IMG/VR virus record: IMGVR_UViG_3300025133_000321 | Location: 1-36,784 of that record | Reading direction: 5' to 3' (one strand) | DNA: 36,784 bases | Source: a virus | Shown: piece by piece, positions 1-36,784 of the stretch | Layout of the letters: every line of letters starts with the position of its first letter | Position numbering within the stretch: the stretch's first letter is position 1 | Program-made: the position numbers and the translations under genes | The notes under the pieces: generated by a model | Databases searched by the model: none | Seen by the model: the letters and a program-made list of their open reading frames with translations, nothing else | Told to the model about the DNA's origin: nothing

Positions 1-1819
1 AACCACCCAATATAATACATTGTGTTCTTGTGATGTCCTGACAATTTTTACCATCAGTTCCAAAACAACATGCACCCAGCGGTTCGGATCCACCCCCACC
101 ATCATCGTATGTTGGTTCATCTCTACAACAAGACCAACACTGATCATCGGCTAGAACTATAGTTCCGCACCCTTCCTCTTCATTACATGGACACTGACAA
201 GATACATCCACGCAAGCACATATATTCACAGCATTACCATTATCATCTGTACACGGACCAGACTCTTGGAACCAACCGTTATATCCTGCACATCTACAAG
301 GAGGATATGGTAACGGTTCTCCCTCCACCGGTTCACACTCAACACAACTCATCAAAGGAACATTATTTATATCTTCTGTAGCATCTATTTGTTCATCACC
401 ATATGGTCTGTATGGTCCATAGGGACCAGCACATTTAGAACCAATGCCCCAATAAACACCAACTGACGGTTCTGGTTCCCAATGCGCCTGCAATTTAGAG
501 CATTCGTATGGAGTAGTATCATAACACATTTCGTTGATGCAACATGCACCAAGGGGAGCATTAATACAACAATTTACTTCATCACAGGGAGAATCAACAA
601 AATAACCACCATGAATGAAAGAACATTCATATTCTGTATATTCAAAACACATCTGGTCAATACAGCACGCTCCTCTAATTCCACACGGTTCTGGACAACC
701 ACCCATAGATTCTATACTATTTGGTCCTTCGCATAGTACACCGTCAATAAAAAAGCCTCCATACCTAGAACATTTTTCTCTGGAGGAAGCAACACAAACT
801 CCATTTATACAACACGAACCAAATGCATAGCAATCTGGACCTTCTGGTCTGTCTATACAACTTGCTAATGAAAAAATCCCACCCACTGAATTGCAATAAT
901 CTTCTGTACTATAATCAACACAATTTGGGTTATCGTCTTGTTGTGGAAGAGGATTGTTCTGACAATAACAACAAGATCCTATGGGAGAAAATTTTACAGA
1001 ATCTTTCTCAAACGTTATTCCAGAATGTCTCATATAAATATTAGTTGATCCAGTTTGACCAAAATGAGTTCCAACTTTTAAACTAACTTTATTTGGCTCA
1101 TCGGCTACTTCCTCTAAAACAGAAAACGGAACACCCTTCCCATTAACCGATCCTGAAAAAGCAATCCCATCTGTATTTGTAGGATTCAATATGAGATTAT
1201 TGTTTGCTGTCAATCCTGTGCTTTTAATTTCTCTATGAGTTAATATTCTAGCATATAATTCACTACCAGACCAATATGTGTTTGGTGTACCCCATGCAGT
1301 AAATCCATCTCTAGTATGAATCAATTCTCCAGTATTACCAAAAATACCATGAGTATATGTTGATCCCCTTAACAATACAGTAAAATCATCAGAACCAAAT
1401 ACTTCAATGTCTTTACCACTTACTGTTAAAGATTTAAAGTAAGCAGTGCTTCCACTCTTTGTTGAATATAGTTGAGCATAGTCAACATGTTCATCGTTTA
1501 GTATTTGATAATCATCAGATACATCTACTCCTGTAGCACCTCTAGCACCAGAAAATCCTAGTGTTGTGCCATCAGTTAAGAATAGAGTTATAAAGTCCCC
1601 ACCAAATTCACCATCAAGAAAGTATCTAGTTCCATCACCACCAGATGCACCGCTAGGACCAGAAATGATTCCGATACCCGTTACACCGGCAGGACCAGTA
1701 ACACCTGCCTCACCAGTATGACCAGTGGGTCCAGTAATACCATAAGCACCAGTAGGTCCGGTTAAACCGGAAACCCCACTGATGTTTAAGATTCTACTTG
1801 ATCCGTAATTTGATGGCAT
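1..1819 (-). CDS. Collagen-like, cysteine-rich adhesin or fibre protein (C-terminus beyond the left edge)
   Basis: An open frame of 606 codons runs from the ATG at 1819 to the window edge with no stop. GGAG lies about 11 bases before the ATG, overlapping the gap after the preceding gene. Residues about 16-60 are Gly-X-Y-like repeats (GPTGAYGITGPTGHTGEAG and similar), as in collagen-like phage fibres. A beta-rich middle part follows. From about residue 280 there are repeated cysteine units of the form G(A/S)CC...C...C...G...C, for example GACCINEMCYDTTPYEC. It is probably a distal tail fibre or surface adhesin, the last gene of the left block. That role is inferred from architecture and position, since I do not recognise the family. 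The cysteine units could form disulfides once outside the cell. Confidence 0.85.
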   Translation of the reverse strand, partial: MPSNYGSSRILNISGVSGLTGPTGAYGITGPTGHTGEAGVTGPAGVTGIGIISGPSGASGGDGTRYFLDGEFGGDFITLFLTDGTTLGFSGARGATGVDVSDDYQILNDEHVDYAQLYSTKSGSTAYFKSLTVSGKDIEVFGSDDFTVLLRGSTYTHGIFGNTGELIHTRDGFTAWGTPNTYWSGSELYARILTHREIKSTGLTANNNLILNPTNTDGIAFSGSVNGKGVPFSVLEEVADEPNKVSLKVGTHFGQTGSTNIYMRHSGITFEKDSVKFSPIGSCCYCQNNPLPQQDDNPNCVDYSTEDYCNSVGGIFSLASCIDRPEGPDCYAFGSCCINGVCVASSREKCSRYGGFFIDGVLCEGPNSIESMGGCPEPCGIRGACCIDQMCFEYTEYECSFIHGGYFVDSPCDEVNCCINAPLGACCINEMCYDTTPYECSKLQAHWEPEPSVGVYWGIGSKCAGPYGPYRPYGDEQIDATEDINNVPLMSCVECEPVEGEPLPYPPCRCAGYNGWFQESGPCTDDNGNAVNICACVDVSCQCPCNEEEGCGTIVLADDQCWSCCRDEPTYDDGGGGSEPLGACCFGTDGKNCQDITRTQCIILGG

Positions 1820-1835
1820 AGTAAATCATCTCCGC

Positions 1836-4800
1836 TTAATCTTGGTTTATTCCTCTGTCCGAATCTCTTAGGACTTTTGGAATCTTCCAAAGTTTTTCGT
1901 TTTCTGATCCACCTGTAGAATACATACCGTCACAACGAATTAATCTAATAGGTCTCACTTTGTGTTTATTATAAATTCTATTCTTCTTAGAAACTTTGAA
2001 TAGATTCTCATTACCGTTGGTATTGAATCTTATTGCCCATGCTAATGATCCGGGGTCAGCAGTTAAACCATCTATTCCTAACCCAGAAGAACTATTAACA
2101 ATACCCTCACCTGTTCCTCCCCCAGTAAATCCTTTGGTTTCATCAAAAGCACCCGTTGATGACCAATACCACCCATCAAATGGTGTCCCGCCCTCTGCGA
2201 TTAATTTAGAGTTTAGGTTAAAGTTATATGGAGAAGTGTCTATACAGTTTGCTGCTATAAAGGAAAGTTCATCATGACTTGGAATGAACCAATCCGAAAC
2301 TTCCGGTATATTTCCCCCAGTAGATCCGTCTGTTTGAAGTTCATCATCTAATAATCTAACAGCACGGAAACTAGAAATATAATCAGCAGTCAATCCTGGT
2401 CCGAACATATCTGAAGTATATGCACCCCGAGAATCATTATAATTTGAATAAAGAGCATTATCAGCACTCACAATTCTTATTGTGTTATATAATCCCCAGT
2501 TCCTATGCCAAAGTCCGTTTGAACTATGCACTGATTTTGTTAGAAGTTTATCAACAGCACCAAGTCCATTTCTTCTTGCTTTTCTACAAGATGGGAAAGT
2601 GTTGAATGGTATGTTGTTTCTTGATAACTCTCCCAGATGTTGATCCATCCACCAGCCTTCTGAAACTCCAAAGACTTTATCTTTATATGATTCGTTTAGA
2701 TCATCATACTCGTTTGTGTGTCGGTTATATAATGGTCCCCATGAACTTCCTTTGTTCCCCCAATAAAACTCTGAAGTTGAGCCAGGCACAGAATCAACAC
2801 TAACAACTTCTCTATCTCCTGTAATTCCTATATGGGAAAGAGATGTGATCATGTAATATGAATCTGAGCGATTCGTTGTTTCATTTGAGATACTTAATTT
2901 ATTATATTCAGAACAACCTTTCTCTGAAGTAATACCATATCCATTATAATCATATTTGGACCTATAGATTTGGCACCGATTCCCCCCATACTCTGAAGTA
3001 GAACCCTCACCACCAAGCATCAAATTTTCCCAAGAAGTTTCTATATTCCCACCGAAACCGGTAGCACCAAACAGATAAGATCCATTTGGTCTGTACATAC
3101 CAACCACCATACCACCAGCATATAAGTCACCAGGCTTCAAATCTAAAGATAATACAGAAGATGTACATAACCCGTGAGTATTTTCTCTACAATTAATATC
3201 GGAACAATTTGTTCCATTCCCTGCATAAAGATACCCAGTGCTAATGCAATCTTCTCCGGTCATACCAACACAACTATCAGTTTTACAACATGCTCCAGTA
3301 CCACCAGAACAAACAGGAATACCTTCAGATTCACATGGAATTCCTACCCCAAGGAAAAAGTTATTATTTTGTACGCATTCTTCTTTAGTTAAATTCTCAC
3401 AACCACCAATACCATCACAACATGCTCCTAGTTTATCCGCAGCATGAAAACAATTTACAGATGTTTTACATGTGGTTCCTAGACCACCAAATGATGATTC
3501 CACATTAATAACTTCTCCAATGTTTATACATTCATTAATAGTAATATCGTCTAAACATTCTACCACATTAGAATCTGAATAATATAAACAACAAGATCCT
3601 GTGTCAAGACAAACACTACCGGTCCCGCCGCTCGTCATTCCATTACAAGTTGTTCCAGAACCCAGATAATAACCATAACATAATCTATCTGTTGTATGAA
3701 CGCACATACCAGCACCCATACAACAAGCACCTGTTGCGCCAGTCATACCAAAAATACTTTTTTCTATACCAGTATAGTTTTGTTGTCCTGATGTGTAAAT
3801 TCTTCTACCATTTTGGCTATTCCTACCAAGCAATAAAACATCATCACACCCGAAAGGATCATTACCTTCTGCTGATGTGTCTGTATCAGAAGATCTCCAT
3901 TGGACAACATTTCCGTGCCATGCATGTCCATCGGGACATATATCAATCACACCATCATCCTGACTACTTCTTGGTTCACATGGGAACCAGAAAAAGTTAA
4001 ATATATCCGATTGTCCACTGAAACAGGGTTGTCTGTCAAACGGCCATATAACATTTTGAAAACGAGCCGGTGATGTTGCAGCGTTTGTTGCTCCATGAAC
4101 ATAAAGAGTAAATGCTCTACTCAAGTTATCCGCCGGTGGTGAATGTCCCGTGTATCCAAACTCTGCATCTTTAATGTCCAATATGATAGGACCAGTACCA
4201 CCAACAGTAGCAGATGAAACATTTTCAATATCCCACCAAGGAGAATATTGAGGAGTTACTTGTGTCATGTCTAATATAAATGTTTTTGCTAATTTGGAAT
4301 CTATACTTCCCTCATATGATGGTGGTCCATCATTGCCGTTATTATTTTCGAAATCTCCACCAGAACCAACAACTAAATATTTTGTTTTTTCTTTAAAGGA
4401 TCTACTTCTAAATTCGATTGCTTCATTGGGCGAACTATAATAAGTTCCAGATAGTCCCTGAGGCTGGCCGCTAATCGCTCCTACTAATTCCCCCCCACAA
4501 ACGCCAGGTGAACCCAAATCTAAATTAGCATACCCAAACCTACCCCGATCAAAATGAATATTAATTTCATCTTGTGTTTGAGTATGTTGTAAAACATCAC
4601 CTGTTGATTCTATTGATCTTATTTTTATAGAGTCTACAGAAGGCTGCTCAATGAATATTTCTGCGCCACCTATTGGTCTTTCGTTCCGACCATAAGTATT
4701 TCCGCCATCAACTACAGTATAGGTGTCACCAGTTGCACCTTGAATTTTTGTTAAAGTTGTATATGCTGATGTTGATCCATCATAGAAGGTAAAGATTTGA

Positions 4801-4982
4801 TGAAGTTTATCACCAATTAACCTTGCTTCAGTGAGATTACCACCAGACGAACCACTTGCTCCCGTTACTCCATGTCCAGTTGGCCCAGTTGAACCTGCTG
4901 GTCCGGTTGCACCAGTGTCACCGGCTACTGCATCCTGCCCAATTGGTTTGAAGAAACTACTACCATGAAATACTGCTACCAT
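1836..4982 (-). CDS. Large collagen-like, cysteine-rich tail adhesin with C-terminal DUF1566/FISUMP-like domain
   Basis: The protein has 1048 residues. Residues about 18-48 are collagen-like (GDTGATGPAGSTGPTGHG). Residues about 414-600 hold at least four G(A/S)CC cysteine units, such as GACCMGAGMC and GACCKTDSCVGMTGEDC. The last 150 residues carry the signature of the DUF1566/FISUMP family: WFIPSHDELSFIA, then YWSST, then AWAIRF, then KVRPIRLI at the end. That family has a C-type-lectin-like look and is frequent in surface adhesins, so receptor binding is a reasonable inference. It sits 16 bases before the partial gene of the same build, and the two look like paralogues at their N-termini. 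The initiation signal is a modest AGAGATATGAG just before the ATG. Confidence 0.85.
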   Translation of the reverse strand: MVAVFHGSSFFKPIGQDAVAGDTGATGPAGSTGPTGHGVTGASGSSGGNLTEARLIGDKLHQIFTFYDGSTSAYTTLTKIQGATGDTYTVVDGGNTYGRNERPIGGAEIFIEQPSVDSIKIRSIESTGDVLQHTQTQDEINIHFDRGRFGYANLDLGSPGVCGGELVGAISGQPQGLSGTYYSSPNEAIEFRSRSFKEKTKYLVVGSGGDFENNNGNDGPPSYEGSIDSKLAKTFILDMTQVTPQYSPWWDIENVSSATVGGTGPIILDIKDAEFGYTGHSPPADNLSRAFTLYVHGATNAATSPARFQNVIWPFDRQPCFSGQSDIFNFFWFPCEPRSSQDDGVIDICPDGHAWHGNVVQWRSSDTDTSAEGNDPFGCDDVLLLGRNSQNGRRIYTSGQQNYTGIEKSIFGMTGATGACCMGAGMCVHTTDRLCYGYYLGSGTTCNGMTSGGTGSVCLDTGSCCLYYSDSNVVECLDDITINECINIGEVINVESSFGGLGTTCKTSVNCFHAADKLGACCDGIGGCENLTKEECVQNNNFFLGVGIPCESEGIPVCSGGTGACCKTDSCVGMTGEDCISTGYLYAGNGTNCSDINCRENTHGLCTSSVLSLDLKPGDLYAGGMVVGMYRPNGSYLFGATGFGGNIETSWENLMLGGEGSTSEYGGNRCQIYRSKYDYNGYGITSEKGCSEYNKLSISNETTNRSDSYYMITSLSHIGITGDREVVSVDSVPGSTSEFYWGNKGSSWGPLYNRHTNEYDDLNESYKDKVFGVSEGWWMDQHLGELSRNNIPFNTFPSCRKARRNGLGAVDKLLTKSVHSSNGLWHRNWGLYNTIRIVSADNALYSNYNDSRGAYTSDMFGPGLTADYISSFRAVRLLDDELQTDGSTGGNIPEVSDWFIPSHDELSFIAANCIDTSPYNFNLNSKLIAEGGTPFDGWYWSSTGAFDETKGFTGGGTGEGIVNSSSGLGIDGLTADPGSLAWAIRFNTNGNENLFKVSKKNRIYNKHKVRPIRLIRCDGMYSTGGSENEKLWKIPKVLRDSDRGINQD

Positions 4983-4994
4983 CTCATATCTCTA

Positions 4995-6293
4995 TTAATC
5001 TATATTCTTTGATGTTGCTGTCAAATTTAATTTATTCATTGCATCCGTAGCATCATCGTTTATTTGTCTTAATACCTTTCCTACATCAGTAACAGTTGTA
5101 CTATCTGTAGACGATGTAACATTCAGTTGATCCTTGATTGTTAATTTTTCTACTGTTATTTCTTTTGGAATACTTACTGCTTTTCTTCCACCATCTCTTG
5201 TTACTTGCATAGATGGTATTGCTGTGACACCTTTCCGTATACCATAAACATCTTCTACTGATTGTTGTAATGGTTTTCTTATGGGTAGAGCAAACTCAAG
5301 AATATCAACGTCTGCATTTGGATCTATATTATAAAGCGAATTATCAATCTTTACCGAATAATTATGACTTGGGTCATTAGGGTCAGTTGTTTTTATAGTA
5401 ACAGTATTATTTATCTTGTTAATTTCTTCAATGTTGCCTTGGAAAAAACTAGTTCCATCCATTCTTGTTTGTTTGAATATTTTACCATCAACAGAAGCAG
5501 AAGGAACAGTAGTCAATGTGACTCTAATCATTCTTCCGTATTCTCCATTATTGAATGTATTTGCATATGCTTGAGAATACAAAGAGCCAGTAGATTGTTT
5601 ATAATATTCACTTTCGGTTGATACCGGTAACCAATTTATTTTCGTTAGATTAAACCAATCAGAGTTTTCAGAATGTGCGCTGTTTGTTCCTCCAAAATCT
5701 AAAACTTCAACCACAGTCCCGGTTAATTCATCACCCGGATCTTCTGCGATTACCTGACCACCAATTTGATATCCGATGTAGTTTACAACATGGGCTGTAT
5801 AGTCCCCATCTGTTGCTTTTTGTAAAATTGGTTTTGCTATTGATGTTGGTTCTATTGGTGCTAAGTTTTGTATTGCTCCTCCGGTCGCTTCGCTTAAGAA
5901 GTAAATATCATGCCCGCCGGCCGCTCCGCTAATTCCCGAGGGATCTATGTGTGTGGCATTGACTAATTTACTATTCGGAAACTTAATCTGTCCAGAAAGA
6001 ACAACATCAACAACTTCACCGTCAATATCTTCAACCACACCAAACACTTCTGCATGGCGAGGAAGATCTGCTTTTGATTTACAATATTTATTGAGACTAG
6101 GACTTGCTCCATCTACGTCATAACGAACAGCATCTCCGGCAGTTACTCCATCATCACCAATAAAAACAGATGCTCTTCCTCCAGAAAAACCAGAAAGAGG
6201 ATGTGTCATAAGAAGCCTTGCACCACTATGAGTAATGCTATTAACATTTAAATTTCCACTTAGATTTGAACTACCTTGATTGCAACTAGACAT
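4995..6293 (-). CDS. Virion fibre/baseplate-associated protein with 'YFLS' module
   Basis: The protein has 432 residues and AAAGGA as ribosome site. Residues about 80-170 carry a module (HAEVFGVVEDIDGEVVDVV, a Gly-rich turn, HDIYFLSEATGG, SIAKPIL) that recurs in the next gene upstream (6307-8709). It is a small beta module that I associate with tail-fibre and baseplate-decorating proteins of T4-like aquatic phages. The C-terminal third ends in a Thr/Ser-rich, probably coiled segment (VGKVLRQINDDATDAMNKL) that could trimerise. There is no cysteine-repeat block. A structural role is well supported by context; the exact position in the tail is unknown. Confidence 0.8.
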   Translation of the reverse strand: MSSCNQGSSNLSGNLNVNSITHSGARLLMTHPLSGFSGGRASVFIGDDGVTAGDAVRYDVDGASPSLNKYCKSKADLPRHAEVFGVVEDIDGEVVDVVLSGQIKFPNSKLVNATHIDPSGISGAAGGHDIYFLSEATGGAIQNLAPIEPTSIAKPILQKATDGDYTAHVVNYIGYQIGGQVIAEDPGDELTGTVVEVLDFGGTNSAHSENSDWFNLTKINWLPVSTESEYYKQSTGSLYSQAYANTFNNGEYGRMIRVTLTTVPSASVDGKIFKQTRMDGTSFFQGNIEEINKINNTVTIKTTDPNDPSHNYSVKIDNSLYNIDPNADVDILEFALPIRKPLQQSVEDVYGIRKGVTAIPSMQVTRDGGRKAVSIPKEITVEKLTIKDQLNVTSSTDSTTVTDVGKVLRQINDDATDAMNKLNLTATSKNID

Positions 6294-6306
6294 TTAAATT
6301 CCTTTC

Positions 6307-8709
6307 TTAGTTAGGATTTACTATGTTGCTATTCAAATCTGCATCAGCAACGTAATGGAAAGAGATGTTATCAAACACAACAGAACCACAGGAGATAAAC
6401 ACAACCATTCCATTTTTAGTTATTGTTTCTGTATTCATTGGTTGTTGTTGTGAACTCGTACATATTCTCGGCGTATTGTTCCAACCATAAGTACCAGACC
6501 CCTTTCTTAAATCTCTACCAGAAGTTCTATTATAAGCATCACCAGTAACTCCGGTAGAGGGAGAATAGAAAGTAAGATCAGGGACATTCATCATCGGTAT
6601 GGGGAATTTATAATTATAATCTTTAGAAGGAGATGAAACAAAATCAAGAACCGTTGGGTCTGGTGTGTTCTTATCGCTCATTGTTTGTGAACTTGATATT
6701 GTATCGGCATCATAACTTCTTTGATAATACCTAGAACATCTATTAAGTTCATTAATCATAGTTCTTTCGTTTGGTTCATCATTGACAGTTGCTACTAATC
6801 CTCTTTCAAGTTTTACTTTTGCAACATCCAAAGTTGTTTGAAGACTTGTTGTATCAAAAGCAATAGAAATATAATGTTCTCCAGATGGAGTTGAAGTTAT
6901 ATCTGGAACATTGAATGCAAACTCATATTTATTCCAAAGTGTTCCCAATGATACAGATCCAGGTCTATTAACTATAGTATTTGTTCCATCATATTGATTG
7001 ATTACAATTCCCATTACAGAACCTGTAACACCACATTTTGCCCAGAAAGATAGTGTTGCGTCTTCTCCCCGAAGGGTTCTTACGTCTTCAATTCTATTTT
7101 CAATATGAACAAAATCACCATTTGATCCACCCTGAACAGTTAAATTGTTTTGAAGTCTTGCGTAATATTTGGGATTACCAAAAACTTCATTTTGGTTTGT
7201 ATCAAATGTTTTTCTTTCAATAGAATATGTGCTTGTAGATGTTCCATTCCCAGAAACCCCATCCATCCTTATCCACTTGTCGGCAAAATATTTAGAACCA
7301 GTTGCACCAAACGGACCATCTACTCCAATTCCTCTTTGCCAGAAATCAAAACCACCATTAATTAATATGTTTTGATTTACTGCACTACCGTATGTTGCAC
7401 CACCAGAAGATGTTGACATATATGCCCAATTCCCCGGATCAGTAGGTCTTGTGCTACTTGCTGTGTTTGTTCCGCCGCCCCCACCAACACCAACGTTGTG
7501 GTTTTGATTTATTATTGTTCCACGTTTTGTTCCAGTACCGCTACCACCAGACGACCATGCAATTGCAAATGGTTTTGCAAATCCACCGGGATATGTTGCA
7601 GATAATTTACCTTGACTATCAATATAAAGTAAACCTGTTGATGGGAAGATGTCTTCGTCTGCATCTAGATATCCAGTTGCAACTACTTCAATATATTTTT
7701 GACTATCAAGAGTGAATGGTGGTGTAACACAAACTCCAACTGCATGTGACATGTGTTGCCAGCGATCTTCGTTTAAAGTTACCCAACCGTCAGAATTTGG
7801 TCCTTCTCCCGGCACATGTGCTACAATATCACCTTTTGTAATTAAAGAAGCATCATCAACAGCAGTGAAGAATCTATTTTGATCAATTCCCCCAGTTCCC
7901 CCAGTACCACTACCTTGGATGAACTGTCCTCTATACTGCATAACAAATCCAACATCAGAAGTGACACCTAATATCATAGGTTTACTTACTTGTCCATTAA
8001 GGCTTGGTTCAATTCTAGTTAATCCACCGCTGTTACCGGGACTTAAGAAGTACACTTGCCCCGCAGTCAAACCAGAACTATGATCGTTTGCTCTTGAGAA
8101 ATCACCTTGAATTCTACCAGCAGTAGTTACTTCCACATAAGTATCTGAATCATTAAATGGACCTTCAGCATCTCCCGAACTATCTACTGGCCAGGTAACT
8201 CCAGAAACGACACCCAAAACTTCTGCATAATCTCTATTATCTGCTCTGGCTAGAAAATAGTTTGGACCTCCGGTACATCCGTCCCCTTTATCTCCAGCAA
8301 CCCTGATTGGCATACCAAAAGTAAATCCCCTTGTTGCAGTATATCCACCGGCAGGATTCACTCTTACTTTTATTGCACTTAGAACATTTTTCGTTAAATC
8401 ATAATTGAGAGTTCCATTTATTGTTACATCACCAGCAAAGGTTGTTCCGTTTGGAATAACTTCTGCCAAAGAACATCTCATTGTGCCTGCGAGGAGATCT
8501 CCACCAGCAGATGCGCCGCCAAGTGGGTCATCCGAGGCAGTAGTACCAAGAGTAAACACAATACCATCACCAGACAGGCCATCGTATATCTTCAGATTGT
8601 TGGATTTATTAACCACTTCAGTGTTATAGTGGTTTACCCAATCAAGAAAAGTATTATTTCCTGTTAGAAATGGTATTTGATATAAATTATCGTCAGTATT
8701 GTTTGCCAT
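6307..8709 (-). CDS. Tail fibre protein with duplicated 'YFLS' modules and carbohydrate-binding-like C-terminus
   Basis: The protein has 800 residues. Two copies of the module seen in the 432-residue neighbour lie at about 155-270 (YAEVLGVV...TAGRI...AGQVYFLSPGNSGGL...VSKPMI) and about 280-400 (AVGVCVT...ATGYLD...TGLLYID...FAKPFAIAW). Residues about 445-665 form the familiar phage fibre domain that starts NILINGGFDFWQRG, contains FADKWIR, LSFWAKCGV and VKLERG, and closes with NRCSRYYQRSY. That domain is common in tail fibres and resembles a jelly-roll carbohydrate-binding fold. A TATAAATA box lies about 23 bases before the ATG. It is very probably a receptor-contacting fibre; the receptor is unknown. 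Confidence 0.88.
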   Translation of the reverse strand: MANNTDDNLYQIPFLTGNNTFLDWVNHYNTEVVNKSNNLKIYDGLSGDGIVFTLGTTASDDPLGGASAGGDLLAGTMRCSLAEVIPNGTTFAGDVTINGTLNYDLTKNVLSAIKVRVNPAGGYTATRGFTFGMPIRVAGDKGDGCTGGPNYFLARADNRDYAEVLGVVSGVTWPVDSSGDAEGPFNDSDTYVEVTTAGRIQGDFSRANDHSSGLTAGQVYFLSPGNSGGLTRIEPSLNGQVSKPMILGVTSDVGFVMQYRGQFIQGSGTGGTGGIDQNRFFTAVDDASLITKGDIVAHVPGEGPNSDGWVTLNEDRWQHMSHAVGVCVTPPFTLDSQKYIEVVATGYLDADEDIFPSTGLLYIDSQGKLSATYPGGFAKPFAIAWSSGGSGTGTKRGTIINQNHNVGVGGGGGTNTASSTRPTDPGNWAYMSTSSGGATYGSAVNQNILINGGFDFWQRGIGVDGPFGATGSKYFADKWIRMDGVSGNGTSTSTYSIERKTFDTNQNEVFGNPKYYARLQNNLTVQGGSNGDFVHIENRIEDVRTLRGEDATLSFWAKCGVTGSVMGIVINQYDGTNTIVNRPGSVSLGTLWNKYEFAFNVPDITSTPSGEHYISIAFDTTSLQTTLDVAKVKLERGLVATVNDEPNERTMINELNRCSRYYQRSYDADTISSSQTMSDKNTPDPTVLDFVSSPSKDYNYKFPIPMMNVPDLTFYSPSTGVTGDAYNRTSGRDLRKGSGTYGWNNTPRICTSSQQQPMNTETITKNGMVVFISCGSVVFDNISFHYVADADLNSNIVNPN

Positions 8710-8731
8710 TTATATTTCTCTCGTTACTTAT

Positions 8732-8739
8732 TATTTATA
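8732..8739 (-). promoter_or_regulatory. T4-type late promoter box TATAAATA
   Basis: The minus strand reads TATAAATA exactly, the T4 late -10 consensus recognised by gp55/gp33/sliding-clamp-modified polymerase. Its predicted start is about 16 bases before the ATG of the 800-residue fibre gene, just upstream of a GAGAG ribosome site. No -35 box is needed for such promoters. A gp33-like gene in this window supports use of late promoters. The AT-rich background makes a chance match possible. Confidence 0.5.
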
Positions 8740-8757
8740 TAGACTACCAAGTACCAA

Positions 8758-9819
8758 CTACCAAGTACCAATTAGCATATTATTCATATAACGAATTGTT
8801 CTTTGTGCTGGATTTACTTTTACAACTGCACTTAAATTATCTCTTTGTTCTATTGGCTCACCTGGCCCACTTCCCCAATCACCCTTTGGTGCTGCTGCTG
8901 TTGAATCATCTGGTGTTGCAGAACTTGCACCAACTACATTTACTGTATATCTACTTGCTCCACACGAAGCAAGGTTTGAATGTCCGTTTGCGTTATCTCC
9001 TAAATTCGAGTCACATGGTAATTCGGGTGTGCTTTGATCATCAGCACAACAAGAAATATAATCGCTTGAGAGTAATAACCCAGCAACTATATCTTTATTG
9101 TCTCCACCACCAACAGGAATATCAACGGTATATGTTGGAGAAGGACTTGAGTTTGTGTCTGCATCTAAATAAACCCAATGCTTCATACCACTAAGACCGT
9201 TTTCTGGCCAACCGGCACCGTCCCAAAATGCTCGGAGTTCAGTTAACCACCAACCAGACCAAAATACAATTCTAATAGTGTCAGTAGTATTTAGGTATGA
9301 CCAAGAGACAAGTTTACCATCTGGACCCGAATTAGATCCTTGGTATGGATTGCTATATGGATATAGCGGACATGAACCTCTCCATCCTGGTCCAGATATT
9401 GCAAATTCTGGATTGTGACTAACAGACCCGCCCGCTAAATAACCACCAACACCCAAACCAGTCCTTACAGTGGAAGAATTAACAGTATCAGATCCATCTC
9501 CACCTTCAGAACCAGAAGAGTTCTCATCATAACCATCCCACAAATAACCCGGCCCAGACATCAACCAATTATGCATCATTGTTATAGTCAATGTCATTTG
9601 CATTTGATAATGTTCTTGCATTTCATTCAATTCAGATGCTTGTAATGCAAATCCGGGTCTAAAGTTTACAAATTGATAATTTTTGGGACTATCTCCCTCT
9701 AATGCCCCATCAAATATAAGTTCATCACCTTCTACACGACTATGATAAGGACTCGCAGTTAAAGGAAAAGATCCTTCAGAGGCCCCAGCATAAAAAGGTT
9801 GTATATTTCTAATAGCCAT
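8758..9819 (-). CDS. Baseplate/tail structural protein, DUF4815-like N-terminus
   Basis: The protein has 353 residues and a strong AAGGAG ten bases before the ATG. Residues 53-72 read FRPGFALQASELNEMQEHY, the 'F-x-PG-x-x-LQA-x-EL-N-x-x-Q' signature found near the start of several phage baseplate and fibre-base proteins (DUF4815-like). A Gly/Ser-rich loop region, a WSGWWLTELRAFWDGAGWP segment and a cysteine cluster (YISCCADDQ) follow. It lies between the 629-residue protein and the fibre genes, so it could be the fibre attachment or wedge-tip protein. This is inference; I cannot match it to one T4 gene. Confidence 0.75.
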   Translation of the reverse strand: MAIRNIQPFYAGASEGSFPLTASPYHSRVEGDELIFDGALEGDSPKNYQFVNFRPGFALQASELNEMQEHYQMQMTLTITMMHNWLMSGPGYLWDGYDENSSGSEGGDGSDTVNSSTVRTGLGVGGYLAGGSVSHNPEFAISGPGWRGSCPLYPYSNPYQGSNSGPDGKLVSWSYLNTTDTIRIVFWSGWWLTELRAFWDGAGWPENGLSGMKHWVYLDADTNSSPSPTYTVDIPVGGGDNKDIVAGLLLSSDYISCCADDQSTPELPCDSNLGDNANGHSNLASCGASRYTVNVVGASSATPDDSTAAAPKGDWGSGPGEPIEQRDNLSAVVKVNPAQRTIRYMNNMLIGTW

Positions 9820-9840
9820 TTCAAATCATCTCCTTGTATT

Positions 9841-11730
9841 TCATGTGATGATGTTACCAGAGTTAAAACCTACCAATATTTCAAACCGATATGTTCTATT
9901 CTGATTTTCTCCGTAGTTTAAATTAATGTTTGTGGTATTTCTATGTAAGACTTCTTGATCACTTAAAGAAATATTATTTCCCGCAGCAGAAGTTGGTTTT
10001 GTTATGCTGGTTATTGTATATGTATCACCAAGATCATCGGTTACAGTTTTCCCCCCAAGAACATCTGGTGTGTTGGTGTTAACTTTTATTTCTGCACCAA
10101 ACGATGATGTCCTTTTAAAATTCACCACATTTACTTCCAAAGAAGTATTATCAAAACGTTTTCCATCGTCACCTGATAATGCAGTATTACCAAGTGTTAC
10201 CTTTGAAGGTGTACCTCCACTAGTGTCTATTTCAATAATTCCTTGCTTGGTAGCATTTAATTTTGTAGTTAAATCGGTAAAGACTTCTTCTCTTTCGGAT
10301 CTTCCAGAATTAATATTTATTCCTTCTGAATCTCGTATTGTCGCTAGTCCAAATCTATTGAATATCGTTTGTTCGGTGATGTTTTCAATATCACTTGAAT
10401 TAATATTCATAGAAAGGAGAACACTAGTTTTCAGAATGTTCCTCATATTTGCATGAGGTCCATTTATTGGAAAAAGATTTACCTTAAATCTACTAGACTC
10501 TAAATTAGGAAACATTTTTGATAAAGTTTCAACATCAACTTTAGCAGTTGTATAATTCATACCATTGGAATTTGGCAAACCTATTCCTGTTATTGTTTTA
10601 TTTCCTTCAGCATCTAATTCTGTTGTTATAGGAAACGATGCATCAGTCGTTCCATCACCAATTAAAGGTACAAAAAGATTTGAATTTAAATAATCAGTAG
10701 ATAGTGTCTTTGCTTCTTTGGATGCTCCCGATAGATCAACGGTAATTGAACTTATTGCTCCAGATAATTTTTCCCTTCCCACTTTATCAATTTTGCAATT
10801 TCTTTTAACTGAAAGAGACTCGGAAACATTAATATCCGAAATTATATCTTCATAGTAACTTGTACTTTTTTTGTTTATACGACAAGAACAAATACCACAT
10901 TTGGTTGGGAAATTTTCATTGTCAAAATCTAGACATCTCTCTCCCGTTCCCCCAGTTGGTCCAAGGGCAGATAACGAATGTTTATGGAAAACATAATGCT
11001 TGTTTAATTTCTTTGCTATTTCTATACAGTTGTAACATTTAGTATCAAAACATTTATAAAAATCACCAACATTATAGTAAGTATCTTCTATTGGATTGTA
11101 TTCTGATTCATTATAATACAAACAACAATTTCCAGTTCTTAATTCACTACCAGAACCACAAATTCGTTTCGCTTCTGATAACTTACTAACATCAGAATTA
11201 TTATACTCATATACGTCATCTTCTGCTGTTCTTATGGGAATATATTTTCTACTAATTTCAGAAACTCCGTCTGGTAACGCAGCGACAGCACAATAAGAGA
11301 AACCATCTTTACTATGAGCAATATTCCCACTACTATCAACAAACGATTGACTTATTTTTATTGAACTTTGATAATCTTCTCTACCATCTCTAGGGGCAAG
11401 AATAAAGTATAACATATTATCCTGAACAAAATAAAATTGTTGTGCTTGCTTGTTACTTGATTGAAAGTAGCCAGGAATAACTCCAGTCTTTAAGAATTTT
11501 TCTCCACCTTCCGGTACAGGAATAACTTCCATGAACTTATTATTTGTTATCTTTATAGCCAGAGATGATGAATTTAAAGCCTCAGAGAAACTTTCTGTTG
11601 TGTTTGTTTTTTCATTTGTATCTAAAGAATTGCCCAAGACAAAAGAAAGATTTTTAGATCTTAGATTGTCAAGTAATGCCTTTGTTGAAATGCTACTTGA
11701 TATAGGATTGTTTTTTATTTTACTTACCAT
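9841..11730 (-). CDS. Large virion protein with internal cysteine-rich insert (probable baseplate wedge/fibre)
   Basis: The protein has 629 residues, starting after AAGGA. The first 170 residues are beta-rich (AQQFYFVQDNMLYFILAPRDG). Residues about 190-300 hold a dense cysteine block (GNCCLYYNESEY, CFDTKCYNCIEIAKKL, CGICSCRI) resembling the repeats of the adhesin genes. The C-terminal half is a regular Thr/Asn-rich beta protein. It lies directly after the 430-residue wedge-like gene in the same direction, with a 16-base gap. I do not recognise a family. Structural assignment rests on context and composition. Confidence 0.72.
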   Translation of the reverse strand: MVSKIKNNPISSSISTKALLDNLRSKNLSFVLGNSLDTNEKTNTTESFSEALNSSSLAIKITNNKFMEVIPVPEGGEKFLKTGVIPGYFQSSNKQAQQFYFVQDNMLYFILAPRDGREDYQSSIKISQSFVDSSGNIAHSKDGFSYCAVAALPDGVSEISRKYIPIRTAEDDVYEYNNSDVSKLSEAKRICGSGSELRTGNCCLYYNESEYNPIEDTYYNVGDFYKCFDTKCYNCIEIAKKLNKHYVFHKHSLSALGPTGGTGERCLDFDNENFPTKCGICSCRINKKSTSYYEDIISDINVSESLSVKRNCKIDKVGREKLSGAISSITVDLSGASKEAKTLSTDYLNSNLFVPLIGDGTTDASFPITTELDAEGNKTITGIGLPNSNGMNYTTAKVDVETLSKMFPNLESSRFKVNLFPINGPHANMRNILKTSVLLSMNINSSDIENITEQTIFNRFGLATIRDSEGININSGRSEREEVFTDLTTKLNATKQGIIEIDTSGGTPSKVTLGNTALSGDDGKRFDNTSLEVNVVNFKRTSSFGAEIKVNTNTPDVLGGKTVTDDLGDTYTITSITKPTSAAGNNISLSDQEVLHRNTTNINLNYGENQNRTYRFEILVGFNSGNIIT

Positions 11731-11746
11731 TTAATTTATCCTTGAA

Positions 11747-13039
11747 CTAATCTGCCCACCAACACGCTGAACCAGTTGCCCCCGCAGTACATCCCGTTGC
11801 TCCCAAGTTTGGACTCCGTATCAATGGGCACAAATATATAAACTCTCCAATATATATCTCTCTAAAAGGTACACTATGTTCTTCATCTCCACTAAGTCCA
11901 TCAGCCCAGTGGGGGTACACATAGGTGGGCATATTGAATCCCGTAGCACCTCCTCCACCACCATGTGTAGTTATACCACCAGCGAAGGACACACCAATGC
12001 TTCCTGCACCAACTGACGCCCAAGCATCTCCGGCAGTCCAACCAAAAGTACCACCATACTCCCCATTAAATCCTATTGAATTAGCAGTAGGTCCTGAGTA
12101 TGTAAAACCACTACCATCACAACCCATGCAATGAGCAATAGTAGAAGTGCTATTTAAATTATAAGGAAAATAATTACCAAGAAGGGGGGTTTCACATATA
12201 TTAAAACCTCCGTCATAATCATCTGGAGGAATATAATCACTTTCTACCTTTTCAAAGAAACCCTTTATCCCTGCTGGATGTATTAATTCTGTTAAGGCCT
12301 CTTGATAGGAAGGAAGTCCTGTTTCTTCATCTACTCCTATATCTCCACCAGCAGAAAGAAGATAGGAATAATCTTGATACCAAAAACTATCCTGAAAAAC
12401 ATATGGACCATTTAGATAACTTCCACCCAAACTCTGAATAGTATCATAGTCACAGTCTACACCACAAGAATTAAGTGGTTGTGACCATTCAGAAAATTTA
12501 CCACCATTTAATCTAAGAATGAATTTCTTAGGATAAAATATCTGTATTTCTGGTCTTTCATAAAGAGTTTCAAAGAAATACTCATATGCTTCTTCATTAC
12601 TTTTCTTCTGATATAAATTCTGTCGTATCCCCATCATGAAGGTTTTAAGTTGATCAGAATTGTCTTCAGCATTACCACTATCATCTTCTGGAGTAATGAA
12701 CGATTCAGGAAATCCAGAAGCGTATGTGTATGCAAAATGTTTGAGATATTCTATTGGTGTTTGTTCAATGTCAATCAGTTTACGAAAACCGACTGAACTG
12801 ATTGAAGTTGTGGTTAGTTCATAACCACCCAAATTATACAACCAATCATAATAAGATTGAGTAAATTTCAATAATCTATTGGACTCCCCTCTCTCTATCA
12901 TCCAGAGAGGGAACAAATGATTAATGTTTATAGACTGCTCTGGTGTTACTTCACTCAGGTTTTCTAATTCTTGTTCAACCAACAGCATTCGATATGCTGT
13001 GTTATGAGCAGATGCATTTCTTATTATTAATCCATACAT
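11747..13039 (-). CDS. Probable baseplate wedge protein of T4-like aquatic phages
   Basis: The protein has 430 residues. Its N-terminal half matches a pattern I know from T4-like aquatic phages next to gp6: PLWMIERGESNRLLKFTQSYY-DWL, then FMMGIRQNLYQKKSNEEAYEYFFETLY, then YPKKFILRLNGGKFSEW. The 'IR-x-LYQ-K-x-x-x-EAY-x-YFF' element is the most diagnostic. The C-terminal part is Gly-rich with a few cysteines and loses the pattern. It follows gp6 (19-base gap), so it is probably a gp7- or gp8-position wedge component, although the exact T4 equivalent is not clear. GGGACG precedes the ATG. Confidence 0.75.
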   Translation of the reverse strand: MYGLIIRNASAHNTAYRMLLVEQELENLSEVTPEQSININHLFPLWMIERGESNRLLKFTQSYYDWLYNLGGYELTTTSISSVGFRKLIDIEQTPIEYLKHFAYTYASGFPESFITPEDDSGNAEDNSDQLKTFMMGIRQNLYQKKSNEEAYEYFFETLYERPEIQIFYPKKFILRLNGGKFSEWSQPLNSCGVDCDYDTIQSLGGSYLNGPYVFQDSFWYQDYSYLLSAGGDIGVDEETGLPSYQEALTELIHPAGIKGFFEKVESDYIPPDDYDGGFNICETPLLGNYFPYNLNSTSTIAHCMGCDGSGFTYSGPTANSIGFNGEYGGTFGWTAGDAWASVGAGSIGVSFAGGITTHGGGGGATGFNMPTYVYPHWADGLSGDEEHSVPFREIYIGEFIYLCPLIRSPNLGATGCTAGATGSACWWAD

Positions 13040-13058
13040 TCAGTTCGTCCCAAAATTA

Positions 13059-14852
13059 TTATGACAATATTCTTTCTACTGAAAGATCTAAAGTTATGGA
13101 TGGTATCATTTCTTCTTTGAAGGAAAATGTTTGCGAATCTCCATAAGGTTCTGCATAAATTGTAAAATCTTCTGTTGTTATGTTGTTTCTTAGAGACAAT
13201 ATTCCTTCTTCATTATCAATGGTTCCTATTTTACCAGACACTCCGGGTAAACCATTAAAATCATAAAAAACTTCTACATATTGTCTTCCTTTTCGATCAT
13301 ATGCATCCATTGTTCTTAATGACACCATTCTACCTTCTGGAATATTCAGTGATGAGTGTGGATTAAATCTAGTAGAAGTTAATGTATCTGGTTTTATTGG
13401 GTTCTTGAAATATTGATCCGATAACTGTCCATTTGTTGCTGTGACTTTTTTTGAAACATAGAAGTTGATATCAGAACCAGAAACATTAAATGCAGAATCA
13501 ATTTTATTAATTTCATTTGCTATGTCTGACGATTTTATATTTACATTGTAACGATTTGGATAAAGTTTAAACAGTTTTTGGTTTGCTAAGGAAAGAAGTC
13601 TTTCCCGAGATAAGTTTGTTCGTATAGGATCATAATATAAATTTCCAGAAACTACAAATTGGTATTCTGTGGGGTTTATGTATTCTGGTAAAATTGTTAC
13701 ACATGTTTTTTCTTCTAATATTCTAATTGCGTTACTTGCTGCTATTGCTCCACCTTCATCTCCAGTGTCAACATTTAAACTAACAAAAAGTCTACCATAC
13801 ATTGGTGGATTCATCTCTTCTCCACCCCACACATTAAATTTAGAATAAGGATCTTCTGAGCCACTAACAAAACCTGCTGCGGCAAGTAATCCTCTACAAT
13901 CTTCTACTGTCACTGCTCTTTCCTGAGCAGCAAACCATTTTGGAGCAAAGAATCTTATTGCTTCTAAGTCAGGAGAAGAAGAACCACCAGAAGACAATCT
14001 AAGTGTTTCGGTTGCACCACCCGATAATTCTTCGCTTCGGACTTTAAAGTTACCAACACCATTCCCCAAATCTCCACTACTTTTCAGATAAGATAATCTT
14101 ATTGAAGTGTCCTGTGATACACTCATTCCTACTTGTGTCCCATCAGAACCAAACAAATTACCACCAAAAACAATAAAGAATCCCAGTTCACTTCGTTCTA
14201 ACCAATAGACTTTACTAGTATAATCTAATCCAGTTTGAATATTACTTGCTTGGGTCCAAACTTCCCACCCGATCTGAACCCCATCATCATCTTCTTCTGA
14301 ATTATAAACTTCAACAACAATAGTTGAAATATCAACATCTAATCCAGATATAAATCCTTTTTGTGTCGGTTGATCTATACTCAAAGGAATTTGGTTAATT
14401 AACTCTTTTCCTTCTATAATTTCTAAAATTGCCTCTCCGTCTTCATTTGTTGAATCTTCTATTACGGTGTAGAAATTATATGGAGTTCCGCTTTCGTTAT
14501 TACCGGAAAATTTAGTATAAATTGGTATATTAGAATTCGCTCCAGAATAACGTAATTTAACTCTGCCTCTTGCTCCTCTGCTGCCAGGAACAACATAACC
14601 CAATGGTTTCACAAGAGAAATTAATGATTCTTCTCTTTGTGCAGTATCCAAAAACATTTCATTTGCTACCATGTTTGAATAGTAACCATAATATAAAGTA
14701 TTGTATGTTAAGATGTCTAAAAGAACTTGTATAGCAGAACCCGAATAATCATAATCCTTCAGAGTATCTTGCTCTTTCAAATACTCCATTAAACTAGTTT
14801 TAATAGATTCGTAATCCAAATTTCCTAATTGTATTTTACTTGGTGCTGACAT
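13059..14852 (-). CDS. 6: Baseplate wedge protein gp6-like (baseplate J family)
   Basis: The protein has 597 residues, close to T4 gp6 (660). The N-terminus is characteristic: LKEQDTLKDYDYSGSAIQVL, LDILTYNTLYYGYYSNMVANE, MFLDTAQREESLISLVKPLGY and GSRGARGRVKLRY. The middle part has the baseplate-J-type region (IRFFAPKWFAAQERAVTVED, then RLFVSLN). gp6 forms the dimeric ring that holds baseplate wedges together and drives the hexagon-to-star change. It starts one base after the gp25 stop region, that is gp25 and gp6 are adjacent as in T4-like phages, which supports both calls. Confidence 0.95.
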   Translation of the reverse strand: MSAPSKIQLGNLDYESIKTSLMEYLKEQDTLKDYDYSGSAIQVLLDILTYNTLYYGYYSNMVANEMFLDTAQREESLISLVKPLGYVVPGSRGARGRVKLRYSGANSNIPIYTKFSGNNESGTPYNFYTVIEDSTNEDGEAILEIIEGKELINQIPLSIDQPTQKGFISGLDVDISTIVVEVYNSEEDDDGVQIGWEVWTQASNIQTGLDYTSKVYWLERSELGFFIVFGGNLFGSDGTQVGMSVSQDTSIRLSYLKSSGDLGNGVGNFKVRSEELSGGATETLRLSSGGSSSPDLEAIRFFAPKWFAAQERAVTVEDCRGLLAAAGFVSGSEDPYSKFNVWGGEEMNPPMYGRLFVSLNVDTGDEGGAIAASNAIRILEEKTCVTILPEYINPTEYQFVVSGNLYYDPIRTNLSRERLLSLANQKLFKLYPNRYNVNIKSSDIANEINKIDSAFNVSGSDINFYVSKKVTATNGQLSDQYFKNPIKPDTLTSTRFNPHSSLNIPEGRMVSLRTMDAYDRKGRQYVEVFYDFNGLPGVSGKIGTIDNEEGILSLRNNITTEDFTIYAEPYGDSQTFSFKEEMIPSITLDLSVERILS

Positions 14853-14854
14853 TT

Positions 14855-15253
14855 TTATCTTACTTTCTTAATTTCTATTTTTAGAGAATCTGGAACCGAA
14901 GAAGATTCCGATCCCCCTAGTATTGTAAACTCTATATTGATTGATATATCATTTGAATCTATAAGTTCATCATCAATAATAACACTATTAACTTTTGCTC
15001 TGGGTTCAAAATTTCTAAGAGCATAAAGAATATTTAATTCCATTTCTGCTCTTGTCAACACATCCATATTCTCAAACAATAAATCATGCACACCATAACC
15101 GAAAGATCTATTAAACGGCTTTTCTCCTGGTCTAGTAAGAATGATATTCATTATAGATTGCCTTATGCTATTTCTGTTCTTTACTACAGAAACATCATTA
15201 ACAAATTCATTCCTAGTTAGAAGTATATCTATATCAGAATATTTAACATTCAT
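14855..15253 (-). CDS. 25: Baseplate wedge protein gp25-like
   Basis: The protein has 132 residues, the same length class as T4 gp25. Typical GPW/gp25 features are SIRQSIMNIILTRPGEKPFNRSFG near residues 30-50, then LLFENMDVLTRAEMELNILYAL and RNFEPRAKVNSV. The 'RPGE-x-P-x-x-x-FG-x-G' turn and 'EPR' are the family hallmarks. gp25 nucleates polymerisation of the contractile sheath onto the wedge. It overlaps the gp6 gene boundary closely (2-base gap), indicating translational coupling. Confidence 0.95.
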   Translation of the reverse strand: MNVKYSDIDILLTRNEFVNDVSVVKNRNSIRQSIMNIILTRPGEKPFNRSFGYGVHDLLFENMDVLTRAEMELNILYALRNFEPRAKVNSVIIDDELIDSNDISINIEFTILGGSESSSVPDSLKIEIKKVR

Positions 15254-15292
15254 TTTATTATTCTTTCTGTTTATTATTAGAAATATGTATAA

Positions 15293-16057
15293 TCATAAGC
15301 CGAAGAAATTAGAAATACTATCCCAGAATCCCAACTCTTCAGAAGTATTAGGATCAATCGGGCTGCTATCTCTAGTTAAGGACACTATCATTCTATGTTC
15401 ATTGTCAGATATGGTATGATTTATTTCACTAATTAACCACATACCACTACTTCTTCTTTCTCTATCTTCTGCTTGAGGAATTATGTTGGATATTTTGATT
15501 ACTGTCCCCGGTCTTAAAGTTAGGTCTCCATTTATAACAATAATTGCTTTTTGAGATCCTAAAAGCATCATTTGTGCATTTCGCCACAACGGAGTAATCG
15601 GAGGAGTATCCCAATAGGTTGCATACGTTCTATTGTATTCTATATAATCTTTAAATTTTGAACCGACACAGGGACAATTACAACTACTGGGATGATCTGG
15701 ATTACTCCAAACACATCCTTGCCATTCTGAACCCAATACATCTTCTATCAGATCGCATTCTTTGACTGCATCTAATTTTTCTTGTATCTCTTCATCGGTT
15801 GGTTCTTGATCCGGTGCTGTACCAAACACACCAAAGAGATCCCACCAAGATGCATCTCCGGTAGGTTTTAATTCTTGACAGGGACAATTACACAAAGGAT
15901 CATCATCTGGGCAATCTGAATTATCTACAGGAGTGTCTGGATTTGCACATGGATATTTATCATAAGCACCATATGATGAATGGCCTAATTTAACAGAGGG
16001 CCAAGTTTCCTTTGCAAATTTTTTCAATCCTATTATAAAATCTGGTTCAGACGGCAT
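15293..16057 (-). CDS. Baseplate hub-related protein with cysteine-rich insert
   Basis: The protein has 254 residues and GGGAG as ribosome site. Residues about 30-145 are cysteine-, Pro- and Asp-rich (DPLCNCPCQEL, SSCNCPCVGSKF). Residues about 165-240 look like the closing beta barrel of a hub/VgrG-type protein: IVINGDLTLRPGTVIKI, SGMWLISEINHTI, HRMIVSLTRDSSPI. That 'G-D-x-x-L-x-PG...SG-x-W...H' arrangement is seen at the ends of phage hub proteins. It may be the C-terminal piece of the hub that is carried as a separate gene, after the 697- and 721-residue genes. That reading is inference. Confidence 0.68.
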   Translation of the reverse strand: MPSEPDFIIGLKKFAKETWPSVKLGHSSYGAYDKYPCANPDTPVDNSDCPDDDPLCNCPCQELKPTGDASWWDLFGVFGTAPDQEPTDEEIQEKLDAVKECDLIEDVLGSEWQGCVWSNPDHPSSCNCPCVGSKFKDYIEYNRTYATYWDTPPITPLWRNAQMMLLGSQKAIIVINGDLTLRPGTVIKISNIIPQAEDRERRSSGMWLISEINHTISDNEHRMIVSLTRDSSPIDPNTSEELGFWDSISNFFGL

Positions 16058-16094
16058 AGTATTCTCCCGTATTATTTATCATTCTGGTCATTGT

Positions 16095-18260
16095 TCAACC
16101 CCCCGGTGGTCCAAAATCCCACTCATAACAGATACAATCTGGGTCTGGAAATTCACAACACAACATACAACACCAACCTTCAGGACACGGAGGATCGCAA
16201 TTCTCGGTACATGATTCTGGTGGTTCAGCACAAGGATTCCATGTTGTGGTGGGTGGTTCGTCACATTCTTCACAATACGAATCTATACAACAAAGTGCCT
16301 CATCACAATCAATATCTTCTACACATTCTGGTTGCGGTGTTGTTGTGGTAGTGGTAGTGGTGGTAGTGGTGGTAGTAGTGGTGGTGGTTGCACAGTCCCC
16401 ACATTCTCCATCCTGACAACACGAATCTTCGCCTTCACAATCATCGTCTTCTCCACATTCTGGTGGTTCTGGGCAATCAACACATTCCCCGTTTTGACAA
16501 CATTGATCTCCACAATTTGAATCGTTTTCACATTCTGGTTGTTCATCACAAACACTACAATCCCTACCAGAAAACCAAAGTGCAGAATATGATCCACTTT
16601 CGCTTACGTCATCAGATGCAGAACAGCATTCAAAGTTGTATAGATCTCCTCCTTTGCAAGTGTAAGTTATCTTTCCTGTGCCTGGATTTCTTTCGCAACA
16701 CGCACCGCTCGGAAGAGGCTCGCATGAAACATCATTGCATGTTTTACAGCATCCTGATATTTCACCGGATGGATGAGTTCCATATGAACCCTTCCACCTT
16801 CCCTTGTCTTCAAAACACTGCCAAACATTTACCTCCGAACACGAACCATCCGGTAAACAACAAGCAGATGTTGGAATGCAAGAATTGTTTGTGTAATCGT
16901 CATCCATTGTGTCCCAAAATGAAGTACCGCAACCAGAAGTTGTAGGAATATAACCTTCTTCAGATAAGAAATCTTCGCACATAAATTTCCAAAAATCGTT
17001 ATTGCAGGCCCTTAGTTTTAATTCTTCTCCAGATAAATCTGTTAGTTGGGCTTCCTCTTCCCACCACCAAATGGGAGTTTGTGATGCACTAATTCCCCAA
17101 ACATCTGAATCAAAAACAACAACTACAGCACCAGCACCATTTTTCTTGTAGACCACCGTACATGTTTTTTCTTCTGAGTTGCAATGTCCAACTAAAGGTT
17201 TACCACCATGTTCATTTATGGGAATTAACCCGGAACTATATGAACAATGAAAAGGTAAAGGTTTATTATCTCCATCGTCTTCCATCTTGAACGGAGTTTT
17301 TGTTTTCTGACAACAACTCTGAGAAATGAAAAAATCATTTTCACTTTCAAATTGATTAATAAAAGGTTCGTCTGAAATTTCTACCCATTCTGTGGGTTCC
17401 TCTTCATCATCGTTTCTTGCAGCGTAATAGGCAAACTCTAAAAGAAGTTGAGTGATTTGACCACCAGATAAAGATATGGAAGATTCATAAAATGAATTTT
17501 CTGGACAATCAGGACCGGAGCAATCTCTTAATTGATACCAACCACTTGGTCTGAAAAACCCAACACGATTTATACATGATCCAAATACACTATCCTTCGC
17601 TTCGCCCATTATTACCAATTTTCCACCAGATTTAACCCAATTGCGGATCCATTCCCAATTTTGGTTATTCTCACCACCCTCTGGTGGAACTGTAACTTTA
17701 TCTGCTCCACACACAGGCATTTCATCACCGAAATTTGAAACACCATAATCTCTACCAACCGCACCAACAAATGCAAGAGAATGACATCCTATATTTTCTT
17801 CTGTGCAATGCATAGAACAGTCACCTTTAGGAACTAAAGGACTTTCCCAATTATCAATCCAATCTTTAAATACTTGGGGCGACCAAGGAAGAAAACCTTG
17901 AGGAGAAGAATATTGGTAATACCAAGGTTTTGGTATTTTGTTTCCCATTGGCCAATGTGGCCAACAATAATCTTGATCACATTCGCCAGGATATGAATAT
18001 TCAGTAGGGTTAGTTTCCCAGCAAATATTACCAGTGAATAAATTTTCTGGATGTTTTCCTGTTATCCAATCACCACCGGGATCAGAACCTTGTTCTTTTT
18101 GTGGGGAGTTTGGAGCAGGAATATCAGATCCTATTGGTGAGTATGAAGTTTCCCCCAACGCACAAATTGGACACGAACCAGAAGTGGAGGGATAACGAAA
18201 TTCATCCCCCGAACAAGGTCTATCACCACACCCACAACAACATATTCTATGTGTATTCAT
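16095..18260 (-). CDS. Cysteine-rich virion protein with amidotransferase-like segment and poly-Thr linker
   Basis: The protein has 721 residues. Residues about 150-300 contain HSLAFVGAVGRDYG, then NWEWIRNWVKSGGKLVIMGE, resembling the 'W-x-x-I-R-x-x-V-x-SGG-x-L-V' step of class-I glutamine-amidotransferase-like Rossmann domains; the catalytic set is not evident. From about residue 460 the protein is a string of disulfide-style units (SACCLPDGSC, GACCERNPGTGK, CGDQCCQNGECVDC, GEDSCCQDGECGDC), interrupted by 17 consecutive Thr at residues 625-641. The start is six bases after the upstream stop with no clear ribosome site, so it is probably translationally coupled to the gp27-like gene. The function is unknown; it is probably displayed on the baseplate hub or tail tip. 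Confidence 0.72.
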   Translation of the reverse strand: MNTHRICCCGCGDRPCSGDEFRYPSTSGSCPICALGETSYSPIGSDIPAPNSPQKEQGSDPGGDWITGKHPENLFTGNICWETNPTEYSYPGECDQDYCWPHWPMGNKIPKPWYYQYSSPQGFLPWSPQVFKDWIDNWESPLVPKGDCSMHCTEENIGCHSLAFVGAVGRDYGVSNFGDEMPVCGADKVTVPPEGGENNQNWEWIRNWVKSGGKLVIMGEAKDSVFGSCINRVGFFRPSGWYQLRDCSGPDCPENSFYESSISLSGGQITQLLLEFAYYAARNDDEEEPTEWVEISDEPFINQFESENDFFISQSCCQKTKTPFKMEDDGDNKPLPFHCSYSSGLIPINEHGGKPLVGHCNSEEKTCTVVYKKNGAGAVVVVFDSDVWGISASQTPIWWWEEEAQLTDLSGEELKLRACNNDFWKFMCEDFLSEEGYIPTTSGCGTSFWDTMDDDYTNNSCIPTSACCLPDGSCSEVNVWQCFEDKGRWKGSYGTHPSGEISGCCKTCNDVSCEPLPSGACCERNPGTGKITYTCKGGDLYNFECCSASDDVSESGSYSALWFSGRDCSVCDEQPECENDSNCGDQCCQNGECVDCPEPPECGEDDDCEGEDSCCQDGECGDCATTTTTTTTTTTTTTTTTPQPECVEDIDCDEALCCIDSYCEECDEPPTTTWNPCAEPPESCTENCDPPCPEGWCCMLCCEFPDPDCICYEWDFGPPGG
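16338..16388 (-). repeat. Trinucleotide (ACN) tract encoding 17 threonines
   Basis: Seventeen successive ACC/ACT/ACA codons lie between two cysteine units of the 721-residue protein. The mix of third bases shows it is kept as a protein linker and not only as a simple DNA repeat. It could still change length by slippage. Confidence 0.9.
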
Positions 18261-18266
18261 TTTATA

Positions 18267-20360
18267 TTATGGACAAGAACACAAACCATCATGTGCGTTT
18301 GGAACATCAAAGAAATATATTTCAGTAGGAATTGAATCATCATCTTCAGGATCTATTGCAGTTATTTTGTCCAACCCTTTACCTTCTAGTTTATACATTT
18401 GGACAATGTGACCATGAAAATAAACATCTGCTCCGTCTTCCATTTCACAAGGTTCTGGTTCGGTTTGGAAAAATCCTCCAACAGGCATCATTTGAAATGC
18501 TTCTGCATAATCATTGAAATCTTCATCTGCAACATTCACACCTGGTCCAACATAGACATTATCACCATCTTCTATGTTTAGTAATTCGTTGATATTGAAT
18601 GCTGGATTTGTCCATTCACTTCCAGTTCTATATGTTCCCTTTAATCCCTTTGTTGGAACTATTACTGTTATGGGGGCATCTGGATTAGAAATTATTTCAC
18701 CATCAATTTCTTCAATTGCATCCTTAGGCCACATTTCAATTTCTTTCCATGAATATTCAAATATACCACCACGGGAATCTTCTTGGATGTGTTTTGCGTC
18801 ATCAATAACCGCAAGAAAAACGTGCTTATCATCTGTTGCACAACATATTGATTCTTTATAAACGGTCCATCTTTCTTTAAAGTTAATTATGTCTGCGTAT
18901 TCTTTATACCTTTCCCTCAGAGGTTTTTTAATATCCCGTTGTATTTTTTTTAATGTTTCTATTTCCAAATCTGTTTGATCAAACATAGTTTGCCACATTA
19001 CATCGTTTATCTTTCCAAACTTTCCTTTATGTTCAATGCTTCTCATATAGTTTAATTCGTTTTCGTTTTGAATATTATATGGGGAACTAAAATATCCATA
19101 CAAACCACTTTCGTCATATTTTCTTCTTATTCTATTTGGAATATTTTCAGGATCGGATATGTCTATTTTTGTTTCTATGTTGTCTGGGATTAGTTTATAA
19201 TTTTCGATTCTCCCCATTTCCCCCCATGCTTCAATATCTCTATGATAGTCATAATCTACAATTTCCAATTCGCCGGCGGTGTCTGAATCTTTCTTTTGAT
19301 GATTTTGGGAAAAGTCAACATAATCAAAATATGGATCATCATAATTTGGTTTGATAAGTTCATAATAAGAGGAATATGCACCTTCTCTCCACAACCTCAA
19401 ATGATCATATTCACTCATAATCCTAAATCGTTCAATTCTAGGATCACCCTTACCATTCCACAGGTCAAAAGAAATTTCATCATCGGCTATATAATAAGTT
19501 CTCTTGTCTGAGCCCCATATCGCTCTCGATACCATATTACCATCATCCCAAAAATCCTGAATCATCTTTCTAACAGATTTAAAATGCCAACCATCTAGAT
19601 CTTGATAGAAGAGATAATTTATTCCTTTTTGATCTTCAGTTACAGAATTTTCTGCAAGATTGTTCATCAACTCTAATAAAGTTGGTTGGTGTGTATCTTT
19701 ACCCCAAGGATACATATTTTGCCTATTTTTCAACCAAATAGAATTGTGGGTAGTTTCTATTTCCATTTCTTTTTTTGAAAAACTAAATGGTGTTGACCCC
19801 GGATTAAAATATTTATTTGCAATATTATTTACAAGTCCCAGACGACTGGAGAACATGGAATCATTTGCTATCTTTCCAATAAAATCAGATTCGTCCCCAT
19901 CAATATAAGAATCAGAAGAACCCATTCCCCAATTCAAAAAATATGATTCACAAGCAATAAAATCTAACTCCCATCCCAGATTTGCTTTACTTGAAGGTCC
20001 ACTGAGTTCTGGTAGAGTATCATCCCCGATCATTCTTACATCTGAAACACAGAAGGTTAACTCATATGATGAGTCTTTTATGTCAGGAGATCGCATTTTG
20101 ATTATAATAAATTCATTACCAAGAAAATTAAAATAATCACCACCAGCACCGGGTTCCTTTATACGAAGAGTTCCATTAATACCTGGCTGATATATTCCTT
20201 CTTTTAAACTTATATTAACAAAAACAGAATCTGAAGGGTTTTCATCCTCATCTTGTGGAATTGGTAATACTTGAATAGCAGTTCCACTATCTCTTTTTTC
20301 AATCCGCAACGAATCTATTATGATGTCAAAATTAGAATTTCTTTCAACTGTTTCTGTCAT
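18267..20360 (-). CDS. Baseplate hub protein (gp27-like)
   Basis: The protein has 697 residues. The N-terminus reads FDIIIDSLRIEKRDSGTAI, then VFVNISLKEGIYQPGINGTL, then FLGNEFIIIKMRSPD and LTFCVSDVRMI. This is the arrangement of T4-like gp27 hub proteins, whose first domain begins with 'LYEPG-x-x-G-x-L-x-I'. A long middle part follows (DQKGINYLFYQDLDGWHFKS). At 697 residues it is much longer than T4 gp27 (391), so it may include additional hub or spike domains. Position between gp53 and gp25 fits a hub. AGGGA precedes the ATG by nine bases. Confidence is high for hub and moderate for the gp27 equivalence. Confidence 0.78.
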   Translation of the reverse strand: MTETVERNSNFDIIIDSLRIEKRDSGTAIQVLPIPQDEDENPSDSVFVNISLKEGIYQPGINGTLRIKEPGAGGDYFNFLGNEFIIIKMRSPDIKDSSYELTFCVSDVRMIGDDTLPELSGPSSKANLGWELDFIACESYFLNWGMGSSDSYIDGDESDFIGKIANDSMFSSRLGLVNNIANKYFNPGSTPFSFSKKEMEIETTHNSIWLKNRQNMYPWGKDTHQPTLLELMNNLAENSVTEDQKGINYLFYQDLDGWHFKSVRKMIQDFWDDGNMVSRAIWGSDKRTYYIADDEISFDLWNGKGDPRIERFRIMSEYDHLRLWREGAYSSYYELIKPNYDDPYFDYVDFSQNHQKKDSDTAGELEIVDYDYHRDIEAWGEMGRIENYKLIPDNIETKIDISDPENIPNRIRRKYDESGLYGYFSSPYNIQNENELNYMRSIEHKGKFGKINDVMWQTMFDQTDLEIETLKKIQRDIKKPLRERYKEYADIINFKERWTVYKESICCATDDKHVFLAVIDDAKHIQEDSRGGIFEYSWKEIEMWPKDAIEEIDGEIISNPDAPITVIVPTKGLKGTYRTGSEWTNPAFNINELLNIEDGDNVYVGPGVNVADEDFNDYAEAFQMMPVGGFFQTEPEPCEMEDGADVYFHGHIVQMYKLEGKGLDKITAIDPEDDDSIPTEIYFFDVPNAHDGLCSCP

Positions 20361-20371
20361 AATTCATATCC

Positions 20372-21418
20372 CTATAATTTCACTGCTATAACAGTTCCTC
20401 TTGGGACGTTTCCAGATAACAATAAACTCATATCAGAAGAAATTTCCGGTAGTAATCGGGGTGTTATTAATTTTATTGTTTTTATTTCATCTTGTTCATC
20501 ATAAAATTCATCAATAAACTTAATTGCTTTAATTGCAGAAGGTAATTCACCTACAATATATTTATAGAGCAGTGTACCAGTCAACCCACACATGTTTGAA
20601 TAAGAAAAGAAATCTCCACTAATTCCACCTGCATAAGTAGGATCAGATCCATATGCAGAATATGGGTTTGCAATATTTCCATCAAACTCAAAATGATGGA
20701 GCGAATCCTTGATTGTTGTTTTCTTTTGAATTACTCCCCAAGTTGATCCTGCTGTTGAACAAAATGGTCCCACACCATACACACCAGCAGTCGGACCACT
20801 AAATTCAACACAAGCAGAGGAACCATAATGTTGAGGCGCACAGGCGGTCATACCGAACCCATCTATAGTATCATATTCGTTTGTTATTGTATTTTTTCTA
20901 AAAATTGTAAATCTATCTTTTTCTGAAAAACTACCTTTAATTTTCTTAACATCTATCCTGTGATGAAGTGAATCATAATTATCAACAACCCCATAATTCT
21001 CAATATCAATACCGCCTGCGAATGAAGTCCCCTCGCCCGGCCCGGCGTTGGGGTAATTATATTTGATCATTATGTCGTTTTCTCTGGCATCTAAATTATC
21101 AAAAACATAATAACTAGTCCCCTTTAAGAAATTATGAAAAATATTTTGTATTTCTCTAGCACTTTTAGGCCACTCATTTTCAACATCTATTATGTTATTT
21201 GATAATAAAACCAACCACCACCATTTAGAATCACCATAAAACTCATGAGCAACTTGTTCCGGTTTTTTTCCTTCCCTGACAACATAAGTTTCAAAGTTAC
21301 CTTCATCTTTCAATGTTTTTTCTGTGAAAGAAATTCTTTTGAAGATGTTTTGCATTTCCAGAGAAAATGTCTCTGAAAAATCATAATTCATTTTTGGAAA
21401 TTTTTCAAAATAGGGCAT
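20372..21418 (-). CDS. 53: Baseplate wedge protein gp53-like
   Basis: The protein has 348 residues. The N-terminal 110 residues contain the gp53 signature: YFEKFPKMNYDF, then a LysM-like stretch VVREGKKPEQVAHEFYGDSKWWWLVLLSNNIIDV. The last, 'YG-x-x-x-WWW-x-x-LSNNI-D', is diagnostic. T4 gp53 has 196 residues, so this one has an additional C-terminal region (about 120-348), including a Gly/Ala-rich loop region. gp53 holds adjacent wedges together during baseplate assembly. The gene follows gp48-like with a 3-base gap. Confidence 0.92.
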   Translation of the reverse strand: MPYFEKFPKMNYDFSETFSLEMQNIFKRISFTEKTLKDEGNFETYVVREGKKPEQVAHEFYGDSKWWWLVLLSNNIIDVENEWPKSAREIQNIFHNFLKGTSYYVFDNLDARENDIMIKYNYPNAGPGEGTSFAGGIDIENYGVVDNYDSLHHRIDVKKIKGSFSEKDRFTIFRKNTITNEYDTIDGFGMTACAPQHYGSSACVEFSGPTAGVYGVGPFCSTAGSTWGVIQKKTTIKDSLHHFEFDGNIANPYSAYGSDPTYAGGISGDFFSYSNMCGLTGTLLYKYIVGELPSAIKAIKFIDEFYDEQDEIKTIKLITPRLLPEISSDMSLLLSGNVPRGTVIAVKL

Positions 21419-21421
21419 CTA

Positions 21422-22237
21422 TTATACTCCATCATTTCCTCGGTCGCCACCGATAAGTTGACTCCTTGAAACCAATCCTTGTCCACCGTTAATTGCAGGC
21501 TCGAGTTCAGAAAACGAAACACTAATCTTAGTAGCAGCCGGGTATGAATCGTTATGTTTTCCATGAATATAAATCCCTCCGGCCGCTCCTGCTGTTTGAA
21601 CTTTTACATCTTTTATAACACTTGGTAGTGGACCAAGATCCCATCTAAATCTTTGTGTGCCACTCTTTCTGGTGTCTATCACAGTAATCCACCAAACGGG
21701 TGGGTGGATTACTTTTGATCTAGTTTCCCATCCAGATCTTCCGGGGAATGCCATAGTTTGAAATGCTTTTGCAATATTTGCTATTATTTCCCCATCACCT
21801 TTTTCTTTAGGAACGAATAACCAATCATATTGATGCTCTCTCATATTAGCGCCTTGGAAAATATTCGCTCTTTCATCCATTGGCCTTTTTCCTAATATCC
21901 CACTAACCCCCATCCTATCGGCAGCACCAGAAAACAAACCAAATCCAGTAAGTATAGATTCTGCTGCTCCGCCCCAAGTTGGATCAAACCCTCTATCCTC
22001 TGTATCCGCAGAATAATTAATAACACTGTTTGATTCAATCACCTTTGGCATAGGTACTGTAATGTCTGCTAAAGTATCGCCTTCGGTTGGTGCATTGTTC
22101 CTCAGAAATGTCTTATTTGTATAAGCAACAGCCGTGAATTTGATATAAAAGGGAACCAAATTTGACCCAGAGAAACTACTCTGTATAGCACTAGGAAATC
22201 TTAATTTCTTCCAATCTAAATTTTTCTCTCCCGGCAT
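21422..22237 (-). CDS. 48: Baseplate tail-tube cap protein gp48-like (or gp54-like)
   Basis: The protein has 271 residues with GGGAG before the ATG. It contains LVPFYIKFTAVAYTNKTFL, then MREHQYDWLFVPKEKGDGE followed by IIANIAKAFQTMAFPG, and near the end KISVSFSELEPAINGG. This belongs to the tube-like proteins gp48/gp54 that cap the hub and start the tube; 'F-x-E-x-x-x-I' at the end is typical. T4 gp48 has 364 residues, so this is a shorter version. It is the first gene of the long minus-strand block and is divergent from gp4. The choice between gp48 and gp54 is uncertain. Confidence 0.72.
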   Translation of the reverse strand: MPGEKNLDWKKLRFPSAIQSSFSGSNLVPFYIKFTAVAYTNKTFLRNNAPTEGDTLADITVPMPKVIESNSVINYSADTEDRGFDPTWGGAAESILTGFGLFSGAADRMGVSGILGKRPMDERANIFQGANMREHQYDWLFVPKEKGDGEIIANIAKAFQTMAFPGRSGWETRSKVIHPPVWWITVIDTRKSGTQRFRWDLGPLPSVIKDVKVQTAGAAGGIYIHGKHNDSYPAATKISVSFSELEPAINGGQGLVSRSQLIGGDRGNDGV

Positions 22238-22299
22238 GGTTTCTCCCTTAATTTATCTGATCCATTATTACTATATATCAATGAAAAAAGATAAATTAT
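22238..22299. promoter_or_regulatory. Divergent intergenic region between gp48-like and gp4-like genes
   Basis: These 62 bases separate the divergent gp48-like and gp4-like genes and must hold control signals for both. Each strand has GATAAATT (minus at 22250-22257, plus at 22290-22297), one base off the late box core. The plus copy is too close to the gp4 ATG to serve it. CTATATATC at 22271-22279 on the plus strand is another AT-rich candidate. No sigma70 -35 box was seen. Confidence 0.35.
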
Positions 22300-22725
22300 A
22301 TGGCATATAAAACAAAATATAAAATACAAAACTATAAAAAATACATCGGTAATCCCAACAACATCATTTGCAGATCCTTGTGGGAAAGAAGAGTATGTAA
22401 ATATTTAGATCAAAATAAAAATGTCGTCCGGTGGGGAAGTGAGGAATTTTATGTCCCATATAAATCTCCAGTTGACGGTAAACCCCACAAATACTATCCA
22501 GATTTTATAGCGGAAATAAGAAATGAAAATGAAGTAAAAACATATGTCATTGAAGTTAAACCAAAAAAACAAACAAAACCACCAAAAAATAACAAAAGAA
22601 AATCGTACATAAATGAATGTCTAACATATTCAATAAATCAAGCAAAATGGAAATCTGCTAAAATATATTGTACAAAAAACGATTGGAAATTTATTATCTT
22701 AACAGAAGATAATATTTTACCCTGA
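22300..22725 (+). CDS. 4: Head completion protein gp4-like (TnsA/PD-(D/E)XK nuclease fold)
   Basis: The protein has 141 residues; T4 gp4 has about 150. SLWERRVCKYLD carries Glu29, then HKYYPDFIAE carries Asp68, then YVIEVKPKKQT carries Glu85-x-Lys87. That set, E...PD...ExK, is the catalytic pattern of TnsA-like and related endonucleases and is retained here. gp4 is needed to finish the DNA-filled head before tail joining, possibly by trimming DNA at the portal. It is the first gene of the plus-strand run leading to tube and gp26. There is no clear ribosome site before the ATG. Confidence 0.92.
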   Translation: MAYKTKYKIQNYKKYIGNPNNIICRSLWERRVCKYLDQNKNVVRWGSEEFYVPYKSPVDGKPHKYYPDFIAEIRNENEVKTYVIEVKPKKQTKPPKNNKRKSYINECLTYSINQAKWKSAKIYCTKNDWKFIILTEDNILP

Positions 22726-22739
22726 TTTTCATTTTCTTA

Positions 22740-22747
22740 TATAGATA
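22740..22747 (+). promoter_or_regulatory. Possible late promoter box TATAGATA
   Basis: One base differs from TATAAATA. It lies about 20 bases before the tube-like ATG, with AAGGA between them. Weak, because AT-rich near matches are frequent here. Confidence 0.3.
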
Positions 22748-22767
22748 ATAGAGAAGGACAACATTAA

Positions 22768-23385
22768 ATGCCCCAACATCCAAGTGGTATAGAAGTATTT
22801 AAACAGTCATTGATAAGGTCTGGTCTATCTAGACCTTCTCGCTATGTCGTTACGATTGAAATCGATGACTCCAGAATGTCACACGACGGCCAAAACGCTA
22901 ATGGGCATGAATATAGATTTCAACCAGAAAGTTTAACATTACCACAAAGATCATTCGTAACTGTTGTAGATGATCTTTTTGGCCCAAAGAGAAATGTTCC
23001 TGTTGGAAATGACTATAGCGGTACAGTGGTTATGGTGTTTCCGGTATCAGATGATCAGTTGCAAAGATCTTGGTTTGAATCATGGATGGATAATATAGTA
23101 CATCCAGTTGGTCAGCACGCAAACTACACCGCCAACAAAACCCATGGCCCGAAGGTACATGGTAGTATGACTATATCAACACTAAACATGGATGGATATG
23201 TATCCTCATCATATTTTCTTGAAGAAGTATATCCGAAAGAAATAATTCCAGTAAATATGGGCTATTCAATGATCAACGACTACACAAAACTTCAAGTTGT
23301 GTTTGAATATAGAAGATACGAATATAAAGCACAAGATAAACATGGAATCGCTAGATATGAATCAAAGGATGGAACGCTTGTCTAA
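22768..23385 (+). CDS. Tail tube protein (gp19/gp54 tube family)
   Basis: The protein has 205 residues, AAGGA ten bases upstream. The pattern RPSRYVVTIEI, then YRFQPESLTLPQRSF, then FGPKRNVPVGNDYSGTVVMV, SWMDNIV and finally FEYRRYEYK fits the T4 gp19 tube fold (gp19 itself 163 residues), in which a beta barrel is followed by 'P-x-x-x-x-V' insertion loops. The tube-like domain is shared by gp48 and gp54, so it could instead be a gp54-type initiator. Immediately followed by gp26 and a tape-measure-like gene, the usual order tube, chaperone, tape measure favours the tube itself. Confidence 0.75.
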   Translation: MPQHPSGIEVFKQSLIRSGLSRPSRYVVTIEIDDSRMSHDGQNANGHEYRFQPESLTLPQRSFVTVVDDLFGPKRNVPVGNDYSGTVVMVFPVSDDQLQRSWFESWMDNIVHPVGQHANYTANKTHGPKVHGSMTISTLNMDGYVSSSYFLEEVYPKEIIPVNMGYSMINDYTKLQVVFEYRRYEYKAQDKHGIARYESKDGTLV

Positions 23386-23402
23386 AATAAAAAGGATACA
23401 TT

Positions 23403-24122
23403 ATGAGTTCATTATCAAATATATTACTGTCTAAAACACCAAAATACTTAATAGAAATTCCATCTAACAAGAAAAAGACTTCATATAGACCTTTTCTTGT
23501 AAAGGAAGAAAAAATATTACTACTTGCTCAAAAATCTGAAGATCATTCAGAAATATTGTTAGCAATAAAGGACATCATAGAATCTTGTGTGGATGATATT
23601 GGAGATGTTTCTGATATTCCAATATTTGATATTGAATATATTTTCATAAATCTTCGTGCAAAATCAGTTGGTGAAATTGTAGAGCCTGTTATTGTTTGTC
23701 CAAAAACTAACGAAAAAGTGACGCTTGAAATAAATCTAATGGACATAAACATAAAAGAAAACAAAAATCATAAAAATAAAATTAAAATAGATGAAAATGT
23801 TATATTAGAAATGGGTTATCCATCAATCAACATTTTACAGAAAACAGAATCTGATATTGATTACACAGATCCTGACTCTTTTTATAACTTAATCTCAATG
23901 TGTATTCAAAAAGTACACACAACCGAAGAAACAATAGAAACTTCTTTGTTGCCCCAGCAAGAAGTAAAAGATTTCATAGACAACATGAACAGGGATCAAT
24001 TTGAAAAGGTTTTAGATTTTTTCTTAACATCTCCAAGATTAGAACACGAAATAGAATATACCACTTCTGATGGGGTAAAGAGAAAGGTGGTGTTGAGTGG
24101 GTTGTCAGATTTTTTCGGATAG
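23403..24122 (+). CDS. 26: Baseplate hub assembly protein gp26-like; 0-frame product of a probable -1 frameshift gene
   Basis: The protein has 239 residues (T4 gp26 has 208). The N-terminal region has PKYLIEIPSNKKKTSYRPFL, then VKEEKILLLAQKSED, then DIEYIFINLRAKSVGEIVEP, the gp26 family signature. In T4, gp26 is required to assemble the central hub but is not in the finished particle, which would fit a chaperone. The gene ends DFFG and stop, encoded by GAT TTT TTC GGA TAG. This contains a -1 slippery heptamer followed by a hairpin, so a fraction of ribosomes may continue into the frame described next. Confidence 0.9.
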   Translation: MSSLSNILLSKTPKYLIEIPSNKKKTSYRPFLVKEEKILLLAQKSEDHSEILLAIKDIIESCVDDIGDVSDIPIFDIEYIFINLRAKSVGEIVEPVIVCPKTNEKVTLEINLMDINIKENKNHKNKIKIDENVILEMGYPSINILQKTESDIDYTDPDSFYNLISMCIQKVHTTEETIETSLLPQQEVKDFIDNMNRDQFEKVLDFFLTSPRLEHEIEYTTSDGVKRKVVLSGLSDFFG

Positions 24123-24141
24123 GGCTCACCCACCTGAGCCT
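24110..24141 (+). promoter_or_regulatory. Probable programmed -1 ribosomal frameshift site in gp26
   Basis: Heptamer T TTT TTC at 24110-24116, positioned in the gp26 frame as X XXY YYZ, allows tRNA-Phe in both P and A sites to re-pair one base back. Five bases (GGATA) separate it from a hairpin: GGCTCA at 24123-24128, loop CCCACC, TGAGCC at 24135-24140, plus a G-U pair outside. The stem is perfect and its distance is within the usual range for stimulatory structures. The zero-frame stop (24120-24122) lies inside the spacer. The loop bases CCCAC could also pair with GTGGG at 24097-24101. Confidence 0.75.
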
Positions 24142-24325
24142 AGAGAATTATTATAGATTGAACTTTCAACTAGTCCAACACCACAAATATAGTTTGTGTG
24201 AATTAGAAAATATGATTCCTTGGGAAAGAGATATCTATTTGGCTCAACTGATCGAATATATAGAGACAGAGAACGAAAAAATAAGGCTACAAGAAATAGA
24301 ACAAAGAAAATCTAATAGAAGTTGA
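24116..24325 (+). CDS. -1 frame extension of gp26 (gp26-fs tail, 69 residues)
   Basis: After a -1 slip the ribosome would read CGG ATA GGG and on to TGA at 24323-24325, adding 69 residues to 238 of gp26, a 307-residue fusion. The frame is open back to 24071 but has no ATG, GTG or TTG before its conserved part, so independent initiation is unlikely. The extension reads ...HLSLENYYRLNFQLVQ, then HHKYSLCELENMIPWERDIY, then a charged helix ending in KSNRS. The part 'QHHKYSL-x-EL-E-x-MIPWERDIY' is compact, protein-like and, from memory, recurs as a small ORF beside gp26 in other T4-like aquatic phages. A role like gpGT or gpE' (binding the tape measure) is inferred. Confidence 0.72.
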   Translation, partial: RIGLTHLSLENYYRLNFQLVQHHKYSLCELENMIPWERDIYLAQLIEYIETENEKIRLQEIEQRKSNRS

Positions 24326-24334
24326 TGGAGCATA

Positions 24335-25513
24335 ATGAAACAAAAAATATCTTTAAAAAATAATATGCTATCGTTTTTTGATTCCAGAAAAAACGATAGC
24401 GAATACAGCAACCAAGAAATAGAACCAACTAAACGAGAAAGATCATTTCTTGATTATTATTCTTCAAATGTTTTTATCCAAGAACCAACAAATAAAAATA
24501 TCCCTGTTGTTGAAAAACCCACCGATAATAAAAACAATGATTTCATTTTCAGGAAAAAACATAAAACGAAAGAAAACCGCGAAGAGAAAAAACAAGATTC
24601 AAAAAGCAAAAATGCATTAGATAATAATATTCTACATTTAGAAAATATAGAAAATAAACTTAAATCTTTGACAGAGAATAATTTCAAAACCATAAACAAC
24701 ATTCACAACAAAACAGATCATATTCATAATAAAAATAATAACACACACAAATCATATGAAGAAAAGATTGATAACACAATCAATAACATATTTAAAAAAA
24801 ATATAGATTCACCAACGCTTATAACAAACAACAACGAATCCGTTATGAATTCTATAAATTCTATGAAAAACAACACAACAAAATACGTCAATGATTATGT
24901 TGATAACAATGTAGATCAGGCACCACCAAAAGATGAGAAACACACAGAATCTATTAAGATGATAGCAAAGGTTATTCGGGTAAAGGGAGATAATGTTCCC
25001 AAGATAATATCTCCAAAATACAACGTTCAAAACAACCGAATGAAAGAATACCACACAAATGATATTGGCACCACCCTCATTTCCAACATTGAAAAAATAG
25101 TACCGAAAAATGAAATAATAGAAATACCCACATTTGCTGAAGGTGGAGTGGTAACTAAACCAACCATTGCTCAGATAGGTGACGCCCCAGGCGGCGATCA
25201 AACAGAAGTTGTAATGAGTCCTAGAAAAATACCAGAGGTATTAGCGAAAGCAAATGTTATTGAAAAAACAAATAAATTAACTATCTCAGAACAAGCAAAA
25301 AAATCAATGGGCGAAAACTCCGAATTAAAAATAAACCAACAGCAGGCTAACCCATCTACTAACCAAGCATCCCAACCAGCATTAATAAATGCCCCCAAAA
25401 TAATAAACAGTTCTGGAAACAATAGTGGTGGAGTTCAGACTCAACCATCAAAAAGTGGTGCTTACTTAAATTCTTCGTCTAGATTGCCTAGATGGAGAAC
25501 ACAAATAGGATGA
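24335..25513 (+). CDS. Tape-measure-like tail protein (short)
   Basis: The protein has 392 residues with GGAG seven bases before the ATG. It is very rich in Lys and Asn in its first 230 residues and reads like extended coil. Residues about 265-300 have IPTFAEGGVVTKPTIAQIG, then GGDQTEVVMSP. That 'FAEGG-x-V-T-x-PT-x-A-x-IG' stretch is typical of the Gly-rich C-terminal part of tail tape measure proteins. It ends in a Gln/Asn/Ser-rich tail. Position after tube and gp26 supports a tape measure or gp29-like role, though it is shorter than T4 gp29 (590). If roughly 0.15 nm per residue applied, the tail would be on the order of 60 nm; this is only an estimate. Confidence 0.65.
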   Translation: MKQKISLKNNMLSFFDSRKNDSEYSNQEIEPTKRERSFLDYYSSNVFIQEPTNKNIPVVEKPTDNKNNDFIFRKKHKTKENREEKKQDSKSKNALDNNILHLENIENKLKSLTENNFKTINNIHNKTDHIHNKNNNTHKSYEEKIDNTINNIFKKNIDSPTLITNNNESVMNSINSMKNNTTKYVNDYVDNNVDQAPPKDEKHTESIKMIAKVIRVKGDNVPKIISPKYNVQNNRMKEYHTNDIGTTLISNIEKIVPKNEIIEIPTFAEGGVVTKPTIAQIGDAPGGDQTEVVMSPRKIPEVLAKANVIEKTNKLTISEQAKKSMGENSELKINQQQANPSTNQASQPALINAPKIINSSGNNSGGVQTQPSKSGAYLNSSSRLPRWRTQIG

Positions 25514-25514
25514 A

Positions 25515-25540
25515 AAAAGGAGCCCCGAAAGGCTCCTTTT
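25515..25540. terminator. Bidirectional rho-independent terminator
   Basis: AAAAGGAGCC, loop CCGAAA, GGCTCCTTTT. The ten-base stem has a GC core and ends in T runs on both strands. It lies between the convergent tape-measure-like and gp32 genes and can end transcripts from either side. Confidence 0.92.
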
Positions 25541-25567
25541 CTCTTTCCACAAAATATAAAAATCACA

Positions 25568-26428
25568 TCACTCTTTAGCAAGTTTCTCAAAGTAACTAAG
25601 AGCATCATCTTCTTGTGGATCACTGTTTGATTCTGAACCTTCATTCAGATTTACAGTTTCGGCGGTAGGTCTCATTTCCATTTCGGTATGACGAATATCC
25701 GAACCAACAACATCCTGAAGTCGCTTTTTCAATTCGTCGTAACTTTTGAAATTTGAAGGATCTGTGAATTCAGTTAAAGCATATTGCGTCTTCCAAATAG
25801 ACTCTAACTTCTCATCATCGTCCAATAGAGCAGATGAAGATTCAAATTCACTCTTATCATAATTCACAAACCCCGCAACCTTACGAACCTTCAACTTGAA
25901 ATTTGCACCTTTCCAAAAATCAAATGGATTGATCGGGTCTTCATCCTCAAATTCGGGTTGCATTGATTCCTGAATTTTATCAAAGATTTTCTTTCCATAT
26001 TTGTAAAGGAATACCTTTCCTTCGTTTTGAGGATTGGCAGGATCACTCACAACAAGAATATTAGACACATACTGCAACCTACGCTTTCGTTGTCGTGCAA
26101 TATCTTTGTCTGATTCAACTCCACTGTTCCAAAGTTCAGTATTCATTTCTGAAACTGGATCCTTTTGACCAAGTGTGGTAAGACTGTTTTCAATATACCA
26201 ACCACCTTTGCCTTTGAAACCATGTGAGTAAAACTTCGCCCAAGGAAGATCTTCACCTTCTGGGGCAGGAAGAAACCGAATAACAGCATAACCGTTACTA
26301 GCCTTATCCAACTCAGGACGCCAGAAACGATCATCCTTATAGGAATCCTTTTTGTTCAAATCTTCCATTTTCTTGGTGAGATCACCAATACTATTTTGTG
26401 ACCTCTTCTTAAACTCTGCAAATGACAT
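25568..26428 (-). CDS. 32: Single-stranded DNA-binding protein gp32-like
   Basis: The protein has 286 residues (T4 gp32 301). The ATG at 26428 is chosen because AAGGAG lies eight bases upstream and the N-terminus then starts MSFAEFKKRSQ, a Lys/Arg-rich start like the co-operativity motif of gp32. An upstream ATG at 26488 lies in the leader hairpins. Core features are YAVIRFLPAPEGED, PWAKFYSHGFKGKGGWYIEN, DPVSEMNTELWNSG and a closing acidic tail (SDPQEDDALSYFEKLAKE). The protein has no cysteine, so the Cys3His zinc site of T4 gp32 is absent. gp32 coats ssDNA in replication, recombination and repair. Confidence 0.95.
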   Translation of the reverse strand: MSFAEFKKRSQNSIGDLTKKMEDLNKKDSYKDDRFWRPELDKASNGYAVIRFLPAPEGEDLPWAKFYSHGFKGKGGWYIENSLTTLGQKDPVSEMNTELWNSGVESDKDIARQRKRRLQYVSNILVVSDPANPQNEGKVFLYKYGKKIFDKIQESMQPEFEDEDPINPFDFWKGANFKLKVRKVAGFVNYDKSEFESSSALLDDDEKLESIWKTQYALTEFTDPSNFKSYDELKKRLQDVVGSDIRHTEMEMRPTAETVNLNEGSESNSDPQEDDALSYFEKLAKE

Positions 26429-26446
26429 ATTATGTCTCCTTGTTTT

Positions 26447-26489
26447 CACGGGACTCCCGTGTTCTGTTTTCTGATGGGAACTCCCCATC
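26447..26489 (-). promoter_or_regulatory. Tandem hairpins in the gp32 leader
   Basis: Read on the minus strand there are two perfect six-base-pair stems: GATGGG-GAGTT-CCCATC (26489-26473) and CACGGG-AGT-CCCGTG (26461-26447), the second ending eight bases before the AAGGAG ribosome site. T4 controls gp32 translation through a leader pseudoknot; this may be a different structured operator with the same purpose. That function is inference. Confidence 0.6.
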
Positions 26490-26497
26490 TCTTAGTT

Positions 26498-26525
26498 ATT
26501 ATACAATAAAATCCCAACAATACAA
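26498..26525 (-). promoter_or_regulatory. Sigma70-like promoter for gp32
   Basis: Minus strand: TTGTAT at 26525-26520, 16-base spacer, TATAAT at 26503-26498. The -10 box is consensus and the -35 box matches TTGACA at four of six positions. Transcription would start just upstream of the leader hairpins. Confidence 0.6.
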
Positions 26526-26528
26526 CTG

Positions 26529-26756
26529 TCAAACTGGTAATATTGCAGTATTTTTTGGAATTAAATTTATCTCTATGCCTTCATTTTCTATTTTTTCAAT
26601 AATAGGCTTACTTAAATATTTGGCGGAAACTTCGGGTTCAATTTCATATTTTTCACCAACAGAAAGAACTGCTTCTATATAAGAGGTGTCTTCCTTTTTA
26701 ACATAATTCTCTATATCCTTTAAGAAGGAATTTTGTTTCTCTTTGTCCATTAGCAT
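26529..26756 (-). CDS. 33: Late-promoter transcription co-activator gp33-like
   Basis: Using the ATG at 26756 the protein has 75 residues (T4 gp33 112), with AGGA eleven bases upstream; a second ATG at 26750 is also possible. The core TSYIEAVLSVGEKYEI...AKYLSKPIIEKIENE can be laid along T4 gp33 (MSYLEATTAFLEENSI...AKFIPSGIIEKIQSE), with GI/EINLI after it. gp33 joins the sliding clamp to RNA polymerase at T4 late promoters. An upstream frame extends to 26852, but it runs through the promoter and is not likely to be translated. It sits directly upstream of gp32. Confidence 0.82.
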   Translation of the reverse strand: MLMDKEKQNSFLKDIENYVKKEDTSYIEAVLSVGEKYEIEPEVSAKYLSKPIIEKIENEGIEINLIPKNTAILPV

Positions 26757-26799
26757 TTTAGAATTGTTCCTATATTTTGTTTCAAAATTTGTTATATAT

Positions 26800-26827
26800 A
26801 GTATAATGTGAATCGCATTTAAGTCAA
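26800..26827 (-). promoter_or_regulatory. Sigma70-like promoter for gp33
   Basis: Minus strand: TTGACT at 26827-26822, 16-base spacer, TATACT at 26805-26800. On the plus strand TATAAT at 26802-26807 overlaps this -10 box, in front of the divergent structural gene, but lacks a good plus -35 box. Confidence 0.7.
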
Positions 26828-26852
26828 GATTAATTCTGGAGAAAATTCTCAC

Positions 26853-28232
26853 ATGACCGATACCAACGATAACCTAACACTCGATATTAGCGGAAATACC
26901 GCCTCTGTAGCCACAGATTATGGCCATTCATCTCATGGACTAACAGCAGCACATGTTCCATTACAAAAACTTGTATGGGGAGATGATTCTGCTAGTTACA
27001 GAACATCATTAACTAATCCCCTACCCATCCAATGGGCAGGAGCAACAGGTCCAGTAGACATGACTGGTAATGTAAGTGGTCAAACTGGATCCAGATTCCC
27101 AGTAACCAATGTGTTGACTCAGAGCGGAGATAGAAATGAATTTCTTGCTGTCGCAGGAGATACTGCCGGTCTGCCCTTGGGCATTTCTGGTGCGATTCAA
27201 GGACTTGTAGATGGCCATCCTCTTGGTATATGTGGTTCTGTTAGTATTAAGGGTATGTATCCAGAGTACGGTGCGGGTGTTGATTGGACAGGTGTTCAAA
27301 TCCAAGGTGTCACCTGTATAGGTGGATCAGGAACCATAACCGTAGCAGGAGAGTCCTATGGAGTCACAGCAGGGTTTGGTATCCCCATTGCTATCACCGC
27401 AGGAAGACGCTTAGACTCTAGTGTGGATAGTGTAGCGATCACCGGAACTGTCGGTGTAAGTGGCGGAAAAGACTTAACATCAGCCACGGATTCTGTCTCT
27501 TGTTTCGGACACGATCAAGGTAGGCACGTATTTTCAAAGGTATTCGCATCTGATGGCACAACTCTTGGTGCATCTGGTGAATATCTTAAAGTTTGGATGG
27601 GTGGTGCAGACATCAATGCAACTGTCAACGTTTCCAGCATACATGGTGTTACCAACTCAACAGAAACTCCACTAAGAGTTCAAGGTTTCGAAGACGGAAC
27701 TGGTCACTCTCCAGTAGTAATTAAAGGTGAAAATGCAGGCGGAGCAATTGATATTGTTTCCACCAATTCCCTATCAACAAGTGTAGATAATGTCGTAGAA
27801 ATACAAGATGATGATATCATCAACCACATGAAAGATTCTGACAAACCTCTGATAAACACTCTTAATAGTATAAAAACTGGAACGGATCAAATTTCCCCAT
27901 TAAGAACAGATCTTAAAAGTGGAAATATACAATCAACAATTTTAGAAATAAAAAGACCGGCCAGTTTAAGGTCTGGATCAAAGACGGCGACAGCGACAGC
28001 ACAACCTTTAAGTAACAACTTAGAATTAAAAACCGGAGTTACCCTTAAGAGTTCGCCGTCAAACACCGGAAATATATTAATAGGAGGTAGAGGATTGGTG
28101 AATTCCTCCGCAAGTGGATATTTACTTGAACCCGGAGAATCAATATATTTAGAAGTAAATAATCTAAAAACAATATATGTCAAATCAGACAACGCTGGAG
28201 ACAGTCCAAAAATATATTACATCGGTAGTTGA
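26853..28232 (+). CDS. Virion structural protein, unassigned
   Basis: The protein has 459 residues, GGAG eleven bases upstream. The sequence is Gly/Ser/Thr-rich and beta-like, with repeated short units such as VSIKG, ITGTVGVSGG and NATVNVSS. The C-terminus ends GYLLEPGESIYLEVN, then KTIYVKSDNAGDSPKIYYIG, a closing seen in many decoration or fibre-associated phage proteins. It is first in a plus-strand run of three large genes. A structural role is probable; location unknown. Confidence 0.75.
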   Translation: MTDTNDNLTLDISGNTASVATDYGHSSHGLTAAHVPLQKLVWGDDSASYRTSLTNPLPIQWAGATGPVDMTGNVSGQTGSRFPVTNVLTQSGDRNEFLAVAGDTAGLPLGISGAIQGLVDGHPLGICGSVSIKGMYPEYGAGVDWTGVQIQGVTCIGGSGTITVAGESYGVTAGFGIPIAITAGRRLDSSVDSVAITGTVGVSGGKDLTSATDSVSCFGHDQGRHVFSKVFASDGTTLGASGEYLKVWMGGADINATVNVSSIHGVTNSTETPLRVQGFEDGTGHSPVVIKGENAGGAIDIVSTNSLSTSVDNVVEIQDDDIINHMKDSDKPLINTLNSIKTGTDQISPLRTDLKSGNIQSTILEIKRPASLRSGSKTATATAQPLSNNLELKTGVTLKSSPSNTGNILIGGRGLVNSSASGYLLEPGESIYLEVNNLKTIYVKSDNAGDSPKIYYIGS

Positions 28233-28248
28233 TAATAAAGAAGTTATT

Positions 28249-30738
28249 ATGTCGTTTAGAAACAACAAAAAAATAAAACGAGTAGTTCGGCAACATCTTC
28301 CTTTTAGCGAGGGGAGATTTGTTGCATTAAGATTTATTGATACCCTAGACGAATTATATGATAAAACAGAATCTATAGTTGAAAATCCAAACATAACATT
28401 TAATGGAAATAGTGTTATTGTTGATTATGGTTATGTTTTAAATTCATCAAAATCTTCATTAGAGAAGGTGCTGTTCTTCTTCAGGGATGGGTTAAATAAG
28501 AATGATATAATAACACTAAGCGATGGTGAATATTTAAACGAAATGTCAGGTGATTCTGAAATAAGAGATTATTCAGGAACATATTATTTCAAATCTTTTG
28601 ATGCTAATCTTCTAATTGCATCTTTAGAAAAAATATCAATAAACAACGAAAGTTCCTATTATAATAAATTAAATAAAAACCACTTCATAAGTAATTCAAT
28701 AAAATGGACAACAACTTCTTCTGAAAAAAAGATAGTAAAAACCAATGAGATTGTAAATGAACTCGGAAGTAACTCTCTTAATTCTTTCGTGAATACATTA
28801 GGGGCAATTGAAGCAAATGATATATTAGAAATAATCATCCCCGATGAAGAAATAAAAAGGTTTACAGTAGAAGAATATAACTCAGAAAATGATATAGAAA
28901 GAATTATAGTAAAAGAGGATGTTTCTGAAGAAGAAGATTTGTTCGGAACACCAACTTTTGTAAGACTATTCAGAATTCCATCAAAAACAGATTCTTCATC
29001 TGATACCACGACAACAAATAGATCAATTTCACCACCACCAACACCAAAAGCAACCAGAACCCAACCACCACCAACACCAAAAGCAACCAGAACCCAACCA
29101 CCATCATCACAAAAAACAACAACTCCACCAACATCAACACCAAAAGCAACCAGAACCCAACCAACAGTAAGACCATCATCTACTAGTAAGGAAAGGGTTA
29201 AGTCCTCAAAAAACAAAAAATCATATGAAACCAAATGGAATAATTCTGGTAAAGAACTATTCAATGTTGAAGTTACCACTCAAGGTGGCAGAAACGTTTA
29301 TGCTATAAATGGTACTCCCCAAAAACAATTGACTTTGATTAGGGGGGAAACATACCGGTTTAATACTAAACATCCATCAATGGGAAATAAAGGTTTTACT
29401 AATACTAATCATCCATTGGTATTTTCAACCAGAAAAGATGCTAGAATACCAGATGGAACAATAGTTGATTCCCTAAAAACTTGGAAATCACCAACAAAGG
29501 AAGGAAGCAGAGGTTCATATCAATATCTAGAAATACCACACAATATAAAAACAAACATATATTATGCTTGTGGAAATCATAAAGATATGGGTGGAATTAT
29601 TCGGTTATCCTCTTCTGCAACATTAACACCACATACGAATACCCCAAAAACACGAGGCACTGGTGTACCTTGGGATGATCCAGATATACCAGCACCCGCC
29701 ACTAGAGCAATGTGTAGTTGTTGTGATGGAACAGAATGTGGAGATGGTAATTTTCCCGGTTCCGAATCAAGCAGAACCGGTGGTTGTTGGTCGTGTATAT
29801 GGAAAGCAATACGAAAAGTAGAATCATCATGGGTGAAGGACCGTTGCGAAAATCCATGTAACTGTGTTGGGGATAATGGTAATGCTTGTGGTCCATTCCA
29901 AATATGGAAATCATATTTGATTGATGCAATCGAAAAGTGCCCGGGCATATTAACTGAATTTGGATTAACGGGTGCTGCTGCCGCTCATTCATTTTTATGT
30001 GAACCTTGCCCTTCTGGTGATACAGCGTGTTGTACAAAAAAATGGAATCTATCTAAAAGAATAATAGAATGTTATATGCAAAGATACGTCAAACCCGGCC
30101 GTGGTAAATGTAAGGGAACCGGTAGGGACGGTTGTTTTACATGTGAAGATATAGCAAGAATGCATAATGGTGGACATTGTGGTCATAGAAGAAATACCAC
30201 AGACGATTATTGGACAGAAGTAAAAAACAAAATGAAAGAAATGTGTGAAGAAAACTGCCAATGCTGCGATTGTTGTGGTTCTAAAAGTGATACAGGAATG
30301 GGAGCCGCTGCACCTTCTGAATGCAAAAAAGGTAGTTGCGGAGAGAAGGATTGTAATGTATGTTGTAGATATGGAACAAACGATGATGGCCATTACACAC
30401 TAATACATTGTTATGATGATATATCATGTGAAGAATGTTATTGTTTTCAAGACATGAATGACGACCTAAACGACCATGAATTCGTATGTAAAGCATCAAC
30501 ATTGGACCCGCCAGAACCGTGTGGTTGGAAAGGATGTGACAAGAGGAAATACATTGGAGGATGTGACGCACATCGTGTCGAAGCAACTCTAACAGGACCA
30601 TGTGAATCACTACCACCACATATACCTGGCGGTGGTTGGATACCAGAATGTCAATATTACGAATGGTGTCAAGCAAATTGTAATGGACAGTGCGGTAGAC
30701 CACCTATTCCGGGTTCGGGACCAGGAAGTATAGGATAA
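28249..30738 (+). CDS. Large cysteine-rich virion protein: cupredoxin-like domain plus lysozyme-like domain
   Basis: The protein has 829 residues from the ATG at 28249, which is preceded by AAAGAAG; a frame start at 28177 lies inside the previous gene. Residues about 1-245 are a novel alpha/beta region. Residues about 257-315 are a Pro/Thr/Lys-rich linker with repeats PTPKATRTQPP. Residues about 326-454 resemble a cupredoxin: LTLIRGETYRFN, NHPLVFS (His388), then YYACGNHKDMGG, giving Cys441-x2-His444-x2-Met447. Residues about 500-670 resemble a lysozyme: KVESSW (Glu525), GDNGNACGPFQIW, IARMHNGGHCGH and DDYW. A Cys-rich C-terminus closes the protein. It is probably a tail-associated peptidoglycan hydrolase; the copper role is inferred. 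Confidence 0.82.
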   Translation: MSFRNNKKIKRVVRQHLPFSEGRFVALRFIDTLDELYDKTESIVENPNITFNGNSVIVDYGYVLNSSKSSLEKVLFFFRDGLNKNDIITLSDGEYLNEMSGDSEIRDYSGTYYFKSFDANLLIASLEKISINNESSYYNKLNKNHFISNSIKWTTTSSEKKIVKTNEIVNELGSNSLNSFVNTLGAIEANDILEIIIPDEEIKRFTVEEYNSENDIERIIVKEDVSEEEDLFGTPTFVRLFRIPSKTDSSSDTTTTNRSISPPPTPKATRTQPPPTPKATRTQPPSSQKTTTPPTSTPKATRTQPTVRPSSTSKERVKSSKNKKSYETKWNNSGKELFNVEVTTQGGRNVYAINGTPQKQLTLIRGETYRFNTKHPSMGNKGFTNTNHPLVFSTRKDARIPDGTIVDSLKTWKSPTKEGSRGSYQYLEIPHNIKTNIYYACGNHKDMGGIIRLSSSATLTPHTNTPKTRGTGVPWDDPDIPAPATRAMCSCCDGTECGDGNFPGSESSRTGGCWSCIWKAIRKVESSWVKDRCENPCNCVGDNGNACGPFQIWKSYLIDAIEKCPGILTEFGLTGAAAAHSFLCEPCPSGDTACCTKKWNLSKRIIECYMQRYVKPGRGKCKGTGRDGCFTCEDIARMHNGGHCGHRRNTTDDYWTEVKNKMKEMCEENCQCCDCCGSKSDTGMGAAAPSECKKGSCGEKDCNVCCRYGTNDDGHYTLIHCYDDISCEECYCFQDMNDDLNDHEFVCKASTLDPPEPCGWKGCDKRKYIGGCDAHRVEATLTGPCESLPPHIPGGGWIPECQYYEWCQANCNGQCGRPPIPGSGPGSIG
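29041..29163 (+). repeat. Three 27-base direct repeats in the Pro/Thr linker
   Basis: Identical units starting ACACCAAAAGC and ending CCCAACCA occur at 29041-29067, 29074-29100 and 29137-29163. They encode TPKATRTQP. The spacing is 33 and 63 bases, all in frame, so copies can be lost or gained without breaking the protein. Confidence 0.92.
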
Positions 30739-30743
30739 TATTA

Positions 30744-32657
30744 ATGCCAACTCCACCCAAAAAAAGACACGGGAACATAAAAGTTCACAAACCCAAAATA
30801 AAAAACAATCGTAAATATAAGTTTGTTTCGGATGGTACTTGTGTAAATTGTAGGGATATTGATGAAATAAAAGAAGGCTTTACATCCAATATAACCCCCG
30901 ACAAAACCCCAAAAATAACTCCAACAATTGAGGATCCTAATGGACAATCATGGACAAGAGGGTGGTGGGGAGGGGACTACCCCGGCTGTTGTTGTCATTA
31001 TGTTGATGGTGAAAAAACATGTACAGACCAAATCTATGAAGATGATTGTTTAAATTCTGGTGACTATACAGATCCTGCGTGGTGGCTTGGGGGTTGTAAT
31101 TACAACAATGGTTGCGCACATTTTTGTGGGACTTATGATGATTGTGCGTTTGATAGATACCCCGCAGTTAAGAGAATATGGATGGATCCTGAAGTATGCG
31201 AAAAGAATCCAGAGTTGACATGTTGGAACAGTCCTGTTCTGGATAGACAACCATATGCATTAATGGATTTCGGTTTTCAAATTTTATTAGATGGATGGGA
31301 TCCTTGGGTTGGTAAGCCGGGTACTCCAATACCACCACCAACTGTTCCTTCTCAAAACGTACCCAAACCATATAAAGGTTGGAGAGGGCATTGGTATAAT
31401 GTTTTTGATATATGGAATCCAAATAATTGGTGTATGGGCACAGACATGTATCCATCATGCGGCGACACGGTATGCTCCAGCGCGGATTATCCGGCTAGTA
31501 ATTGTTGCGATAATGCTTACGACCCGGGACAAGATGCAATTCCATATTTCACAGTAGATTGGTTTCAAGAATATAATATCGTAATAAAACCAAGAAGATA
31601 TGATGTCAATGGGGAACCATGTGTAATAATACCACCCGAACCAGAATGCTATCTAAATGAGGATTGTCCAGAAGGATTTTGTTGTGAGGATGAAGTTTGC
31701 ATTGAAGGTGATGATGATGATTGCAACGATACTACCGGATCCCCCATAAGCACTTATGTTGGTGCTGATGAATATTGCAACGAACCAATAGAAGTAGATT
31801 TTAGACTACCGTGGTGTTCAGGCTCCCCCGGAATATGTTCGGATCATGATGTGGGATGTTATGATGTGCATGGTTGGATGGGAGCATATGATGTTTTTAT
31901 TGATAAACATTTCTTACCCGAAAGAGGGAATCCAGACAACAAACAACCACATTTTGGGTACGAAGCAGAACCACATCCGGGGTATCCCGGCGGCGCGCCA
32001 TGTACTCCACAAAGAACAATAAAACTCAGATGGGAAGCAGGTGATAATTCCCCAAGATATATCAAATTTAGATATAATTATGAGAGTAACTCGCTTAGAA
32101 ATATGGGAATGTCTCCAGGTCAAATTAAAGATCAATTCCTAAATAGAGTTATCTCACCCAATTCTTCCGTAGCGAAAGAAAACAGAATAGCAAACCTCAC
32201 TCGGGGAGCAACAGAAGAAAATAAATGGTTCTTTCCGTTTGGTCGTACTCGATCCTATGGCGCAACATATGGTGGTCTTGAATTTGCCATTGCAGTTCCT
32301 AATGATGCTTCATGGAACCATCACCGCGTAGCATGGTCTCAATATCAAGGACAACATCACGAATTCAACCCAGATAGATCCGGTGAAAGTGATAGAGGTT
32401 TATATTATTGGGGCAGCACCATAGGGAATATGGTGGGTATGCCGTTCCCCCCACACGCAAGAAGCCGGCATTTATATCCATTCTTAAAATCAATGGTAAA
32501 TTATCCTGATTATCCAGAAGAATACGAATCATGGCCAATAGAGATAGACAATTCAGTTACTAGACCTTGGGGGGATAATGTAAAGGAACAAAGTGAACAG
32601 TATTTCGGCTCTTTTGATTGGACAATACCCGGTAATAAGTTGCCCGAAAATTCATAA
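30744..32657 (+). CDS. Cys/Trp-rich virion protein, unknown family
   Basis: The protein has 637 residues, with ATAGGA before the ATG, six bases after the lysozyme-fusion stop. A basic start (PTPPKKRHGNIKVHKPKIKN) is followed by cysteine-rich segments (YPGCCCHYVDGEKTC, SNCCDNAYDPG, DCPEGFCCEDEVC) like those of the other cysteine-rich genes. The second half contains many Trp/Tyr/His residues (ASWNHHRVAWSQYQGQHHEF) and looks like a globular domain. No transmembrane segment or signal peptide is seen. It is probably a virion component like its neighbours, but I do not recognise it. Confidence 0.75.
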   Translation: MPTPPKKRHGNIKVHKPKIKNNRKYKFVSDGTCVNCRDIDEIKEGFTSNITPDKTPKITPTIEDPNGQSWTRGWWGGDYPGCCCHYVDGEKTCTDQIYEDDCLNSGDYTDPAWWLGGCNYNNGCAHFCGTYDDCAFDRYPAVKRIWMDPEVCEKNPELTCWNSPVLDRQPYALMDFGFQILLDGWDPWVGKPGTPIPPPTVPSQNVPKPYKGWRGHWYNVFDIWNPNNWCMGTDMYPSCGDTVCSSADYPASNCCDNAYDPGQDAIPYFTVDWFQEYNIVIKPRRYDVNGEPCVIIPPEPECYLNEDCPEGFCCEDEVCIEGDDDDCNDTTGSPISTYVGADEYCNEPIEVDFRLPWCSGSPGICSDHDVGCYDVHGWMGAYDVFIDKHFLPERGNPDNKQPHFGYEAEPHPGYPGGAPCTPQRTIKLRWEAGDNSPRYIKFRYNYESNSLRNMGMSPGQIKDQFLNRVISPNSSVAKENRIANLTRGATEENKWFFPFGRTRSYGATYGGLEFAIAVPNDASWNHHRVAWSQYQGQHHEFNPDRSGESDRGLYYWGSTIGNMVGMPFPPHARSRHLYPFLKSMVNYPDYPEEYESWPIEIDNSVTRPWGDNVKEQSEQYFGSFDWTIPGNKLPENS

Positions 32658-32731
32658 CACGCCTGGCAGGACTCGAACCTGCAACATTCGCCTTAGAAGG
32701 GCGATACTCTTTCCAGTTGAGTTACAGGCGC
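32658..32731 (-). tRNA. tRNA-Arg (UCU)
   Basis: Cloverleaf on the minus strand: acceptor GCGCCTG pairs with CAGGCGT. Anticodon loop CTTCTAA on stem TCGCC/GGCGA gives anticodon UCU (codon AGA). T arm GCAGG-TTCGAGT-CCTGC. CCA is not encoded. The 3' end abuts the stop of the convergent 637-residue gene. Confidence 0.95.
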
Positions 32732-32734
32732 AAA

Positions 32735-32808
32735 CGAGATGGACGGGACTCGAACCCGCAACCACCGGCTCGACAGGCCGGTATTCTGACCAATTGAACT
32801 ACCATCCC
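32735..32808 (-). tRNA. tRNA-Asp (GUC)
   Basis: Acceptor GGGATGG pairs with CCATCTC (one G-U). Anticodon loop CTGTCGA on stem CCGGC/GCCGG gives GUC. Discriminator G fits tRNA-Asp. T arm GCGGG-TTCGAGT-CCCGT. No CCA encoded. Three bases separate it from tRNA-Arg. Confidence 0.95.
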
Positions 32809-32810
32809 AA

Positions 32811-32894
32811 TACGAGTGATGGGACTCGAACCCATATGTCCAACCGGACAACGGATTTTAAGTCCGTCGCGTATGCCAATTCCGCCACACTCGC
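32811..32894 (-). tRNA. tRNA-Leu (UAA)
   Basis: Acceptor GCGAGTG pairs with CACTCGT (one G-U), discriminator A. Anticodon loop CTTAAAA on ACGGA/TCCGT gives UAA (codon UUA). A long variable arm (TGTCC...GGACA) is the class II hallmark of tRNA-Leu. First gene of the three-tRNA operon. Confidence 0.95.
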
Positions 32895-32911
32895 TTCGTT
32901 TCATATGTTAT

Positions 32912-32940
32912 ATTATACCAAATGATGAGTGGGTTGTCAA
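32912..32940 (-). promoter_or_regulatory. Consensus sigma70 promoter of the tRNA operon
   Basis: Minus strand: TTGACA at 32940-32935, 17-base spacer, TATAAT at 32917-32912. All positions match consensus. The TGA of the -35 box is also the stop codon of the upstream 42-residue gene (32937-32939). Confidence 0.88.
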
Positions 32941-33065
32941 GATACTCGTAGAGTTTTTAAGTTATCGCCATTTTTATTAATAGTCAATTTCAAAACATTG
33001 TTTGAATAGGCTTTAGTAACTTTCATTCTGGTGTTGTCTTTGATGTGTATTACTATTTTTCTCAT
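32937..33065 (-). CDS. Small protein, 42 residues, unknown
   Basis: The ATG at 33065 overlaps the upstream stop as ATGA, so translation is probably coupled to the 148-residue gene. Sequence starts MRKIVIHIKDNTRMKVTKAY and is basic and beta-like, with no cysteine. It is too short to recognise. Its stop codon forms part of the tRNA promoter -35 box. Confidence 0.6.
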   Translation of the reverse strand: MRKIVIHIKDNTRMKVTKAYSNNVLKLTINKNGDNLKTLRVS

Positions 33066-33508
33066 CGGGTGACATCCTGAGAAACATCAAACCTTCCTTC
33101 AATTAGGCGAATAACAACACCATCACCATCTGTCAATTCAAAGTCATAAAAATGCTTACCACTGGGGACATTTATCATCGTTGATGCATCTGCATGAATG
33201 TATATACCGCCACTTATTCCGGCCGATCCCGTTCCCCCAGTAACAGTGGCATTCAAAAATATACCACCAACACCAGCAATTCCTGAACCAGAATATGAAC
33301 CAGTGACGCCCCCGCCAGTTAGACCTCTTTCAGAAGTAGTTCCTCGGAAATGTAGTATCTTATCAGATGAGTTACTAAATCTTCTCACCTGCATATTTGA
33401 AGAGTGATTCGCCATATCAATTGCAGTAGCGCCTGCCGTTTGATACTCCATATAGAGTTTAAAGGTAGAACCCTTTTCTGCATTAATATCATGTTTTCCT
33501 GCAACCAT
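33062..33508 (-). CDS. Virion structural protein (BppU-N-like, small)
   Basis: The protein has 148 residues. It starts GKHDINAEKGSTFKLYMEYQ, passes DMANHSSNMQVRRF, has a Gly-rich middle (TGGGVTGSYSGSGIAGVGG) and closes YDFELTDGDGVVIRLIEG then DVSQDVTR. The pattern 'DI-x-x-x-x-G-x-T-F...M-Q-VR...Y-D-x-EL...RL-x-EG-x-x-VS-x-x-VTR' is common in small tail or fibre proteins of T4-like aquatic phages, and resembles the N-terminal domain of BppU-like baseplate proteins. It lies away from the main structural block. AAGGA is about 16 bases from the ATG. Structural role likely. Confidence 0.75.
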   Translation of the reverse strand: MVAGKHDINAEKGSTFKLYMEYQTAGATAIDMANHSSNMQVRRFSNSSDKILHFRGTTSERGLTGGGVTGSYSGSGIAGVGGIFLNATVTGGTGSAGISGGIYIHADASTMINVPSGKHFYDFELTDGDGVVIRLIEGRFDVSQDVTR

Positions 33509-33550
33509 ATAGGAAAATCCTTTTTACTGCTTTATATTATATATGCCAGA

Positions 33551-33739
33551 TCAGTCTTGTATGAAATTGCCTTTGGGTACATCATCAAGCAATAGTTTAG
33601 CAACATCATTAACTTTCATCCATTGTGCAGATCCATCCTCGCATCTGATTTGGATTTTGTTTTCATCAATTTCCATATCAGAAACTGTTCCTTGTTTAAG
33701 TGATTCTTTGATCACTACTTTTTCTCCTAGATTATACAT
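33551..33739 (-). CDS. Small SH3/KOW-like protein, unknown
   Basis: The protein has 62 residues, with AAGGAG before the ATG. EKVVIKESLKQGTVSDMEI then IQIRCEDGSAQWMKVNDVAK looks like a small five-strand barrel with the 'G-x-V...I-x-V-R-x-x-DG' rhythm of KOW/Tudor-like folds. No family assigned. The start overlaps the end region of the next upstream basic gene, 14 bases apart. Confidence 0.65.
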   Translation of the reverse strand: MYNLGEKVVIKESLKQGTVSDMEIDENKIQIRCEDGSAQWMKVNDVAKLLLDDVPKGNFIQD

Positions 33740-33753
33740 TATAATCTCCTTTG

Positions 33754-33891
33754 TTAACGAATGCGTCTACCGTTACCACTTCTGGAAGTGCGTGCAGGGG
33801 CGTTACCCTTCTTTCTTTTTGGTCGCCGGGGGGAACCAATCTTAATCATGTTATTCACATGAGTGTCGTATTGTGCTTCTTTTTTTGCCAT
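33754..33891 (-). CDS. Small very basic protein, 45 residues
   Basis: The ATG at 33891 has AGGA twelve bases upstream. Sequence MAKKEAQYDTHVNNMIKIGS is followed by an Arg/Lys-rich tail (PRRPKRKKGN, RSGNGRRIR). Eleven Arg/Lys residues in the last 25 suggest nucleic-acid or protein binding. It is flanked tightly by genes on both sides. Function unknown. Confidence 0.65.
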   Translation of the reverse strand: MAKKEAQYDTHVNNMIKIGSPRRPKRKKGNAPARTSRSGNGRRIR

Positions 33892-33909
33892 TGCAACAAA
33901 TTCCTATTA

Positions 33910-34233
33910 TTATGTGGTAAGTTTCAGAGGAGCAGGACTGCTTCCGACAACGGGCCCACTGCTTGGGACTACAATCCCTGAACCAAACGAAGAACTATAT
34001 TGGTTATACAACTCTTCCATTGGTTCAGTAATAAATATGACAAATTTCTTTTCAATTTCAATACCATCTTTAATGTTTGCGTATGGAAGCCATTGTCCAA
34101 ATGCAAGTTGATCTCTTCCTGCTGGAATTAGAATTGCAGGATTTTTGATAAGATAAGTATCAGATGTTTGTTCTGTAATTTTAGCCACAAGTTCTTCGCC
34201 TGTTGTTAATCTTATAAGTTTTACTTCACTCAT
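33910..34233 (-). CDS. Phage Sm/SH3-like small protein
   Basis: The protein has 107 residues, AAGGA eleven bases before the ATG. It starts MSEVKLIRLTTGEELVAKI, then DTYLIKNPAILIPAG and AFGQWLPYANIKDGIEI, then FVIFITEPMEELYNQYSSSFG. The 'K-L-x-TGE-x-x-V-x-x-I...NPA-x-x' start is an Sm-like barrel arrangement found in a conserved small protein of T4-like aquatic phages. RNA binding is possible but not shown. The Pro/Gly-rich tail is low-complexity. Confidence is good for a gene and moderate for fold. Confidence 0.75.
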   Translation of the reverse strand: MSEVKLIRLTTGEELVAKITEQTSDTYLIKNPAILIPAGRDQLAFGQWLPYANIKDGIEIEKKFVIFITEPMEELYNQYSSSFGSGIVVPSSGPVVGSSPAPLKLTT

Positions 34234-34236
34234 TTT

Positions 34237-34395
34237 TTAATTTCCTTTTGTAGTTGAGCGTTTCTTTTTATTAGTATGCGTTGAATTGGTATCTGTTTTT
34301 TTCTTTTTTCCAAAAGCAGATTCCCAACCCTTATCCCATTTCTTTTGATTTGTTTTTCTATATTTATCACCCTTCCCGGCGTTTCCGTCAACCAT
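34237..34395 (-). CDS. Small 'GKGDKYR' phage protein
   Basis: From the ATG at 34395 the protein has 52 residues: MVDGNAGKGDKYRKTNQKKW, then DKGWESAFGKKK, then a Lys/Thr tail. 'GKGDKYR-x-x-x-x-KKWD-x-x-W-x-x-x-FG' is a motif of a widespread small phage protein of unknown job. ATGs at 34410 and 34485 are in frame, but the conserved part begins at 34395, and the 34485 start would lie deep in the preceding gene. The start overlaps that gene by eight bases. Confidence 0.72.
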   Translation of the reverse strand: MVDGNAGKGDKYRKTNQKKWDKGWESAFGKKKKTDTNSTHTNKKKRSTTKGN

Positions 34396-34564
34396 CGCAT
34401 TTAGTCTCATGCCCCGGAAGACTTCTGATCCATTTGTCTGCTGCTTGAACATCTTCAAACATTTCGTCACATGCACATTTATCAATTGGTGTACATGTGC
34501 AGTCCTCTGTAAAATATAAGACTTTGGCTTTCAATCCACGAATCACTTGTTCATTTGGTTCCAT
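34388..34564 (-). CDS. Small protein, 58 residues, Cys-containing
   Basis: The ATG at 34564 follows AGGGA overlapping the methyltransferase stop. Sequence MEPNEQVIRGLKAKVLYFTE is followed by DCTCTPIDKCACDEM and then DVQAADKWIRSLPGH. Five cysteines, four of them within eleven residues, could bind a metal or form disulfides. The reading frame is supported by tight spacing to both neighbours (11-base gap and 8-base overlap). No family recognised. Confidence 0.65.
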   Translation of the reverse strand: MEPNEQVIRGLKAKVLYFTEDCTCTPIDKCACDEMFEDVQAADKWIRSLPGHETKCDG

Positions 34565-34575
34565 AATTTCAATCC

Positions 34576-35340
34576 CTATGATATGAATTCATCCAATGTT
34601 GCAACAGACAACTTATCTATTATACGTTCATTGGTTATACTATAGTATTTATCTTCCATTTCAATACCAATATAGTTTCTTTTTGAATTTATTGCAGCAA
34701 TAGCAGTTGTTCCACTACCAATACAATTGTCTAGTACAACATCACCTTCTTCAGTATATGTACGAATCATATATTCAAAAAGAGCAACTGGTTTTTGTGT
34801 TGGGTGCAATCCAGTTTCTTGTTTGAAACGACGAATCGTTTTTGGATATCGTGTTCCGTGGTTCTCCCGATGCATACTTGTTTGATTTGCATAGACTTCA
34901 CCAATAGTTGCACCATCTTTGGAAGAGAATCCACTATAGGGTTTTCCCTCTTCCATTTGTGGGAAATATCTGGCACGTTTCTTAGAAAATACCAGTACGT
35001 TTTCGTGTGATTTCATAGGCATTACTTTTGCATTCAGTGGGTTTGTTCCTTGAGGCTTTTCCCATACCCACTCATACCTAAACATTTTTATATTACTACT
35101 AACAAGAACGCTTGTAAAGGGCTGTGCTGCTGTCAGAACGATTGCAGAGTCTTCTTTTACGATTCTGGTATACTGAGTCCATAAATCTTCAAAAGGAATT
35201 ATAACGTCCCATTTACACGCAGTAGTCCCATACGGAAGATCGCATAGAATCATATCAACGGAGTTATCTGGAATGTCTTTCATAACTTCCAGACAGTCTC
35301 CGTGTATAATTTGGTTTTTGAAGTCTTCTATGTTTTTCAT
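34576..35340 (-). CDS. DNA adenine/cytosine-N4 methyltransferase (beta-type arrangement)
   Basis: The protein has 254 residues. Motif IV is VDMILCDLPYGTT (Asp34-Leu-Pro-Tyr37), a DLPY form of (D/N/S)PP(Y/F). KWDVIIPFEDLW and YEWVWEKPQGTNPLNAKV follow, then motif I as DNCIGSGTTAIAA (residues 204-216) with GIEMEDKYY near the end. The order motif IV before motif I is that of beta-class amino-methyltransferases. No restriction gene is seen nearby, so it is probably a lone methylase that guards phage DNA or alters sites. Strong promoter upstream, weak ribosome site. Adenine-N6 is likelier than cytosine-N4. Confidence 0.92.
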   Translation of the reverse strand: MKNIEDFKNQIIHGDCLEVMKDIPDNSVDMILCDLPYGTTACKWDVIIPFEDLWTQYTRIVKEDSAIVLTAAQPFTSVLVSSNIKMFRYEWVWEKPQGTNPLNAKVMPMKSHENVLVFSKKRARYFPQMEEGKPYSGFSSKDGATIGEVYANQTSMHRENHGTRYPKTIRRFKQETGLHPTQKPVALFEYMIRTYTEEGDVVLDNCIGSGTTAIAAINSKRNYIGIEMEDKYYSITNERIIDKLSVATLDEFIS

Positions 35341-35378
35341 TTTGGGATTTCTATAATTGTTCGTTCGTTCAATATTAA

Positions 35379-35406
35379 ATTATACCACGAATGTTTATAA
35401 TGTCAA
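35379..35406 (-). promoter_or_regulatory. Sigma70 promoter of the methyltransferase gene
   Basis: Minus strand: TTGACA at 35406-35401, 16-base spacer, TATAAT at 35384-35379. Both boxes are consensus, with GTGG just before the -10. Leader about 30 bases to the ATG at 35340. Confidence 0.82.
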
Positions 35407-35777
35407 CAAGTCTTTCGAAAGACAAAGTGCCCGGGCGAGTAACGCACGTTACTCTATAAACCCGAACACCTCGTCGTAATCTCAGCCTGGAGAGGAGTTC
35501 ATTATACCTCTAACTTTCGGGGTCAACTAATGATAATTAGTTCCCTACTCGCACTATCACTGTTTGAGTTACCAAACTAGACTCAGGTACTTACCCGTCA
35601 TCTACCCCACCACAGGGAGCAACATACTTTAATCCGCATGACGAAAATTTATTCAGTCACCAGGCTTGCATGGGGGATCAATCCCATGCATAGTTTATTC
35701 AATTTTCAAAAGCACCGGCGGGATGCGGGACACCCCGCCGGGCATAAGTGAATTTTAGTTACTACTTTCAACAGTAG
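35407..35777. ncRNA. Non-coding stretch dense in stem-loops; possible structured RNA
   Basis: The gap 35341-35843 (about 500 bases) holds no convincing gene. Perfect or near-perfect stems found: GTCTTTC/GAAAGAC 35410-35423; GAGTAACG/CGTTACTC 35437-35454; GAAC-A-CCTC/GAGG-A-GTTC 35464-35500; AACTAAT/ATTAGTT 35525-35542; GTTTG/CAAAC 35562-35577; CGTCAT/ATGACG 35596-35643; GCATGGG/CCCATGC (about 35669-35690); CCGGCGGG/CCCGCCGG (about 35717-35744); CTACT/AGTAG 35762-35777. The density is far above neighbouring gaps. Strand is not certain, but flanking genes and promoters point to minus. It could be an independent RNA, a long leader, or a recombination site. I do not recognise a known RNA family. 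Confidence 0.5.
35501..35526 (-). promoter_or_regulatory. Weak internal promoter candidate
   Basis: Minus strand: TATAAT at 35506-35501, preceded by GG as in the other promoters, and TTGACC at 35526-35521, but the spacer is only 14 bases. If used, the RNA would begin at the hairpin 35500-35464. Confidence 0.3.
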
Positions 35778-35843
35778 CGGCAGATTCATAAATGATCCAC
35801 ATAATGATTAGTGTCACCCAATCAACTAAAACTCAAGACTAGA

Positions 35844-36101
35844 TCAGCAAAGACCGGCACGAATTGCGAACGGGTTGTCCGTATATCCGCTAAAGTCCAT
35901 TCCGTAGCAAGTAGCGCCATTGTCAAGGGTGCGAGTGGTAACTTCCCAGTTACCATAGGCCTCAACCTGACTCTTGATGTTGCTCATCGTAGCACGAAGA
36001 TTGGCTACGCCAAACCGACTAAATGCTTGCTTTGCAGTAATGTCATTGCCTCGGGCGAGGTGATTCATTACTCGTTGCTTTTTTGTGTAAACTTTGCTCA
36101 T
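35844..36101 (-). CDS. Small helix-turn-helix protein
   Basis: The protein has 85 residues with TAGGAG before the ATG. Residues about 10-45 read RVMNHLARGNDITAKQAFSR then FGVANLRATMSNIK, a typical winged-helix or HTH arrangement in which 'DITAKQAFSRFGV' is the turn. The second half (WEVTTRTLDNGATCYGM) is a beta wing. Small HTH proteins of this type occur in many phages and are thought to be regulators, but the target is unknown. It has its own sigma70-like promoter. The structured stretch lies directly downstream. Confidence 0.78.
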   Translation of the reverse strand: MSKVYTKKQRVMNHLARGNDITAKQAFSRFGVANLRATMSNIKSQVEAYGNWEVTTRTLDNGATCYGMDFSGYTDNPFAIRAGLC

Positions 36102-36194
36102 AATTTATGAACTCCTAAAAACTAAATGCGACTCTTGTTGAAAAGAAATTGAATGCTAGTCGCAACACATCCGTTCCTTTATTGTTATACGAGT

Positions 36195-36222
36195 AGTATA
36201 CCATACCACTCTATAAAGTCAA
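36195..36222 (-). promoter_or_regulatory. Sigma70-like promoter of the HTH gene
   Basis: Minus strand: TTGACT at 36222-36217, 16-base spacer, TATACT at 36200-36195, with GG before the -10. The TGA of the -35 box is the stop codon of the upstream 85-residue gene (36219-36221). Confidence 0.75.
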
Positions 36223-36476
36223 CCCTTTTGTTGGACGAAATCGTAAATCTTTTCCGCCTCTTCAAGAATTTGTTCGTGTGTGGGGAATTGTGGTCGAAGT
36301 TTCACAGGACAGGTGGCAGTTACTGTTCCACCATCAGCCTCTTGTTCTCGTTTCCAACAATCAAAATCTTGCCACAATCCGTGGTCTTGATAGTAATTGT
36401 TCTCAAGTCTTCCTTGTGCTGTTTGGTAAATATCGTATCGTAATTCGTAAGGGTTTTTATTACATGTTGTTGTCAT
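36219..36476 (-). CDS. Small phage protein, 85 residues, unknown
   Basis: AAAGGA lies ten bases before the ATG. It starts MTTTCNKNPYELRYDIYQTAQ, has a middle DFDCWKREQEADGG, and ends RPQFPTHEQILEEAEKIY then DFVQQKG. The opening 'NPYELR-x-x-IY-x-x-A-x-x-RL' and closing 'P-x-x-x-x-IL-x-EAEK-x-Y-x-FV' pattern resembles a conserved small protein I associate with T4-like aquatic phages. No enzymatic motif visible. Confidence 0.72.
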   Translation of the reverse strand: MTTTCNKNPYELRYDIYQTAQGRLENNYYQDHGLWQDFDCWKREQEADGGTVTATCPVKLRPQFPTHEQILEEAEKIYDFVQQKG

Positions 36477-36514
36477 ATTGGTTTTCCTTTGTGTGTATGA
36501 CTGTGTGTAAATTT

Positions 36515-36531
36515 GAGAACAACGTGTTCTC
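36515..36531. other. Perfect hairpin between tRNA-Lys and the 85-residue gene
   Basis: GAGAACA-ACG-TGTTCTC, seven base pairs with a three-base loop. On the minus strand it follows tRNA-Lys by about 20 bases; no T run, so it is not a classical terminator. It could be a processing signal for the tRNA 3' end. Confidence 0.5.
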
Positions 36532-36550
36532 GGTATTATGTATTTCTCAA

Positions 36551-36623
36551 TGGGTCAGGTGAGATTTGAACTCACGACTTCCGGTTTAAAAGACCGATAC
36601 TCTACCAACTGAGTTACTGACCC
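36551..36623 (-). tRNA. tRNA-Lys (UUU)
   Basis: Acceptor GGGTCAG pairs perfectly with CTGACCC, discriminator A. Anticodon loop CTTTTAA on stem TCGGT/ACCGG (one G-U type pair) gives UUU (codon AAA). T arm GTGAG-TTCAAAT-CTCAC. No CCA encoded. Isolated from the other three tRNAs. Confidence 0.95.
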
Positions 36624-36632
36624 GATATAGGT

Positions 36633-36784
36633 TCAGTATTTCTGTGTTGCTGGAAGCGGAGCCTCATAGAAGATTTCCAATCCCAATGCCTTTGCTAAAT
36701 GCCATTCACATTTTGCCCCGCGACTCATTTCCCAATCGCTCATCATATAGATAGCCGTGCATTCTTCACAGATAGCATCCATGT
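36633..36784 (-). CDS. DUF4406-like protein (N-terminus beyond the right edge)
   Basis: Only the last 50 codons lie in the window: MDAICEECTAIYMMSDWEMS, then RGAKCEWHLAKALGLEIFYE, stop at 36633. The pattern 'C-x-A-I-Y-x-x-x-x-W-x-x-S-x-GA-x-x-E-x-x-x-A-x-x-x-GL-x-I' matches the closing part of DUF4406-type proteins, related to nucleoside 2-deoxyribosyltransferases. The start cannot be judged. The tRNA-Lys gene follows ten bases on. Confidence 0.75.
   Translation of the reverse strand, partial: MDAICEECTAIYMMSDWEMSRGAKCEWHLAKALGLEIFYEAPLPATQKY

Follow-up and report, generated by a model that had tools for sequence, protein, structure and literature searches.

gp26 and its frameshifted form, gp26-fs, of an uncultured marine T4-like phage very probably constitute a tail-assembly chaperone (TAC) pair, to which a probability of about 0.92 can be assigned. 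The following observations underlie this assignment: a slip site in gp26, a conserved open -1 frame behind it, the homology of that frame to gp51, a TAC-like fold of the N-terminal part of gp26, and the paralogy of gp26 and gp51 in bacteriophage T4. The assignment is correct, yet it has already been published for T4-like phages. The unusual part of the locus is the 392-residue protein that is found in the slot of the tape measure.

Organization of the gp26 locus

The window, by which the whole stretch of analysed DNA is meant, is a 36,784-base record (IMG/VR IMGVR_UViG_3300025133_000321). Its T4-like neighbouring genes encode a gp4-like head-closure protein, a gp48-like cap and gp32, and baseplate wedge proteins of the gp53, gp25 and gp6 types are encoded in it as well. 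The features of the locus are the following:

22768..23385, plus strand: tube-fold protein of 205 residues, most likely a gp54-type tail-tube initiator (PHROG 45)
23403..24122, plus strand: gp26, 239 residues, the putative short chaperone form, TAC-N (PF12322, PHROG 150, AlphaFold model, match to 2OB9)
24110..24116, plus strand: -1 slippery heptamer T TTT TTC (read directly in the sequence; codon constraint)
24110..24325, plus strand: -1 frame extension, the putative TAC-C, 69 residues past the shift (PHROG 634, the gp51 family)
24122..24141, plus strand: hairpin GGGCTCA / TGAGCCT, a possible stimulator, 5 nt past the slip site
24335..25513, plus strand: hydrophilic protein of 392 residues, candidate tape measure (conserved position, motif, homologue in L034)

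An earlier note on this DNA had given the order of the genes as a tube-fold gene, gp26 and the 392-residue ORF, and all three are found at their places and in that order. The tube-fold gene and gp26 are separated by 17 nt, and the end of the -1 frame and the start of the 392-residue ORF by 9 nt. Because a near-identical contig, L006, spans the same region (98% over 6 kb), the arrangement around gp26 is not an assembly error.

Several other genes of the window deserve mention. Matches to PHROG 350 (tail protein) are divided over two ORFs on the minus strand, 18267-20360 and 15293-16057, and between them (within 15293-20360, minus strand) is situated a 721-residue ORF that is rich in Cys and contains a long run of Thr. 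An 853-residue ORF at 28177-30738 contains a 33-base tandem repeat at 29031-29163 and a Cys-rich stretch which, as judged by eye, is similar to a lysozyme-like domain; a Pfam search with this ORF gave no match. A DNA methyltransferase gene (34576-35340; PHROG 67, E = 5.4e-79) is located close to the end of the fragment.

The slip site and the -1 frame

The 3' end of gp26 reads ...GAT TTT TTC GGA TAG, in which GGA TAG is the continuation of frame 0 after the slip site. The -1 frame stays open until a TGA at 24323-24325, and the gp26-fs fusion is 307 residues long. The tail encoded in the -1 frame, LENYYRLNFQLVQHHKYSLCELENMIPWERDIYLAQL, matches PHROG 634, 'baseplate hub assembly catalyst', which is the family of T4 gp51, with an E value of 1.6e-23. 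It also matches 545 phage records, chiefly those of Synechococcus phages, with others belonging to Vibrio, Prochlorococcus and Sinorhizobium phages. The -1 site that had been proposed for gp26 is present as described: the heptamer T TTT TTC stands just 5' of the stop codon and is followed by a conserved -1 frame.

The site was compared in 107 frameshift-type loci, which comprise IMG/VR loci together with those of S-SM2, KVP40 and the marine virus AG-345-E15. A slip heptamer is found at the same place, just 5' of the gp26 stop, in all 107. It is T TTT TTC in 104 loci, and ends in TTA in two and in TTT in one. After dereplication, 80 of 80 loci have T as the last base of the codon 5' of the first Phe and TTT as the codon of this Phe, despite the fact that the residue ahead of it differs (Ser, Asp, Ala, Gly, Asn). 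The chance of such a codon pattern is about 10^-28 under pooled codon usage, a figure that treats the loci as independent, which they are not. The slip site is far from chance, and the choice of codons is strongly constrained. In 18 loci, including the window, the -1 frame contains no ATG, GTG or TTG ahead of a conserved block, which is LENYY in the window. Because these codons are missing, the -1 tail would hardly be made in these loci except via the shift.

The hairpin that begins 5 nt past the slip site has a folding energy of -10.7 kcal/mol, and the 74-nt region has a z score of -2.69. L035 retains the hairpin of the window with one compensatory change. A conserved RNA stimulator was sought across the family and was not found; several loci have hairpins, the positions of which differ. 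For this reason a stimulator is proposed as a local feature of the window, L006 and L035.

Family and fold of gp26

gp26 belongs to family PF12322 (E = 7.4e-58; 196 bits, with a curated cut-off of 24.5) and matches PHROG 150 with an E value of 5.1e-60. The AlphaFold model of gp26 has a pLDDT of 93. When the model is compared with known chaperones, as the earlier note had suggested, its N-terminal domain appears to be TAC-like. The top solved structure is 2OB9, the HK97 tail assembly chaperone, with a Z score of 7.9, 88 of 107 residues aligned and 12% identity. It is followed by 3FGX (Z of 7.7) and by B. subtilis YqbN (3KLU, Z of 7.0), a phage-type chaperone. The scores then drop to 4.4 for 5IR0 and to 2.8 and below for the remaining structures. 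The match is confined to residues 1-94 of gp26 (1-89 with 2OB9), and the list of structure matches contains no solved counterpart of the rest of the protein. A Z score just under 8 can be due to chance or to a common arrangement, and the fold match is thus support that falls short of proof. It was obtained with a second structural aligner, Foldseek alone being weak: the Foldseek search of the model against the PDB gave nothing with an E value below 0.5, and 2OB9 came third with 1.8. When solved structures were searched with a sequence profile, no relatives of gp26 were found.

T4 gp51 matches PF12322 with an E value of 3.9e-52, and its C-terminus matches PHROG 634 with an E value of 1.2e-23; therefore, the short and long forms are two genes in T4. 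T4 gp26 and gp51 share 20% identity (E = 3e-6), and their profiles align (hhalign E = 3.6e-7). As judged from these alignments, the two T4 proteins are paralogues.

Alternative interpretations of gp26

It is conceivable that the gp51-like ORF in the -1 frame is a gene of its own, with its own ribosome-binding site, and that the run of T is incidental. Many database records do list the small ORF as a separate gene named 'baseplate hub assembly catalyst', the junction in KVP40 is TAATG, and an ATG is present within the -1 frame in many cyanophage-type loci. Such an arrangement is at odds with the slip heptamer, kept in every one of the loci compared, and with the codon choice that is fixed although the residues vary. 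It is also at odds with the window and 17 further loci, in which the possible start codons are missing before the conserved block, and with T4 gp51, in which a gp26-like part and a -1-type tail are fused in frame. Two separate genes are therefore very improbable.

It is just as improbable that gp26 is a structural part of the baseplate hub rather than a chaperone, and that the frameshift supplies it with a tail for binding the baseplate. The name of gp26 and the PHROG label 'baseplate hub' suggest such a role, and older genetic work made gp26 a component of the hub proper in T4 (PMC3004832). The same review of the T4 tail, however, places gp26 and gp51 among the hub assembly chaperones and describes gp51 as missing from the finished particle (PMC3004832). 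Both the fold of the gp26 N-terminal domain, which resembles that of TACs, and the gene layout, which is that of TAC genes, argue against a structural role.

The chaperone function that the earlier note had suggested for gp26 is borne out by the slip site with its -1 peptide, by the position of the gene, by the fold and by the T4 paralogues. In T4-like loci, gp26 is situated directly upstream of the tape-measure slot, and its position in the window agrees with that in the relatives, the downstream 392-residue protein being a candidate tape measure by position and motif.

The gene upstream of gp26

The gene 5' of gp26 had been described as a gp19-like tube gene. The tube fold is confirmed by the match of its product to PHROG 45, tail tube (E = 1.9e-17), but the identity with gp19 is not, and the protein is probably a gp54-type initiator. 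Each of the complete or near-complete T4-like genomes searched has three PHROG 45 genes, namely gp19, gp3 and a third, which is gp54 in T4 and the gene adjoining gp26 in S-SM2 and KVP40. In the latter two phages, gp19 is flanked by genes 18 and 20, gp3 is separate, and the gene adjoining gp26 is distinct from gp19. The gene at 22768-23385 adjoins gp26 and does not lie between gp18 and gp20, and the major tube protein gp19 is unlikely to be its product. Because of the positions of gp19 and of the third gene in S-SM2 and KVP40, it most likely encodes the tube initiator. This assignment was made by elimination because the tube-gene profile failed to single out gp54 and gave higher scores to gp3 and gp19.

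According to a rough count, about 21 changes that are non-synonymous and 3 that are synonymous separate the tube-like gene from its counterpart in L006. Unlike it, gp26 and the gene of the 392-residue protein are almost identical in L006. This contrast could be due to recombination or to fast change.

The protein in the tape-measure slot

The proposal that the 392-residue protein is the tape measure stands as far as position and motif are concerned, and fails to find a family match or a confident fold. The position of the gene is conserved across the relatives, and the protein contains the motif FAEGGVVTKPTIAQIGDA at 25133-25186. A homologue of 485 residues (E = 9.5e-20), which was found via the L034 genome, has the tape-measure-style motif GGV..PTIAQIGDA in common with it; a scan for more homologues found the L006 protein alone. 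The 392-residue protein has no match in Pfam (at an E value of 0.1) or PHROG. Membership in PF25671, the family of the T4-type tape measure gp29, was rejected, there being no Pfam match at that threshold; PF25671 also fails to reach the proteins in the same slot of S-SM2 and KVP40. The AlphaFold model, computed from an alignment of five sequences only, is uninformative (pLDDT of 40).

The protein has a GRAVY value of -1.0 and lacks a hydrophobic segment. The slot ORFs of the window, L006 and L033-L036 are set apart by GRAVY values between -0.65 and -1.26, a top 19-residue hydropathy of 0.22-0.91 and an Asn, Ser and Thr content of 30-49%. A hydrophobic segment is present in the slot ORFs of most relatives; low values outside this group are few and belong mainly to ORFs that are truncated or short. 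The length of the slot protein varies within the clade (L034, 3435-4892; L035, 4928-5731; L036, 4917-6812), and the L035 and L036 contigs end inside tandem repeats within the slot gene.

Position and one motif make the 392-residue protein a candidate tape measure. Alternatively, the rest of the genome, beyond the window, might encode a helical tape measure of greater length, as the 392-residue protein is short and hydrophilic, without a hydrophobic segment, and has neither a confidently predicted fold nor any family match. Against this, the relatives examined fill the same slot with tape-measure-like proteins, the GGV..PTIAQIGDA motif recurs in L034, and simple measures of composition single out no other ORF in the 36.8 kb covered by the window as a tape measure. 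A tape measure encoded elsewhere is thus rather unlikely. It would bear on the identity of the tape measure alone and would not conflict with a chaperone role of gp26. Somewhat doubtful, but worth putting forward, is the speculation that the tape measure of this clade has been replaced or rebuilt into a hydrophilic protein that is rich in Asn, Ser and Thr, grows by repeats, lacks any hydrophobic segment and is probably disordered, while the usual gp26/gp26-fs pair was kept.

A proposed model for the probable chaperone pair and its significance

By combining these findings, it is possible to outline how the pair might function. gp26 would be the TAC-N, analogous to lambda gpG. A programmed -1 shift at T TTT TTC, presumed to take place in vivo, would add the 69-residue TAC-C and so produce the long form, TAC-NC, an analogue of lambda gpGT and the counterpart of T4 gp51. 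The frequency of shifting would set a presumably unequal ratio of the two forms. Both forms might bind the tape-measure protein, maintain its solubility and deliver it to the hub. The tube would then be able to grow along the tape measure, and the chaperones would leave, so that they should be absent from the virion.

The earlier note had anticipated a unification of the T4-type hub assembly genes with the chaperones of other long-tailed phages. For genes 26 and 51 of T4 this is supported by the fold and by the T4 paralogy, and the window provides confirmation of it from an uncultured phage. The frameshift form is widespread among T4-like marine phages, T4 itself having a gene for each form. 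In many cyanophage records the -1 tail is entered as a gene in its own right, either hypothetical or named 'baseplate hub assembly catalyst'. Such an entry is probably a misannotated frameshift product, and these records could be corrected. The odd slot protein of the clade would test the need for a hydrophobic helical tape measure.

Comparison with known systems

T4 gp26 and gp51 are homologous to gp26 of the window and to gp26 plus the -1 tail, respectively. In T4 they are two genes, and because these are divergently oriented, a frameshift cannot join them; the window has one gene with a -1 frame. Genes 26 and 51 were reportedly treated by Vladimirov, Gautam and Davidson in 2022 (Virology 566:9-15), and frameshifting is said to be conserved in several T4-like groups. 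The T4-like chaperones of that work are reportedly of the same gp26/gp51 family, with short and long forms and with frameshifting in some groups. The window differs from those systems in belonging to an uncultured marine phage and in having a tape-measure-slot protein unlike those of the cyanophages and KVP40. The PRFect paper (PMC10885494) states, citing Vladimirov et al. 2022, that some T4-like phages do not frameshift but have one gene for the short form and another, longer one that is a fusion.

The HK97 chaperone appears to have the same fold as the N-terminal domain of gp26; gp26 has about 140 extra residues. In phage lambda, ribosomes that slip into the -1 frame close to the 3' end of the short gene, G, produce the long form gpGT, and the pair is situated upstream of the tape-measure gene. 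This frameshift was described by Xu et al. 2004, as cited in PMC9024508. The window has in common with lambda the place of the predicted -1 shift, close to the 3' end of the short gene, and the position of the pair upstream of the tape-measure slot. It differs in its slip site, T TTT TTC, and in its upstream gene, which probably encodes a tube initiator and not the main tube protein.

Follow-up and report, generated by a model that had tools for sequence, protein, structure and literature searches.

A probable −1 programmed frameshift at the end of gp26 in a T4-like phage, and the gp51-type domain that it would add

The gp26 locus and its candidate slip site

At the 3' end of the gp26 gene of the T4-like virus studied here, a protein-like stretch continues in the −1 frame, and this raises the question of whether the gene has one product or two. 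The window (the whole stretch of DNA that was analysed, a 36.8-kb viral contig of 36,784 nucleotides) carried a T4-like structural gene set, and its ORF at 23403-24122 (239 aa) was a gp26 homologue: PF12322 with an E-value of 7e-58, and PHROG 150 ('baseplate hub') with 5e-60. A preliminary description, made from the letters of this stretch, had read the gene as a −1 programmed frameshift gene, and this reading was supported across ~280 relatives. We are highly confident that gp26 is such a gene, making a short tail assembly chaperone (TAC-N) and a longer fusion protein (gp26-fs, or TAC-NC). The features concerned were the following.

23403-24122, + strand: gp26, short form of the tail assembly chaperone (TAC-N), 239 aa, stop codon TAG at 24120-24122
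24095-24101, + strand: GAGTGGG, a weak Shine-Dalgarno (SD)-like purine stretch shortly before the heptamer, which may act as a 5' stimulator
24110-24116, + strand: T TTT TTC, the slippery heptamer, phased as X XXY YYZ, as tandem −1 slippage needs
24117-24121, + strand: 5-nt spacer between heptamer and hairpin, from sequence and fold
24122-24141, + strand: hairpin, putative 3' stimulator, 7 pairs including one G-U, 6-nt loop
24116-24325, + strand: −1 frame tail, 69 codons and stop, predicted to give the long form (TAC-NC, 307 aa) its gp51-type C-terminal domain
24335-25513, + strand: candidate tape-measure-type protein, 392 aa, immediately following the chaperone gene, with the motif FAEGGVVTKPTIAQIGD

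The 3' end of gp26 read GAT TTT TTC GGA TAG. The −1 frame was open from 24071 to 24322 with a stop codon at 24323-24325, and a −1 shift at the heptamer would give gp26-fs of 307 residues (238 + 69), the short and long forms sharing their N-terminal part at the sequence level. The sole −1-frame start codon before the conserved core in the window was TTG at 24158, and this codon lay inside the conserved segment. The preliminary description was thus accurate in the phase of the heptamer, the five-base spacer, the extent of the open frame from 24071, the two product lengths (239 and 307 residues) and the lack of a usable start codon before the protein-like part. It had also proposed a six-base-pair hairpin with an additional G-U: this stem is present (24122-24128 paired with 24135-24141; six Watson-Crick pairs and one G-U), but is weak, with −10.7 kcal/mol and a z-score of −1.46, and was not significant alone, since 13/200 shuffled sequences were equally stable.

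The heptamer was by itself unremarkable as well: 30 copies of T TTT TTC were found in the window, versus ~20 expected. A verdict from the heptamer or the hairpin alone was therefore rejected, neither being significant in the window. The window alone does not exceed chance in these two features and the conservation across relatives does, so that the relatives decide the question.

A second in-phase T TTT TTC was observed within gp26 at 24017-24023, where a shift leads into the −1-frame stop codon at 24068-24070. Of the relatives, 55/191 had in-phase heptamers ahead of the main site, consistent with chance.

Conservation of the slip site and of the −1 frame

Viral contigs and phage records yielded 296 gp26 loci. 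In 281 of them, a homologue of the 69-residue tail could be detected downstream of gp26, and it was in the −1 frame in 280 of the 281, so that the conserved-looking tail of the preliminary description proved to be conserved indeed; the single exception (L084, scored in frame 0) has a gp26 reading frame that stops early and was taken as a broken sequence. The loci with no detected tail were mostly cut by the contig end, and a few were too divergent. An in-phase T TTT TTN was located 0-24 nt before the gp26 stop codon in 278/279 loci and, after removal of near-duplicates, in 191/192 non-redundant loci; relative L119 was without the heptamer. The codon preceding the heptamer, which may be for Ser, Asp, Asn, Ala, Gly, His or Thr, ended in T in 191/191 loci, compared with ~110/191 expected from the synonymous usage of each gene itself, a statistic that ignores kinship. 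In the Ackermannviridae phage PhaxI (L037, 1501-2400) and in Vibrio phage K474 (L043, 1501-2350), a −1-frame tail followed gp26 without a canonical heptamer, and another site or mechanism may be in use.

These counts bear directly on the explanation that the heptamer and the open frame are coincidental, for which the abundance of T TTT TTC in an AT-rich window and the lack of significance of the hairpin alone would speak. Conservation in 191/192 independent loci, together with the homology of the tail, refutes it, and its probability is negligible.

The −1 frame itself carried the marks of a coding sequence. Pairwise pN/pS values in this frame were 0.37 (codons 0-7) and 0.22 (codons 8-20), versus 1.1-3.6 in the other two phases; the coding pattern of codon-position entropy (position 2 < 1 < 3) began at the first codon past the heptamer; and R-I-A-L-x-H was conserved ahead of any start codon. 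Between the window and a 99.6%-identical relative (L002), the tail differed by an in-frame insertion of 3 nt and by four substitutions, three at third and one at second codon positions of the −1 frame. These patterns show purifying selection on the −1 frame from the first codon past the slip site. An alignment of related gp26 loci had been proposed in the preliminary description as a check on its reading, and in ours both the heptamer and the −1 frame, with the low ratios given above, were conserved.

If the −1-frame ORF were instead a small gene in its own right (gp51), with a start codon of its own, no fusion would be made. This is how the tail is entered, as a separate CDS, in the cyanophage, Pelagibacter phage and rhizobial phage records inspected, and ATG is indeed present shortly after the slip site in some relatives (at codon 3 in 48/191). 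However, no conserved start codon or ribosome site was found: ATG, GTG and TTG were absent before the conserved Leu in 93/191 loci, a candidate start codon with an SD-like 4-mer, which the preliminary description had regarded as evidence against its reading, occurred in only 11/191, and the window has only the TTG inside the conserved segment. A usable start codon for the −1 frame is thus usually absent. Furthermore, the onset of conservation at the first codon past the heptamer (pN/pS of 0.37 in codons 0-7), the conservation of the heptamer and the in-frame fusion seen in T4 gp51 (see below) all oppose an own-start gene, which we consider very unlikely.

An equally small probability was assigned to slippage of RNA polymerase on the T run, in which mixed mRNAs would encode the fusion. 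The site is poly-T, and a run of 8 T was found in 21/191 loci; the run was, however, exactly 6 T in 159/191. A run of 6 T is short for transcriptional slippage. The T TTT TTN phase, that of tandem tRNA slippage, was kept in all 191 loci, and the RNA on the 3' side was more stable than expected, both of which argue against a transcriptional origin.

This excess of stability was seen in the 45 nt after the heptamer of the relatives, with a mean z-score of −1.43 against dinucleotide shuffles and 36% of the values below −2, versus mean z-scores of −0.33 to 0.08 in four control windows from the same loci. RNAalifold gave no consensus structure common to all relatives, while two stem registers recurred in subgroups of them with a few compensatory changes; a simple count of stems did not separate the slip site from the control windows. 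AGGG or GAGG was present 8-11 nt upstream of the heptamer in relatives, with only a mild excess over synonymous shuffles, and an SD-like 5' stimulator was not accepted on this basis because a Glu-Gly-Leu protein motif could account for these letters. Frameshift stimulators are therefore likely to be present but unproven, since no common structure was found, the stem count was uninformative and the SD-like excess was mild. The comparative evidence for a frameshift in gp26, drawn from the sequences of the relatives, is decisive.

The −1 tail, T4 gp51 and the gene that follows

The −1 tail matched PHROG 634 ('baseplate hub assembly catalyst') with an E-value of 2.8e-24. Both T4 gp26 and T4 gp51 belong to PF12322. 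An additional C-terminal segment makes gp51 the longer of the two, and this segment could be aligned with the −1 tail, starting at the slip site (hhalign against the T4 gp51 C-terminus: probability 90, E-value 1.5e-6). The tail is the C-terminal domain of T4 gp51 and no new domain. T4 has the two genes in divergent orientation (26, minus strand; 51, plus strand), and there is no frameshift: T4 gp51 is the in-frame long form, and the short/long pair is made from two genes. In the present phage and most of the relatives examined, both forms are predicted to come from one gene by frameshifting. The remark in the preliminary description that T4 gp26 is not known as a frameshift gene holds, because T4 encodes its short (gp26) and long (gp51) forms as two genes.

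Two further matches of the tail were set aside: helices of HIV gp41, which were weak (best E-value 0.013) and taken as coincidence, and Stealth_CR2 in Pfam, which was below the cut-off.

T4 gp26 and gp51 have been listed as hub assembly chaperones (PMC3004832). A search of the PDB with the gp26 sequence gave no match. An AlphaFold (AF2) model of gp26 had a pLDDT of 94, and its best structural matches were the HK97 tail assembly chaperone (TAC) 2ob9 (Z 7.8) and 3fgx (Z 7.5), the next being 3.0 and the matches covering residues 1-99 only; a Z of 7.8 against 2ob9 is within the range that a common fold can give, and the Foldseek E-value was not significant. The model suggests a chaperone-like fold of the N-terminal domain, with HK97 TAC as its best match. 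Taken together, the homology of the tail with gp51, the shared PF12322 family and the HK97-TAC-like fold indicate a tail-assembly-chaperone frameshift of the G/GT type.

The ORF that directly follows the chaperone gene carries what we read as a tape-measure-like motif, FAEGGVV...IGD, and its best tape-measure match in PHROG reached an E-value of only 1.6; a candidate tape measure gene holds the same position in some relatives, that of cyanophage S-SM2 giving weak PHROG tape-measure matches. The ORF (392 aa) is much shorter than this S-SM2 gene (766 aa), and it is possible that it is a short or split tape measure gene. By analogy, the chaperone gene and the candidate tape measure gene would form the G-GT-H arrangement of lambda. 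About 30 nt into the same ORF, a perfect 13-bp inverted repeat (gctatcgtttttt/aaaaaacgatagc; 24367-24379 and 24388-24400, with an 8-nt loop) was observed; its RNA fold had −16.9 kcal/mol and a z-score of −7.34, and the repeat was identical in the near-identical relative L002.

Elsewhere in the window, three tRNA genes for Arg, Asp and Leu (32657-32894, − strand) lie opposite an ORF of 110 aa (32593-32925, + strand), which is antisense to them and an artefact of annotation; a fourth, for Lys, is located at 36551-36623. The 721-aa protein encoded at 16095-18260 (− strand) is cysteine-rich, contains an extended run of Thr (TTTTTTTTTTTTTTTTT residues), and is one of several large Cys-rich ORFs in the contig.

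Proposed mechanism and comparison with known systems

In the mechanism that we propose, most ribosomes would read gp26 to its TAG stop codon and release the short chaperone TAC-N, and on T TTT TTC a fraction would slip by one base toward the 5' side and go on in the −1 frame to produce gp26-fs (TAC-NC) with the gp51-type C-terminal domain, the slip being probably aided by the 3' hairpin and perhaps by the weak SD-like stretch upstream. Following the analogy of lambda G/GT, the tape measure protein would be coated by many copies of the short form and few of the long one, whose C-terminal domain would bring in subunits of the tail tube or hub; both forms would be gone by the time the virion is finished. 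We infer the slipping itself, its efficiency, the binding partners and the role, the last three by this same analogy.

Public records give the tail a gene entry of its own, under the name 'gp51', 'baseplate hub assembly catalyst' or 'hypothetical'. The entry of gp51 as a gene by itself is a systematic misannotation in the genomes of cyanophages and related phages. It is fairly likely, in our estimation, that frameshifting is ancestral and nearly universal for gp51-type proteins, in ocean T4-like phages and several other lineages, and that the two-gene split of T4 is derived, having arisen by duplication of gp26 and in-frame fusion of the tail. If this is true, the annotated cyanophage 'gene 51' does not exist as a separate gene.

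The frameshift of the G/G-T tail assembly chaperones of phage lambda (Levin 1993; Xu 2004, 2013, 2014, as cited in PMC5009743) is described in that review as a widely conserved feature of phages with long tails, with T4 as the exception. T4 has long been listed as an exception to this rule; its gp51 is explained here as the in-frame long form, and most of the relatives examined follow the rule. The gp26 locus resembles lambda G/GT in that a short protein would be accompanied by a longer −1 product, the shift site is just before the stop codon of the short form, the gene directly precedes a candidate tape measure gene, and the N-terminal fold appears to be like that of HK97 gp13; it differs from lambda in the heptamer (T TTT TTC), the family (PF12322) and the contractile tail. 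With T4 gp26/gp51 it shares PF12322 and the homology of the gp51 C-terminus with the −1 tail, whereas T4 uses two divergent genes for the short and long forms, with no frameshift.

The tail assembly chaperones of T4-like phages were identified by Vladimirov, Gautam and Davidson (2022), as cited in PMC10885494 and PMC12846349. According to the summary in PMC10885494, the short form and a long fusion are encoded by separate genes in some T4-like phages, and PMC12846349 refers to poly-T frameshift signals in T4-like TAC genes, citing the same work. PMC12846349 also describes a TAC frameshift in Vandenendeviridae/Andersonviridae (phage Adele), with a conserved poly-T site, GTTTTT, at the 3' end of TAC-N. 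The gp26 locus is like that of Adele, by description only, in the poly-T at the 3' end of TAC-N, the −1 frame that is open throughout and the downstream ORF misannotated as a separate gene, and is unlike it in the phage families and the slippery sequence. A literature search for frameshifting in cyanophages found no paper on the cyanophage gp26/gp51 locus.

Since the chaperone genes of T4-like phages were identified in 2022, the gp26 frameshift is no new kind of element: it is of the lambda G/GT type, and this type has already been discussed for T4-like phages. The comparative data set behind it is unusually broad, and the T TTT TTC heptamer provides a ready conserved test site.
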